64,000 nt of DNA from Gloeomargaritales cyanobacterium VI4D9 (GTDB lineage: Bacteria > Cyanobacteriota > Cyanobacteriia > Gloeomargaritales > Gloeomargaritaceae). The notes below the pieces were generated by a model. The model did not search any database, was not told where the DNA came from, and saw only the letters and a list, made by a program, of their open reading frames with translations. The stretch is from NCBI GenBank assembly GCA_927797885.1, contig OV696605.1, forward strand, positions 2,517,157-2,581,156, in the 5' to 3' direction. Position numbers and translations under genes: made by a program. Positions within the stretch are counted from its first letter, which is position 1. The number at the start of each line of letters is the position of its first letter. Shown here piece by piece: positions 1 to 64,000 of this stretch.

Positions 1-2031
1 CCCCTCACTGTAGGAAATAGGTAAATTGGCTCGCCGAATCGCCCGGTCAAATAAACGTACCAAATCTAAATGACTTAATAGTGCCAATTCCCCTTGTTTG
101 CCAAATTTTAGGCGTAATCTTTGTACCCGTTGGGTAGGGATTTTGGTCGTAACTTTTTCCTTGGGCAAGGGTGGCGGTGGCACCACCACATTGTGCCCCA
201 AATCAGTCCCGCACACCCCACAATGGGAGCATCCGGCAAAGGAACAATCCGGTACGGTAGCAGTTGCCAATGCCCGTGCCAAGTCATCTACTAACCATTT
301 TTTATCAATGCCCGTATCCAGATGATCCCAAGGCAAACTTTGGGTGAGTAACTGTTCATAATCTACGGATTCAAACCACTGACCCTGTTCAATGGTGCGA
401 TATTTCCAGGTTAAATTTGATTCCTCAATCGCTTGGGACCACGCCCCATAAGCCCGTTCTAACGATTCCCACCAGGCATCCATGCCCGCCCCCAATTCCC
501 ATGCCCGCTGAATCACTTTTCCTAGGGAGCGATCCCCCCGTCCCAAAAAATCTTCCATTGCTGAAATTCGCACATCCGTAAAATTGGCTTTGAGATGGCG
601 AATAAACTTAAATTCCTGTTTGAGTAATTCCTGTTTGCGGATAAATTCAGCAGTGGCGACGGAATGCCATTGAAAAGGTGTATGGGGTTTGGGAGTAAAA
701 TTAGAAATCGTTACATGAAAACCCAAGGGTTTCCGTCCTGCGCCTCGACATTCCCGCTGGAGCCATTTCAATGTCTCGGCGATGCCCACCACATCCGCAT
801 CCGTTTCGCCGGGTAAACCAATCATGAAATACAGTTTGACCCGGTCCCAACCCTGTTCCCAAGCGGTTTTTACCCCCCGCAAAAGTTCCTCGTTGGTTAA
901 CCCTTTATTGATAATGTCCCGCAGGCGTTGGGTGCCCGCTTCCGGTGCAAAAGTTAACCCCCCTTTGCGAGTACCACCAACAATTTCGGCAATATGTTCA
1001 TCAAAGCGATCCACCCGCTGGCTGGGTAGGGATAAACTCACCGGTTGGTCGTGTAATTTTTGCTTAATTTCTAACCCCACTGCCGGTAGGGATAAATAAT
1101 CCGAACAACTCAAGGATAACAGGGAAAATTCATTAAATCCGGTCGCGCGCATCCCCTGTTCAATGGTTTGAATGACCGTTTCCGGTTCCACATCCCGTGC
1201 CGGTCGGGTGAGCATTCCCGGCTGACAAAACCGGCATCCCCGGGTACATCCCCGCCGAATTTCTACGGTTAAGCGGTCATGCACCGTTTCCACATAGGGC
1301 ACCAACCCGATGCCATAGGCAGGAATGGGGGTCGCCACCCGGCGCAGGATTTTTGGCGGCACATCAGGGCGTAAAGGCACCACCGCCCCATCCGGTTGGG
1401 GGGCATAAAATTCGGGCACATACACCCCCGGAATTTGCGCCAAATCCAGTAATAATTCCCTGCGAGATAAAACCGTTTCTTTCCCCTCTTGAATAACCAA
1501 ACCAATTTCTGGCAGTAATTCTTCCCCATCCCCAAGGGCAAAAAAATCAAAAAAATCCGCATAGGGTTCCGGGTTGCCGGTTGCCGTCGGTCCCCCTGCA
1601 AAAATTAAGGGATAATCGCCATTGCTCCGGGCTTGACTGGTTAAGGGAATGCCCGCCAAATCGAGCATTTCCAGGATATTGGTGGCACCCAATTCATAGC
1701 TTAAACTGAAGCCAATTAGGTCGAATTCCCGTAAACTCCGGCGGGATTCCACAGCAAACAGGGGGGTCTGGGTTGCCCTCAATTTGGCGGCGAAATCCGG
1801 TGCGGGTAAATAGGCTCGGTCACACAATTGTTCCGGTTGGGCGTTGATAATATTGTAAAGAATAATATGCCCTAGATTTGATGCCCCCACTTCGTATAAT
1901 TCGGGATAGCTTAATACCCAACGCACCTGGGCTTTGTCCCAAGGTTTGTGAATGGCTCCGAGTTCTTGCCCTAAATAACGGGCGGGTTTACTAACCTCTG
2001 AATTGAGTAAGGAGGTAACGGCAACAGGCAT
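1..2031 (-). CDS. B12-binding-type radical SAM protein, TIGR03960-like (3' end outside window)
   Basis: The frame is open for all 677 codons from the ATG at 2031 to the left edge, so the C-terminus is missing. The N-terminus (MPVAVTSLLNSEVSKPARYL) and the following region with YPELYEVGASNLGH match the B12-binding-like half of the TIGR03960 family. A radical SAM cluster motif, CTRGCRFC, lies near 1215-1245 and would hold the [4Fe-4S] cluster that cleaves S-adenosylmethionine. The last residues in the window, LPISYSEG, are typical of the junction with the DUF2344 domain often fused behind it, which I infer continues outside. The substrate of this family is not known to me. It faces away from the purN-ndhH block, with about 140 bases between. 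Confidence 0.85.
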   Translation of the reverse strand, partial: MPVAVTSLLNSEVSKPARYLGQELGAIHKPWDKAQVRWVLSYPELYEVGASNLGHIILYNIINAQPEQLCDRAYLPAPDFAAKLRATQTPLFAVESRRSLREFDLIGFSLSYELGATNILEMLDLAGIPLTSQARSNGDYPLIFAGGPTATGNPEPYADFFDFFALGDGEELLPEIGLVIQEGKETVLSRRELLLDLAQIPGVYVPEFYAPQPDGAVVPLRPDVPPKILRRVATPIPAYGIGLVPYVETVHDRLTVEIRRGCTRGCRFCQPGMLTRPARDVEPETVIQTIEQGMRATGFNEFSLLSLSCSDYLSLPAVGLEIKQKLHDQPVSLSLPSQRVDRFDEHIAEIVGGTRKGGLTFAPEAGTQRLRDIINKGLTNEELLRGVKTAWEQGWDRVKLYFMIGLPGETDADVVGIAETLKWLQRECRGAGRKPLGFHVTISNFTPKPHTPFQWHSVATAEFIRKQELLKQEFKFIRHLKANFTDVRISAMEDFLGRGDRSLGKVIQRAWELGAGMDAWWESLERAYGAWSQAIEESNLTWKYRTIEQGQWFESVDYEQLLTQSLPWDHLDTGIDKKWLVDDLARALATATVPDCSFAGCSHCGVCGTDLGHNVVVPPPPLPKEKVTTKIPTQRVQRLRLKFGKQGELALLSHLDLVRLFDRAIRRANLPISYSEG

Positions 2032-2174
2032 CAGTTATTCCCACTGAGTATTTTGCTTGGTTTGTATTTTAATGGCTCTCACCCGTGCTGTTCTTTATTT
2101 TTGGTGATGCATTTGCGTAAAATAAGAACTTAGCGTGTATCCATACCTAGTATAACCTGAGAAGCTCGGACAGC

Positions 2175-2468
2175 ATGGCGGATCGTGAGGACTTGAACCG
2201 GCGATTGGAACGGTTAGCCGTCAGTCGCCAACAATCCTGGGAAGCGGTACGGGAGGCGCAAACCTTGGTACGGACGGGGATCGCCAATTTTGAGAACCGC
2301 CCTCCCCGTTGGGCAAAACCCACTCGGGTATCCCCAAAAACTACTTCCCCCCTTCCTGCTCCTCGCCCTTGGTATGAGCGACTGTCCCCCCGGTTTTGGC
2401 AGGCACTCCCGATTTTTATCGGCACCGTTTTGGGCTTACTGCTGGCGGACTGGTGGGGGGCGTGGTAG
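2175..2468 (+). CDS. Small protein with one C-terminal membrane segment
   Basis: A 97-residue protein starting with ATG at 2175. The N-terminal half is charged and helical (MADREDLNRRLERLAVSRQQ), the middle is proline-rich, and residues about 76-95 form one hydrophobic segment ending LLLADWWGAW. This suggests a membrane-anchored cytoplasmic helix. I do not recognise a named family. Its stop codon is directly followed by the GTG of purN with no gap, which supports cotranscription and translational coupling and argues that it is real. Function unknown. Confidence 0.6.
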   Translation: MADREDLNRRLERLAVSRQQSWEAVREAQTLVRTGIANFENRPPRWAKPTRVSPKTTSPLPAPRPWYERLSPRFWQALPIFIGTVLGLLLADWWGAW

Positions 2469-3089
2469 GTGGAAGCCCTGATTGTCCCGGCGGATTGTCC
2501 GGATTACCGGGGGGAACCCCTGCGTTTGGGGATTTTAGCGTCGGGCAAGGGGAGTAATTTCACCGCCATTGTCCAGGCGATTGCTGCCCAAACATTACCC
2601 GCTGTGATCACGGGGGTGGTCTATAACAATCCGGGGGCAGGGGTGGCGCAACGGGCACAAGCGGCGGGGGTGAAAAGTCACCTGGTCAACCATCGGGATT
2701 ATCCCGACCGGGAGAGTTTTGATCAGGATGTTGTCAGTACACTCAAAAATTGGGGCACTGAATGGGTGGTCATGGCGGGGTGGATGCGGCAGGCGACTGA
2801 GGTGTTATTACAGCCGTTTGGGGCGCAGGTGTTGAATATCCATCCCAGTTTGCTTCCGGCGTTTCCGGGTATGAAAGCGGTGGAGCAGGCGTTAGAGGCG
2901 GGGGTGAAAATTACCGGCTGTACGGTGCATCGGGTGGTCTTGGCGGTGGACAGCGGTCCCATCATTGCCCAGGCTGCCGTGCCGGTTCTGCCTGGGGATA
3001 CGGTCGCCAGTTTACACAGCCGGATTCAGGCGCAGGAGCATCGGTTGTATCCCCAAGCAATTCTTTGGGCGGCGGTGGGAAATTCCTGA
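2469..3089 (+). CDS. purN: Phosphoribosylglycinamide formyltransferase (GAR transformylase)
   Basis: Transfers a formyl group from 10-formyltetrahydrofolate to glycinamide ribonucleotide, the third step of de novo purine synthesis, in the cytoplasm. At 206 residues it is the usual length. Visible signatures are LGILASGKGSNFTAI near the start (phosphate-binding loop), NIHPSLLPAFPG carrying the catalytic Asn and His, and VDSGPIIAQ carrying the catalytic Asp. The start is a GTG immediately after the preceding stop, giving about 16 residues before the first strand. Another purine gene, purK, is far away at 39.3 kb, so the pathway is scattered. Confidence 0.95.
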   Translation: MEALIVPADCPDYRGEPLRLGILASGKGSNFTAIVQAIAAQTLPAVITGVVYNNPGAGVAQRAQAAGVKSHLVNHRDYPDRESFDQDVVSTLKNWGTEWVVMAGWMRQATEVLLQPFGAQVLNIHPSLLPAFPGMKAVEQALEAGVKITGCTVHRVVLAVDSGPIIAQAAVPVLPGDTVASLHSRIQAQEHRLYPQAILWAAVGNS

Positions 3090-3139
3090 CCGGGCATTTA
3101 TACTGAAATGTGGTAGCCCCTAAGTTTGAGGTCACACCC

Positions 3140-4321
3140 ATGACAATGATTGAAACCCGCACCGACCCGATGGTGATCAACTTTGGGCCGCATCATCCTT
3201 CCATGCATGGGGTGTTGCGTCTGATGGTCACGTTGGATGGGGAAAATGTGATTGACTGCGAGCCGGTGTTGGGATATTTGCATCGCTCGATGGAAAAAAT
3301 TGCTGAGAACCGCACGGTGGTGCAGTATTTGCCCTACGTGACCCGCTGGGACTACCTGGCGACCATGTTCACCGAAGCGATCACGGTGAATGCGCCGGAA
3401 AAATTGGCGGATGTGCCGGTGCCCAAACGGGCGAGTTATATCCGGGTGATCATGCTGGAATTGAGCCGGATTGCCTCCCATTTGCTCTGGCTGGGGCCGT
3501 TTTTGGCGGATGTGGGGGCACAAACCCCCTTCTTTTACATCTTCCGGGAGCGGGAAATGGTCTATGACCTGTTTGAAGCCGCCACCGGGATGCGGATGAT
3601 GCACAATTACTTCCGGGTGGGGGGGGTCGCCGCCGATTTGCCCTACGGTTGGGTGGATAAGTGCGAGGATTTTTGTAACTACTTCCTACCCAAGGTGGAT
3701 GAGTACGAGCGGTTGATTACGGATAATCCGATTTTCCGCAAACGGGTGCAGGGGGTGGGCACGCTTTCCCGGGAAGATGCGATCAACTGGGGGATGTCGG
3801 GACCGATGTTGCGGGCTTCCGGGGTGAAATGGGATTTGCGGAAAGTGGATCACTACGAGTGTTACGACGATTTCGACTGGGAGGTGCAGTGGGCGACGGA
3901 CGGGGATTGCTTTGCCCGCTATGTGGTGCGTTTGGGGGAAATGCGGCAGTCCACCAAAATTATCCAGCAAGCGTTGAAGGGCTTACCCGGTGGACCCTAT
4001 GAAAATTTAGAAGCTAAGCGGATCAGCAGTGGCCCGAAATCCGAATGGGGTGGCTTTGATTACCAATTCATTAGCAAAAAATCCTCCCCAACGTTTAAGA
4101 TTCCCAAGGGGGAACATTATGTGCGGGTGGAGGCTCCCAAGGGGGAATTGGGGGTTTATATTTTAGGGGATGATAGTGTGTTTCCGTGGCGGTGGAAAAT
4201 TCGTCCGCCTGGATTTGTTAATTTGCAGGTTTTACCCCAGTTGGTGCGGGGGATGAAGGTGGCGGATATTATGGCGATTTTGGGCAGTGTTGACATCATT
4301 ATGGGTGAGGTGGATCGCTAA
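3140..4321 (+). CDS. ndhH: NAD(P)H-quinone oxidoreductase subunit H (NDH-1)
   Basis: The 49-kDa-type peripheral-arm subunit of the cyanobacterial NDH-1 complex on the thylakoid membrane, lining the quinone site in respiration and cyclic electron flow. From the ATG at 3140 it has 393 residues, starting [20 protein letters not shown] as the family does; an upstream GTG at 3110 would add ten atypical residues. Conserved blocks include [10 protein letters not shown] near residue 18, a central [13 protein letters not shown] and a C-terminal [13 protein letters not shown]. The stop overlaps the ATG of ndhA by one base, so the two form an operon. Confidence 0.97.
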
Positions 4322-5439
4322 TGGAAACTGGGATTGATTTACAGCAGTCGTTTGTACAATGGCTGGAAGGGGTGGGAGTCACGCCGGGGCTGGCTCATGC
4401 CCTGTGGTTGCCCTTGCCGATGGTGTCGGTGCTGACGTTTGCAACCCTGTGGGCGTTGGTGGCGACCTGGTTGGAGCGGAAGGTGTCAGCGGCGGTGCAA
4501 CAACGGATTGGGCCGGAATATGCGGGGCCGTTGGGGATGCTGATTCCGATTGCGGATGTGGTGAAATTATTGGTCAAAGAAAACGTGCGTCCGGCTAAGT
4601 CTGACCGCTGGTTATTTACCTTGGGACCAGTGGTGGTGGTGATGGCGGTGCTGTTGGCCTATGTGATTGTGCCATTTGGTCATAACATTGTCATTACAGA
4701 TTTGGGGGTGGGGATTTTCTTGTGGATTGCCATTTCCAGCATTGCCCCGATTGGTTTGTTGATGGCGGGCTACGGTTCCAACAATAAATATTCCCTGTTG
4801 GGGGGACTGCGGGCGGCGGCGCAGTCCATCAGTTATGAGGTGCCTTTGGCGTTGGCGGTGTTGGCGGTGGCGATGATGTCCAATAGCCTCAGCACGATTG
4901 ACATTGTGGATCAGCAGACGGGTTATGGGATTTTGGGCTGGAATGTGTGGCGGCAACCGGTGGGGTTTGTGATCTTCTGGATTGCGGCTTTGGCGGAATG
5001 TGAGCGTCTGCCCTTTGACTTGCCGGAGGCGGAGGAGGAGTTGGTGGCGGGGTATCAGACGGAATATACGGCGGTGAACTTCATGCTGTTTTACGCCGGT
5101 TCGTACTTAAACTTGGTCTTATCCTGCCTCTTGGTGGCGGTGCTGTACCTGGGGGGTTGGGAATCGCCGGTGTCGGTGGATGTCCTGGCGGGTTGGCTGA
5201 ATTTAAGTTTGGATAATCCCTTGGTGCAGGTGATTGCTGGGATGCTGGGGATTACCATGACGCTGATTAAGGCTTATTTCATGCTCTTTTTAGCCATTCT
5301 CCTGCGCTGGACGGTGCCCCGGGTGCGGATTGACCAGTTATTAGACTTAGGCTGGAAGTTTCTCCTGCCGGTGTCCTTAGCAAATTTGCTGATTACGGCG
5401 GCGTTGAAACTGACTTTTCCGGGGGTGTTTGGCGGTTAG
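4321..5439 (+). CDS. ndhA: NAD(P)H-quinone oxidoreductase subunit 1 (NDH-1)
   Basis: The membrane subunit that joins the peripheral and membrane arms of NDH-1 and forms part of the quinone channel. It has 372 residues with about eight hydrophobic segments. The hallmark loops are visible: [20 protein letters not shown] around residue 50, and the acidic [20 protein letters not shown] around residue 220. The start shares one base with the ndhH stop. The ndhI, ndhG and ndhE genes that often follow in cyanobacteria are not here; the gene is followed by a repeat-bearing gap. Confidence 0.97.
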
Positions 5440-5524
5440 GTCTGTTTGCCTTCGCCTGCATGGGGAATTGTCCAATGGCTTTATGGTCACCAAACAACAT
5501 CCTTTGTCGGTCATAGCGCTTTTA

Positions 5525-5625
5525 CCCGATTAGCGAACAGAAATTCCCCAAAACCAAGGACGGGGGTAGCATTCCTGCGACCGCTGGTTCTATTGCGTTC
5601 CATTCTGATTTAGAGTTGCTGTATT
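5525..5625. repeat. Decayed copy of the 101-bp family-1 repeat
   Basis: In the 285-base gap between ndhA and the TPR gene lies a degraded copy of the family-1 repeat. The core words ACCAAGGACGGGGG, CTGCGACC and TTCCATTCT are recognisable. The terminal TATAGCAATCC and GGATTGCTATA ends are mutated (GATTTAGAGTTGCT on the right). Nothing else is evident in the gap. Confidence 0.6.
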
Positions 5626-5724
5626 ACCGAGGGTGCCACCCCATACCCTCAATCCAAATCAATAGGGATACTTCGTCTTTCTCACTCCAACAATGTGGGT
5701 ATATTAGAAATATATTGTCATCTC

Positions 5725-6522
5725 ATGTTGGTTAGGATGCGCTTGATTGTTTGGACAGGATTGTTGGTGACTCTGGTGTTCTGGGGGCAACCCACGCTAG
5801 CGCAACCCGGCAACCCGGAAGCCCAGCTCAAGTTTCAACAGGCCAGTCAATCCCTCAGCCGCAATGAAAACACCAAAGCCCTGCAAGAATTTCAAGAAGC
5901 CCTCAAAATCAACCCTAACTTGGCCGGGGCATGGCGGGGGATGGGGATAGCTCTAGGACGTTTGGGACGATGGGCTGACGCCGCTCAGGCGCAGGCGCGG
6001 GCGACGGCTTTGGCACCGAAACACGCCCCCGGTTGGGTAATGCGGGGCTGGGCGGAACATCGCAGTGGGAATTCGACCCTGGGGGCACAGTGGCTCAACC
6101 ATGCCCTCACCCTTGACCCCAAGAATGTGGAAGCTCACAATGCCCTAGGGGTAGTGTACTTATTTTTAAATCAGCCCCAAAAAGCCGAAGCCAGCACCCG
6201 CCGGGTGATTCAACTTGATCCCCAAAACGGCACCGCCTACTACAACCTCGGGCTGAGTTTAGACCGGCAGGGACGCTATGCTGAAGCCATTGCCGCCCAA
6301 ACCCAAGCCCAAAAATGGGAACCCCGCAACCCCCATCCCCTGTTGGCGCAGGCGGTGAGCTATCTGGGGCAAAACCAAATTCCCCAGGCGCAGACGCTCT
6401 TTCGGCGCGCTTTGGCACTCGATCCCTGGTATGGGCAAGCCGCCGGGATGGATGACCTGGTGCGAGCCGGTTTTAGCCCTGCCCAAATCGCCCGCCTGAA
6501 AAGATTACTACAGCAATCCTAA
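5725..6522 (+). CDS. Exported tetratricopeptide-repeat (TPR) protein
   Basis: About 265 residues. The start is uncertain: ATG 5725 or 5737 both give a good signal peptide (MRLIVWTGLLVTLVFWGQP, with likely cleavage after TLA), whereas the GTG at 5695 only adds a tail. After the signal come about five TPR units (for example YNLGLSLDRQGRYAEAIAAQ and ALGVVYLFLNQPQKAEAS) filling residues 40-250. TPR arrays mediate protein-protein contact, so a periplasmic or membrane-facing scaffold role is inferred; the partner is unknown. It stands alone between repeat-filled gaps. Confidence 0.75.
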   Translation: MLVRMRLIVWTGLLVTLVFWGQPTLAQPGNPEAQLKFQQASQSLSRNENTKALQEFQEALKINPNLAGAWRGMGIALGRLGRWADAAQAQARATALAPKHAPGWVMRGWAEHRSGNSTLGAQWLNHALTLDPKNVEAHNALGVVYLFLNQPQKAEASTRRVIQLDPQNGTAYYNLGLSLDRQGRYAEAIAAQTQAQKWEPRNPHPLLAQAVSYLGQNQIPQAQTLFRRALALDPWYGQAAGMDDLVRAGFSPAQIARLKRLLQQS

Positions 6523-6576
6523 ATAGGAATAGAACGAACTGAGTATTGGTCTATTTTAGGTAGTGGGCACCTCTAT

Positions 6577-6691
6577 TACAGCCTGTTCACCAATTAAAGG
6601 ATACAAAAAATCGTGTTTCCCAAGCTTGACCTCAATGAGGTTAGAGCGAGTGGGTTTGCAACTGTATCCTGTAACCACTTAATAGGCTGTA
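6577..6691. repeat. Family-3 inverted-end repeat (about 115 bp)
   Basis: Bounded by TACAGCCTGTT on the left and AATAGGCTGTA on the right. Inside are AAAGGATACAAAAAAT near the left and AACTGTATCCTGTAACCACTT near the right, which are partly complementary. The same layout recurs at 7595, 38793, 44423 and 59015. Just before it (6564-6576) sits GGGCACCTCTAT, a fragment of a family-2 end. This repeat fills the gap between the TPR gene and the ExoD-like gene. It looks like a non-autonomous mobile element; no transposase is associated. Confidence 0.7.
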
Positions 6692-6806
6692 ATTTCTTTC
6701 TCCAGAAATGTTCATAAGGAATTGCCGGAAGTAAAAGCACTTGTAGGGGCAGGTCTGATTTGCCCTTACAATAGCCATCAGTGTCGGTTGTATCGGTTGT
6801 AAATTC

Positions 6807-7448
6807 ATGCCCCGATTGTCTGTAAAATTGCAGGACTGGCTCGCCCAGCCGGAACCCCCGGAAGCGGTGACCCTGCGGGATATTCTCCAATTTACCGGCG
6901 AGAGTTCCTGGGGGATGATGTTGGTACTTTTTTCATTTCCCTCCGCTTTGCCCTTACCCGCCCCAGGCTATTCCACCCCTTTTGGTCTGTTCATTATGCT
7001 GGTGGCTGGTCAATGGTTGACCGGAGCGACGATTCCCTGGTTGCCGGAGCGGTTTTTGCGAAGCCGACTGTCCTGGGAACAATTTCGCCAATTGGTGCAA
7101 GCGGGCATCCCTTGGTTACAACGGCTGGAGCGACTGACCCGCCCCCGCTGGCTGGGGGTGACGAAACGGGGGCATTGGCTGTTGGGCGGGCTGGTGGGTT
7201 TGATGGGGTTATCCATGACGATTCCCATCCCTGGCACCAACACGATTCCGGCGATGGGGGTGTTTTTGATCGGGTTTGGCTTGATTGAAACCGATGGGGT
7301 GATTTGCCTGGGGGGCGCACTGGTTGCCCTAATTGGGGGTACTCTGACTATTTCTATCCTCACCGCTTTGTGGTTGGGTGGAACCAATATCCTGGAGTGG
7401 CTGAAAATTCAAGTAAAAACCCTATTGGGTGGGGGAATACCTCGTTAA
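6807..7448 (+). CDS. ExoD-like integral membrane protein
   Basis: 213 residues beginning MPRLSVKLQDWLAQPEPPEA. The N-terminal SWGMMLVLFSFPSALPLPAPGYSTPFG and the later TIPIPGTNTIPAMGVFLIGFGLIETDG are the paired motifs of the ExoD family (exopolysaccharide synthesis ExoD-related), each followed by hydrophobic segments; about four membrane helices are visible. Members influence exopolysaccharide production in rhizobia, but their biochemical activity is unresolved. Repeat clusters on both sides suggest it is transcribed alone. Confidence 0.8.
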   Translation: MPRLSVKLQDWLAQPEPPEAVTLRDILQFTGESSWGMMLVLFSFPSALPLPAPGYSTPFGLFIMLVAGQWLTGATIPWLPERFLRSRLSWEQFRQLVQAGIPWLQRLERLTRPRWLGVTKRGHWLLGGLVGLMGLSMTIPIPGTNTIPAMGVFLIGFGLIETDGVICLGGALVALIGGTLTISILTALWLGGTNILEWLKIQVKTLLGGGIPR

Positions 7449-7493
7449 GGGCTCCTTCAGCCTTCCTATGAAGTTTTGTGGCTACGGTAATTC

Positions 7494-7592
7494 TATAGCA
7501 ATCCTAAATGAGAATGGAACAGGGGTCGCAGGGGCACCACCCCCGCCCTTGGTTCTGGGGAATTGCTGCATGCCTACGGTACGCAAGCTAAT
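7494..7592. repeat. Family-1 repeat with a short dispersed repeat at its right end
   Basis: Begins TATAGCAATCCTAAATGAGA and carries the core GGGGTCGCAGGGGCACCACC and CCTTGGTTCTGGGG. The expected right end GGATTGCTATA is missing; a variant of the 22-26-bp short dispersed repeat (TGCCTACGGTACGCAAGCTA, from 7570) occupies the place. The copy ending at 41652 has the same insertion but keeps its right end. Confidence 0.7.
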
Positions 7593-7594
7593 GT

Positions 7595-7711
7595 TACAGT
7601 CTTTTGAGTGGTTATGGGATACAGTTGAACCCCACTTGCTGTAGGTCAATCATGGTAAACCTTTGGGACAATCGCAACTTTTTGTATCCTTTAATTGATA
7701 AATAGACTGTA
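7595..7711. repeat. Family-3 inverted-end repeat
   Basis: Bounded by TACAGTCTTTTGAGTGG and AAATAGACTGTA. It carries GGGATACAGTTG near the left and TTTGTATCCTTTAATTG near the right, in the opposite orientation to the copy at 6577. About 117 bp. Confidence 0.7.
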
Positions 7712-7766
7712 ATCAAGTGTTAATCAAGTAGGATGACTATATTGGGACAGAAAGCAATTTGTTTTA

Positions 7767-7887
7767 GGGAACCTCTATTTATTGATTTTTGTACTTACAT
7801 AACAGGCTCGGAAGCCCCATTCTTTCGTTGGCAATTATCAATAACGCAGGGGTCATTCTCAATAGCCATGAATTAATAGAGGTGCCC
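7767..7887. repeat. 121-bp family-2a element (IS5-like derivative) with TTTA duplication
   Basis: Ends GGGAACCTCTATTTATT and AATTAATAGAGGTGCCC, matching the ends of the IS5-like element at 41692-44051. It is flanked on both sides by TTTA (7763-7766 and 7888-7891), a 4-bp target duplication. It sits exactly against the end of a family-4 repeat. It encodes no protein. Together with its neighbours it fills the 785-base gap 7449-8233. Confidence 0.85.
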
Positions 7888-8006
7888 TTTAGTCATTCCG
7901 TTTTAGAATGCGACACTTTTTAGGTATTTGCAATCGCTCTATTCCTTTCCAGGAGAGAGTTTGTAGGTGAAGGCGAATGTGGCAAACTTGTTTGAAATGA
8001 CTATAG
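7888..8006. repeat. Family-4 repeat (about 118 bp)
   Basis: Starts TTTAGTCATTCCGTTTTAGA and ends TTTGAAATGACTATA, giving imperfect inverted ends. It is nearly identical to 44052-44169 and related to about 57150-57288. The left boundary coincides with the duplication of the inserted family-2a element. Confidence 0.75.
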
Positions 8007-8106
8007 CTAAACACGCAAAGGTTGACATAGATATGGGTCGCAGGGCGTAGCCACGCACTGGTTCTCCAGAATTTTTGAGGCGACAACCTAACCGTACTTA
8101 GCTATA
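8002..8106. repeat. 105-bp repeat with TATAGCTAA ends and a family-1-like core
   Basis: Inverted ends TATAGCTAA and TTAGCTATA enclose GGGTCGCAGGGCGTAGCC and TGGTTCTCCAGAATTTTTG, the same kind of core found in family 1, plus part of a short dispersed repeat. It shares its first bases with the end of the family-4 repeat. From 8107 to 8233 I see nothing definable. Confidence 0.5.
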
Positions 8107-8233
8107 TTATTCCTAACCTGGGACGTAGCACAACGGTCAAAGGGGCATTGCTTCCCGGTTTAAGGATGGGGGATTGATGGGCAGGTGAATGTGAAAACGG
8201 CAATCCCCAGACTGGACACAGCGTCATTGTGAT

Positions 8234-11053
8234 TTACTGAGGGCTTTGCCAAATGATCGCCTGGTTGTCCGACCCCCCGGAAACCAATAGGCGACCGTTA
8301 GGGGCAATCGCCAGGGCTTTAACCGCCTCCTGATGGCTCTTAAGGACTTGCAGAGCCGTTCCCTTGGCCGGGTTCCAGACGGTAATCACCGGACTATCGG
8401 GGGAAGTGGTGCCCGTGCCGGTAAACAACAGGGCATTATCGGGGCTAAAGGCCAAACTGTAAACAATCCCCGGAGCCTGGAGGGTTTTCAACCACGCCCC
8501 ATTGCCCGGGTTCCACAGGCACACCTTGCCATCCCCACCGCCGCTGGCTAATACCTGCCCATCAGGACGAAAGCTCAGTGACCACATCCCATGACGCAAA
8601 TCCGGGCGGGTGAGGGTATATTTGCGGGTGCGGCTGGGCACATCCCAGAGTTCCACCACCTGTTGACCCTGGCTGGCGGCGGCTAAAAGCGTCCCATCCG
8701 GGCTGAGGGCAAGGGCATCAATTTTGCCCAATTCCGGGAGTTGCTGGCGAAAACTGGGGGCACCGGCCAGGTTCAAATCCCACAGATAGACCTCCCCGTT
8801 GGCATCCCCCACGGCCAGAAATTGCCCGCTCGGATTGGTGGCCATGGCAGTAACCACCCCCCTCGGCCCGACCAATTGCCCGATACGGCGGCCATCGTTG
8901 ACCCCCCAGAGTTCCAGATGGCTCCGGTCAAAGCTGGCCAATTGTTGCCCATTGCGGACAAAGGTGACTCCCATAACCGAAACCCCATTCCGGCGCAAAA
9001 AGTCCTTGGGTTGCCCCCCCGGCAGTTGCCAGAGGCTGATACTGCCATCTTCGCTTCCAATTGCCAGGAGATTGCCCTGGGGATTGATGGCCAGGGTATT
9101 CACATAACCGTTGAATTTGGGCAGGGTCAGGGTGGGCTGGAAGGAGGGGGGAACGAAGCTATTGACCAGGTAAAGGGGATTATCCCGCTGGCGGGTTTCC
9201 TGCCACCACAACCAACACCCAGCGGCTAGGGTGAACAAGCCAGCCATCAGTCCCACCAGAAGTAGGGACAAGGGCGGGGTTTTGGGGCGGGGGGGGGAAG
9301 TTTGGCTCCGCAATGCGGGCATCGAGGGTGGCGACATAGCTCCCCGGCGGCCTTGGGTGACTGGTTCCGGGGGTGGGGGAATGGCTCCCCGTCGGCCTTT
9401 GGTAGCTGGTTCCGGGGGTGGGGGAATGGCTCCCCGCCGGCCTTTGGTCGTTGGTTCCTCCGGCAAGGATGCGGGACGGCCATTGACAGGGGCAGTTTTA
9501 GCCGGAGCCACCTGGTAATGCACCAGCACCACCGTCACGTTATCATGGCCATTTTTTTGGTTGGCCAGGTCGATCAACCGTTGGGTGGCCGTGGGTAAAT
9601 CCACCTCCCCCGTGAGGACGGGCAACAGTTCCAACTGCCAATACTGATCCACCAAATTGTTGTCGCTTAACCCATCGGAACAGAGCAAAAAGACACTGTC
9701 CTCATCCAAAGGAAACCGCTGTACCGTCGGGTGAAGCAGATTAGAGGCATTGATCCCCAACGCCTGCACCAAGGCTCCCGCCGCCGGCTGCCTCAACGCC
9801 TGGGGGTAGATGCTATACCCTAAACGCACCTCCCGGGAAGCCACATCATCGTCCGTGGTGACTTGATAACAGCCATAACGCGTGATCCAATAAATGCGAC
9901 TGTCCCCCACATTGGCTAAAAACACCTCGTAATCCCGCAGGAGGGTCATGGTCAGGGTCGTACCCATGCGTTGCCGTTCCTGGCGTTGCTGTTGGTTATT
10001 CACCTGGGTAATCCGGTCGTTGGCATTGCAGACAATCGTGGCCAATTCCTCCGTCACCACCTTGGTATCCACCTTGGCCAGCACCCGGGGATTGAGTTGC
10101 TGGCTGACGGTTTCAATCGCCAGGTTGGAGGCCATATCCCCCCCCTCATGGCCGCCGATGCCATCACAGACAATCGCAAAGGGCAGGCCATCGGTGCCGG
10201 TCAGACGGGAATGCTGATGGGGAGCCGGATAGCACGCATCCTCATTGCGGCGACGGGTCGGACCCGGGTCGGTCAAGGCCACCACACTCACCTGCCCATT
10301 CCAGGTATGACGAAACTCATCCAACCCCCGATCCACCCGTTGGGCAAGTTCTTCCGCACTGGTGATCTGTTGCTGAATCATCCCCTCGCACACCTGTTCC
10401 ATCAATCCCCGCACCACGGGCTGGGTCGTAGGTATCAAACGGGACAACAACTCCCCCAACTGCACCAGGGTCGCCTGCCCCCCATCATGAACCAATTCCC
10501 GCAGACGGAACACCGGCCCTTCCACCCGCAAAAGCTGGGGTTGCAGTAAACTGCCCGCCACCTGTTGATAACTCAGCATCGGCCACAGACGGGCAATTTG
10601 CCACAGCCAACTCAACTGGCGAAACCCGGTCGCTTCCCCCCAGGCTTTCCCAAAGGGTTGAACTGGTTTCAAACGGGGGGTACTGGTGCCGTACTCCTCC
10701 GGCAGTAGGGGTACCTGGGTCAATGCCAACCGGGGTTGTCCCCCCACCGGGAGCACCGCCCGAATTTGGGGTAAATGTAATCGAAACGGAAACAACCGCA
10801 GGTACGGTTGCGCCTCCGTTGGGATCGTATCCAAACTCAAGGGCTGGCGACCCGGTTGCAAATCTAACAGTAAATTCGGCCCCCGCAGGCTATAGCGTTC
10901 CTGGTAAGGGCGTTCTAATTCGACCCCCACCAACGGATCGCCCGTCACCCACAAAAAAATGAATTCCAAGGGCGCACTACAGACCTGACAAACCCGGTTG
11001 GTCTCAGGATTCAGGCTATAGCAATTGGGATTGGAACATTCGATTTTGTCCAT
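8234..11053 (-). CDS. Zinc-ribbon / PP2C phosphatase / WD40 fusion with a central membrane segment
   Basis: 939 residues. Residues 6-26 form a four-cysteine ribbon (CSNPNC and CQVC). Residues about 254-513 are a PP2C Ser/Thr phosphatase with metal-binding motifs RRRNEDACYP, CDGIGGHEGG, NVGDSRIYW, CSDGLSDN and GHDNVTVV. Residues about 535-575 hold three near-copies of a TKGRRGAIPPPPEP unit, probably a flexible linker. One membrane helix lies at about 595-617. Residues 650-939 are seven WD40 repeats, enough for one beta-propeller. I infer a membrane phosphatase that dephosphorylates Ser/Thr proteins inside the cell and senses or binds a partner through the propeller on the other side. The catalytic aspartates are present, so it is probably active. 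It is followed by repeats and faces the same way as pgk. Confidence 0.9.
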   Translation of the reverse strand: MDKIECSNPNCYSLNPETNRVCQVCSAPLEFIFLWVTGDPLVGVELERPYQERYSLRGPNLLLDLQPGRQPLSLDTIPTEAQPYLRLFPFRLHLPQIRAVLPVGGQPRLALTQVPLLPEEYGTSTPRLKPVQPFGKAWGEATGFRQLSWLWQIARLWPMLSYQQVAGSLLQPQLLRVEGPVFRLRELVHDGGQATLVQLGELLSRLIPTTQPVVRGLMEQVCEGMIQQQITSAEELAQRVDRGLDEFRHTWNGQVSVVALTDPGPTRRRNEDACYPAPHQHSRLTGTDGLPFAIVCDGIGGHEGGDMASNLAIETVSQQLNPRVLAKVDTKVVTEELATIVCNANDRITQVNNQQQRQERQRMGTTLTMTLLRDYEVFLANVGDSRIYWITRYGCYQVTTDDDVASREVRLGYSIYPQALRQPAAGALVQALGINASNLLHPTVQRFPLDEDSVFLLCSDGLSDNNLVDQYWQLELLPVLTGEVDLPTATQRLIDLANQKNGHDNVTVVLVHYQVAPAKTAPVNGRPASLPEEPTTKGRRGAIPPPPEPATKGRRGAIPPPPEPVTQGRRGAMSPPSMPALRSQTSPPRPKTPPLSLLLVGLMAGLFTLAAGCWLWWQETRQRDNPLYLVNSFVPPSFQPTLTLPKFNGYVNTLAINPQGNLLAIGSEDGSISLWQLPGGQPKDFLRRNGVSVMGVTFVRNGQQLASFDRSHLELWGVNDGRRIGQLVGPRGVVTAMATNPSGQFLAVGDANGEVYLWDLNLAGAPSFRQQLPELGKIDALALSPDGTLLAAASQGQQVVELWDVPSRTRKYTLTRPDLRHGMWSLSFRPDGQVLASGGGDGKVCLWNPGNGAWLKTLQAPGIVYSLAFSPDNALLFTGTGTTSPDSPVITVWNPAKGTALQVLKSHQEAVKALAIAPNGRLLVSGGSDNQAIIWQSPQ

Positions 11054-11118
11054 CCATCCTGCCTTGGGTCATGGGCGTATGCACGGGAGTCATACCAGTC
11101 TTGTCCTCCGATTTTAGC

Positions 11119-12351
11119 CTATGCGTTCTCGAGGGCGGCAATCCCAGGCAAGATTTTCCCCTCCAGCAGTTCCAAACTGGCACCCCCCCCGGTGGAAATG
11201 TGGCTCATCCGTTCCCCCAACCCCGCTTGCTCCACAGCGGCCACCGAGTCCCCTCCACCAATAATCGTGGTACAGCCCTGGTCGGTCAAGTGGGCTAGGG
11301 TTGCGGCCACCGCCCGGGTACCGACGGCAAATTGGTCAAATTCAAACACCCCCATTGGTCCATTCCAAATCACCGTCTGACAGCCCTGGAGTGCCTGCTC
11401 AATTTGGGCAATGGCGGCAGGGCCAATATCCAACCCCATCCAGTCCTCGGGAATCGCCGTCACCGGCACGGTCTGGGCTTGGGCATCCGGGGCAAATTTG
11501 TCCGCCACCACCACATCCGTCGGCAGTACCAGTTCCACCCCCCGCTCCTTCGCCTTGGCAAGTAGGCTCTGCGCCAAATCTAACTTGTCCGTTTCCACCA
11601 GGGATTTCCCCACGCTCAACCCCTGGGCTTGGTAGAAGGTGAAAATCATCCCCCCGCCCAGGATTAGCTTGTCCACCTTATCCAAAAGGGTTTCAATCAC
11701 GCCAATTTTACTGGACACCTTGGAACCACCGATAATCGCCGCCAAAGGTCTGCGGGGCTGGTCAATCGCCCCCTGAAGATATTGCAATTCTTTCTCAATC
11801 AAAAACCCCGCCACTGCCGGTTTCAGGTAATGGGTCACCCCTTCGGTGGAGGCGTGTGCCCGGTGAGCCGTACCAAAAGCATCATTCACATAGAGATCGG
11901 CCAAACTCGCCAATTTCCTGGCAAATTCCGGGTCGTTGGCTTCCTCTTCTGCGTAAAAACGCACATTTTCCAGCAGAGCCACCTGCCCATTTTGCAAGCC
12001 CTGTACCATTTGGGTGGCTACCGCACCGATGCAATCCGGGACAAACTGCACTGGCGTACCCAGTAATTCCCCCAGCCGAGTTGCCACAGGAGCCAGACTA
12101 TTCCCCTCTTTAACTAATTTCACTTCACCAGTGGTTTTATCCTTTTTGAAGGGTCGCCCCAGATGACTGCACAGCACCACCCGTGCCCCCCGTTCACGCA
12201 AATAATTGATAGTCGGCAGAGCCGCCCGCACCCGGGTATCATCCGTAATCTGCTGTTCCTTATCCAAAGGCACATTAAAATCCACCCGCACCAGAACCCG
12301 TTTGCCCTCCAGGTCCTGCGCCGTCAGACTGGCCACCGATTTTTTTGCCAC
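11119..12351 (-). CDS. pgk: Phosphoglycerate kinase
   Basis: Interconverts 1,3-bisphosphoglycerate and ADP with 3-phosphoglycerate and ATP in the Calvin cycle and glycolysis. The start chosen is the GTG at 12351 ([20 protein letters not shown]): a clear GGAGG ribosome-binding site lies about seven bases upstream, while the longer frame to 12432 adds 27 unlikely residues and runs up to the divergent gene. This gives 410 residues, the usual length. Visible motifs are RVDFNVPLD, the substrate-binding [17 protein letters not shown], and the nucleotide-binding [10 protein letters not shown] near the C-terminus. Confidence 0.97.
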
Positions 12352-12438
12352 AGGGTACCTCCACCAAAATCTGGAATAATTATTGATGTATCCATATCCC
12401 CATCCCATTGTACCGGCGAAAAGGTTCCCCACACCCCT

Positions 12439-12807
12439 ATGTTTCGCAAAGTCCTGTTAGCACTTGACCAAAACCAAGACCCCCAAGAATTAGCCCTTAA
12501 ACTGGTGAACTTTTGCCAGGCGAGTTTGACTCTGTTGGTGGTAGTTCCTACCGAACCCGAGGCCACCGCCGCCGCAACCTGGCTGAACGCAGTCCAAACC
12601 ACCCTAGAGACCCAAGGGATGAACGTCACCCATCTGGTGCGGGTGGGACAACCCGCCTTTACCATTTGCGATGTGGCGGACGAATTGAATGTGGATTTAC
12701 TAATTGTCGGTTGTCGGGGCACCGGTTTGACCGAAGAGGGAATGGCGGAAAGCGTCAGCATTCGGGTGATTAATTTGGCACCCTGTCCCGTCTTGGTCAT
12801 TCCCTAA
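12439..12807 (+). CDS. Universal stress protein family (UspA-like)
   Basis: 122 residues from ATG 12439, starting [20 protein letters not shown]. The C-terminal half holds [20 protein letters not shown] and APCPVLVIP, equivalent to the G-x2-G-x9-G(S/T) ATP-binding loop of Usp proteins; the loop is partly kept, so nucleotide binding is possible. It is a cytoplasmic, usually dimeric fold linked to stress responses. It is divergent from pgk, with 87 bases between starts. The next gene is 270 bases away, so it is probably monocistronic. Confidence 0.85.
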
Positions 12808-12811
12808 AATT

Positions 12812-12885
12812 GCCTCAGATTGAAATGCAGAAATTCTGGAGAACCAGAACGGGGCGATGCCCTGCGACCCTTGACCCTCTAAACA
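12812..12885. repeat. Decayed family-1 repeat core
   Basis: AGAACCAGAACGGGGCGATG and CCCTGCGACCC match the recurrent core. No intact ends. The rest of 12808-13080 holds a partial core word (GATGCCCCTGCGAC near 12970) and otherwise nothing recognisable. Confidence 0.45.
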
Positions 12886-13080
12886 AAAAAATCTCACGAT
12901 TCAAATACGACTGCCATATTTGGGGAATAGATATTCACAAGAATATTTATGAGCATCAAGCTTGGGAGCGATGCCCCTGCGACAATTAAAGTATGCTCAA
13001 AGGAAATTGGCTACAACGGAAACATTTTTCATAGAAACCCCTACAATATACGAAGGCGTAGAATATTGGGAGAAAACCAG

Positions 13081-13290
13081 ATGAAACAAGCGGGTTGGCG
13101 GGTGGACTCCCGGGGTCGTCCTGGGAAACGCAAGGGTAAAAGCACACCCCGGAAGCGGCAACAGGCCATTGCTCGGATTCAAGCAACAGTTCAAAAAATC
13201 AAAAATCAAAACCCACGAAACCCCAACCAGGGGTTTTTTAATGCCCTGCGATCTGTTCCAACAGTTGCGCCACCCGTGCCAAATCCTTAA
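13081..13290 (+). CDS. Possible small basic protein
   Basis: A 69-residue frame preceded by GGGAGAAAACCAG, a fair ribosome-binding site. The first 50 residues are rich in Arg and Lys (for example RGRPGKRKGKSTPRKRQQ), which would suit a nucleic-acid-binding protein. I do not recognise a family. A strong intrinsic terminator hairpin at 13218-13237 lies inside the frame and the last 53 bases overlap the 3' end of trpF on the other strand, so the frame may be an artefact or the transcript may end before the stop codon. Confidence 0.35.
   Translation: MKQAGWRVDSRGRPGKRKGKSTPRKRQQAIARIQATVQKIKNQNPRNPNQGFFNALRSVPTVAPPVPNP
13218..13237. terminator. Bidirectional intrinsic terminator between trpF and the facing unit
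   Basis: AAACCCC, a five-base loop, then GGGGTTT followed by a run of T on the plus strand. It begins directly after the trpF stop on the minus strand, where T-rich sequence follows as well. It can end transcripts from either side. Confidence 0.75.
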
Positions 13291-13870
13291 CCCCAGGGGC
13301 AGTTTCTACCCCGCTCGATACATCAATGCCAGCCGGTTGGGTTTGGGCAATGGCAACCGGACAATTTTCCGGGGTAATTCCCCCAGCCAACCACCAAGAC
13401 CCATTTAGCCCGTGATCCCGCAACATCTGCCAATCCCAGGCCAGACCCGTGCCCCCCAAATTTTGCGGATGATAGGCATCCAAAAGCACCCGATCCACCC
13501 AAGGGCGATAGGTAGCTATGGTCGCTAAACTCACTTTAGACTGCACCCGAATCGCCTTGATCAGCAGAACCTCAGGCAAAGTTTCCCGCAGAACTTGGCA
13601 ATCCGCCGGAGACTCTTCTCCGTGCAATTGCACCCCATTAAACCCGTTCCTCTGAACCGCCTCGACAATCGCGGACAAGGGGCTTTGGGCAAACACCCCC
13701 ACCCGCCACACCGGGTAATCAGCGAGGGCTTGGTTCAATGCCCGTTGTTGGGGGGAAGCCACATACCGGGGAGATTGGGGGACACAGACCACCCCCACCG
13801 CCGTCACCCCCAGCCGAGCAATGGCGACCGCCTGATCCACCCGGGTTAACCCACAAATTTTTACTTCCAT
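13238..13870 (-). CDS. trpF: Phosphoribosylanthranilate isomerase
   Basis: Amadori rearrangement of N-(5-phosphoribosyl)anthranilate in tryptophan synthesis. It has 210 residues, a complete TIM barrel. MEVKICGLTR at the N-terminus carries the catalytic Cys; GVQLHGEE, LLDAYHPQNLGGTGLAWDW (with the catalytic Asp) and WWLAGGITPENC are the family blocks; DVSSGVETAPGVKD near the end binds phosphate. Its ATG overlaps the stop of the upstream permease gene (TGATG), indicating translational coupling between unrelated functions. An intrinsic terminator follows at once. Confidence 0.95.
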   Translation of the reverse strand: MEVKICGLTRVDQAVAIARLGVTAVGVVCVPQSPRYVASPQQRALNQALADYPVWRVGVFAQSPLSAIVEAVQRNGFNGVQLHGEESPADCQVLRETLPEVLLIKAIRVQSKVSLATIATYRPWVDRVLLDAYHPQNLGGTGLAWDWQMLRDHGLNGSWWLAGGITPENCPVAIAQTQPAGIDVSSGVETAPGVKDLARVAQLLEQIAGH

Positions 13871-14649
13871 CAGCCCACCGAGGTCTCCAAGCCCCGAAAC
13901 ATCAACCAGGACAGGAAAAAATCCGAGACAAAAATGGCTAGTAGCCCCGTCACCACCGCCGCCGTCGTCGCTTGCCCCACCCCTTTCGCTCCCCCAGTGG
14001 TAGTTAAACCCCAGCCACAGCCGATGGTCGCTACCAACATCCCAAAAATTGCCCCTTTGATCAATGCCTTGACCATATCCCAGCCGTCCATGAATCGTTG
14101 CACCGAATCCAGAAACTGAGATATACTAAGATTGTACATACTATTGGCAATGGCAATCCCACCTGTAACCCCCACCACAAAGGCAACGACAGTGAGTAAT
14201 GGCACCATTAAAATACAGGCCAACACCCGGGGCAAAACCAAGTAGTCCACCGGGTCTGTTTTGAGCATATAGAGGGCATCAATTTGTTCTGTGACCTGCA
14301 TGGTGCCCAACTCAGCGGCAAAAGCGGCTCCCACCCGCCCCGCCACGATCACGGCGGTTAGCACCGGAGCCAATTCCCGCACCAAGGCCAGCGCCAGCAC
14401 CCCCCCGACCAAATCCCCGGAACCAAACCGGACAAATTCCCGTGCCACCTGAATCGTAAATACCATTCCTACAAATAAACCTGTGAGAACCACCACCAGC
14501 AGGGATTCGGGACCCACCACTTCCAGTTGGGTGAGCAGATTGCGCCGATGTACCCGCCCCTGGAGCAGATGCACCAGCACCTGTCCCCACAGCAACACCG
14601 TACTGCCAAACCGTTGCCCCCACCGCCAGGATTGCCCAAGCATGACCAT
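13870..14649 (-). CDS. MlaE-type lipid ABC transporter permease
   Basis: 259 residues with five or six hydrophobic segments. It contains the MlaE-family blocks LVVVLTGLFVGMVFTIQVARE, ALALVRELAPVLTAVIVAGRVGAA (with the conserved ELGTM following), EQIDALYMLKTDPVDYLVLPR and a C-terminal GVGQATTAAVV. Such permeases work with an ATPase and an MCE-domain protein to move lipids between inner and outer membranes. Neither partner is in the window. The start is ATG 14649 (or 14643). The stop overlaps trpF. Confidence 0.9.
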   Translation of the reverse strand: MVMLGQSWRWGQRFGSTVLLWGQVLVHLLQGRVHRRNLLTQLEVVGPESLLVVVLTGLFVGMVFTIQVAREFVRFGSGDLVGGVLALALVRELAPVLTAVIVAGRVGAAFAAELGTMQVTEQIDALYMLKTDPVDYLVLPRVLACILMVPLLTVVAFVVGVTGGIAIANSMYNLSISQFLDSVQRFMDGWDMVKALIKGAIFGMLVATIGCGWGLTTTGGAKGVGQATTAAVVTGLLAIFVSDFFLSWLMFRGLETSVG

Positions 14650-14711
14650 GCCCCTAACCTCAATGAACGGGATTTCACAAGCATAGAATACGTCACCTGT
14701 GGAATTCCATG

Positions 14712-14808
14712 ATTAATTCACGGCCATTAAGAATGACCCCTGCGCTGTTGATAATTGTCAAGGGAGAGAATGGGGCTTCCGAGCCTGCCGTGTAAGTACA
14801 AAAATCAA
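14712..14808. repeat. Truncated family-2a element
   Basis: TTAATTCACGGCCATTAAGA through GTAAGTACAAAAATCAA matches the inner part of the 121-bp element in reverse orientation. Its far end is cut off where a family-1 element begins, and the near end lacks the GGGCACCTC terminus. Confidence 0.65.
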
Positions 14809-14909
14809 TATAGCAATCCTATTTGATTAACCAACAAAAATTCCCCAGAACCAAGGACGGGGGGGGTGCCCCTGCGACCCCTGTTCTATTCTCATTTAGG
14901 ATTGCTATA
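14809..14909. repeat. 101-bp family-1 element, intact ends
   Basis: Perfect-looking ends TATAGCAATCCTA and TAGGATTGCTATA (one mismatch near the left), with the core ACCAAGGACGGGGGG, GTGCCCCTGCGACC and TGTTCTATTCTCATT. It interrupts a family-2a element. Confidence 0.8.
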
Positions 14910-14965
14910 AATAGAGATTCCCCTTTGCAAATTAGTTTGCTAAATGTTGCTATTGTACTCCATGA

Positions 14966-15066
14966 TATAGCAATCCTACTTGATTTACAAACAAGAATTT
15001 TCCAGAACCAAGGACGGGGGCGGTGCCCCTGCGACCCCTATTCTATTTTCATTTAGGATTGCTATA
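14966..15066. repeat. 101-bp family-1 element, second copy
   Basis: Same length and orientation as the copy 56 bases upstream, with ends TATAGCAATCCTA and TAGGATTGCTATA. It lies where the broken glycosylase gene loses its frame, so it probably helped to destroy it. Confidence 0.8.
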
Positions 15067-15569
15067 ATAGAAAAGATGTAATTGCTTTTTGCCGACTGAT
15101 GCCACAGGCACGCCACTGCTCAGGGGTTAAAGTTAATAATTTTCTTGCAGACAATGGGTGACAGATCAGTAGTGTTGAACCCTGCAACAAAAGTTCATAA
15201 ATTCGAGTCAGGCAAAACACTTAATGAGAAGATTTTTCGTTATAAATGAGAATTTAGCTCCTAAATGACAATATTTTGTATCATCAGGTTAGGTGCACAT
15301 TTTGTTAAGATTCAACACTTCTGGTGACAGATATGTTGTAAGCGGTTAAACGTAGCCTGGGCGGACTTGAGGGAAACCTGTTGCTCCAGAATAATTTGCA
15401 CAAGGGTGGCAAGTCCCGGTGGTCGTAACCAGAGGGGTAGGGTTGGCACCTGCTCATACACCTGCGCCAACACCCGGTCCCGCTGGGTTAGTACCCTGAC
15501 CCCCTCGGCAAGAGTCTCCCGATTGATGGTCAGCCGGTGTCCTGAGACCTGGGTTACTTGTAATGGCAT
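15067..15569 (-). pseudogene. DNA-3-methyladenine glycosylase II (AlkA-like), N-terminal part, disrupted
   Basis: The first 83 residues (15569 to 15324) read as the start of an AlkA-type base-excision glycosylase, with PLWLRPPGLATLVQIILEQQ and VSLKSAQATFNRLQ. The frame then enters a 157-bp mobile element and stops. Removing the element and one 9-bp duplication rejoins the frame to HPLSARKLLTLTPEQWRACG and ISRQKAIT, the next expected block of the family, down to about 15075, where a family-1 repeat follows. The catalytic Asp region and helix-hairpin-helix end are not found. It sits 13 bases downstream of thrC on the same strand. Confidence 0.75.
15167..15323. mobile_element. 157-bp non-autonomous derivative of the IS4-like element
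   Basis: Left end CAGTAGTGTTGAACCCTGCA, right end TTCAACACTTCTG. The left end matches the outer 25 or so bases of one IS4-like end (23283 side) and the right end matches the other. It is flanked by GTGACAGAT on both sides (15158-15166 and 15324-15332), a 9-bp duplication of the same length as those of the full IS. It has no coding capacity. Confidence 0.85.
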
Positions 15570-15582
15570 TGTAGTTATTCAC

Positions 15583-16644
15583 CTACCCCAATAAACCCAT
15601 CGCCTGCGCCAAAATATCCCGTTCCGGGGCAATTCCTTGCCAGAGTTGTTGTTGTCCCCGGGCAATGGCACTGTCCGGGTCCTTGAGACCGTTCCCCGTG
15701 AGCACGCAGACGATGCGTACCCCTTCAGGAATCTGGTCTTGGATGTGAAATAAACCGGCAAGGGAGGCGGCGCTGGCGGGTTCGCAAAAAATCCCTTCTT
15801 CCTGCGCTAACAGTTGATAGGCGGTTAAAATTTCCTGGTCACTGACCGCATAAAAACCCCCTTGGCTCGCCTGTTGCACCGCAATCGCATTTTGCCAATT
15901 GACCGGGTTGCCAATCCGAATCGCCGTCGCCACGGTTTCCGGTTTCGGCACAGGCTGATTATGCACAATTGGGGCGGCTCCAGCGGCTTGAAAACCAAAC
16001 ATCCGGGGCAATTGTTGGGATTTTCCCCGCTGAAAATACTGACAAAATCCCATCCAATAGGCGGTAATATTCCCCGCATTACCTACAGGAATACAGAGCC
16101 AATCGGGAGCATTCCCTAATTGATCCACCACTTCAAAAGCGGCTGTTTTTTGACCTTCTAAACGGTAGGGATTTAAGGAATTAACTAAAGTAATGGGATA
16201 TTTTTCTGCCAACTCCCGTACCAAGGATAATGCCTGGTCAAAATTGCCTTGAATTGCCAATACTTGCGCCCCATACATCAGGGCTTGGGCTAATTTCCCC
16301 AGGGCAACATACCCATCGGGGATCAACACAAACGCCTTCATACCGGCGCGACGGGCATAGGCGGCGGCGGCGGCAGAGGTATTCCCGGTGCTGGCACAAA
16401 TCACAGCAGTAGCTCCCTGCTCTTTGGCTTTACTAATTGCCATCGTCATCCCCCGGTCTTTAAAGCTGCCGGTGGGATTTAGCCCATCGTATTTAACCCA
16501 AACCTGCACATTTTTTTTGCCTAGGTAACTGGCGATTTTAGGTACGGGAATCAGGGGGGTATTCCCCTCATAAAGGGTGACAATCGGTGTCTTATTCGTG
16601 ACGGGTAAATACTCCTGGTAATGCTGAATTAAACCCTGCCACAT
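15583..16644 (-). CDS. thrC: Threonine synthase
   Basis: PLP enzyme converting O-phosphohomoserine to threonine. The start ATG at 16644 gives 353 residues ([20 protein letters not shown]), the normal length for the short cyanobacterial form; the longer frame to 16797 lies inside tld[12 protein letters not shown] carries the PLP lysine, [20 protein letters not shown] and [14 protein letters not shown] the phosphate-binding loops. The ATG overlaps the tldD stop (TAATG), so translation is coupled. Confidence 0.95.
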
Positions 16645-18080
16645 TACCCACCCCCAAAAACTTCCACGTTGGCAAAGACGGCGACGGGAGAGCCATGCCC
16701 GACTCGAATGGCTTGGTTGGGTTCCCCTTTGCCACAGTAGGGGGAGCCGTACATTTCCCAGGTTTCTGCACCCCCTAAGCGGACTAAATTGCGCCAAAAT
16801 TCGGAACTTACCCCCCGATAATTGGGGTTTTTTAGGGTTTTGGTGAGTTGACCATTTTCGATCAGGCGGGCATATTCACAACCGAATTGAAATTTGCGCC
16901 GGTAATCATCAATAGACCAGGAACGATTGGATTCCATATAGATGCCCTGTTCAATATCCCGGATCACTTCTTCAAAAGTGCCAGTTCCGGGTTCCAAATT
17001 CAGGTTTGCCATGCGGTCAATCGGGGGACGGTTCCAAGAACAGGCTCGTCCACAGGCGACTCCTGGTACCCCTGAGCGCATTTGGCTTTCTAAACTTCCC
17101 AAACCCCGCACCAAAATCCCGTTTTTGATTAAATACTCCCGTTGTGCCCTCACCCCTGTATCATCCACCGCATAACTGGCAAATTCCCCCGGTACGGTGG
17201 GGTCAAAAGTGATGTTCATCAGGGGAGAGCCGTACTGCAAATGTCCAAAATCACTTAACTGCACAAAGCTCCAACCCGCATAGTTGCGTTCGTCCCCCAA
17301 AATCCGATCCAACTCCAAGGGATGTCCGACACTTTCATGAATTTGTAATAACATCTGATCCGGAGCTAATACCAGATAGGTACGCATTTCCGGGCAATTT
17401 TCTGCCCGCACCAATTCCAGGGCTTGCTCCCCAATCCTCTGCACCCGCTCCCACAGGTCATCCGTGAGCAACCATTCCAGCCCCCCCTGGTAACAACGGG
17501 CGAGCATCCCGTGATCACTGCGGGTTTGTACCTCGGTTCCCACCTGGGCGGTGGCGGCAAAATGATTGCTGATATAATGCGTTTGTTGATACCAATCCGC
17601 ACCATTTGTACTGACAAACCAGGTTTCTGATTCCGTGCTGGCTAAACTGGCTTTTGTACAGACAATTTCATCGCTGACTTTGAGGGTTTGGCACACCTTT
17701 ACCAGAAGTTCGGTCAGTTCTTTTGTACTTATATTGCGCTGAGATTGTCCTACTTGGGTAAGGTAATGACCCCGAGCCGGTGGGCGGTCGGCAATGGCGT
17801 GGGTACGGGGGGTGAGGGATTTCGCTTGGTCGTAGGCGAGGGTAGCGGCTTGGCGGATGCCCGCTGGGGTGATTTGGGGGGTGGCGCAGTAGCTGAGATT
17901 TCCCTGGACACTGACCTCGACCATTGCGCCCCAGGTGGTCTCCCGCCCATGCCCTTGGGGGTGCCCATCCCGCAGATGGTGACTGTTGGTGGTTTCCCGC
18001 ACGAGACGCAGACCGACCCAGTCGGCGGGCACATCAATCGCAGTTAGTAAATCGGCAGGGTTCATGGCACCGTTACGCAT
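16644..18080 (-). CDS. TldD/PmbA family metalloprotease, TldD type
   Basis: 478 residues. [15 protein letters not shown] near residue 250 is the HExxxH zinc site typical of TldD. Other blocks are [20 protein letters not shown] and [20 protein letters not shown]. TldD works with a TldE/PmbA partner to cleave peptides or unfolded proteins in the cytoplasm; the partner is not in this window. The start is either ATG 18080, preceded by AGGA, or ATG 18065. It lies upstream of thrC, overlapping by one base. Confidence 0.9.
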
Positions 18081-18160
18081 TTGTCCTAATTTAGCTTAGA
18101 TGGGGCTTCCGCTTGGAACCAACTTGGATACAATTCAAAAGGTAATGTGCGAGGCAGGGT

Positions 18161-18613
18161 ATGGAACGGACATTTTTGGCGATTAAGCCGGATGGGGTGC
18201 AACGGGGATTGGTGGGGGAAATTATCCGCCGGTTGGAAGCCAAAGGGTTTACCTTGGTGGGGCTGAAATTGATGCGGGTCTCGAAAGAATTAGCAGAAAA
18301 GCATTACGATGTGCATCGGGAACGTCCTTTTTTCCCCGGTTTGGTGGAATTTATCACCTCGGGTCCGGTGGTGGCAATGGTCTGGGAAGGGGATGGGGTG
18401 GTGGCGGCTACCCGGAAAATGATTGGGGCAACCAACCCGCTCACGGCGGAACCTGGCACGATTCGGGGGGATTTTGGCATCAGCATTGGGCGGAATTTGA
18501 TTCACGGTTCCGATGCGATTGAGACGGCGCAACGGGAAATTAGCCTGTGGTTTGGGGATGAGGAATTGGTGCCCTGGCAACCGGCGACCTTCCCCTGGTT
18601 GGTAGAATCGTAG
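18161..18613 (+). CDS. ndk: Nucleoside diphosphate kinase
   Basis: Transfers the gamma phosphate of ATP to nucleoside diphosphates through a phosphohistidine. It has 150 residues: [20 protein letters not shown] at the start, the nucleotide-binding [20 protein letters not shown] in the middle, and [16 protein letters not shown] containing the active His. The standard length is kept. tatC follows 30 bases downstream. Confidence 0.97.
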
Positions 18614-18643
18614 GTATATTTTGTTATTTTTTGCGTTTTGCCC

Positions 18644-19411
18644 ATGCCTCCCGACCCCGTCACGCCGGTTTTAGAGGCGGACATTGACCCCCTCGACGAG
18701 ACCCCCGATGATGTGGAAATGTCCCTGTTTGACCACCTGGAAGAACTGCGCCAGCGGATTTTCTGGGCATTGGCGGCTTTTGGGGTGGCGACGGTGGGCT
18801 GTTTTATTGGCGTGAAACCCCTGGTGCGGTTCCTAGAAGCTCCCGCTGGACCGGTGAAATTTCTCCAGATGGCGCCGGGGGAATTTTTCTTTGTGTCTTT
18901 GAAGGTGGCGGCTTACAGTGGTTTGATCCTCAGTAGTCCGATGATTTTGTATCAAATTGTGGCGTTTGTCCTTCCGGGGTTGACTCGGCGAGAACGGCGG
19001 ATTTTGGCTCCGGTGGTGTTTGGTTCCAGTATTTTGTTTGTGTTGGGGTTGGCGTTTGCCTATGGGGTGTTGGTGCCAGCGGCGTTGAAATTTTTCTTGA
19101 ATTACGGTGCGGATGTGGTGGAACCCCTGTGGTCGATTGAGCGTTATTTTGAATTTATTTTGATCTTATTATTAGGCACAGGTTTGGCGTTCCAAATTCC
19201 GGTGATTCAATTTATTTTAAGTGCGTTGGGGTTGGTTTCCCCCCGGCAAATGTTGGCGGGTTGGCGGTATGTGGTGCTGGCGGCGGTGGTGATTGGGGCG
19301 ATTTTAACCCCTTCCACGGACCCCTTGACGCAAATCCTTTTGGCGGGGGCAATTGCCGGGTTATACCTGGGCGGGATCGGGGTGGCGGTGCTGGTCATGC
19401 CCAATCGTTAA
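18644..19411 (+). CDS. tatC: Sec-independent protein translocase TatC
   Basis: The core receptor of the twin-arginine translocase that moves folded proteins across thylakoid and plasma membranes. It has 255 residues from ATG 18644; a TTG six bases earlier is less likely. [20 protein letters not shown] is the conserved N-terminal motif, and six membrane helices follow, with the [13 protein letters not shown] block before the last one. The extended acidic N-terminus (about 25 residues) is longer than in E. coli. TatA/TatB are not in the window. Confidence 0.95.
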
Positions 19412-19419
19412 TTTCAGGT

Positions 19420-19995
19420 TCACAGGAGGGTGACCAAACCGGTTTTGAGGTCGTAACAGCCGCCCACCACCAAGAGGTTCCCTGCCGCCACTGCCTTTTT
19501 GACCACTTCCGAGACCAGGAGTCGTTTCACCTGCACCTGGACATTGTGCCGAACCGCCTGGGCAACCACATCCCCCGCCTGCTGGCGAGCCAATTCCATC
19601 GCCGGGCGCAGACCAAAAAACAGGGCTTCGATAATCCCCGGTGCTTCCAACCCCTGCAAGGCCGCCGTGACCGCCCCACAGCGTTCGTGCCCCAAGACCA
19701 GCACCACCTTCGCCTTGAGCATCGCCACCGCATATTCCACACTGGCAATGTCCTCCAGGTTGGCCTGATTGCCCGCATTGCGAATCACAAACAGGTCGCC
19801 AATCCCCTGGTCAAAAATCACCTCCGGGGGCACCCGGGAATCCGCACAGCCCAGGATCACCACCGCGGGGGTTTGGTGCGCCGCCACCTCCTGCACCCGC
19901 GGTAAATCATAGTGGGGATGCACCGGACGGGAAGTGCTGAACCGCCGATTGCCCGCCAGTAATTCGGCTAACACGTTCTCTGGGGTCACAGGCAC
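19420..19995 (-). CDS. Beta-class carbonic anhydrase
   Basis: Reversible hydration of CO2. Zinc ligands and catalytic residues are visible: CADSRVPPE (Cys, Asp-Arg dyad) and GHERCGAV (His, Cys). About 191 residues from the GTG at 19995 (VPVTPENVLAELLAGNRRF); a frame reaching 20112 overlaps the neighbouring oxygenase and is not family-like. The protein lacks an obvious signal peptide, so it may be cytoplasmic; a carboxysomal role cannot be judged here. It lies 19 bases downstream of the 2OG oxygenase on the same strand and converges with tatC. Confidence 0.85.
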   Translation of the reverse strand: MPVTPENVLAELLAGNRRFSTSRPVHPHYDLPRVQEVAAHQTPAVVILGCADSRVPPEVIFDQGIGDLFVIRNAGNQANLEDIASVEYAVAMLKAKVVLVLGHERCGAVTAALQGLEAPGIIEALFFGLRPAMELARQQAGDVVAQAVRHNVQVQVKRLLVSEVVKKAVAAGNLLVVGGCYDLKTGLVTLL

Positions 19996-20014
19996 GCCCT
20001 GGGGGACTCTCCCA

Positions 20015-20938
20015 TCATACCGGGGGGGCAACGCCGATTTCCTGTAGCCGTTGCTGGAGGTAGTGCGCCGCCGTGATCGAGCCAAACCGAGCCACACCGC
20101 CGGTGCGGGCAATGCAGGTGGGCAGGGGGGTCAAATCCACCTCCGGGCGGGGATGGACAAAAAAGGGCAGGGAATAGCGGGATTCATTGGCACCAATGGG
20201 GTTAACGACCCGGTGGGTGGTACTGCAAACCAAGCCGTTGGTCAACCATTGCAACATATCGCCGCTGTCCACCACGATGCCATCAGGAATCACCGGCACC
20301 GGCAACCACGTCCCGTCCCGTTGTAACAGTTCCAAACCCGCCGCCGTCGCCCCACATAGCAGGGTAATTAAATTAATATCCTCATGGGGAGCCGCCCGCA
20401 CCGCCCCAGGGGGCGCATTTTCTGGTACGGGTGGGTAATGGATCAACCGCAGAATCGTGTCTCCCCCCTCGACCAACCCCGGCAAAAAGTCCACTGGCGC
20501 ATCCAAATAGAGGGAAGCCGCTTGGAGTAATTGCAGGGCGCATTCATCCAAGGCGTGATACAGCCGGGTCAACAGGGGGGCAAATTCCGGCAATTCCTTC
20601 GGCCAGAGGTTATCCCGGCGACCGATATGCCAAAATTCCTTCAAATCCGGCAGGGGGGAATCCTTGGCGTGTTCCTTACCAAAGGAAACATAGCCCCGTT
20701 GACCGTGTAATTCGGGCTTTTCGTACTGCTGTTTTTGCGCCAAGGGTAGGGCAAACAGGGCTTCCACTTGGGCATAGGCTAGGGTGAGAATCTCATTACT
20801 AATGCCGTGATTGACGAGAATGAAAAAGCCTGTATGTTCCAGCGCTTGCCCCATCCCGTGGATGAATTCCTGCCGTTGCGCCGGGGTGCCCTGGGTAAAA
20901 TCCTGTAAATCCAGGATAGGGACAGTGGAATTGACCAT
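20015..20938 (-). CDS. 2-oxoglutarate/Fe(II) oxygenase, isopenicillin-N-synthase-like family
   Basis: About 307 residues from ATG 20938 (MVNSTVPILDLQDFTQGTPA). The N-terminal DIOX_N block GFFILVNHGI and the C-terminal jelly-roll with APHEDINLITLL (His-x-Asp), TTHRVV (distal His) and RYSLPFF (2-oxoglutarate Arg) are all present, so it should be active. Family members oxidise small molecules including hormones, flavonoids and antibiotics; the substrate here is unknown. A 110-bp family-2b element starts 18 bases upstream of the start codon, so it may have displaced or supplied the promoter. Confidence 0.9.
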   Translation of the reverse strand: MVNSTVPILDLQDFTQGTPAQRQEFIHGMGQALEHTGFFILVNHGISNEILTLAYAQVEALFALPLAQKQQYEKPELHGQRGYVSFGKEHAKDSPLPDLKEFWHIGRRDNLWPKELPEFAPLLTRLYHALDECALQLLQAASLYLDAPVDFLPGLVEGGDTILRLIHYPPVPENAPPGAVRAAPHEDINLITLLCGATAAGLELLQRDGTWLPVPVIPDGIVVDSGDMLQWLTNGLVCSTTHRVVNPIGANESRYSLPFFVHPRPEVDLTPLPTCIARTGGVARFGSITAAHYLQQRLQEIGVAPPV

Positions 20939-20956
20939 ATTTGAATTGTGAATCAA

Positions 20957-21066
20957 GGACACCTCTATTTATTCACAACGATACAAAATTATCTCGCTGG
21001 AACCCTTATATTCAGGAGAACCAGGGACGGGGGCTACGCCCCTGCGACCTATTTTTAGAGGTGTCC
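20957..21066. repeat. 110-bp family-2b element with TCAA duplication
   Basis: Ends GGACACCTCTATTTATT and TAGAGGTGTCC, flanked by TCAA at 20953-20956 and 21067-21070. The interior holds the hairpin core GAGAACCAGGGACGGGGGCT then ACGCCCCTGCGACC. Same length as the copy at 57533. Confidence 0.85.
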
Positions 21067-21202
21067 TCAATAGAGTTGAGAGTTGCCCTACTGCAGTGGT
21101 GTTGAATGTCCGTAAAAAACTTAACACAAAAGGTCGGGCTTATCCGACAAGCAGCTCCACTTGTCATTAGCTTGGGTAGCGGAGGCACTAAGTTCATCGG
21201 TT

Positions 21203-21253
21203 TTACAGCCTATTGAGGGGTTACGGGATACGGTTGTAAACCCACTTGCTTTA
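21203..21253. repeat. Family-3 repeat, left part only
   Basis: TTACAGCCTATTGAGGGGTT through AAACCCACTTGCTTTA matches one half of family 3. It is cut where nested family-2a elements begin; the other half is not found afterwards. Confidence 0.6.
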
Positions 21254-21503
21254 GGGTACCTCTAGGGAACCTCTATTTATTGATTTTTGTACTTACATGA
21301 CTGGCTTGGAAGTCCCATTCTTTCGTCGGCAATTATCAATAACGCGGGGGTCATTCTTAATAGCCATGAATTAATAGAGGTGTCCTCTATTTATTATTGA
21401 TTTTTGTACTTACGCGGCAGGCTCGGAAGCCCCATTCTCTCCTTGGCAATTATCAATAACGCAGGGGTCGTTCTCAATAGCCGTAAATTAATTAGAGGTG
21501 CCC
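21254..21503. repeat. Family-2a element with another family-2a element inserted in its end
   Basis: The outer element starts GGGTACCTCTA and ends TTAGAGGTGCCC. The inner 121-bp element (21265-21385) lies after the eleventh base and is flanked by TCTA on both sides (21261-21264, 21386-21389), a 4-bp duplication. The outer flanks no longer match. The rest of the gap to 21742 shows no recognisable feature. Confidence 0.8.
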
Positions 21504-23282
21504 TTAATAGAGAATTCTTCCTGTCAAAGTACCACTGCAAGAAGTAAGAGAATTTGAATTTCCACGATTAGAAACAAATGAACTTTTGACAGTCAGAATA
21601 CCTGCAATTTTGTTATAGTGCCATGGTAATCGGGCAAACTCCCCTCCTATGGGTCTAGCTAGGCAAGTTCTTGCCCCATACCAAACCTAGCCAAACTTTG
21701 ATACCCTAAGAATAAGGATTAGTTTCTGGGCAATTACTTTCCATGCGTTTGCATTTTTTATATCGAATTATCGCCCTGTGGTCACTAACTTTCATGGCGG
21801 TGCTATGGATGCCTCAACCTATGCGGGGACAAGTTGCCCTGCCCCAACAACAATCCCAGGTCGTTTTACCAAGTAATGTCACCCGCTATGGAAATATCGA
21901 AACTACTGATGTCGTATTTGATGGTAAAAGTTTGTTTACGATTGCCTCTCCAACGGTGCGAGATCGTAATAAGGCCAATAATCTTGTCCCGGTTGAGATT
22001 CGGGCGGAACTTATTGAAGCCAATTTGCGCCGGATTGTGGCACCTTACACACAAAACTTACTCGATAATCGTGAACCTAAAGTAATCATTTCTGTGGCAA
22101 CTTTGAACAATGAAACCGTGATTTTAGGTCGGACAGAATACCAAAAACAAAACATTACGATTCTGACGGTTACCGAACTGGATTCATCATACAATGGGGT
22201 AGCCATCCCCGAACTTGCTGAGGAATGGCGAGGTATTATTCAAAACAATCTTCAAGAGGCTATTTCCCAGAGGACACCCGAAGCCCTCTTAGGTCAAATA
22301 TACAAAGCGTTTCAGGCTCTTATTTTCGTATTATTTATTAGTTTAATTCTGTTTGCATTGCAATCCCTCATCAACCGCCGTAAGCTACACATACAAAAAC
22401 AAATTATGAATCTAAAAGAGACTCAAAAACAACCAGAACAGCCATCGCCTCATACCCATGGACTACACCGACAAAGAATTGAATTTATCACCCACGTTAA
22501 ATCCTATTTTGACTATGAACACAGAAACAAAATCATCTCTTTATTTGGCTATATCTTACTGTGGGTACAACTAGCGGTTTTGTTAGCAGGCATATCCTAT
22601 ATTCTCTCGATTTTTCCGCAGACAAGGCCAGTTTCTAACCAGATTTTACGCCTGCCTATCATGTGGTTGACCATGTGGTTTGTCACGGGTTTAGGTGATA
22701 AGTTTGGGGACTTTTTGATTGACCGTTTACGACAGGCTTGGGAAAAATATAATTTGTTTGAAATTGGTGAACTTGCCCGCAAATCCCTGCGAATCTCGAC
22801 CACTGTAGAAACCCTGCGGGGCGTGAAAACTGCTCTACTTTATTTCATAAGAGTCAGTTATATTCTCAATACATTGGGGGTACCGATTAGTTCGATATTT
22901 GCGTTGGGGGGATTGATTGCATTAGCTATTTCTCTCGGGTCACAAAACGTAATCAAAGATATTATCAATGGCTTGCTGATTCTGTGGGAAGACCAGTTTG
23001 GTATTGGCGATATTATCCAGATTGGCGAATATACAGGTATGGTCGAAAGCATGAGTTTACGGATTACCCAACTGCGGAATCCTGAAGGCTGTTTGATCAC
23101 GATTCCCAATAGCAGTATCGTCAAAGTTTCTAATTTGACTCGGCTGTGGTCACGGGTCAATTTTGAGATTTTAGTGGACTGTCAAACCGACCCTACTCAA
23201 GCCCTCCAGGTGCTCAAAAAAGTTACGCAGGAATTTTATGCTGACCCGGACTGGCGGCAAAGTTTGGTGGAATTTCCAGAAG

Positions 23283-24390
23283 CACAAGTGTTGAATCCTG
23301 CAATAAAACTTTACATATTTAGGCGTGGGACGACCCGATTGAGCCAATGGACAAAATTCCACTCCTGCCGTATTAAGATTTGTATATATCGGAACTTATC
23401 TGCCAATTTACTTCCGTACATCCGTGGAACTTTTAACAGTTGCAATATCAAGTAAACTATTAAAATTACATAAATTTGAATGGTAATTCCATTCAAATTT
23501 TTACTCATCATTTTATCGAGCTTTAAGTTCATCTTTAGAAATTTCCATAGTACCTCTATCGCCCAGCGTTGTCTATAGGCTTCCCCTATCTCTTCATTAC
23601 TCATTACATCCTCAGGAATATTGGTAGCTAAATAATAGTCTACTTTCTGTTGAACATTGCCAAAACAAACTACTCTCGCCTTACCTCGTTCTGTGGTGAT
23701 ATGATAGTTTTCATCCCATTTCCAATTCGACTTAATACGGATAATAAAAAGGGCATCATTTTCGATAAATTGTTCAAATACTTTGTGACTGCAAAACCCT
23801 CTATCCCCGACTGCGACTCCATTTTCCGGTAGCATTTTCACAATATCTTCACCAAAATTAATCTCATGTGCCTGTCCAGGACTAACAATTAAATGACCAG
23901 TAGATTTCGTATCTTGATTCAAAGTGGTTATTAACTTTACTTGGCGATAGCCTTGGAGCCAAAATAACTTACTCATCAGCGGTATTACGGTAGCATCAAA
24001 AGGACATAAAACCAACCTCTTTTCAGGATGAGCTTCCTCAATATAATGCAATAATTTATGATAAAGATGCATAAAAATTTGTGGGTCTCTTGTCTTGTTC
24101 GCCTTAGAAAACGTGGATAAGTCAACCTTAATGCCCGCATGATTTAATTGGTAAAATAAGTCCCGTAAACTGTTGATTCCTTTGTCTAAAATGCCAGCAA
24201 ACCAGATTGAACAAAATAAGCGAGAATTTAGAACTGGATAATCATTAGTTGGCAGGTCTTTGAGTAAAAATTTGACAATCCCGGGAAAAGAATTGAATTT
24301 CATAGTTGTTTCATGTTTTGGTTTATATGAATTAGAATACCATATTTTGACCCCTCTTTTTCTGCCTTTACCTACCTTTCAACACTTCTG
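23283..24390 (-). mobile_element. IS4-like insertion sequence, copy 1 (1108 bp)
   Basis: Outer ends CACAAGTGTTGAA and TTCAACACTTCTG form inverted repeats of 13 bases with one mismatch. Flanked by TTCCAGAAG at 23274-23282 and 24391-24399, a 9-bp duplication. It contains one transposase gene on the minus strand. The encoded protein is identical to that of copy 2. Confidence 0.95.
23311..24303 (-). CDS. IS4-family DDE transposase (copy 1)
   Basis: 330 residues. The DDE triad is visible: PFDATVIPL (first Asp), VGDRGFCS (second Asp) and the Y-x2-R-x3-E-x6-K signature in YRQRWAIEVLWKFLK, which places it in the IS4 family. The frame is complete and the IS has intact ends, so it may be active. The C-terminus has a hydrophobic stretch (IQIYVILIVYLILQLLK) usual in this family. 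Confidence 0.93.
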   Translation of the reverse strand: MKFNSFPGIVKFLLKDLPTNDYPVLNSRLFCSIWFAGILDKGINSLRDLFYQLNHAGIKVDLSTFSKANKTRDPQIFMHLYHKLLHYIEEAHPEKRLVLCPFDATVIPLMSKLFWLQGYRQVKLITTLNQDTKSTGHLIVSPGQAHEINFGEDIVKMLPENGVAVGDRGFCSHKVFEQFIENDALFIIRIKSNWKWDENYHITTERGKARVVCFGNVQQKVDYYLATNIPEDVMSNEEIGEAYRQRWAIEVLWKFLKMNLKLDKMMSKNLNGITIQIYVILIVYLILQLLKVPRMYGSKLADKFRYIQILIRQEWNFVHWLNRVVPRLNM

Positions 24391-24623
24391 TTCCAGAAGT
24401 GTTAGGCATTGATGCGGCTGGCCATGAGGGTTTACTCCTGCGGGTTTGGCTCAAAACCCAACCGGGACAACAGTGGCTGGTGGGTCGAGAATTTCGTCGT
24501 CGGGTTGTTCAAAGTTTGACACAGAACGGGATTGCCTTGGGTCGTCCCCATCAGGTGTGGGAGGGCAGTGACGCAAAGTATCGCCAGCCCACCTAATCCC
24601 ACTAGTGGTGAAACCATTTGGTG

Positions 24624-24700
24624 AACCAAAATTCAGAAAAACCAAATACGGGGACAGTGCCCCTGCGACCCCTGTTCCATTCTCATTTAGGATTGCTATA
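24624..24700. repeat. Partial family-1 repeat
   Basis: Right end TTTAGGATTGCTATA and core GTGCCCCTGCGACCCCTGTT are intact; the left end is degraded. It overlaps the 3' end of the neighbouring minus-strand gene, supplying its last codons. Confidence 0.65.
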
Positions 24701-25603
24701 TTTGCTATCTTCAGTATCCAATCCTAAATAACGTTGCAGGAATTGTTCAAGGGATTCCAATTGGATATGGAGGTGATTTTCCAACTGCTTGATGTCACGT
24801 TCACTGCAAATAAATTCATGGCTGAATAGGGTTTTCAAAGTGCCGAGGTCTTCCTCCTGTTGCAACCATTGCAAACCCCACCGTATCCCATCCAGAATGT
24901 GTAATGGCACTGGGATAATCATGGGTTGGGATTGGGTAAGTTTTTGATACAGGTGAATTAGATCCCAACGGCTGAGGGGTGACCCACCTACGGGAAGAAT
25001 CTGTCGCCGGAATGCAGGATTTTGGGTGACTTGTACGGTAATATTTGCCAGGTCATCCAAACTAATCCAAGCATGGCGCAAATGTCCATCTCCGGTTAAA
25101 ATTAAACTCCCGGTTTTCTGCAATTGCCGAAGCCACAGCAGAAGATAGTGATTGAGTAAGGGCGGGCGTAAGATGATATAGTTTAATCCACGATTGAGCA
25201 ATTCATTTTCAATGACTAATTTGGCTTCAAGAAGGGGGGCATTCCGGGCATATTGATCCACACCCAAACCCGAAATATAAGTGAAACATTCCACCCCAAA
25301 TTTATGGGCGATTTCGATTAAATGCAGATTGCTTTTGAGATGAATCTGGAGAATGTGCTTGGGGTGATTGTGGGTACTGATGACATAATTTACCCCGCTC
25401 ATGGCTGTCCAAATATCTTCCCGTTGGCTAATGTCTCCGAAATATAATTCCGCTCCCACAGCCGCTAAATCTTGGTAGTTTGATCCCAACCGCACCCATG
25501 CCCGTACCCGCTGTCCCTGTTGCCGCAGTTGATGCACTACCCGCCGACCAATTTGACCAGTTGCCCCGGTCACTAAATATAATTCGGTCGCTGGTTGCAC
25601 CAT
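24683..25603 (-). CDS. NAD(P)-binding Rossmann protein (NmrA/atypical SDR type)
   Basis: About 306 residues from ATG 25603 (a TTG at 25621 would add six). The N-terminal glycine-rich loop LVTGATGQIGRRVVHQL binds the dinucleotide; VRAWVRLGS and YFGDISQRED follow as in atypical short-chain dehydrogenases, and no classical YxxxK is obvious. The C-terminal part is not recognisable as an enzyme domain. The last residues (about six) are encoded by the end of a family-1 repeat, so the natural C-terminus may have been altered by insertion. Role unknown. Confidence 0.8.
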   Translation of the reverse strand: MVQPATELYLVTGATGQIGRRVVHQLRQQGQRVRAWVRLGSNYQDLAAVGAELYFGDISQREDIWTAMSGVNYVISTHNHPKHILQIHLKSNLHLIEIAHKFGVECFTYISGLGVDQYARNAPLLEAKLVIENELLNRGLNYIILRPPLLNHYLLLWLRQLQKTGSLILTGDGHLRHAWISLDDLANITVQVTQNPAFRRQILPVGGSPLSRWDLIHLYQKLTQSQPMIIPVPLHILDGIRWGLQWLQQEEDLGTLKTLFSHEFICSERDIKQLENHLHIQLESLEQFLQRYLGLDTEDSKYSNPK

Positions 25604-25741
25604 TTGCCTTGCCCGTACCAAATGATCACAAGTTCAGTGTAAGCGGTGATCTTCGTTCTGGCTCTATTTTTCGGAAGTGATCCGAAATTTTGCCTCACTC
25701 TCGGTATAATAAAATTTAGGTGAAAGCGGGAGACGGCTAAC

Positions 25742-27025
25742 ATGAAACGCATCAGTTGCGGCGTGACCGTGGCACTACTGGCTACAGGGGGGGTCATGCT
25801 CTGGCAGCGTCCCCTAGACTCGGCGGATGATGTGGCGGCGGTCGCCAAGGTTGCCAAGGCAATCACGGTACTGATTGATGGCGTGAATCCTGGTTCAGGA
25901 ATTATTGTGGGGCGGGAAGGGAATACCTACACCGTATTAACAGCGGCACACGTTGTCCCCGTACAAGATGAGTACGATATTATCACATCCGATAAACAAA
26001 AACATCCCCTCAGGTACAGTACAGTACAAAAAATACCCGGAGTGGATATGGCAACGGCCAAATTTACCAGTGATAAAACCTATCCGGTGGCAAATTTGGG
26101 GGATGCAACCAAGGCAACGGAAGGCAGTCCGGTGTATGTGGCGGGGTTTCCCAAGCCGGGGGCGGCGATTACTGAGCCGGTGTACAACTTCACTACGGGG
26201 CGGATCACGGCCAATGCCAGCAAGCCTTTGGCGGATGGATATGGGTTAGTGTACAGCAATAGTACTTTGCCGGGGATGAGCGGCGGGCCGGTGTTGGATC
26301 GGCAAGCGAAATTGATCGGGGTGCATGGGCGGGCGGATGGCGGCCAGTTGGAGCGGCAATCGGAAACGGTGTATGTGAAGACCGGCTTCAATCTGGGCAT
26401 CCCCATCAATACCTACTTGAGCCTGGCTCCCCGTCCGACGGTGGTGGCGGTGGTACCGACGACCCCCACTCCCCCCCGCCCGGTAACACCCAAACCCGCA
26501 CCGGTGGCGGCCAATCCCGGTCGAGCGGACGATTTTTACCTGTTAGCCAGTGACCGTTATCGGCAGGGGGACATTCCCGGGGCGATGAATCAGCTTTCCC
26601 AGGCGGTGCGTGCTAATCCCAACTATGCCGCCGCTTTTGCCACCCGGGGGGTGATTCGTTATATTCAACGGGATCAGCAGGGGGCGATCCAGGATTTTGA
26701 CCAGGCGATTCGGCTCGACCCTAGTTATGCGGAACCCTATGTGGGGCGGGGGTTGGCGCGCTCGGCCTTGGGGGATCGGATGGGCGCAATTGCCGACTAT
26801 TCCCAAGCGGTGGAACTGCGTCCTACCTATGCGGAAGCCTGGTACAACCGGGGGGTGGTGCTGTATAACGTGGGGAAAATCCGGGAGGGGATCGAAGACC
26901 TGCGGCGGGCGGCGGATTTGTATCTCCAGCAGGGGAATCCCGGGGAGTACCAACGCACCCAGGAAACCCTGCGGGTGGCGACCAGCAATTGTCGGCAACA
27001 AATCCGTACTTTGTGTGACTGGTAA
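25742..27025 (+). CDS. Trypsin-like serine protease with TPR repeats
   Basis: 427 residues. An N-terminal hydrophobic stretch (about residues 5-22) suggests export or anchoring. The protease domain has the triad His70 (LTAAHVV), Asp102 (GVDMATAKF) and Ser180 (LPGMSGGPVL), so catalysis is likely. A proline-rich linker at about 225-265 leads to three TPR units (residues about 270-410). The architecture is common in cyanobacteria; the substrate is unknown, and TPRs probably select it. The next gene, a response regulator, begins two bases after the stop, so they are likely cotranscribed. Confidence 0.9.
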   Translation: MKRISCGVTVALLATGGVMLWQRPLDSADDVAAVAKVAKAITVLIDGVNPGSGIIVGREGNTYTVLTAAHVVPVQDEYDIITSDKQKHPLRYSTVQKIPGVDMATAKFTSDKTYPVANLGDATKATEGSPVYVAGFPKPGAAITEPVYNFTTGRITANASKPLADGYGLVYSNSTLPGMSGGPVLDRQAKLIGVHGRADGGQLERQSETVYVKTGFNLGIPINTYLSLAPRPTVVAVVPTTPTPPRPVTPKPAPVAANPGRADDFYLLASDRYRQGDIPGAMNQLSQAVRANPNYAAAFATRGVIRYIQRDQQGAIQDFDQAIRLDPSYAEPYVGRGLARSALGDRMGAIADYSQAVELRPTYAEAWYNRGVVLYNVGKIREGIEDLRRAADLYLQQGNPGEYQRTQETLRVATSNCRQQIRTLCDW

Positions 27026-27027
27026 TC

Positions 27028-27696
27028 TTGCCGGTTGTCCTGCTGATTCCCAATCAACAGTTGCGCCTCTTGTTGGGCTGGCATTTGCAGCAGGTGGGGT
27101 ATCGGGTCACCTTGCTGGGGGAATTGGCGCAAGGATATACCCTGACGGCGACGGGGATCATGCTGGTGTTGGATTTGGATTGGCCGCAGACTTGGGATGA
27201 GGGGTTGCAGTTGGCGACCTGGTTCAGTCAGCGGTCGTTGGGGGTGCTGTTGATGATTTCCGCCCGTAGTCAGGAAGCCGACATTGTGGCGGGGTTAGGG
27301 GCGGGGGCGGATGATTATTTGGTGAAACCCTTTGGCTTGGCGCAGTTTGTGGCACGGGTGCAGGCATTGACCCGGCGGTGGCACAAGGGGCAAACGGTGT
27401 TACAGGCTGGGGATTTACGTTTGGATTTGCTGACCCGGCGGGGGGATTACCAGGGTCAGGAATTGTCCCTTACCCCCCAGGAGTTCCATCTGCTGGCACG
27501 CTTGCTTCAGGCGCAGGGGGAGGTGGTGCCCCGGCAAATATTACAGACGCAGGTGTGGGGGGGTGCCTGTGGTCGCAGTCTGGACACCCATATCCTCAGC
27601 TTACGCAAAAAACTACCGCCTGCGGTGCAGATTAAAACCGTCCATCGCCTGGGCTATCGGCTGGTGGTTACCCCTGGTACTCATGAAACAACCTAA
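27028..27696 (+). CDS. OmpR-type response regulator
   Basis: 222 residues from a TTG start at 27028, two bases after the protease stop. The receiver domain has MLVLDLDWPQ with the phosphoacceptor Asp, then LLMISARSQEADIVAGLGAG and the conserved DDYLVKPFG lysine. The N-terminal acidic pair is absent: the first strand reads PVVLLIPNQQ, without the usual DD, so phosphorylation chemistry may be altered. The C-terminal winged helix (LSLTPQEFHLLARLLQAQGE to HRLGYRLVV) binds DNA. No sensor kinase is adjacent. Confidence 0.9.
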   Translation: MPVVLLIPNQQLRLLLGWHLQQVGYRVTLLGELAQGYTLTATGIMLVLDLDWPQTWDEGLQLATWFSQRSLGVLLMISARSQEADIVAGLGAGADDYLVKPFGLAQFVARVQALTRRWHKGQTVLQAGDLRLDLLTRRGDYQGQELSLTPQEFHLLARLLQAQGEVVPRQILQTQVWGGACGRSLDTHILSLRKKLPPAVQIKTVHRLGYRLVVTPGTHETT

Positions 27697-27712
27697 TGCT
27701 TCCCTAGGTTGT
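27688..27712 (+). terminator. Hairpin over the response-regulator stop codon
   Basis: ACAACCTA and TAGGTTGT form an eight-base stem with a nine-base loop; the TAA stop lies at the stem-loop border. The following T-run is weak, so it may be a terminator or an RNA stability element. Confidence 0.45.
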
Positions 27713-27757
27713 GTTGATCTTATGTAAAATAGAGAGGATTATTTATGGAGGGCAAAA

Positions 27758-28590
27758 GATGAGTGTTGTGGCTTTAGATGAAGATAGATGGCAGAAGATA
27801 CTGGCTTTTTTACAGACAGAAGACAGAGTCAATATATGGCTACGCCACGCTTCGCTATGGGAAAGAAGCAGGATGTAAACGGTTTATTGAAGCGGTTCTC
27901 TGGATGGCTTTGGTGCGCCTTGGCGTTATCTCCCGGAAACCTATGGCAAATGGTCTACAATTTACCAAAGATTTCATCGGTGGAGTCGTTTTGGGGTTTG
28001 GAAATGTTTAAGTATTTTATTGAAGACCCGGACTGAGAGCATCTAATTCTTGATACGACTATGGTGCGAGCGCACTGCTACCGGAAAAAAGGGAAGCCGA
28101 GGGGGATACAGCGATTCATGTGAGTGTAGATGGATTAGGACAGTAGTGTTGAACCCTGCAACAAAAGTTCATAAATTCGAGCCAGGCAAAACACTTAATG
28201 AGAAAATTTTTTGTTATAAATGAGAATCTAGCCCCTAAATGACAATGTTTTGTATCATCAGGTTAGATGCACATTTTGGCACAAACCCTCAAAATCTTAA
28301 GATTCAACACTTCTGGGATTAGGAAATCCAATTGAGAATCACAGGAGGAGAAAGGCATGATATTACCCAAGGGGAAGAATTGATAGAGAACTGGCAAGAG
28401 GAAGATACAAAAGTCATTGGGGATAAAGGATATGATGCCAATAAGTTGATTGAGAAAATAGGGGAAAGTAAAGCAGTCATTCCATCTAAAAAGAATAGAA
28501 AAAAACAGCGGCATTATGATAAACATTTACACAAAGAAAGGTATTTGATTGAATGTTTTTTTCACAAGTTAAAGCAGTACCGACATGTAT
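27758..28590 (+). pseudogene. IS5-family-like transposase, broken by frameshifts and two insertions
   Basis: Starts MSVVALDEDRWQKILAFLQT, continues in another frame with CKRFIEAVLWM, and in further frames with segments resembling the PEEYGKW and DTTMVRA blocks of IS5-type transposases. It resumes after 28324 with ITGGERHDITQGEELI, VIGDKGYDANKL (second Asp) and ERYLIECFFHKLKQYRHV (Glu region). A short dispersed repeat lies near 27835-27860 and a 175-bp element at 28141-28315; a family-1 repeat starts where the coding ends. It is not functional. Confidence 0.75.
28141..28315. mobile_element. 175-bp non-autonomous derivative of the IS4-like element
   Basis: Ends CAGTAGTGTTGAACCCTGCA and TTCAACACTTCTG; interior nearly identical to the 157-bp element at 15167 except for about 18 extra bases near the right end. 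Flanked by GGATTAGGA at 28132-28140 and 28316-28324, a 9-bp duplication. Confidence 0.87.
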
Positions 28591-28707
28591 AGCAATCCTA
28601 CTTGATTTACAAACAAGAATTTTTCAGAACCATACACCGCAGGTGCTTCTTTTACGGGGGCGGCGCCCCTGCGACCCCTTGTTCCATTCTCATTTAGGAT
28701 TGCTATA
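28588..28707. repeat. 120-bp family-1 element with a short insert
   Basis: Ends TATAGCAATCCTA and TAGGATTGCTATA. Between CAGAACCA and ACGGGGGC it holds about 20 additional bases (TACACCGCAGGTGCTTCTTT), also present at 58930-58953. Confidence 0.8.
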
Positions 28708-28734
28708 GTTGGATAGGAGTCTATTCCCCGAAAG

Positions 28735-29226
28735 CAATTATTCTCGCAGATGTCTAATCGTATTGCTCAACTGCAAAAGCAGTTAGCGAGGCGGGTCAAA
28801 GGGTTTCATCGGTGGGAACGGACTAGGTTGAGAATTGCCAAACTGCACTGCCGCATCGAGGACTTGCGTACTGATTTTCTGCACAAATTGTCAACTAAAC
28901 TCACTCACAAAAACCAAGTCGTGGTTTTGGAAGACCTCAACGTGCGGGGAATGCTGAAAAACCGCAAGTTGTCTAAAGCGATTAGCAGGCAGGGATGGTA
29001 TCTGTCCGCACCTTGTGTGGAAGCAAGGCTGAGAAGTTCCAGTGGAAAGTACGCATCATTGACCGTTGGGAAGCCACAAGCTAGCACTGCTCTAAGTGTG
29101 GTTGGTACCGGGGTAAACTTGACCTCCCCACCCGCATTTTGGTCTGTGACCATTGCTCTGCAACCCACTGCCGGGACGAAAATGTTACCAGAAATGGGGC
29201 AAAGCGCTACGCGCCAGCAAAGCTGA
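28735..29226 (+). pseudogene. TnpB (IS200/IS605 type) remnant
   Basis: The frame from 28750 gives QVVVLEDLNVRGMLKNRKLS, the RuvC-type block of TnpB. A frameshift near 28998 moves the rest to another frame: FRTLCGSKAEKFQWKVRIID, an internal TAG, then the zinc ribbon HCSKCGWYRGKL and VCDHC, and the end GAKRYAPAKLNA. The N-terminal half is missing, cut near a family-1 repeat. TnpB is an RNA-guided nuclease; this copy cannot be functional. Confidence 0.8.
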
Positions 29227-29254
29227 ACGCCTGACCTTAAAAAATTGGAGAGAG

Positions 29255-29465
29255 TTTCAATTTACTAATGATGGCAAGGGACATGATTTTAACAAATTCC
29301 CCTCTGCGAAAGGGTTTTGAGCGTTTATCGCGGTACAACATCAGGCGCTCCCACCGATTGATTTTTGTACTTACACGGCAGGCTTGGAAGCCCCATTCTC
29401 TCCTGGCAGTTATCAATAATTGCGGGTGCTATTCTCAATAGCTCTGAATTATATAGGGGTGCCCA
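29255..29465. repeat. Repeat shared in inverted orientation with 44196-44412
   Basis: Runs of TTTCAATTTACTAATGATGG, AACAAATTCCCCTCTGCGAA, GTTTTGAGCGTTTATCGC and the adjoining family-2a segment (29360-29465) recur, reverse-complemented, at 44196-44412. No coding capacity seen. Confidence 0.65.
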
Positions 29466-29489
29466 TTATTATTCACTTGAGACTCCCAA

Positions 29490-29640
29490 AATTGGACGTG
29501 GAGACTGAGTAAGACTACTGAGTTTCAAGGCTTGGCGACATCGGTCTGTGAAACGTCAAGAATCCCTGTTCTATAGCTTGCGTGGCGTAGCCATATGCTT
29601 AGAGGGCAGGGAGTATGTCAACAAGAACGTTCTATGACTG
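29490..29640 (+). repeat. Right end of an IS200/IS605-type element, with a short dispersed repeat inside
   Basis: GGACGTGGAGACTGAGTAAG, then GTCAAGAATCCCTGTT and AGAGGGCAGGGAGTATGTCA. The same sequence occurs on the minus strand at 38360-38525. A short dispersed repeat (29572-29596) lies between the two halves here but at another place in the other copy. This stretch follows the TnpB remnant and is where the guide RNA of such elements would be encoded. Confidence 0.65.
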
Positions 29641-29672
29641 CACAACCGGAGGGGTTTGATATAAAGCAGAAA

Positions 29673-29709
29673 AGACACCGACGACTGGCCGTGTTTCGTC
29701 TCGGTGTCT
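29673..29709 (-). terminator. Intrinsic terminator of the pepA operon
   Basis: AGACACCGA and TCGGTGTCT pair over nine bases, extended by GAC/GTC after a bulge. Read on the minus strand it is followed by TTTTC. It lies about 120 bases beyond the stop of the minus-strand gene ending at 29833. Confidence 0.7.
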
Positions 29710-29832
29710 CTTCTGGTTCGCTCCTCACACACTGAAGTTACTATAACAGCAGATTTACGGATTTGTCACCCTCTCCATTGATAAGAATTTCTTGGCATGA
29801 AAGCCCGAAAATGCCGAAATTTGCTGATTTTG

Positions 29833-30849
29833 CTAATTCTTAACCGCTAAGGCTCCCCCCGGTACCAGGTCTTCCAGGATCAAACGAATCCCCCGAAAAT
29901 GGTCAATGACCGGGTTGTGGTGCCATTCCTGACTGACAAAATACTGAACCAGTTGCCCAGAACGGCGGCTGGCGGGGGTACCCAGTAAACCTAGGTAATA
30001 ACTGGCACTGTGCTGGCTATCGGGGCGAGCCAACTGGGGCAATTGGTTAAGGCGTTGGATGGTGCGCCAAAATTGGGTTTGCAGGACATTCCAAAAGTCG
30101 GTGTAGCGCATATTGCTAAAGGCTTCCGCCACCAGGTCATGCCGGTCTTGAATCAAAATCGTTTGTCCCCGCAGTCCGGGCGGCAATTCCTCCAGGAGAA
30201 TCACGGGTCCGTAGCCCAGGATAAAAACCTGCTCCTGCCAGCGGGTATAGGCACCGAAAAAATGCCCCAGGATGTGGGTCGCCAGGGCGGTGATGATCAG
30301 CCCTTGACTGTGGGCAACCACCAGCACCGGCACCCCCGCATGAATCCCCTGGGCGAGTTCATAGGCTAAACGCAGGGTGGCACAGGAGGCGCCCGCCGGG
30401 TAGTCCCCGTAGAGGTACTTGAGCAAATCCTGCCAGGTGAGTTGGTTGATAAACGGCAGTTGGCGGAGCAGTTCCCCGTCCAATAAACCCGTGCCAGGGG
30501 CGGCGTGGGGTAGGTATTGGTGCAGGTCGGCGGTGGGGGGCAAATCCGGACAGCGGAGCAATTCCTGGAGCAGTTGGCTGTAGCCCGCCAGCCGTTGCTG
30601 GGTTTCCCCGGTGTTTTGCTGGTACTGCCACAACTCGGAGCGACCGAGAATGCTCTCCAGCACATCGGTTTGCCAGCCCACACTGGCGTTGTGTACCCCC
30701 CGGATATGGGCGGTGGGTGCCATCCGTTGCAGGGCTTGCAGGTCCCGTTGGTGGTTGTCCACCCCGGCGGTCACCCCGTTGATATGCAGGATCAACCGGC
30801 TCCGCACCGCACCGGGATTCAGTTCCAGTACCTCACCGTCTAGGGTCAT
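29833..30849 (-). CDS. Putative alpha/beta-hydrolase-fold protein
   Basis: 338 residues. LILHINGVTAG near residue 20 looks like the first core strand and oxyanion region, and VLVVAHSQGLIITALATHIL near residue 180 is a nucleophile elbow of the form A-H-S-x-G, as in lipases and esterases. Asp and His partners may be HDLVAEAFSN and EWHHNPVIDHFRG, which is inference only. No signal peptide. It starts seven bases after pepA on the same strand, so the two are cotranscribed and end at the hairpin at 29673-29709. Substrate unknown. Confidence 0.65.
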   Translation of the reverse strand: MTLDGEVLELNPGAVRSRLILHINGVTAGVDNHQRDLQALQRMAPTAHIRGVHNASVGWQTDVLESILGRSELWQYQQNTGETQQRLAGYSQLLQELLRCPDLPPTADLHQYLPHAAPGTGLLDGELLRQLPFINQLTWQDLLKYLYGDYPAGASCATLRLAYELAQGIHAGVPVLVVAHSQGLIITALATHILGHFFGAYTRWQEQVFILGYGPVILLEELPPGLRGQTILIQDRHDLVAEAFSNMRYTDFWNVLQTQFWRTIQRLNQLPQLARPDSQHSASYYLGLLGTPASRRSGQLVQYFVSQEWHHNPVIDHFRGIRLILEDLVPGGALAVKN

Positions 30850-30856
30850 CGGGAAC

Positions 30857-32329
30857 CTACTGGCTCGCCAACCATTGCATCAACAACCGCACCCCGAACC
30901 CGGTGGCACCCGCCCCGGCGTAGGCATTGCCCTTTTCGCTCCACACGGGACCCGCCACATCCAGGTGCGCCCAGGGGGTTTTTTGGACGTACTGTTGCAA
31001 AAATAACGCCCCGGTGATGGAACCGGCACTGCGACCGCCCGCATTTTTCATATCGGCGATGGGGGATTTCATACCCTCAAAGTATTTTTCTTCCAAGGGC
31101 ATCCGCCAAATTTTTTCCCCGGTTGCCGCCGATGCCTGGAGTAATTGCTCCGCCAGTTCATCCTGGGAACTCCACAAGCCCGCAATGTCATCCCCCAACG
31201 CGACAATGCACGCCCCGGTCAGGGTCGCCAAATCCACGATGGCATCCACCTCCAGTTTTTCCGCATACACCAGGGCATCCGCCAGGGTCAACCGTCCCTC
31301 CGCATCGGTATTGTTGACCTCGATGGTTTTGCCATTGCTGGCGGTGAGAATGTCCCCCGGATGCATGGCATGACCGTTGATCATATTTTCTGTAGCGGCA
31401 ATAATCCCATGCACCAGCACCGGCGGTTGCCATTGCCCCAAGACCTTGAAACAGCCCAAAACGGCGGCGGCACCCGCCATATCCATCTTCATGGTTTCAA
31501 TCCCGCCCTGGGTTTTCAGATTCAACCCGCCGGAATCAAAGGTGACCCCCTTGCCCACGATGGCGAGCCGTTTGTGGGGGGTAACGGGTGGGGTGTAGGT
31601 GAGATGGATAAATTTGGGCGGCGTATCCGACCCCCGTGCCACGCCCAGAAATGCCCCCATCCCCAAGCCTTCACAGTCCTCCCGTTCCAGAATCGTGACA
31701 TTGAACCCGTAGGTCTGCGCCAGGGACAGGGCGGTTTCCGCTAGGGTCGTAGGGGTGACCACGCTGGCAGGAGCGGCTACCAATTCTCTTGCCAAAATGA
31801 CCCCCGATACCAGTTGTTGCGCCCGGGTGATCCCCTCGGCTCCCCCGTCAATCCCCAGAAATTCCACTTGCTCCAGCACGGGGGGTTTATCTTCCGGGTC
31901 GGATTTGAAGCGGTTGTCCTGGTGCAGGGCGAGGAGGATGCCTTCGGTTAACGCCCCCGCCACCCGCTCCGCAGGCTGGTCACTGGGGGGCAAAAATAAC
32001 CCCAGGCGGTGGACTTTTTGGGACTTAGCGGTTTTGGCTACTGTCGCCGCCGCCTTGCGATAGGCTTCCAGGTTGGCAGGATCAGCTTTGCCTAACCCCA
32101 CCAGAGCCAGCTTTTTCACCGGGCTACCCGCCCCTAATCGGGTCACACTGGGGCTACCGGGTTTGCCCTTAAATTCGGTTTCGGTGATCAATTCCTGCAC
32201 CGCCCCTCCCAAGCAACCATCCAACAAGGCGAGATCGCCGGTCAATTCCACCTGGTCTTGCCAAAAGCCGATACATAATAAGTCGCCAGTCCAGTCCTGG
32301 GGGCGGGTGGTCACCGTCAAACAGTCCAT
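30857..32329 (-). CDS. pepA: Leucyl aminopeptidase (M17 family)
   Basis: Removes N-terminal residues from peptides with a two-metal centre, acting as a cytoplasmic hexamer. About 490 residues from ATG 32329; the longer frame to 32353 adds eight residues. [14 protein letters not shown] holds the catalytic Lys and a metal Asp; [17 protein letters not shown] is the M17 signature with Asp, Glu and Arg. [11 protein letters not shown] is also conserved. Upstream of it lies a repeat cluster rather than another gene. Confidence 0.95.
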
Positions 32330-32655
32330 AATCTTCCCATCAATACGGCACAAATTCTATTGTAGTTCGTGGGCAGGGCGGGAAACCGATGCCTGCTGGG
32401 ATAGCCGTCGTCGGGTTAACCCTTGGCTTTTTAGGATACCTGTCTTAATCTGAAATCAATAGTCACAGGGGCGCAACTTCCGTTTCTCACTAACAAAGGC
32501 TACGCCAGTACTGTACTAAGTTTACCCGAATTGTGAGCAAAAATTTTATGTTTAGAAAATCACTTGTTTGGGGGCATCGTTCCCATCTACACCTGATCGC
32601 CTGCGTGGTGTAGCGATATGACTTTGCTATTCACATCAATCTTTTGAGATTGCTA

Positions 32656-32885
32656 TATAGCAATCCTAAATGAGAATGGAACAGGAGTCGCAGGGGTAGC
32701 GCCCCTGTACTTGGTTCTGGAAAATTTTTGTTTCTAAATTAATGGCATCTCTATTTATTTGAGCCAACCATAAATCTCATCGTTGGCATACCCATATTAC
32801 CTAGAACCGAGGGCGGGGGGTGCCCCCCTGCGACCGCTAACTTTGAATTTAATTTATAGAGGTGCCCTTAAGTAGGATTGCTATA
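32656..32885. repeat. Family-1 element carrying a nested family-2b element
   Basis: Outer ends TATAGCAATCCTA and TAGGATTGCTATA. At 32743-32867 a 125-bp element with ends TGGCATCTCTATTTATT and TATAGAGGTGCCC is inserted and flanked by TTAA (32739-32742, 32868-32871). Without it the outer element is 101 bp. The rest of the gap 32354-32655 contains a partial short dispersed repeat near 32600-32622 and nothing else I can define. Confidence 0.85.
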
Positions 32886-32934
32886 GTATCAATAGGTAGA
32901 GATAACCTTTCGTGAATCCCCCCAAGCATAATCC

Positions 32935-33333
32935 ATGAATTTTTTCGGTGAAATTGCTCAAAAATTAGCTCCCCCTGGCTATAAGCGTTTAGCGGGTTCC
33001 CTTGTGCGGCAGGTGACTGGGGGAAAATCGGCAGTCAAATTATCCCCGGAAGCCCAAGTCCGCAACCATCTTGCCCAGAGCATTCCAGGAAGCCAGACTG
33101 AAGTGACTACTGAATTTGGTCGCATTGATATTCTCACTCCTACAGAAGTCATCGAAGTTAAGCGGGCAACCCAATGGAAACAGGCAATTGGACAGGTAGA
33201 AATTTATCTCCACGCCTATCCCAATCACCGACCTCGTATTCATCTTTTTGGTAAAACCAAGCATAAAACAATGATTCAAAAACTATGTAAAAATAAAGGA
33301 ATTCGTTGTACCTTTGCATCCGAAGATACATAG
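32935..33333 (+). CDS. Small PD-(D/E)XK nuclease-like protein
   Basis: 132 residues. EVTTEFGRIDILTPTEVIEVKRA shows the order Glu, then Asp-Ile-Leu, then Glu-Val-Lys typical of the PD-(D/E)XK core, followed by a helix with QAIGQVEIYL, where Gln-rich helices usually lie in this fold. The N-terminal 45 residues are basic. I infer a DNA nuclease or a nuclease-fold protein of mobile origin; its specificity is unknown. It lies 17 bases upstream of the first Uma2-type gene. Confidence 0.6.
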   Translation: MNFFGEIAQKLAPPGYKRLAGSLVRQVTGGKSAVKLSPEAQVRNHLAQSIPGSQTEVTTEFGRIDILTPTEVIEVKRATQWKQAIGQVEIYLHAYPNHRPRIHLFGKTKHKTMIQKLCKNKGIRCTFASEDT

Positions 33334-33350
33334 ACGTTATTTGATTAATC

Positions 33351-33995
33351 ATGGTTAGCACCGCACCCCCAAATGTGACCACCGATACTTGGGTCAAAGC
33401 GGACTGGGCAGAGTTTTTAGCTGTGGCGACTCATTTTACGGATGAAAAAGCCCGGTTTTACTACGACAACCACGCCATGAGGGTCGAAACCATGCCGATT
33501 GGGTCAGGACATGGACGGGACAATACCCTGCTCTCCCAAATTGTGACCCTTTATTGCCTGGCAAAAAATATTCGGATTGTCGGCTTTACCAATGGCAGTT
33601 TTCGGCAAGCAGGGGTGCGAGAATGTCAGCCTGATTTAGCCTTTTATGTGGGGGATGATTTTCAAATTCCCCCCAAAACCTCCCAACCCATAGAAATTCA
33701 TGAATTTGGGGCACCCCATTTGGTGATTGAAGTAGCCGCCACCACCCTCAATGATGACCTCGGGCACAAGCGTTTACTATACGAACGGTTGGGGGTGCAG
33801 GAGTATTGGGTAGTGGATGCGGAAAGTGGCGAAGTCATTGCTTTTGCCGTGTCCGATGGCGGCAGTCGGCAAATTCAAGTTTCCCAAGTTTTACCCGCCT
33901 TACCCATTGCCATTGTGGAGCAAGCCTTAGCCCAGAGTGAAACGGCAGATGACCGCATGATCTATCATTGGCTATGGCAAACCTTTCAGCATTAA
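33351..33995 (+). CDS. Uma2-family (DUF820) putative endonuclease, copy 1
   Basis: 214 residues. The Uma2 fold is a PD-(D/E)XK type: QPDLAFYVGDD holds the Asp, APHLVIEVAATTLNDDLGHK the Glu and Lys region, and RLGVQEYWVVDAESGEVIAF the usual end. The family is greatly expanded in cyanobacteria, and its activity and purpose are mostly unproven. The copy at 34105 is nearly identical except for one variable segment around residues 45-70 (here MPIGSGHGRDNTLLSQIVTL). Confidence 0.85.
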   Translation: MVSTAPPNVTTDTWVKADWAEFLAVATHFTDEKARFYYDNHAMRVETMPIGSGHGRDNTLLSQIVTLYCLAKNIRIVGFTNGSFRQAGVRECQPDLAFYVGDDFQIPPKTSQPIEIHEFGAPHLVIEVAATTLNDDLGHKRLLYERLGVQEYWVVDAESGEVIAFAVSDGGSRQIQVSQVLPALPIAIVEQALAQSETADDRMIYHWLWQTFQH

Positions 33996-34104
33996 AATTT
34001 AAGACATCTTGAGGACACCTTGATTGACTGGTAAGAACATTATTTCCAAAATTATCTTTATTGTTTAGAACTACCCTCTACTTATACACCCTAAACTGCT
34101 TGTC

Positions 34105-34749
34105 ATGGTTAGCACCGCACCCCCAAATGTGACCACCGATGCTTGGGTCAAAGCGGACTGGGCAGAGTTTTTAGCTGTGGCGACTCATTTTACGGATGAA
34201 AAAGCCCGGTTTTACTACGACAACCACGCCATGAGGGTCGAAACCACACTGATTGGGTCAGGACATAGCCAGGCTAATACCATTTTGACCCTAGTTGTGA
34301 CCCTTTATTGCATGGCAAAAAATATTCGGATTGTCGGCTTTACCAATGGCAGTTTTCGGCAAGCAGGGGTGCGAGAATGTCAGCCTGATTTAGCCTTTTA
34401 TGTGGGGGATGATTTTCAAATTCCCCCCAAAACCTCCCAACCCATAGAAATTCATGAATTTGGGGCACCCCATTTGGTAATTGAAGTAGCCACTACCACC
34501 CTCAATGATGACCTGGGACGTAAGCGTTTATTATACGAACGGTTGGGGGTGCAGGAGTATTGGGTAGTGGATGCGGAAAGTGGCGAAGTCATTGCTTTTG
34601 CCGTGTCCGATGGCGGCAGTCGGCAAATTCCAGTTTCCCAAGTTTTACCCGCCTTACCCATTGCTATTGTGGAGCAAGCCTTAGCCCAGAGTGAAACGGC
34701 AGATGACCGCATGATCTATCATTGGCTATGCCAAACCTTTCAGCAGTGA
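34105..34749 (+). CDS. Uma2-family (DUF820) putative endonuclease, copy 2
   Basis: 214 residues, a tandem duplicate of the gene 110 bases upstream. Starts and ends match almost base for base; residues about 45-70 differ (TLIGSGHSQANTILTLVVTL), as do a few scattered positions. The concentrated difference suggests either exchange of one segment with a third paralog or conversion of the flanks. All core residues listed for copy 1 are kept, so both could be active. Confidence 0.85.
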   Translation: MVSTAPPNVTTDAWVKADWAEFLAVATHFTDEKARFYYDNHAMRVETTLIGSGHSQANTILTLVVTLYCMAKNIRIVGFTNGSFRQAGVRECQPDLAFYVGDDFQIPPKTSQPIEIHEFGAPHLVIEVATTTLNDDLGRKRLLYERLGVQEYWVVDAESGEVIAFAVSDGGSRQIPVSQVLPALPIAIVEQALAQSETADDRMIYHWLCQTFQQ

Positions 34750-34779
34750 AAAAGCATGACTCCCCTCCCAGGGTAGAAT

Positions 34780-34935
34780 TCAATATGGCAATCCTGATGA
34801 GTATGGCTACGCCACGCTATCGCTATAAGAACAGCGGTCGCACGGGCACCAGCACCATACTTGGTTGTGCACAACATTTTTATGCCCATTGCTCCCATTT
34901 TATTCACATAAATCGTCTGAGATTGGTGTATTAAG
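34780..34935. repeat. Decayed repeat with a short dispersed repeat
   Basis: TATGGCTACGCCACGC at 34801 is a short dispersed repeat; GGTCGCACGGGCACCAG and ATACTTGGTTGTG resemble a worn family-1 core. The remaining bases to 35079 are A+T-rich, presumably the promoter area of the next gene, without an element I can call. Confidence 0.45.
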
Positions 34936-35079
34936 TTTCAGTTAAGAAAAAAATTAAGGAATGTTGGCAAATTTTGAGATTTTCTCCAAGGTTCCTAGGG
35001 ATTTTGTCAGGATCAGAATTGCGGGGATCATAAAAGAATCCTTAAGAAACTTTCAGAGAGATGCGGAGGGTCACAGGGA

Positions 35080-35403
35080 ATGAACATTACTTTTGAACGA
35101 TGTGATGAACAATGCAAGCAGTATTCTTCACCGATCATTGATGCCGTGCGGTGGCGCAACCGGGGGGCATTGGAAAGGGAGTTGCACCATTTAATCCAAG
35201 CCTGTGTGCAAGCCAATTTGCCCATTGGGTCAACGATTCTCAGGATTGTCCAGAGCAATCGGGAATACTGTAACGTTTGCATCCCGGAGGCGGTACCTTG
35301 GTTCGATGCCGTACTCGATGAGTTTTTTGAACCATCTATCCTCCCTACTCAACCAAGGGTACTCCGGTCTGTGCCCGAACCATCCCTCCTCCAAAGTGCC
35401 TAG
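35080..35403 (+). CDS. Small protein of unknown function upstream of crtP
   Basis: 107 residues from ATG 35080, preceded by GGAGGGTCACAGGGA, which includes good ribosome-binding sequence. The protein has four cysteines (CDEQC, QAC, CNVC) and a helical middle (ALERELHHLIQACVQANLPI); it lacks membrane segments. I do not recognise the family. The carotenoid gene crtP follows after 87 bases with its own promoter-like sequence. Confidence 0.6.
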   Translation: MNITFERCDEQCKQYSSPIIDAVRWRNRGALERELHHLIQACVQANLPIGSTILRIVQSNREYCNVCIPEAVPWFDAVLDEFFEPSILPTQPRVLRSVPEPSLLQSA

Positions 35404-35417
35404 GGGTTCCCCAGGAC

Positions 35418-35461
35418 GTAACATTACGGAATTGTTACACGTTGAGTTCTTTGTTTATACT
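35418..35461 (+). promoter_or_regulatory. Promoter and palindrome upstream of crtP
   Basis: TTGTTA (35432-35437) and TATACT (35456-35461) are separated by 18 bases, a good sigma-70-type pair. An inverted repeat, GTAACA (35418-35423) and TGTTAC (35433-35438), overlaps the -35 element and could bind a dimeric regulator. Confidence 0.55.
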
Positions 35462-35481
35462 AGGGGGCAGTAAAGGCTTAG

Positions 35482-36897
<1,416 letters not shown>

Positions 36898-36900
36898 ATC

Positions 36901-37800
36901 ATGGCGGTGACGTTTTCCCTTCCCGTGGAGCTCCAGCCCGAGGCGGTGGCGCAAGCCTATGCGGAATGCGAACGGGTGACAGCTGAATATGCGAAAACCT
37001 TTTACCTGGGTACCCTGCTGATGGCTCCGGCCAAACGGCGGGCGGTCTGGGCGGTCTATGCCTGGTGTCGGCGCACGGATGAATTGGTGGATGGCCCCCA
37101 ATGTGATAGTACATCGTTAGGAACTTTGCAGGACTGGGAAACCCAGTTGGAAAAAACCTTTGCGGGGCATCCCCAGGATATTTATGACCTGGCTCTGTAT
37201 GCGGCTACCCGGAACTTCCCCTTGGAAATCCAGCCCTTTCGGGACATGATTGCCGGGCAGCGGATGGATTTGTGCCAATGCCGTTACGAGACCTTTGCGG
37301 AACTGGAAACCTACTGCTACCGGGTGGCGGGGACGGTGGGGCTGATGTCCCTGGCGATTATGGGGGCACGGCAAGATTCTGTGGCGGTACGGCGGGCGGC
37401 GGTGGCTTTGGGGATTGCCAACCAGCTGACCAACATTCTGCGGGATGTGGGGGAGGATTTACGGCGGGGGCGGATTTATTTACCCATTGCGGATTTGACC
37501 GCCTACAGTTACACGGTGAAAGAGTTGCAAAATGGGGTGATCAATTCGGCGTGGCGGCGGTTGATGCGGTTTCAAATTCAGCGGGCGAGAGCCTATTTCA
37601 CCCAAGCGGAACCAGGGGTCAATCAACTGTCTGCGGATGCCCGGTGGCCGGTGTGGACAGCGCTGATGAATTACCGGCAAATTTTGGATCAAATTGAACA
37701 GAATGATTATGATGTATTTAACCGGCGGGCGTATGTGTCCTTGCCCGGTAAATTGATGCAATTACCCTGGGCTTTATGGCGTTCCTTTTGGGGAGTGTAA
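36901..37800 (+). CDS. crtB: Phytoene synthase
   Basis: Head-to-head condensation of two geranylgeranyl diphosphates to phytoene. 299 residues. The two Asp-rich substrate motifs are RRTDELVDG (near residue 60) and RDVGEDLRRGRIYLP (near residue 185). YAKTFYLGTLLM, YCYRVAGTVGLM and ANQLTNILRD are further family blocks. It is directly downstream of crtP and two bases upstream of the next gene. Confidence 0.96.
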   Translation: MAVTFSLPVELQPEAVAQAYAECERVTAEYAKTFYLGTLLMAPAKRRAVWAVYAWCRRTDELVDGPQCDSTSLGTLQDWETQLEKTFAGHPQDIYDLALYAATRNFPLEIQPFRDMIAGQRMDLCQCRYETFAELETYCYRVAGTVGLMSLAIMGARQDSVAVRRAAVALGIANQLTNILRDVGEDLRRGRIYLPIADLTAYSYTVKELQNGVINSAWRRLMRFQIQRARAYFTQAEPGVNQLSADARWPVWTALMNYRQILDQIEQNDYDVFNRRAYVSLPGKLMQLPWALWRSFWGV

Positions 37801-37802
37801 TC

Positions 37803-38342
37803 ATGGTGCAAATTCCGGTGACCCTGCCTGAGTCCCTCACTTTTGAGCAGGCGATTGAGCAAACCCAAAATTTAATTTCTGCCCGCATGAATCAAGAAAT
37901 TAACGCCCAACAATTTGCCCAGGGAGTACAGGCGTTGGTGCAGAGTGAAAATGGGGCACGGGGCTTTTTTGTGACCTATTTAACCCTGGAAAATGACATG
38001 GCAGACCAACCGGATGAATTCCTAATCCAGGCGTTGGAAAGTTCCCCGGAAATTGTCAGTGAATTATTGGTAAAAAATCTGGTCATGTCCACCGCTATGG
38101 GGATTACCCACCGGCGCAACCAGGATGAGGTGATGGCGCAGGGTTCCGACCGGGTACAACGGCGCACCCAGGGATTAATGCAGCGGTTAAATTTGCCCCA
38201 AATTGCTCACAAAGCCGAGGAATTATTTCGCAATGCGGGGGGGGAACCGGGGCAATATAGCGAGTTTCTCGACCGGTGGGGTTACGATGCAGAACAAAAA
38301 CAGGCCATCCAACGGGTTTTAGAACCCTGGATGGGGGGCTAA
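37803..38342 (+). CDS. Conserved-looking soluble protein in the crtP-crtB operon
   Basis: 179 residues from ATG 37803 (MVQIPVTLPESLTFEQAIEQ). It is predicted to be mostly helical, with Gln- and Glu-rich segments and no membrane segments or cysteines. I do not recognise an enzyme motif. Its start is two bases after crtB stops, so it is very probably cotranscribed, and a link to carotenoid synthesis or thylakoid function is a context inference only. The operon then runs into a repeat-rich gap of more than 700 bases. Confidence 0.65.
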   Translation: MVQIPVTLPESLTFEQAIEQTQNLISARMNQEINAQQFAQGVQALVQSENGARGFFVTYLTLENDMADQPDEFLIQALESSPEIVSELLVKNLVMSTAMGITHRRNQDEVMAQGSDRVQRRTQGLMQRLNLPQIAHKAEELFRNAGGEPGQYSEFLDRWGYDAEQKQAIQRVLEPWMGG

Positions 38343-38359
38343 AGCTTACTCGCCTAGCC

Positions 38360-38525
38360 GGTTGACATACCCCCCTGCCCTAAAGAGCAAGGATTCTTGA
38401 CGCTATGGCTACGCCACGCAAGCTATCACAGACCGATGACTCAGGGGTCTTACTCAATCTCCACGTCCGTTTTTAAAGTCGGGCGTTCAGCTTTGCTGGC
38501 GCGTAGCGCTTTGCCCCATCCGCAA
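38360..38525 (-). repeat. Second IS200/IS605-type right end, inverted, with last tnpB codons
   Basis: Read on the minus strand: the end of TnpB (AKRYAPAKLNA), GGACGTGGAGATTGAGTAAG, then GTCAAGAATCC and AGGGCAGGGGGGTATGTCAA, matching 29200-29640. A short dispersed repeat (38404-38426) sits at a position where the other copy has none. Confidence 0.65.
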
Positions 38526-38526
38526 C

Positions 38527-38627
38527 TATAGCAATCCTAAATGAAAATGGAATAGGGGTCGCAGGGGCACCGCCCCCGTCCTTGGTTCTGGGGAATCTCT
38601 GTTCACTAATCAAGTAGGATTGCTATA
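38527..38627. repeat. 101-bp family-1 element, intact ends
   Basis: Ends TATAGCAATCCTA and TAGGATTGCTATA; core GGGGTCGCAGGGGCACCGCC, CCGTCCTTGGTTCTGGGG. Lies directly beside the IS200/IS605-type remnant. Confidence 0.85.
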
Positions 38628-38792
38628 TTTAGAATCCGATTTGCCTATCCATTCCTACCCCGGGAGGGGAGTAGTGGCGCCATTGGTGATGGGGGGCATA
38701 AAATTTGCTCTGGTAATGGATGTAATGATGTGATTTCCTGCGTAGTCGGACTTTCTCAGATTATCCCGCATTTCAATCTGTAACAGCAGAAC

Positions 38793-39021
38793 TACAGCCT
38801 ATTAAGGACACCTCTATTAATTCATGGCTATTAAGAATGACCCCCGCGTTATTGATAATTGCCGACGAAAGAATGGGACTTCCAAGCCAGTCATGTAAGT
38901 ACAAAAATCAATAAATAGAGGTTCCCTTAAGTGGTTACGGGATACAGTTGCAAACCCACTTGTTTTGGTCAGGCTTTGGAAACGCAATTTTTTGTATCCT
39001 TTAATTTGTGAACAGGTTGCA
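38793..39021. repeat. Family-3 repeat interrupted by a 121-bp family-2a element
   Basis: Outer ends TACAGCCTATTAAG and AACAGGTTGCA. The inner element 38806-38926 has ends GGACACCTCTATTAATT and AATAGAGGTTCCC and is flanked by TTAA (38802-38805, 38927-38930). Without it the outer element is about 104 bp. Confidence 0.85.
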
Positions 39022-39073
39022 CTATGGCTATACATTAATTGCTCAGAAAACTTGCGTGTAAAGTGAGGATTCC

Positions 39074-39240
39074 ACGGTGCCGTTTTACCTCAGTTTTGGA
39101 CCGCAAAAAATCAAGTGGGTACCGTTATCCCCAATATAAAGTTTCCGGGTACGCTGCCCGGTTTACTGCCACTGGAGTGCTTGGTTCCCTCAGGCGCGGC
39201 TTGTAGATCACAAAACGTTATTGGCAGTCACCAACGCCGT
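39074..39240 (+). ncRNA. ssrS: Probable 6S-like RNA
   Basis: A 167-base stretch that folds as a long imperfect hairpin: ACGG (39074-39077) with CCGT (39237-39240), CGTTTT (39081-39086) with AAAACG (39212-39217), CCGC (39101-39104) with GCGG (39196-39199), AGTGG (39114-39118) with CCACT (39169-39173), GTACC (39119-39123) with GGTAC (39148-39152). Between the second and third helices are large unpaired stretches, the open bubble expected of 6S RNA; the 3' side reads GTGCTTGGTTCCCTCAGG, reminiscent of the bubble strand of E. coli 6S. The cyanobacterial 6S gene is known to me as a purK neighbour, and purK ends at 39257. No protein frame fits. The strand call rests on the bubble resemblance. Confidence 0.5.
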
Positions 39241-39256
39241 AGAATTACCTCGTTAT

Positions 39257-40384
39257 TTACTCTATCAAATTTACTTGGTTTGCACCACCTGACCACAGGG
39301 ATTCAATGCGGTCAACCCAGGACTTGATTTCCTGAGGATGGCAATCTCGGAGGGTAATGTGCCCCAGTTTGCGCCCCGGTCGGGATTGGGTTTTTCCGTA
39401 CCAATACACCTTTCCCCATTGTGCGAGTTGTTGTCGTTGGGCGAGGTACGCCTGGGTGCCGGTTTCATAGCCCAATAGGTTGACCATCAAGGCGCCGGTG
39501 GTGGTTAGGGCGGTACTGCCTAAAGATTGCCCGGTGATGGCTCGTAAATGCTGGTGAAATTGGGAAGTGACGCAGGCATCCAGGGTGTAGTGACCGGAGT
39601 TGTGGGTGCGGGGGGCAATTTCGTTAAGTAGGACATTGCCATTTCTGAGATAAAACCATTCGGTCGCCAACACGCCCTGATAGTCCAAGGCGGTGAGTAG
39701 GGTGCGGGTATGCTGTTGGAGTTGCTGGCGGACGGCATCGGGGAGTGGGGCGGGGGCATAGACCCACCGGCAAACCTGCTGGACTTGGTGGGTGCGGCTG
39801 ACCGGGTAGGTGGCAATAGTGCCCTGGCAGTCCCGGGCGGCAACGAGCGCCAATTCCTGCTCAAACGGCACATAGGTTTCGGCGAGCAGGGTGGGAACCG
39901 CCCATTCCTGCCACAGGGCGGTTAACGCCGCCGGGGTGTGAATGATCCGAGTGCCCAATCCGTCATAACCGTGGCGGCGGGCTTTGACCACCAGCGGTAG
40001 GGTAGGCGGGGGGTCACCCTGAGATAGAAGCCAAAATTCCGGTTGGGGGATGCCCAAATCCTGGACATAACAGCGTTGGTCGTATTTATCCAAAAGGGGA
40101 GCAAGACTGGTTAAATTGGGGCGAAACATGACCCCAGGGCGGGCAGAGCGGGCGAGTAATTCCCAGTTGATAAATTCATTTTCAAAGGTAATCAGGTCGC
40201 ATGTTTGCATCAGTTGGGCAAGACCTAGCGGGTCATCCAGGGGGGCAATCACCCGCCCCGCACTCAGGGAAACGGCGGCATCCTGGGGGTCAGGGGTTTG
40301 TACCCACAACGTAATTCCCAAATCCTGAGCCGCCTGTGCCAACATCCACGCCAGTTGTCCCCCGCCCAAAACCCCGACGCGCAC
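39257..40384 (-). CDS. purK: 5-(carboxyamino)imidazole ribonucleotide synthase
   Basis: ATP-grasp enzyme of purine synthesis that carboxylates aminoimidazole ribonucleotide with bicarbonate. 375 residues starting MRVGVLGGGQLAWMLAQAAQ. LVVKARRHGYDGLGTRI and LNEIAPRTHNSGHYTLDACV are the expected nucleotide- and metal-binding blocks. Convergent with the probable 6S-like RNA. The RNase H gene lies three bases upstream, suggesting one operon. Confidence 0.95.
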   Translation of the reverse strand: MRVGVLGGGQLAWMLAQAAQDLGITLWVQTPDPQDAAVSLSAGRVIAPLDDPLGLAQLMQTCDLITFENEFINWELLARSARPGVMFRPNLTSLAPLLDKYDQRCYVQDLGIPQPEFWLLSQGDPPPTLPLVVKARRHGYDGLGTRIIHTPAALTALWQEWAVPTLLAETYVPFEQELALVAARDCQGTIATYPVSRTHQVQQVCRWVYAPAPLPDAVRQQLQQHTRTLLTALDYQGVLATEWFYLRNGNVLLNEIAPRTHNSGHYTLDACVTSQFHQHLRAITGQSLGSTALTTTGALMVNLLGYETGTQAYLAQRQQLAQWGKVYWYGKTQSRPGRKLGHITLRDCHPQEIKSWVDRIESLWSGGANQVNLIE

Positions 40385-40387
40385 AGC

Positions 40388-40984
40388 CTATTTCCGCCCA
40401 AAATCCGCCGGGATTTGTCCCCAACGATGGGTGTCCCACTTCAACAGGAGGTTGGAGTAGGGGTGGGTGCGTAGCCAGCGTTCGGCGGCACGAATTTCCG
40501 CACCCAAAGGGGTGTTCTCTAACTCCAAATTGGTACGGCATTGGCGTTTTTGCACCCAACCCAGGGCGATCTGGGAGTCGGAATAGATTGGCCAATCACA
40601 GCCCCGGGCTGCACACCATTGCAATGCGGTGACAATCGCCAGAAATTCAGCAATGTTGTTGGTGCCCAGGGGATAGGGCCCCCGGTGAAAAATTTCTAGC
40701 CCGTTCTCAGTGACCACACCCCGATATTCCATCACCCCCGGATTGCCGGAGCAGGCGCCATCCACAGCGTAACTTTGGCGCACATAACCGGTCTTGTCGG
40801 GAGGGTTAGGCATGGGTACATCGCCGCCATGTTCCTGAAAGGCTCGGTGGGCGGTCACCGGGTCAGGATAGCTTTTGTACTGCGCCCCACTAAAACCCCG
40901 CACCTGTTCCCAACAGTCATCCCAGCTACGATAAACCCCGGGTTTACGTCCCCGCCACACCACATAGGCTTTGTTACGGGTCAT
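40388..40984 (-). CDS. rnhA: Ribonuclease H with N-terminal viroplasmin (caulimovirus-like) domain
   Basis: 198 residues. Residues 5-50 (AYVVWRGRKPGVYRSWDDCW to GAQYKSYPDPVTAHRAFQEH) form a viroplasmin-like RNA:DNA-hybrid-binding domain as in eukaryotic-type RNase H1. The catalytic domain has AVDGACSGNPG (Asp), NNIAEFLAIVTAL (Glu) and IYSDSQIALGWV (Asp); the fourth Asp may be in IPADFGRK at the very end. It cleaves the RNA strand of hybrids. Its start overlaps the upstream membrane-protein stop (ATGA), indicating coupling. Confidence 0.92.
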   Translation of the reverse strand: MTRNKAYVVWRGRKPGVYRSWDDCWEQVRGFSGAQYKSYPDPVTAHRAFQEHGGDVPMPNPPDKTGYVRQSYAVDGACSGNPGVMEYRGVVTENGLEIFHRGPYPLGTNNIAEFLAIVTALQWCAARGCDWPIYSDSQIALGWVQKRQCRTNLELENTPLGAEIRAAERWLRTHPYSNLLLKWDTHRWGQIPADFGRK

Positions 40985-41430
40985 GATGCCTCCAAAAATG
41001 GGCTGAGCAAGGGGCGGAGTGCCGGTTCATGGGCGTACATATAACGGACGGTCGCCCGCAAACGGGGTAATTCCGAGGGAGGAGCCGTGCGAAATAGTTG
41101 CGTTAAGGTGGGCGCATCCCAGGCCCGTTGCCCGGTGAGCAGTTGGGTAAATGTTTGCTCAAAGTAATGCTGTTGTTTGGCACTAGAACGGTGGAGTTGC
41201 GGCCAGAGGAGCAATCCCCCCAAGGCAAAGGCTCCCGCCCCCGCCATCGCTCCCGGTAGCGTGTTACCAGTTTCCAGCCAAACGCCTGTCCCTAGGATGG
41301 TTGCCAGTCCTACAGTCAAACCCCATGTCCGGTAGCCCGGGGGCAGAGGCCGCCACCAGGGAGCGACCAGCGCTACCGCCAAGCCCAGCCCGACCACCCT
41401 TTCTAAGTTCCCAATTAGTCCGTCTAACAT
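40981..41430 (-). CDS. Membrane protein of unknown function
   Basis: 149 residues. Three hydrophobic segments lie in the first 80 residues (VVGLGLAVALVAPWW, GLTVGLATILGTGVWL, AMAGAGAFALGGLLLW), followed by a charged cytoplasmic tail with LRATVRYMYAHEPALRPLL. No family recognised. It overlaps the RNase H gene by four bases and probably starts the operon leading to purK. Confidence 0.6.
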   Translation of the reverse strand: MLDGLIGNLERVVGLGLAVALVAPWWRPLPPGYRTWGLTVGLATILGTGVWLETGNTLPGAMAGAGAFALGGLLLWPQLHRSSAKQQHYFEQTFTQLLTGQRAWDAPTLTQLFRTAPPSELPRLRATVRYMYAHEPALRPLLSPFLEAS

Positions 41431-41555
41431 GGTTTTTATGCGCTCGTTGGCCGGTAAACCTTAGATGATGAACGGTTTATCCTGGGAATACCACTATCAA
41501 TTGGCAATTATAGGACACAGTATGGTCATTTCACCCGTTAGTGCGGGTGAATCCA

Positions 41556-41652
41556 ATCTAGGGTCGCAGGGACACTGCCCCGTCCCTAGTTCTGGGCAAT
41601 TTCTGTATGCCTACGGCACGCAGGCTAATGCAAATCAAGTAGGATTGCTATA
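41556..41652. repeat. Family-1 element with short dispersed repeat near its right end
   Basis: Core AGGGTCGCAGGGACACTGCC, then a short dispersed repeat variant (TGCCTACGGCACGCAGGCTA, 41608-41631), then the intact right end AAGTAGGATTGCTATA. The left end is degraded. Confidence 0.65.
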
Positions 41653-42348
41653 GTTCCCAGTAATAAATTAGGGCTATTCTAACAAGATATAGGGCACCTC
41701 TATTTATTCAAAATATGAGAACGAAACACAAAAACAGCATAGCATTGCTCAGTACTTTTTTGTACTAAGATGACTGGGTTTTATAGATTGCTGTAGATAT
41801 GATTGAAAAGAGACTTAGTAGGGGGTCAAAACTCACAGATTATCGGCCAGGGACTGCCGCTCCCAAAACGCATAACGGCGGAAATTATAAGCCAGATTTT
41901 TCAACCCAATTGCCGCTTCTACTCTGGTTTTACCAATCAGACGCATGAATTTACCCCCAAGACACATCACCCACTGACCAAATACGTGTTCCACCTTGGC
42001 TCTCACTTTAGATTTGATGCGATTCTTTTCATTTTGCTCTGCGGTTAGGGGCTGATTTCGGTAGCCTTTTTCATGGATGTGACTGGTAAATCCAATCCTG
42101 GCTAACGTCCATTCTAAATCCGTGCTGTGATAGGCACTATCTCCCCATATTTCCGACCCATCAATATCCACCAGTTGACTGAATACTTGTGAGTCATGCA
42201 CGGAGGCATCCGTGACCACATAATGACGCACAAAACCATATTTTACATCCACACTGATATGATTTTTATAGCCAAAATAGCTGACACCATTTTTCTTTAC
42301 CCAACGGGCATCTCTATCCTTTTGCCGTAAAACCTGGAGTTTTTCCTC

Positions 42349-43456
42349 CAGAAGTGTTGAAAGGTAGGTAAAGGCAGAAAAAGAGGGGTCAAAATATGGT
42401 ATTCTAATTCATATAAACCAAAACATGAAACAACTATGAAATTCAATTCTTTTCCCGGGATTGTCAAATTTTTACTCAAAGACCTGCCAACTAATGATTA
42501 TCCAGTTCTAAATTCTCGCTTATTTTGTTCAATCTGGTTTGCTGGCATTTTAGACAAAGGAATCAACAGTTTACGGGACTTATTTTACCAATTAAATCAT
42601 GCGGGCATTAAGGTTGACTTATCCACGTTTTCTAAGGCGAACAAGACAAGAGACCCACAAATTTTTATGCATCTTTATCATAAATTATTGCATTATATTG
42701 AGGAAGCTCATCCTGAAAAGAGGTTGGTTTTATGTCCTTTTGATGCTACCGTAATACCGCTGATGAGTAAGTTATTTTGGCTCCAAGGCTATCGCCAAGT
42801 AAAGTTAATAACCACTTTGAATCAAGATACGAAATCTACTGGTCATTTAATTGTTAGTCCTGGACAGGCACATGAGATTAATTTTGGTGAAGATATTGTG
42901 AAAATGCTACCGGAAAATGGAGTCGCAGTCGGGGATAGAGGGTTTTGCAGTCACAAAGTATTTGAACAATTTATCGAAAATGATGCCCTTTTTATTATCC
43001 GTATTAAGTCGAATTGGAAATGGGATGAAAACTATCATATCACCACAGAACGAGGTAAGGCGAGAGTAGTTTGTTTTGGCAATGTTCAACAGAAAGTAGA
43101 CTATTATTTAGCTACCAATATTCCTGAGGATGTAATGAGTAATGAAGAGATAGGGGAAGCCTATAGACAACGCTGGGCGATAGAGGTACTATGGAAATTT
43201 CTAAAGATGAACTTAAAGCTCGATAAAATGATGAGTAAAAATTTGAATGGAATTACCATTCAAATTTATGTAATTTTAATAGTTTACTTGATATTGCAAC
43301 TGTTAAAAGTTCCACGGATGTACGGAAGTAAATTGGCAGATAAGTTCCGATATATACAAATCTTAATACGGCAGGAGTGGAATTTTGTCCATTGGCTCAA
43401 TCGGGTCGTCCCACGCCTAAATATGTAAAGTTTTATTGCAGGATTCAACACTTGTG
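42349..43456 (+). mobile_element. IS4-like insertion sequence, copy 2 (1108 bp)
   Basis: Ends CAGAAGTGTTGAA and TTCAACACTTGTG. Flanked by TTTTTCCTC at 42340-42348 and 43457-43465, a 9-bp duplication. Inserted in the IS5-like transposase gene. The orientation is opposite to copy 1. Confidence 0.95.
42436..43428 (+). CDS. IS4-family DDE transposase (copy 2)
   Basis: 330 residues with the same protein sequence as copy 1 at 23311-24303, including PFDATVIPL, VGDRGFCS and the YRQRWAIEVLWKFLK signature. Identity of the two proteins points to recent transposition within this genome. The frame is complete and the ends of the element are intact, so it may supply transposase for itself and for the 157- and 175-bp derivatives. 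Confidence 0.93.
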   Translation: MKFNSFPGIVKFLLKDLPTNDYPVLNSRLFCSIWFAGILDKGINSLRDLFYQLNHAGIKVDLSTFSKANKTRDPQIFMHLYHKLLHYIEEAHPEKRLVLCPFDATVIPLMSKLFWLQGYRQVKLITTLNQDTKSTGHLIVSPGQAHEINFGEDIVKMLPENGVAVGDRGFCSHKVFEQFIENDALFIIRIKSNWKWDENYHITTERGKARVVCFGNVQQKVDYYLATNIPEDVMSNEEIGEAYRQRWAIEVLWKFLKMNLKLDKMMSKNLNGITIQIYVILIVYLILQLLKVPRMYGSKLADKFRYIQILIRQEWNFVHWLNRVVPRLNM

Positions 43457-44051
43457 TTTTTCCTCCCATTGCTTAGGAATTTTCCCTTCCTTTACTTCTT
43501 GATTTTCTTGCCGAGTATTTCGTTGGACTGGCACGGGAATGAGAGTGGCATCCACAATCTGACCAACTTCGACAATATATCCTTTTTCTCTCAGGTAATT
43601 ATCAAAGTGAGCAAATACTTCTTTGACTAGATCGTGCTTGGCGAGATTATCCCGAAATAGCCAGACCGTTTTGGCATCAGGGATAGCGTCTTCGATACCC
43701 AATCCTAGGAATTCCATGAACGAGATACGGTCATTCACTTGAAACTCGAGTTCATCGTCACTAAGGGCATACATTTGTTGGAGAATCAACAATTTAAACA
43801 TCACAATGACGTCGGTGGGTTTTCGACCCGCATTACTCTTTCTTTCCTTGTCATATATGGTTTCTAATATGGGTCGGAAATCTTCCCAGTTAATATTTTC
43901 ATTGAGCCACTTCAGCATGGGCTTTTTCTGATTGAGTTTTTCCCGCCGCTCTTGCTCATCCCAAAATCCTTTTTGACCCATTTTTTCTCTCCACGTCGTT
44001 AATACTAATTATCTCACAAATCCCTCCCAAAATCAATTAATAGAGGTGCCC

Positions 44052-44169
44052 TATAGTCATTCCGTTTTAGAATGCGACACTTTTTAGGTATTTGCAATCG
44101 CTCTATTCGCTTCCAGGAGAGGGTTTGTAAGTGAAGGTGAATGTTGCAAACTTGTTTGAAATGACTATA
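44052..44169. repeat. Family-4 repeat (118 bp)
   Basis: Ends TATAGTCATTCC and GAAATGACTATA. Nearly identical to 7888-8006. Its left TATA doubles as the target duplication of the IS5-like element. Confidence 0.8.
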
Positions 44170-44195
44170 ACCTACCGTTGGTGCCAATCAATAGA

Positions 44196-44412
44196 GGGCA
44201 CCTCTATTAATTCATGGCTATTGAGAATAACCCCTACGTTATTGATAATTGCCAACGAGAGAATGGGGCTTTCAAGCCTGCCGTGTAAGTACAAAAATCA
44301 ACAGGTGGGAGTGCCTGATGTTGTACTGCGATAAACGCTCAAAACCCTTTCACAGAGGGGGTTTGTTAAAATCATATCCCATGCCATCATTAGTAAATTG
44401 AAACGCTCAAAT
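44196..44412. repeat. Family-2a end plus adjoining sequence, inverted copy of 29255-29465
   Basis: GGGCACCTCTATTAATTCAT begins a family-2a element that is cut after AAGTACAAAAATCAA; the following CAGGTGGGAGTGCCTGATGT and GCGATAAACGCTCAAAACCC are reverse complements of sequence near 29310-29350. Confidence 0.65.
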
Positions 44413-44422
44413 TGATTAAAAT

Positions 44423-44562
44423 TACAGTCTATTTATAAATTAAAGGGTACAAAAAACTTTGATTGCTTCTGAAAATATGGCTTTGCCACGCAAGCTGTCA
44501 GCATGATTGACCTCCGGCAAGTGGAATTTTAACTGTATCCCATAAATACTTAAAAGACTGTA
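44423..44562. repeat. Family-3 repeat with an inserted short dispersed repeat
   Basis: Ends TACAGTCTATTTATAAATT and CTTAAAAGACTGTA. Compared with the copy at 59015 it has an extra ATATGGCTTTGCCACGCAAG at 44476-44498. Confidence 0.7.
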
Positions 44563-44572
44563 TTACCGTGAG

Positions 44573-45721
44573 TTAATCCATCCGTTCTTCAATGGAAATG
44601 TAGGGTAAATCGTGACCCCCCACGTAAATTTGGGTGGGGCGGAAAATGCGATTGTGATTTAATTGTTCCTTCCAATGGGCTAACCAACCCGCCACCCGGG
44701 CAATGGCAAATACGGGGGTAAATAAATCATTGGGAATTCCTAATTTGCGATAGACCAAACCGGAATAAAAATCCACATTCGGATAAATGCCCTTGTGCCC
44801 CAAACGCTCTACCACCACCCGTTCAATTTCCACCGCAATATCGTAGTAGGTGTCTGCCCCAAATTCCGCAAACAGTTCTTTAGCTAAATTTTGCAAAATG
44901 GTCGCCCGGGGGTCTTTTACCTTATAGACCCGATGCCCAAACCCAGGAATGCGAGCTTTTTCCACCAGCAATCGTTCAATAAACGGTTCTACCTGATCGA
45001 CCGTGCCGATTTGTTCAATCATTTGCATCACATCCTCATTCGCCCCCCCGTGCAGAGGTCCCGCCAGGGTTCCCACCGCCGAAGCCACCACGCCGTAGGG
45101 GTCGGTGAGGGTGGATGCCGTGACCCTCGCCGCAAAGGTGGATGCGTTGATGGTATGTTCGGCGTGCAAGGTCAAACACACATCCAACGCCCGGGCTTCC
45201 AGTGCATGGGGCACCTGTTCCCGCAACATGTAGAGGAAATTGGCGGCATAGTTTTGGTCGTCCCGGGGTTGCACCGGGTCATTGCCCTTGCGGATGTGTT
45301 GAAACGCCGCCACCATCGTGGGGATTTTCGCCAATAGACGCACCACCGCCGCCCGAATGTACTGGGGGTCATCCAATGCCCGCCGGGAGTAAAACAGCCC
45401 CAAAGCCGCCGCCGATGCCTGGAGCGCATCCATCGGGTGGCCACTTTCGGGAAAACATTTCATCATGTCCCGGATGCGGTATTTCACCCGCCGGTGGTAG
45501 GTGATTTCGTGTTCAAAAGCGTGCAATTCACTCGCCGTCGGCAGTACCCCCCAAATGAGTAAATAGGCCACTTCCAGAAAACTGCTTTTGGCCGCCAATT
45601 CTTGAATGGGAATCCCCCGATATTCCAAAATGCCCTGCTGACCATCCACATAGCTAATGCTGGACTGGGTGACGGGCACCCCCTCCAATCCCGGGCGATA
45701 TTCACAGGCAAAGCTGGTCAT
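44573..45721 (-). CDS. gltA: Citrate synthase
   Basis: Condenses acetyl-CoA and oxaloacetate at the entry to the cyanobacterial TCA branch. 382 residues. AGPLHGGANEDVM carries a catalytic His, GFGHRVYKVKDPRA the second His and Arg, and VDFYSGLVYRKLGI the Asp region. The length fits the shorter, 2-methylcitrate-synthase-like type found in many bacteria. It lies 71 bases downstream of rsmH on the same strand; a family-3 repeat follows its 3' end. Confidence 0.95.
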   Translation of the reverse strand: MTSFACEYRPGLEGVPVTQSSISYVDGQQGILEYRGIPIQELAAKSSFLEVAYLLIWGVLPTASELHAFEHEITYHRRVKYRIRDMMKCFPESGHPMDALQASAAALGLFYSRRALDDPQYIRAAVVRLLAKIPTMVAAFQHIRKGNDPVQPRDDQNYAANFLYMLREQVPHALEARALDVCLTLHAEHTINASTFAARVTASTLTDPYGVVASAVGTLAGPLHGGANEDVMQMIEQIGTVDQVEPFIERLLVEKARIPGFGHRVYKVKDPRATILQNLAKELFAEFGADTYYDIAVEIERVVVERLGHKGIYPNVDFYSGLVYRKLGIPNDLFTPVFAIARVAGWLAHWKEQLNHNRIFRPTQIYVGGHDLPYISIEERMD

Positions 45722-45792
45722 AGGGCGATAATGACAAAACTTTCAATTTGCCCATTATAGAACGCCCTGTCCCAGCCGCTTTGCACTCTAGG

Positions 45793-48541
<2,749 letters not shown>

Positions 48542-48576
48542 CGCCGACCAGTGTACTTCGGGAGCCCAAACAAGCG

Positions 48577-48693
48577 AAAGAGACCGATTGAGAATGACCC
48601 CCGCGTTATTGATAATTGCCAATGAAAGAATGATGCTTCCGAACCTGCCGTGTAAGTACAAAAATCAATAAATAGAGGTGCCCTTAATTCCCT
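48577..48693. repeat. Family-2a element, truncated at the left
   Basis: GAATGACCCCCGCGTTATTG to AATAAATAGAGGTGCCC, then TTAA. The right end is intact, the left end is missing. It fills the gap after the phosphohexomutase gene with the next entry. Confidence 0.7.
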
Positions 48694-48705
48694 ATTAAGG
48701 GAACT

Positions 48706-48800
48706 TTTAAAAATAGGTTGCAGGGGCACGGTCCCCGTCCTTGGTTCTGGGAAATTTTTGTTTGAAAATCAAGTAGGATCGCTATAGGATTGCTATAGTT
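48706..48800. repeat. Family-1 element, modified right end
   Basis: Core GTTGCAGGGGCACGGTCCCC and GTCCTTGGTTCTGGG; the right end appears twice in a row (GTAGGATCGCTATA, GGATTGCTATA). The left end is degraded. Confidence 0.7.
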
Positions 48801-48878
48801 TCTCACCCTACAAATATGGATTAAAATGTTAGAATAGATCGGTATTAATAATAGAAGCCTAAAGAATTTACCAATTTC

Positions 48879-49916
48879 ATGACCACCCTATTAGCCATTG
48901 AAACCAGTTGCGATGAAACGGCGGTGGCAGTCGTACAAAACCGACGGGTGTTAGCGGAGGCGGTGGCTTCCCAAATTACTCAACATCAGGTCTATGGCGG
49001 CGTGGTGCCGGAACTTGCGTCTCGCCAACATTTGGAAGGGATTAACTTCCTCCTCCAACAGGTGCAAAAGGAAACCGGGCTATCCTGGGGGGACGTGGAT
49101 GGCATTGCCGTTACCTGTGCGCCGGGGTTGGTGGGCGCCTTGAATATCGGGCTGGCTGCCGCCAAGACATTAGCAGTACTTTATCAACGCCCCCTCGTGG
49201 GGATTCATCACCTGGAAGGGCACATTTGCGCCGCTTATTTGGCTGAACCGACCCTGGAACCGCCGTTTTTGTGCCTGCTGGTATCGGGGGGACACACCAG
49301 TTTGGTGGCGGTGCGGGAGGGACAGACCTACGACCCCCTGGGGCAAACCCGGGACGATGCGGTGGGGGAAGCCTTTGATAAGGTGGCTCGCCTGCTGGGG
49401 TTGGGGTATCCCGGTGGACCCTTGATTGACCGGCTGGCTCAGACCGGAGATCCGCATACTTTTGCATTACCGGAAGGCAAAATTTCCCTGCCGGGGGGGG
49501 GCTACCATCCCTACGACATGAGTTTTAGCGGACTCAAAAGCGCCGTGCGCCGTTTGGTCGAACAACTGCCCTCACCCCTACCGGTGGCGGATGTGGCGGC
49601 GAGTTTTCAGTACACTGTCGTGCAAGCCTTGACCCGCCGGGCGATTCGCTGTGCCCTGGCAGAGGGGTTGACCACCCTGGTTGTGGCTGGGGGGGTGGCA
49701 GCCAATCGGGAATTGCGGCAAACCATGACCACCACCGCGGCGCAACACGGCATCCGGGTGATTATTCCGCCCATGAAGTACTGCACCGATAATGCCGCTA
49801 TGATTGGCTGTGCCGGGGTACTGCGCCTCACCCGAGGACACCATTCCCCGCTGTACCTCACCAGTCAGTCCCGCCTGGCGCTCACGGAAATTAGTACTTT
49901 GTACGTTAAAGACTAG
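48879..49916 (+). CDS. tsaD: tRNA N6-threonylcarbamoyladenosine transferase
   Basis: Catalytic subunit for the universal t6A37 modification of ANN-decoding tRNAs. 345 residues. [15 protein letters not shown] is the ATP-binding start, [13 protein letters not shown] has the metal-binding His pair, [10 protein letters not shown] and [13 protein letters not shown] follow, and [16 protein letters not shown] with [13 protein letters not shown] closes the ASKHA fold. Its stop overlaps the 3' end of speA by four bases (convergent). Confidence 0.96.
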
Positions 49917-51871
49917 GAATGGCTGGGGTCGCTCAGGTAGGTGTAGCGGTTCAGACTGTGTTCGTAGTGGGCAAGCAGGCGTTGGGCTTCATCCAGGGTA
50001 ATGCGATTGGCTTGCAAAGCGGCTTCACTTTGACGGCGCAAATGTTCGAGCAAATCCTCCGCATCGTACTGCACATAGCCTAACACTTCCCGCAGGGTGT
50101 CGCCCTTGACGACGTGTTCGATGTGATAGCCAGCGGGGGACAACCGAATATGCACCGCATTGGTATCCCCAAACAGATTGTGCAAATTGCCCATAATTTC
50201 CTGATAGGCTCCCCCCAAAAACAGCCCTAAGTAGTAGGGTTGCCCCGGTTGATAGGGGTGCAATTCCAGGAGGGATTTCACATCCCGCAGGTCAATAAAA
50301 CGATTGATTTTGCCATCGCTATCGCAGGTTAAATCCGCTAAAGTACCCCGGCAATTGGGTTTTTCATTCAGGCGATGGATGGGCATGATTGGAAAGAGTT
50401 GGTCAATCGCCCAGGTGTCCGGTGCGGATTGAAAAACGGAAAGATTCACATAATAGATGGAAGCCATGATATTGGGCAGGTCTTCTAGGTCATCGGGAAC
50501 GTAGTCCTGCTGTTGGGTAATATCCAGGATTTTTTGGCAACATCCCCAATATAAACGTTCCGCATCTGCCCGCTCCCGCAGGGTTAAATAACCCAAATTA
50601 AATAAGCTAATTGCCTCATCCTTGAATTGGGTGGCATCGTGGTAGGCTTCCTGATAATTATCCGGGCGGATCGTGCTGTAGGTTTCGTACAAATTCCGCA
50701 GGACGATATGGGCTGATTCCGGGGGGCTAGGTGGAACATCCCGCGGCACTTCCCCGGTTCCCAACACATCGAAAATTAACACCGATTGATGTGCCGTTAA
50801 TGCCCGCCCACTTTCACTGATTAAGGTCGGTACCGGCAGGTTTTTCTGCATACAGGCATCTTTGATGGCAGCCACCACATCGTTGGCATAGTTCTGCATG
50901 GTGTAATTCACCGAAGCATAAAAATTGGTTTTGGAGCCGTCGTAATCTACCCCCAAACCACCCCCCACATCCAGATAGCCCATCGGCGCACCCAAAGCCA
51001 TTAATTCCGTGTAAATTTGCCCCGCTTCCTTGAGGGCATCCTTCAACACCCCAATCGCAGAAATTTGCGAGCCAATATGGAAATGCAACAGCCGCAAACA
51101 GTCCAACAAATCCACCGCCTGGAGCCGTTCGACGGTCTGCAAAATTTCCGGTACGGTCAAGCCAAATTTCGCCCGTTCTCCAGCGGAATCCCCCCAACGT
51201 CCCACCCCTTTGGTGCTGAGTTTTGCCCGCACGCCGACCACCGGACGAATCCCCAGGTTTTGACTGGCTTGGATGACCAATTCCAGTTCCGCCAATTGCT
51301 CTAAAACAATGATGGTTTCATGCCCCAACCGGCGGCTTAAAATTGCTGTTTCAATATACTCCCGGTCTTTGTAACCATTACAAATCAAAAGTGGTGCCGC
51401 CTGCGGTTGTCCCGTCGGCAGGGTGGATAGGGCAATTAGTAATTCCGGTTTGGAACCTGCTTCTAACCCAAAATGATAGGGTTGACCAAATTCCACCAGG
51501 GCTTCGACCAAGTGCCGTTGTTGATTACATTTAACCGGAAATACACCCCGATAAACGCCCTCGTAATTGTAGCGGGCAATCGCTTTGGCGAAACAGGCAT
51601 TCAGCCGTTCAATGCGATTCTGTAAAATGTCGGGAAAACGAATCAGTAAAGGAAGCTGGATATTCCGTCGCTGCAAGGATTGCACCAATTCAAATAAGTC
51701 TAGGGAACCGCCCCGTTCTCCCATCGGCGAAACCGTAACCCGACCGGCGGCATTAATCGAAAAATAGGGTTCTCCCCAGCCTTTGATCCGGTACAATTCC
51801 TCGCTATCTTCAATCCCCCAAGATGATGCGGGTGCGGTTGCCGGAACCATCAAACCTGCCTGTGTGGTCAT
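49913..51871 (-). CDS. speA: Biosynthetic arginine decarboxylase
   Basis: PLP enzyme making agmatine for polyamine synthesis. About 652 residues from ATG 51871 ([20 protein letters not shown]); ATG at 51964 would give 683 and overlap the divergent gene. [19 protein letters not shown] carries the PLP lysine, [16 protein letters not shown] the phosphate loop, and [16 protein letters not shown] the next block. The long C-terminal insert and length match SpeA rather than ornithine decarboxylase. The exact start is open. Confidence 0.92.
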
Positions 51872-51962
51872 GGATGCCTGTGCCCCCAATGCGGCTAACA
51901 TCACAAATCTTACCGGTTCGCCGCTACAATGGGGGGAACGGGTCGCAATGGGCGGAACATTC

Positions 51963-52736
51963 ATGGGTAAGTATTCATATTGGTTTTGGGGGTGCGCCCT
52001 GGGGGTCGTTCTGGGGGGCTGGGCAAGCGCCGGGCAAGCATTACCGCCGGAATCCGCACCGGAAGCGGTGAAAACCTTTGTCCGCCAGTTGGATGAGGCG
52101 ATGAATCAGCGCAACCCGGATTCTGTACTAAATTTATACAGCAGTAATTTCAGCGATAGGGATGGGTACAACCGAGAAGTAATCGCCAAATCCCTGACCC
52201 GATTGTGGCAGAGATTTCCCAATTTGACCTACCGCACCGAGTTGACCAACTGGCAACCCCAGGGGCAGGGTTTTGTGGTGGACTTGCAGACCCGCATCCA
52301 GGGCACGGAGACGCAAAAGGGGCGGCAGTTTAATTTAGCCAGTATTTTGAAAACCCGGCAAACCCTGAGCCAGGGGCAAATCCAACGGCAGGAAATTCTC
52401 AGCGAGCAGACCCAGCTAACTTCTGGGAAGGAGCCACCCCAGGTGACGGTGAATGCGCCGGAGGTGGTGGCACCGGGGCAACGGTTTGATTTTGATGTGA
52501 TCGTCCAGGAACCGCTCCAGGATGAGCAGGTGTTGGGAACGGCGATGACGATGGCGGTGAACCCGGAGCAATTGCTGGAAAATCCCCGCTTGAGTCTGGA
52601 GGTGCTGTCCTCTGGGGGTCTGTTCAAAACCGGGCAAGCCCCCAACACCCCCGGCAGTCAGTGGTTGTCGGCGGTTCTGGTGCGCCAAGGGGGGATCACG
52701 GTGGTCACCCGCCGGTTACGGGTCGCCGTGCCATGA
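51963..52736 (+). CDS. Exported NTF2-like protein upstream of minC
   Basis: About 257 residues from ATG 51963 (ATG 51948 is also possible). MGKYSYWFWGCALGVVLGGW is a signal peptide or anchor; SAPEAVKTFVRQLDEAMNQRNPDSVLNLYSSNFSD resembles the start of an NTF2/SnoaL cone fold. The C-terminal half is a separate beta-rich region (VNAPEVVAPGQRFDFDVIVQE). No catalytic motif is evident. The stop overlaps the minC ATG (ATGA), so the gene is part of the min operon here; a periplasmic role in division is a context guess. Confidence 0.7.
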   Translation: MGKYSYWFWGCALGVVLGGWASAGQALPPESAPEAVKTFVRQLDEAMNQRNPDSVLNLYSSNFSDRDGYNREVIAKSLTRLWQRFPNLTYRTELTNWQPQGQGFVVDLQTRIQGTETQKGRQFNLASILKTRQTLSQGQIQRQEILSEQTQLTSGKEPPQVTVNAPEVVAPGQRFDFDVIVQEPLQDEQVLGTAMTMAVNPEQLLENPRLSLEVLSSGGLFKTGQAPNTPGSQWLSAVLVRQGGITVVTRRLRVAVP

Positions 52737-53410
52737 CCTGTCCATTGGTGCAACCGGGCACCCTGGGGCTGGAGGTGACTTTACCCCCAGAATGGGATTG
52801 GACGCACCTGCAAGATGTACTGCAACAGTATTTCCAACTCACCGAGTCCTGGTGGTCACCGGCAAGCCCAGTCCGGTTGATAGCAGGGGCACGGGTTCTG
52901 AGTACGGAGCAGTTGGCATGGTTAGCAGAATTATTACAAAAGCATGATTTAGTGCTTGCAAATGTGCAAACCGAAGTGCGGGCAACGGCAGTAGCGGCGG
53001 CAATGGCGGGGTATTCGGTGGCGCAGGGGGAGCTACCTACCCAGGCAGAACCCTTAGGGGCACCCGCTTTGTATCTCAACCATGCGGTGCGCTCAGGGGT
53101 GGAGGTACGCCATCCGGGGACGGTGGTGGTGATGGGGGATGTGAACCCGGGGGGCTGTATCGTGGCGGACGGGGATATTGTGGTGTGGGGGCGGTTGCGG
53201 GGGGTTGCCCATGCGGGGGCGGGGGGTAATTCCCAGCGGTTGATCATGGCGTTGGAGATGGCGGCTACCCAATTACGCATCGGTCGTTTGGTCGCCCGTA
53301 CCCCGGCAAATGTGGCATTTTACCCGGAGGTCGCCTGTGTGCAGGGGGATGCCATTGTCCTCCATCCGGCTCGGGATTTTGGCAGAACGACCCCTGGGGG
53401 AGTATCCTGA
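52733..53410 (+). CDS. minC: Septum site-determining protein MinC
   Basis: Inhibits FtsZ ring assembly away from mid-cell. 225 residues from ATG 52733. The N-terminal half is variable; the C-terminal half (LYLNHAVRSGVEVRHPGTVV, GDVNPGGCIVADGDIVVWGR, LRGVAHAGAGG) is the MinC beta-helix that binds MinD. Start overlaps the upstream stop; minD follows after 23 bases. Confidence 0.95.
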   Translation: MTCPLVQPGTLGLEVTLPPEWDWTHLQDVLQQYFQLTESWWSPASPVRLIAGARVLSTEQLAWLAELLQKHDLVLANVQTEVRATAVAAAMAGYSVAQGELPTQAEPLGAPALYLNHAVRSGVEVRHPGTVVVMGDVNPGGCIVADGDIVVWGRLRGVAHAGAGGNSQRLIMALEMAATQLRIGRLVARTPANVAFYPEVACVQGDAIVLHPARDFGRTTPGGVS

Positions 53411-53433
53411 TAGGCAAGCATAGCGGGTCAGGC

Positions 53434-54231
53434 ATGGGACGGATTGTGGTCATTACTTCGGGCAAGGGGGGTGTGGGCAAAACCACCACCACGGCGAATT
53501 TGGGCATGGCGTTGACCCGGTTGGGGCGGACGGTTGCCCTGATGGATGCGGATTTTGGGCTCCGCAATTTGGATTTACTGTTGGGGCTGGAAAACCGGGT
53601 GGTGTACACGGCGTTGGAGGTGTTGGCGGGGGACTGTCGCCTGGAACAAGCCCTGGTGCGGGACAAACGGCAACCGGGTTTAGCTCTGTTACCAGCGGCA
53701 CAAAATCGTAATAAAGATGCCATTACGCCGGAGCAAATGCAACAACTGGCAAACCTACTGGCGGAAAAGTTTGATTATGTACTGATTGACTGCCCCGCCG
53801 GGATTGAATCCGGGTTCAAAAATGCCATTGCCCCGGCGCAGGAAGCCCTGCTGGTAACTACCCCAGAGATTGCCGCCGTGCGGGATGCGGATCGGGTGGT
53901 GGGGCTATTGGAAGCGCATGGGATTCGCAAAATTTCTCTGATTGTCAACCGCATTCGCCCCCAGATGGTGCAGGCGAACAACATGATGTCGGTGTCGGAT
54001 GTGCAGGAGATTTTGGCGATTCCCTTGGCGGGGCTGGTGCCCGATGACGAACGGGTGATCATTTCCACCAATCGGGGGGAACCCTTGGTGCTGGAGGCGA
54101 ATTTATCCCTGCCGGGGATCGCTTTTCAAAACATTGCCCGCCGGTTGGAGGGGGAAAAAGTGCCGCTTCTCGACCTCGATGCCCCTTACAATACCCTTAT
54201 GGGTCGTCTGCGCCGTTTCTTTAGCCGGTAA
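53434..54231 (+). CDS. minD: Septum site-determining ATPase MinD
   Basis: Membrane-cycling ATPase that recruits MinC and responds to MinE. 265 residues. [20 protein letters not shown] is the deviant Walker [21 protein letters not shown] and [19 protein letters not shown] the following switch regions. The C-terminal [10 protein letters not shown] is a short amphipathic helix for membrane binding. Confidence 0.98.
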
Positions 54232-54242
54232 TATGGGGTGAT

Positions 54243-54527
54243 ATGTCGGTACTGACTGTGATTCAAGAATTTTTAGAGCGTTTATTTCCCCGCTCCGGTG
54301 GCAGTCGCCAGGATGTGAAACGGCGTTTACAATTGGTACTTGCCCATGACCGGGCGGATTTAACGCCAGAAATGTTGGAAAAGATGCGGCAAGAAATTGT
54401 GGAAGTGATCTCCCGTTATGTGGAATTTGACGCAGAGGGGATGGAATTTTCCTTAGAAATGGATGAACGGGTCACGGCGTTAATCGCCAATGTGCCCATC
54501 CGTCGGGTGCGTAATGAAGTGCTGTAA
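54243..54527 (+). CDS. minE: Cell division topological specificity factor MinE
   Basis: Stimulates MinD ATPase and drives Min patterning. 94 residues. [20 protein letters not shown] is the membrane-targeting and MinD-contact N-terminus; [20 protein letters not shown] and [20 protein letters not shown]-like sequence make up the topological domain. Eleven bases after minD, same operon. Confidence 0.96.
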
Positions 54528-54546
54528 TGATTAATAATTATTACTA

Positions 54547-55494
54547 ATGATTCGTTATTCCCTGTTGGTGCCGGTTTACAATGAAGCCCAAAATTTACCC
54601 CAGCTGTATCAGCGTCTCCAACCCATTATGGATAGCCTAGATGGCAGCACAGAATTGGTTTTGGTGAATGATGGGAGTCGGGATGAGTCTTTAGGATTAA
54701 TGCGGGAATTGCATCAGAAAGACCGGCGGGTTTGTTATATCAATTTAGCACGGAATTTTGGGCATCAAATTGCCGTGAGTGCGGGATTACAGTTTGTGCG
54801 GGGAGAGGCGGTGGTAATTTTAGACGCAGATTTACAAGACCCACCGGAATTGATCCCCGATATGATTGCCCTGTGGAAGCAGGATTATCAGGTGGTTTAT
54901 GGTCAAAGAATCAAGCGCAAAGAAAATTGGTTTAAGCGGTTGTGTGCCTACAGTTTTTATCGGGTGTTGGGGTATTTAGCCAGCGTGGACATTCCTCGGG
55001 ATACGGGGGATTTTTGTCTTTTGGATCGGCGGGTGGTGGATGTGTTAAATGCGATGCCGGAGCGCAACCGTTATGTGCGGGGATTGCGGGCGTGGGTAGG
55101 GTTTCGGCAAACGCCGATTTTTTATCACCGTCCACCCCGGTACGCTGGCGAACCAAAGTACACCTTTCGCAAAAGTTTATCCCTAGCCATTAACGCTTTA
55201 GTATCATTCTCCCGAGTGCCCTTACGGTTGGCGACTTATCTGGGTTTTTTGGCGGGGCTGGTGGCTTTGGGAATGTTTGTCCTCGTGATTTATTGGCGAA
55301 TTTTTGCGCCCAATTCCTCCCTGGCGGGTTATACGATGGTGATTTTAACGGTACTATTTTTAAGTGCGGCTCAACTGATTACCATTGGCATTCTTGGGGA
55401 ATATATTGGTCGAATTTATGAGGAGGTAAAAGCCCGTCCTTTGTTTACGGTTTCAGAAGTGTGTGGTTTTGCATCTCAGGAGATTGAATCATGA
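54547..55494 (+). CDS. GT2 glycosyltransferase, dolichol-phosphate-mannose-synthase/GtrB type
   Basis: 315 residues. [19 protein letters not shown] and [11 protein letters not shown] are the nucleotide-sugar motifs, [19 protein letters not shown] the metal-binding DAD, and [13 protein letters not shown] the acceptor side. Two C-terminal membrane segments (about 230-255 and 265-290) match enzymes that load a sugar on polyprenyl phosphate. The stop overlaps the ATG of the next gene (ATGA). I infer that it supplies the lipid-linked sugar for the downstream membrane protein. Its C-terminal part is repeated at 59604-59862. Confidence 0.9.
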
Positions 55495-57143
55495 ATCAGC
55501 TTGAACTTCCAGCATATAAAGAGCATAAAGTTGAATTTACTCTCGGACGAACTTTACTTTGGTTGTTAATCGCTGGACTATTTACCACGATGCAGATTCA
55601 ACAATCCCTGCGGGGTGGACGATTGATATCTTGGTTCCTACTTGATGATGATGCAAGTTATTATGTAGATGCCTTACGCCGGTTGATGGTCTTTCACGGC
55701 GGTGGGCCGGATAAATTATTCCTTGATTTTATCCAAAATGGTATGCATGCACCGGGAGGAACCTTACCTGCCCTGCTTGGATTTGGTTTGTTTGGTCCCT
55801 ACGATTGGGCACCTTCTGCGGCACGAGGATTGGTTATCTTTGGCCTCATTGTATTTGTTGCTGAATATCTATGCCGAGGATTACCCCTGATTTGGAAACT
55901 CTGTGTGGTGACCTTGGCACTAACCTGGCGGATTATTGGAGCTACGGTTACGGAAGGTCGCCCTGATTTAACGATGTCGCTACTTGGGGCGATGGGTATC
56001 ATGCTGGTTACAGAATCAAATTGGTTGCGATCCTGCTGGGAAAAACAAGTTTTTACTGGGGTAATTTGGGGGTTAGCCTTTTTATGGAAACCTAGTGCCA
56101 GTGTTGTGACAGTATTTTTATTTGTTTGTACGTTGTTCATTGCTAGTTTTTTAGATTTTCTGAAGGACAAAAGTTTACGTTCCAACATCATTCCCGTCAC
56201 CCTGCGTTGTGCTGGTGTCACCATGGCCGTTGCATTTGTGCATTACGCTATTAACTGGCGGGGAATTTTGGGTTATATCAATATGGTTTTGTTTGGTAAA
56301 TCTAGCCGAGAGTTTCATCAAAATTTATCGCTTTTAGGTCACGGGCTTTACTATCTATCTGGAGCAGCCGGTCGTTGGTTGATTGGGTATCATTGGTTGG
56401 CTATGACGATAGCCCTGGTCGTTATGGCTTTGGTTACTTTTTGGTATCAAAGCACCTCAAGATCTAATCATAGCTTACCGCTCGCTTCCTTCGGTATGTT
56501 TTTAATTACTTGGTTATCGGTGAGTATTCCTAAAACGAAAACCACCTATATTGGTGCAATTTGCCCCTCTTTGATTTTTTTTGTGGCTTTGTATTTAATC
56601 GTTTACTTAATTGGTTGTTATCAATCGGCATCCACTAGGCAAAAATTAATTTTTTATGGGGGCATGTCTGTCCTAACGGCTGTGGCAATTGGCCAATTGA
56701 AATGGCCAGCCGCTCGCTATGATGTAGTGGGGGCACAAAAGCTTTACCAAATCACACAGGAAATAGCGGTTGATTTGGCACGACAGGTTAAACCTGATGA
56801 ACTAATTGTAGAATTGTCCCACGGGTACCCGTCAGTGGCTAACTACCACATATTGAAAACAGGAATTGACCCCCAACTTCAGGGTGTCACCTTCTCGCAT
56901 AAAGATTTGGAAATTGCTTTGAGACTATTTAATCAAGCGGATTATGTACTTTTTGATACCGGTTATCTGGATATTCTTGACCGTGACTTAAAGCTTGGTA
57001 AAATCACTCAGTCTGACTATGAAACCGTACAAAAATTAATTCGTAAATTAAATACTCCCAGATATCAAAAAGTGAAACAATATCCCAATCCCTATCCTTT
57101 GGAAGACGGGCGTACATTGTTTTTCTACCGACGTGTTGTGTAG
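55491..57143 (+). CDS. Polytopic membrane protein, likely GT-C-type glycosyltransferase, copy 1
   Basis: 550 residues with about ten hydrophobic segments. After the first segment comes [20 protein letters not shown], where GT-C enzymes carry a catalytic acidic pair. Later features are [14 protein letters not shown] and [14 protein letters not shown]. The C-terminal 120 residues are soluble. Together with the preceding GT2 it fits a two-gene system that moves a sugar from a lipid carrier to an acceptor outside the cytoplasm; this is inference. The paralog at 59859 is nearly identical over the first 155 residues and more diverged after. Confidence 0.75.
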
Positions 57144-57149
57144 AAATCA

Positions 57150-57288
57150 CACTTAATTCATAAGAAAATGCAACACTTTTATGGCTTCGTTACACTACGC
57201 TATAGGCACTTGTAATCACTCTATACTCTTCTGAGACAGGGTTTACAGGTAAAGGCGAATGTCGCAAACCGGTTTGAAATGACTATAG
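57150..57288. repeat. Family-4-related repeat with a short dispersed repeat variant
   Basis: Right part CAGGTAAAGGCGAATGTCGC and TTTGAAATGACTATA matches family 4; the left end is degraded, and GGCTTCGTTACACTACGCTA (57183) is a short dispersed repeat variant. Confidence 0.6.
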
Positions 57289-57532
57289 TTTTATACGTAG
57301 AGAGTTGTAGGGTATCGCCCCAAGTCCCTGATGGTGGAGACTTTTGTGTCTAATAATTGAAGCGTATCCGAATGAGCACGAACAGACGAGTGTTTAAGAC
57401 TAGATACTCATTTTTGGAAAAAAGGTTGAGTAAGGGCTTGATAAGTCCCGAAATTTGATCGCTTCATAAAAACATTGGGCACATCTATTTATTTGGCTCT
57501 CCTGAGTATTTGGTGATAAGCAGAGTTTATAT

Positions 57533-57642
57533 GGGCACCTCTATTTATTGGCACTACTGGCAGATTATCTCCCTAAAATGCCCATATTATCGAGAACCAG
57601 AGACGGGGGCTACGCCCCTCCAACCTATTTTCAGAGGTGCCC
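57533..57642. repeat. 110-bp family-2b element with ATAT duplication
   Basis: Ends GGGCACCTCTATTTATT and CAGAGGTGCCC, flanked by ATAT (57529-57532, 57643-57646). The core is AGAACCAGAGACGGGGGCTA then CGCCCCTCCAACC. Another worn end (GGGCACATCTATTTATTTGG) lies at 57478. Otherwise the gap 57289-57814 shows nothing definable apart from a short dispersed repeat at 57783-57805. Confidence 0.85.
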
Positions 57643-57814
57643 ATATGTAAGCCCAATGCGGGCTTCAGCTTCCCTGGAGACAAAAAAATTGTGTTCTTCT
57701 ATACAATTTCAACCGTAAATCAATGAGAGCCATTTATTTTATTTGCACTTATTGAAGGCTGTCTGGCTACAATGTCCATCCTAATGGCTACGCCACGCAG
57801 GCTATCGAGACCAT

Positions 57815-58923
57815 CAGAAGTGTTGAACGATAGGTAAAGAGAGAAAAAAATGGGGTCAGAATATGGTATCCTAACCCCTATAAATTCAAAAATTAGTTAC
57901 CTATGAAATTAAACTCTTTTCCGGGGATTGTCAACTTTTTGCTCAAAGACTTGCCGACTAATGATTATCCAGTTCTAAATTCTCGTCTATTTTGTTCAAT
58001 CTGGTTTACTGGTATTTTAGACAAAGGAATCAACAGTTTAAGGGACTTATTTTACCAATTGAATCATACAGGCACTCAGGTTGACTTATCTACATTTTCT
58101 AAGGCCAACAAGACAAGAGACCCACAAATTATTCTTGGTCTTTACCATAAATTATTACATTACATTGAGAAAGCTCACCCTGAGAAGAAACTAGTTTTAT
58201 GTCCTTTTGATGCTACCGTAATACCACTGATGAGTAAGTTATTTTGGCTCCAAGGCCATCGTCAAGTAAAGTTAATAACTACTTTGAATCAAGACACGAA
58301 ATCCACTGGTCATTTAATCATTAGTCCTGGGCAGAAACATGAGATTAATTTTGGTGAAGAGATTATGAGAATGTTGCCGGAAAATGGAGTTGCAGCCGGG
58401 GATAGAGGGTTTTGCAGTCGCAAATTATTTGATAAATTTATCGAAAATAATACTCTTTTCATTATCCGTATTAAATCTAATTGGAAATGGGATGAAAACT
58501 ATCATATCGCTACAGGACAAGGCAAGGTAAGAGTGATTTGTTTTGGGAATGTTCAACAGAAGGTAGAATATTATTTAGCTACCAATGTTCCTGAGGAAAT
58601 AATGAGTAATGAAGAGATAGGAGAAGCCTACAAACAACGCTGGGCAATAGAAGTATTATGGAAGTTTCTCAAGATGCACTTGAAGTTAGATAAAATGATG
58701 AGTAAAAATTTGAATGGGATTACAATTCAAATTTATGTAATTTTAATAGTCTATTTGATATTGCAACTGTTAAAAGTTCCACAGATGTACGGGAGTAAAT
58801 TAGTAGGCAAGTTGAGATATATACAAATTGTAATACGGCGGGAGTTGAATTTTATCAATTGGCTCAATCGGGTCATTCCCCGTCTTGATATGTAAAGTTT
58901 TGTTGCAGGATTCAACACTTGTG
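57815..58923 (+). mobile_element. IS4-like insertion sequence, copy 3 (1109 bp, diverged)
   Basis: Ends CAGAAGTGTTGAA and TTCAACACTTGTG. Flanked by CGAGACCAT at 57806-57814 and 58924-58932, a 9-bp duplication. It differs from the other two copies at many positions spread over the whole element, so it represents a second lineage. Confidence 0.95.
57903..58895 (+). CDS. IS4-family DDE transposase (copy 3)
   Basis: 330 residues, same length as copies 1 and 2 but with scattered substitutions (for example NHTGTQVDLS, AAGDRGFCSRKLFDKF). The triad PFDATVIPL, GDRGFCS and YKQRWAIEVLWKFLK is kept, so it could be active. Most differences look conservative, which fits two functional lineages rather than decay. 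Confidence 0.92.
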   Translation: MKLNSFPGIVNFLLKDLPTNDYPVLNSRLFCSIWFTGILDKGINSLRDLFYQLNHTGTQVDLSTFSKANKTRDPQIILGLYHKLLHYIEKAHPEKKLVLCPFDATVIPLMSKLFWLQGHRQVKLITTLNQDTKSTGHLIISPGQKHEINFGEEIMRMLPENGVAAGDRGFCSRKLFDKFIENNTLFIIRIKSNWKWDENYHIATGQGKVRVICFGNVQQKVEYYLATNVPEEIMSNEEIGEAYKQRWAIEVLWKFLKMHLKLDKMMSKNLNGITIQIYVILIVYLILQLLKVPQMYGSKLVGKLRYIQIVIRRELNFINWLNRVIPRLDM

Positions 58924-58995
58924 CGAGACCATACACCGCAGGTGCTTCTTTAACGGGGGCTACGCCCCTGCGACCCATTTTTAGAAGTGTCCTAT
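58924..58995. repeat. Repeat core beside IS copy 3
   Basis: ACCATACACCGCAGGTGCTT then ACGGGGGCTACGCCCCTGCG and TTTTTAGAAGTGTCCT: a family-2b-like right half with the same short insert as the family-1 element at 28588. The IS separates it from the short dispersed repeat at 57783-57805. Confidence 0.65.
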
Positions 58996-59014
58996 TGCTA
59001 CTGTTGGTTTATAG

Positions 59015-59132
59015 TACAGCCTATTTATAAATTAAGTGATACAAAAAGCCTTAATTATTCTAAAAGCTCAGCATGATCAAACTACGGCAAGTGGAATTTT
59101 AGCTGTATCCCATAACTACTTAAAAGACTGTA
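59015..59132. repeat. Family-3 repeat
   Basis: Ends TACAGCCTATTTATAAATT and CTTAAAAGACTGTA. Same layout as 44423-44562 but without the inserted short dispersed repeat. Downstream to about 59320 nothing recognisable. Confidence 0.7.
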
Positions 59133-59324
59133 TGCCAAAATATCATTTTCGGGCTTCCTTTTTCACTCTTTGCTTAACGTTCAACACTTCTAAGATGTAT
59201 CTACTTGCACCGGTGCCGGTAAATTGGAATGTTCTTAAAACTTCTTAAAATTTCTTAAAGTTTTCCCAGAATTTGGCCATCTTACCCCTGGACAAGGCCA
59301 ACGGAGGTGATTAAACTATTTAAC

Positions 59325-59862
59325 CATGAGTCTTTTGCAACTTTCGCTACGATTAGTCCCTTGCCAACTTCTGCCCTGCCCACCACTGGCACCCCAGATT
59401 CTTTCCCCGAGGTGAGTTCCCTGGTGCTGTACGGGAGCCTATGCCTTGATTGACAGCTTGCACCGCCATGCAGTGAAACATATTTTTGGCTATCCCGGCG
59501 GGGCGATTTTGCCAATCTACGATGAATTGTACCGCTGGGAAGCCCAGGGTAAAATCCAGCACATTCTAGTGCGCCATGAGCAGGCCTCTGGTCATGCTAC
59601 CGAATACTTAGGTTTTTTGGCAGGATTGATAGCCTTGATCATGTCTTTTTTAGTGATTTATTGGCGAATTTTTGCCCCCAATTCCCCCCTGGCGGGTTAT
59701 ACGATGGTGATTTTAACGGTACTATTTTTAAGTGCCGCTCAACTGATTACCATTGGCATTCTTGGGGAATATATTGGCCGAATTTATGAGGAGGTAAAAG
59801 CCCGTCCTTTGTTTACGGTTTCAGAAGTGTGTGGTTTTGCATCTCAGGAGATTGAATCATGA
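59325..59862 (+). pseudogene. Chimera: acetolactate synthase large subunit (ilvB) N-terminal fragment joined to GT2 C-terminal fragment
   Basis: From about 59432 the frame reads [20 protein letters not shown] and [20 protein letters not shown] then [13 protein letters not shown], the start of IlvB with its ThDP-domain motif. At about 59604 it passes in frame into [20 protein letters not shown] and the C-terminal end of the GT2 at 54547-55494. Upstream of 59432 the IlvB frame is shifted by a short indel. The GT2 catalytic domain and nearly all of IlvB are missing, so neither activity remains. A product of 138 residues from 59446 with two membrane segments is possible. Its stop overlaps the next ATG exactly as in the first copy. 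Confidence 0.8.
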
Positions 59863-61514
59863 ATCAGCTTGAACTTCCAGCATATAAAGAGCATAAAGTT
59901 GAATTTACTCTCGGACGAACTTTACTTTGGTTGTTAATCGCTGGACTATTTACCACGATGCAGATTCAGCAATCCCTGCGGGGTGGACGATTGATATCTT
60001 GGTTCCTACTTGACGATGATTCAATTTATTATGTAGATGCCTTACGCCGGTTGATGGTCTTTCACGGCGGTGGGCCGGATAAATTATTCCTTGATTTTAT
60101 CCAAAATGGTATGCATGCACCGGGAGGAACCTTACCTGCCCTGCTTGGATTTGGTTTGTTTGGTCCCTACGATTGGGCACCTTCTGCGGCACGAGGATTG
60201 GTTATCTTTGGCCTCATTGTATTTGTTGCTGAATATCTATGCCGAGGATTACCCCTGATTTGGAAACTCTGTGTGGTGACCTTGGCACTAACCTGGCGGA
60301 TTATTGGAGCTACGGTTACGGAAGGTCGCCCTGATTTAACGATGGCACTACTTGCGGCGATGGGCATCATGTTGATTACAGAATCCAATTGGTTGGGTTC
60401 CCGGTGGCAAAAACAAGTTTTTACTGGGGTCATTTGGGGCCTCGCATTACTGTGGAAACCTAGTGCTAGTATCGTGACTATATTTCTATTTGTCTTTGCT
60501 CTTGGTATTGCAAGTTTCTACGAATGGTTTAAGGATAAAGGTTTATTTCAAAACATAATCCCTGTAAATCTACGATGTTTAGGTGCAACTGTTGCGGTCG
60601 CATTCATCCATTATGTAATTAATTGGCAAGGAATTTTAGGTTATATTAATATGGTTTTATTTGGTAAATTTAGTAGAGAGTTTCATCAAAATTTATCTTT
60701 TTTAGGTCACGGTCTTTACTATCTATCTGGGGCGGCTGGTCGTTGGTTGATTGGCTATCATTGGCTGGTTCTTTTTGTGTTAATCAGTACCCTGGCTTTA
60801 GGGCATTTCTGGTATCAAAATCGCCAAGATTTCTGGCCCAATTTTCCCGTGGTAGCACTAATTATGTTTTTGATTACCTGGTTATCCGTAAGCATCCCCA
60901 AGACTAAAACGCCCCATATTGGTGCAGTATTCCCAGCTTTAATTTTTTTTGTAGCTCTGTATTTGGTCGTTTACTTAATTCGCTATTATCAATTGGCATC
61001 TAATAGGAAGAAACTAATTTTTTATGGTGGAATGTCCCTCCTGACGGCTGTGGCAATTGGACAGATGAAATGGCCTGCGGCTCGTTATGATGTGGCATCA
61101 GCACAAAAAGTTTACCAAATTACGCAGGAAATAGCAGTTGATTTGGCACAACAGGTTAAACCCAATGAGCTAATTGTAGAATTATCCTACTGGTATCCCT
61201 CGGTGGCTAACTACCACATATTGAAAACAGGAATTGACCCCCAACTTCAGGGGGTGACTTTTTCTCATCAAGATTTGGCAAATGCTCTAAAATTATTTAA
61301 TCAGGCTGATTATATATTTTTTGATACAGGTTATGTTGATAGTGTTGAACGGGACTTAAACAATGGTAAAATCACTGAGTATGAATATAATACGGTACAA
61401 GATTTGATTCGTAAATTAGATTCACCTAAATATCAATTGCTCCAAGAATACCCCAATCCCTATCCCCTTGAGCAAGGTCGCAAATTATTCTTATACCAAC
61501 GGATTAAATCTTGA
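59859..61514 (+). CDS. Polytopic membrane protein, likely GT-C-type glycosyltransferase, copy 2
   Basis: 551 residues, paralog of 55491-57143. The first 155 residues differ by only a few changes ([14 protein letters not shown]), then identity drops through the middle and end (for example [20 protein letters not shown]). Acidic loop, membrane layout and soluble C-terminus are kept, so the gene looks functional. It lacks its own intact GT2 partner and would have to use the upstream one. Confidence 0.75.
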
Positions 61515-61578
61515 AATGATCCTTTTTCCAAAGGCTTCGTTACAATTGAGAGAATAGATATTAACGGTTATCCCACTC

Positions 61579-61890
61579 ATGCGACGGATTGATGTGATTG
61601 GTTTGGGGTTCGCCCTGTTGGGGGTGGGGGGGTTGCTCTATTTGCTCCTCCAGGCTTTCGGTTTAGATAGTTTGCAAGCCGGGTTGTGGAGCCAAGTGAC
61701 CCTGACAGTGGGTTTGATGGTTTGGATTGCCACCTATTCTTTGCGGGTGGTACGCAAGGACATGACCTACCATCAACAACGGGAACACTACGACCGGGCT
61801 TGGCTCGCCCGTCAGATTGAACAGCTTTCCCCCGAAGAGTGGGAGCGGTTACAGCGGGAAGTGGAACAAACCGAGGTCACTAAGGATTAA
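61579..61890 (+). CDS. DUF3007 family membrane protein
   Basis: 103 residues. MRRIDVIGLGFALLGVGGLL and a second segment (LWSQVTLTVGLMVWIATYSL) are two membrane helices, followed by RVVRKDMTYHQQREHYDRAW and a coiled charged tail (LSPEEWERLQREVEQTE). This pattern is that of DUF3007, found in cyanobacteria and plastids; its function is unresolved. Its stop overlaps the 3' end of the convergent phosphatase gene by a few bases. Confidence 0.8.
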   Translation: MRRIDVIGLGFALLGVGGLLYLLLQAFGLDSLQAGLWSQVTLTVGLMVWIATYSLRVVRKDMTYHQQREHYDRAWLARQIEQLSPEEWERLQREVEQTEVTKD

Positions 61891-63197
61891 TCCGTCACCC
61901 GTGCCACAATTAATGTAATGTCATCCCCCGCCGTCCCCCGGGCACCGACAAAGGCTTTCACCTGCATAAATAAATACTCCAAAATATCCTGGGCGCTGGT
62001 GTGTAACCCACAGGCATCCTGCACCGCCTGGAGCAACCCCGCCGTCTCAAACCGTGCCCCGTGGACGTTAGCCGCATCCGTAAAGCCGTCCGTGTAATAC
62101 ACCAACACATCTCCAGGCGCAAGGGTCACGGTGCCGTTTTCATACTGACTTTGGGGTTCCAGACCGATGAGCATCCCGGGGGTGTCCAACTGAAGTATTT
62201 GCTGGGAGGCACATTGCCAGAACAGAGGCGGGTTGTGGGCGGCATTACAAAAGGTCAAGTTGCGGGTCACCGGGTCATATTCGGAATAAAACAGGCTCAC
62301 AAAGCGGTGGGAATTGGTTAAATCTTCGTACATCACCTGGTTCAGGTGGCTGAGAATGTCCGCCGGTGAATTGCCCCGCAAGACTTCCGAGCGCAACATC
62401 CCCCGGGTCATGGTCATGATCAGCCCGGCGGGTACTCCTTTGCCCATCACATCCCCGATCACAATCGCCCAGCGTTGCCCCCCCGCCACCGGGATAAAGT
62501 CGTAATAGTCGCCGCCCACCCACTGCGCCGTGAAATAACGGGACTCCAACTGCAACCCCGGAATCTGGGGATGGGTTTCCGGTAGAAGGTGCTTTTGAAT
62601 TTCTGCCCCCAGCTTTAATTCCCGATCCAGCCGTTCCCGTTCCCGCAGTGCCAGCCGCAACTGCTCCTGCTCAATCGCCACCGCCGTCTGATCCGCCACC
62701 AAATTTAACAACTGCCTGCGGGCATCCGTATTCAGTAAACCAGGGCGGTCACTCAACACCACCAGCCATCCCTGCTCCTGTCCCGCCACAATCACCGCCG
62801 TCCCCAGCACCTCCACCGACAAGATGGTAGGCAGTTCCGCCTCAACTCGAGTAAACAACGCCCGGGCTGACCCGGCGGGTAACTGTCGCACATAGTCCGC
62901 CAACGGCTCCCGCACCTGCACATCCCATTCCTCCCGGTGGGAGTGAAACTGCGCCAGGGTCAAACGACGATCCTTCTCCTGCCACAGCAACAGTGCCGCC
63001 CCCTCCCCATCACACACCCGGGTGGCAATCACCGGAATCAGTTGTAAAAACTGGTTCAAATTGTGCAAATTCCGCAGGGCTGACCCCAGATAGCTCAGCA
63101 ATTCCTGCACCTTGCGATGCTCCCGCTGGGAACGCGCCACCAATTCCTTGAGGGTGAGGACTCCTGCCAAAGTCGGAGTCGAGGGCTGATCCGCCAT
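61887..63197 (-). CDS. GAF domain / SpoIIE-type (PP2C-like) phosphatase
   Basis: 436 residues. A coiled start (ELVARSQREHRKVQELLSYL) leads into a GAF domain at about 35-190 and a short helical linker (AIEQEQLRLALRERERLDRE). The catalytic domain at about 205-435 has VGGDYYDFIPVAGG, VIGDVMGKGVPAGLIMTMTR, VYYTDGFTDAANV and GDDITLIVARV, the metal-binding Asp residues of RsbU/SpoIIE phosphatases. It probably dephosphorylates an anti-anti-sigma-type partner in response to a GAF ligand; no partner gene is adjacent. No signal peptide. Confidence 0.92.
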   Translation of the reverse strand: MADQPSTPTLAGVLTLKELVARSQREHRKVQELLSYLGSALRNLHNLNQFLQLIPVIATRVCDGEGAALLLWQEKDRRLTLAQFHSHREEWDVQVREPLADYVRQLPAGSARALFTRVEAELPTILSVEVLGTAVIVAGQEQGWLVVLSDRPGLLNTDARRQLLNLVADQTAVAIEQEQLRLALRERERLDRELKLGAEIQKHLLPETHPQIPGLQLESRYFTAQWVGGDYYDFIPVAGGQRWAIVIGDVMGKGVPAGLIMTMTRGMLRSEVLRGNSPADILSHLNQVMYEDLTNSHRFVSLFYSEYDPVTRNLTFCNAAHNPPLFWQCASQQILQLDTPGMLIGLEPQSQYENGTVTLAPGDVLVYYTDGFTDAANVHGARFETAGLLQAVQDACGLHTSAQDILEYLFMQVKAFVGARGTAGDDITLIVARVTD

Positions 63198-63369
63198 GCC
63201 CGCTCTATCCTGCCGAAATGTAATGCGCTATTTTAACACTCGAACCCACCATGTCAAGTGCCCCATCCCCTAGGACGTTCGTACCCTCCCTGCGGACACT
63301 AATCCCGACAATCGCCAGCCCTGCTGGCCATTCGTTGCGCCCATAGCCAAGGCCATTGGCACAGAATGT

Positions 63370-63706
63370 GGGCAAAGTGTTCATTATTTATAATGTGTGG
63401 CGATCCCCACAATTGCTCAGGGATAAGTGCCGCAGTTTTGGTTCCCATGATGTGCAGGGGTTGACCCCAAATCTTCCCCAAACTCAGAGCCACCTGCCAT
63501 AGTCTTGGATGCTCATTATCGCCCTCAATCCCCACCTCGGTTATGACTGGGTTGCCCCAGTTGCCCCCAAAGCCGATCAGGAACCCAAAAACCGGCGACA
63601 AGCTGGTGTGGAATTGGGCGATTTTACGGTGACGGAATTTCACCCCTGGGTGCAACCCAATCCGATGACCCCACCCCACCCCAGCCGGGACAATTTCCAG
63701 GGATAA
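63370..63706 (+). pseudogene. Class II fumarase (fumC) C-terminal remnant
   Basis: One frame, interrupted by a TAG at 63500-63502, reads VFIIYNVWRSPQLLRDKCRS, LTPNLPQTQSHLP, then SWMLIIALNPHLGYDWVAPV and GDFTVTEFHPWVQPNPM. This matches the last third of fumarase C in order (the CRSF, TALNPHIGYD and C-terminal tail blocks). The rest of the gene is absent. Some substitutions (LRDKCRSF, VAPVAPKADQEP) show advanced decay. It sits directly upstream of ilvN. Confidence 0.7.
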
Positions 63707-63733
63707 TAAGACCACCTTTCCTACCCATTGACC

Positions 63734-64000
63734 ATGAAACACACCCTTTCCGTCCTAGTGGAAGATGAAGCTGGGGTTTTGACCCGAATTGCCGGATTAT
63801 TTGCCCGCCGGGGATTTAATATTGAGAGCCTCGCCGTTGGCCCCGCTGAACAGACCGGTATCTCCCGGATCACCATGGTTGTCCCCGGGGATGAACGGGA
63901 AATCGAACAACTCACCAAACAACTCTATAAACTGATCCACGTCCTCAAGGTTCAAGACATTACCCATGTGCCCTGCGTGGAGCGGGAATTGATGTTGATC
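63734..64000 (+). CDS. ilvN: Acetolactate synthase small subunit (3' end outside window)
   Basis: Regulatory subunit of acetohydroxyacid synthase in branched-chain amino-acid synthesis; binds valine for feedback control. The first 89 residues are in the window. [40 protein letters not shown] and [20 protein letters not shown] form the ACT domain. The frame is open to the right edge. It is not preceded by ilvB; only an ilvB fragment lies 4 kb upstream. Confidence 0.95.

Follow-up and report, generated by a model that had tools for sequence, protein, structure and literature searches.

How is a cyanobacterial protein to be understood that joins a phosphatase, a hydrophobic helix and a WD40 propeller in one chain? 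The gene is a single open reading frame (8234-11053, minus strand, ATG start, 939 aa) in the window, i.e. the whole 64,000-nucleotide stretch of DNA that was analysed, from the 3.16 Mb single-contig genome of Gloeomargaritales cyanobacterium VI4D9. The original prediction of a zinc ribbon, a PP2C phosphatase, a proline-rich linker, a membrane helix and a propeller was borne out by the reading frame, the Pfam matches and a structure model, except that a kinase-fold domain has to be added between ribbon and PP2C. From the N- to the C-terminus the order is 4-Cys ribbon, kinase-fold domain, PP2C, Pro-rich linker, hydrophobic helix and seven-bladed WD40 propeller. On balance, we read the protein as a membrane-anchored PP2C that is equipped with a regulatory pseudokinase domain and, outside the cytoplasm, with a propeller specific to its lineage. 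Its features and its conserved neighbour are the following.

8234..11053, minus strand: whole gene, 939 aa (ORF; orthologs L005-L010)
10964..11053, minus strand: 4-Cys ribbon, residues 1-30 (C6, C11, C22, C25; weak NF045510 match)
10313..10909, minus strand: kinase-fold domain, residues 49-247, apparently catalytically dead (AF2 model, Foldseek, VIA-align; no Pfam match)
9497..10291, minus strand: PP2C (PPM) phosphatase domain, residues 255-519 (PF13672; alignment to tPphA 2j82)
9278..9496, minus strand: disordered Pro-rich basic linker, residues 520-592 (pLDDT under 50 over 519-592)
9339..9458, minus strand: 45-bp tandem repeat in the linker, 2.7 copies (DNA repeat, 90% matches)
9206..9271, minus strand: predicted single transmembrane helix, about residues 595-616 (hydropathy; AF2 helix 595-624)
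8246..9139, minus strand: seven-bladed WD40 propeller, residues 639-936 (PF00400; model; PDB match 5yzv)
11119..12432, minus strand: pgk (phosphoglycerate kinase), conserved neighbour 65 bp upstream on the same strand

The catalytic domain matched PF13672 (PP2C_2) at 52.6 bits, the curated cut-off being 24. Alignment to tPphA (2j82) of Thermosynechococcus showed that D272, D297/G298, D384, D460 and D504 are retained as metal ligands, together with H302 and R267, the latter representing the phosphate-binding arginine. Among 28 homologs, D272, D297, G298, H302, D384, D460 and D504 are invariant and R267 is present in 27; both alignment and conservation confirm that the PP2C metal residues are complete, as had been claimed. 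The Pfam score, the metal-binding aspartates and the phosphate-binding arginine place the domain in PPM/PP2C Group I, and we incline to regard the enzyme as a membrane-anchored Ser/Thr phosphatase of this eukaryote-like type.

The complete domain order is present in seven of eight Gloeomargaritaceae genomes (G000-G004, G006, G007), including the named relatives Gloeomargarita sp. SKYG116 and Gloeomargaritaceae cyanobacterium C42_A2020_066; the remaining genome (G005, 83% complete) gave no full match. The full-protein search covered 388 cyanobacterial genomes across the class, with fusion counts resting on the roughly 160 strongest matches listed, so that weaker fusions may exist elsewhere. Among these listed matches from the 388 genomes, no alignment spanned the propeller outside the seven Gloeomargaritaceae loci; the other strong ones ended before the propeller or just within its start. 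A Stenomitos PP2C-WD40 match (L088) was discarded as it consists of two adjacent genes, one of them encoding an ordinary member of the family and the other an NB-ARC-WD40-like protein. The domain-architecture search proposed with the original prediction thus confined the full order to one lineage among the matches listed, but the front part proved widespread: a profile of ribbon and middle domain matched 99 of 116 cyanobacterial genomes, often repeatedly.

Ribbon, middle domain, Group I PP2C, linker and helix together make up a widespread family, the cyanobacterial ribbon-PP2C phosphatases (PRK14559 / NF011149). Its closest members outside Gloeomargaritaceae, among the matches listed, show up to 53% identity (residues 9-533), whereas those examined carry Pro-rich or short tails in the place of the WD40 propeller. 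With the NCBIfam equivalog PRK14559 (NF011149) our protein scores 263 bits, under the cut-off of 374, and the other family members tested also remained under it. There is good support for a conserved lineage-specific fusion, built upon a phosphatase family that is widespread in cyanobacteria and contains an unannotated domain of kinase fold.

The propeller gave 132 bits with PF00400, with five stretches above the cut-off, and forms seven blades in the model. Its nearest solved structure is 5yzv, the WD40 domain of the bacterial kinase PkwA (TMt 0.93). In a tree that included ten other WD40 domains (a small sample), the seven phosphatase propellers formed one clade with a support of 100/98, which fits one acquisition. 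The propeller was probably gained once, in the Gloeomargaritaceae ancestor, by an older protein comprising ribbon, kinase-fold domain, PP2C and helix. A derivation from the WD40 kinases of the same genome was not supported, the phosphatase propellers clustering apart in this small sample.

Whether the propeller must act as a sensor can be questioned. The helix might be a mere anchor and the propeller a passive outside scaffold, with a constitutive phosphatase that is regulated, if at all, by its inner domains. Throughout the rest of the family the region following the helix is Pro-rich, of low complexity or almost missing, and because of this variability a fixed sensor is not needed for core function. 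Moreover, the propeller diverges fast, showing 35% identity to the ortholog L010 versus 74% for the PP2C, the most conserved large part. Rapid divergence, however, equally suits a ligand-binding part, and the propeller is intact in all seven orthologs; we consider a passive propeller rather unlikely and prefer the receptor-like reading.

The folded domain of about 200 residues between ribbon and PP2C had been overlooked in the first reading. Its AF2 model, made from 43 homologs, reached a pLDDT of 93.7 and a pTM of 0.88. The best 50 Foldseek matches were all kinases or kinase-homology domains (E 0.002-0.01, probability near 1), the kinase-homology domain of Rv3910 among them. VIA-align returned a best Z of 10.6 (174 residues aligned) and a Z of 9.6 at rank 50, the best 50 again all being kinases; 943 of 1000 chains had Z >= 8, with 170-odd of the 199 residues aligned over 49-247. 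Since models without a clear match typically reach a best Z of 7-8, the likeness to kinases stands above background. From the model, a protein-kinase fold is predicted with high confidence.

Sequence comparison gave a different picture. No Pfam family matched residues 31-250, PF00069 yielding nothing at E <= 10, and six middle domains of the family returned nothing from Pfam apart from a stray DUF3426. HHalign of the middle domain against cyanobacterial kinase profiles (11, then 41 sequences) was not significant (P ~0.04, barely above controls). With profiles and Pfam devoid of a kinase signal and with Foldseek E-values as modest as those above, the domain could be an unrelated alpha/beta fold that resembles a kinase instead of a degenerate one. 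This appears improbable given that kinases alone occupy ranks 1-50 in VIA-align and are aligned over almost the entire domain, and that real kinases of the genome share the same 4-Cys prefix.

For the degenerate kinase that we favour, the register was inferred from the order of helices and strands and from the motifs; the residue equivalences given here depend on it. The catalytic loop then corresponds to residues 165-175, reading V-A-G-S-L-L-Q-P-Q-L-L versus V-I-H-R-D-I-K-P-D-N-L in a kinase of the same genome. The catalytic Lys is represented by D64 (42 of 43 homologs), the HRD Asp by L169 (42 of 43) and the DFG Asp by E186 (39 of 43). The activation segment is almost missing in the model, with a strand ending at 184 and the next helix starting at 196. 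The middle domain is thus probably a pseudokinase in which all three catalytic residues are apparently replaced.

The ribbon has the spacing C6-x4-C11-x10-C22-x2-C25, and its cysteines are kept in 41 of 43 homologs. The NCBIfam 4-Cys prefix NF045510 matched at 15.4 and 20.8 bits, under the curated cut-off of 24 with all four cysteines in place; one family member (L011) reached 24.4 bits. A check for Ser/Thr kinases with similar N-terminal ribbons, as had been suggested, found five kinases in the same genome with a 4-Cys prefix ahead of the kinase domain; because of these, a ribbon and a dead kinase fronting a phosphatase is a natural reading. The genome contains 21 PF00069 matches above the cut-off, plus a weak one that looks like an ABC1-type protein, and three PP2C domains (PF13672). 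Two loci (L079:985-2919 and L080:819-2993) encode 4-Cys Hanks kinases with C-terminal WD40 and no membrane helix in between, and a third (L081:711-1868) encodes a protein of 385 aa with a ribbon, a membrane helix and seven WD40 repeats, devoid of a catalytic domain. As these proteins recombine the same parts, ribbons, helices and propellers are shuffled in this lineage.

A single helix with catalytic domain and propeller on opposite sides, as had been proposed, is supported at the level of prediction. Within the 30 residues flanking the helix, the net charge is +4 to +6 on the PP2C side and -2 to +1 on the far side, a positive-inside bias seen in all seven orthologs. In the wider family, a helix with a mean hydropathy of 1.6 or more occurs at the same place in 43 of 44 proteins; the PP2C side is the more positive one in 34 of 43 and the less positive one in 3. 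There is good support from this charge bias for a predicted topology with the PP2C inside and the propeller outside, in the periplasm or the thylakoid lumen. The helix may alternatively not span the membrane; the propeller would then serve in the cytoplasm as a substrate adaptor, comparable to that of the soluble 4-Cys kinase-WD40 proteins of the genome. Propellers can indeed be cytoplasmic here, because the WD40 of L079 and L080 lacks a membrane helix, and the hydropathy of the helix is modest in the orthologs L008 (1.29) and L009 (1.63). Nevertheless, the strong helix and the one-sided charge excess across the family render this most improbable. A chance arrangement or chimeric assembly was ruled out, because the identical domain order recurs in seven genomes, the six relatives being 50-90% identical.

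Within the linker, three near-copies of a 14-residue unit had been noted. The tandem repeat exists, but its unit, TKGRRGAIPPPPEPA, comprises 15 residues. It was found in the closest relatives only and is shorter or gone in the other orthologs. It is a recent, non-conserved expansion; being young and missing from most orthologs, it is unlikely to matter and was rejected as a functional motif.

When about 1.5 kb of flank was inspected per locus, pgk was found to directly precede the phosphatase gene at each of the seven Gloeomargaritaceae loci and at no other family locus tested. No terminator-like site was seen in the gap of 65 bp by a scan that is too weak to show co-transcription. The two genes might be co-transcribed, and a link to carbon metabolism is conceivable.

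Searches of open-licence papers on WD40 and PP2C in cyanobacteria, on pseudokinase and PP2C, and on Gloeomargarita WD40 or phosphatase proteins found a description neither of this order nor of the kinase-fold domain. To this extent the order is undescribed, as first thought, but PstP of Mycobacterium tuberculosis sets a precedent for a membrane-bound PP2C that has an extracytoplasmic domain, described there as comprising 191 residues (PMC3052367). An internal PP2C, a juxtamembrane linker, one helix and an extracytoplasmic domain are common to both, whereas ribbon, kinase-fold domain and propeller are not described for PstP (PMC3052367). Our protein has this PstP-type layout by prediction, the extracytoplasmic placement of its C-terminal domain agreeing with the charge bias. 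The receptor kinase PknD from M. tuberculosis likewise combines a cytoplasmic catalytic domain, a membrane-spanning part and an outside beta-propeller, which has six beta-sheet motifs; being an active kinase, it performs the opposite chemistry (PMC6213207). By analogy, the protein may work like PstP combined with PknD.

Cyanobacterial Hanks kinases with seven WD40 repeats are known (cbSTKII, PMC2176072). They, and L079 and L080 with their 4-Cys prefix, share the kinase fold and the seven repeats with our protein, but are active kinases and have no PP2C, nor do L079 and L080 have a membrane helix. HltA is a further cyanobacterial PP2C phosphatase fused to a regulatory domain; it differs in being of Group II (SpoIIE/RsbU-like), in having a GAF domain and in that no membrane helix is described (PMC9430166). 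A second gene of phosphatase type in the window (61887-63197, minus strand) encodes a 436-aa protein of HltA/RsbU-like layout, with a C-terminal SpoIIE domain (PF07228, 193 bits) and an N-terminal part without a Pfam match.

In the arrangement that we envisage, the 4-Cys ribbon and the probable pseudokinase would lie on the cytoplasmic side, ahead of the intact PP2C, and the flexible linker and the one membrane helix would connect these to the seven-bladed propeller in the periplasm or thylakoid lumen. Ribbon and kinase-fold domain may serve in docking or regulation, perhaps by bringing the phosphatase together with the cell's numerous 4-Cys Hanks kinases or with the substrates of these. By binding an outside protein or ligand, the propeller could position or gate the phosphatase, an action opposite to that of a receptor kinase. 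A sensing role, the substrates and an allosteric control are all putative. As a tentative extension, cyanobacteria might widely use the pseudokinase-PP2C fusion as one signalling unit, derived from what was once a 4-Cys kinase; its dead domain would recognise the same partners as active 4-Cys kinases do and bring the phosphatase to them, and in Gloeomargaritaceae the propeller would then have created a true receptor phosphatase.

Bacterial receptor kinases with outside propellers or PASTA repeats are well known, whereas the mirror image, a receptor-like phosphatase, has hardly been explored; the present one could act as an inbuilt counterweight to receptor kinases. The kinase-fold domain before the PP2C, which most of the sampled cyanobacteria possess and no Pfam family matches, would offer a handle on phosphatase targeting. 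Finding the target matters in a genome whose Hanks-kinase matches outnumber its classical PP2C domains by 21 to three.

Elsewhere in the window, three ORFs encode DDE transposases of 330 aa (23311-24303, minus strand; 42436-43428 and 57903-58895, plus strand), the first two being identical proteins and the third slightly diverged. A mechanosensitive-channel-like ORF (21743-23455, plus strand) extends with its final residues into the transposase copy at 23311, and the insertion seems to have truncated it at the 3' end. Near-copies of a gene for a 550-aa membrane protein (55491-57143 and 59859-61514, plus strand) flank a transposase and represent a recent duplication, as do, in tandem, two adjacent, near-identical ORFs of 214 aa (33351-33995 and 34105-34749, plus strand).
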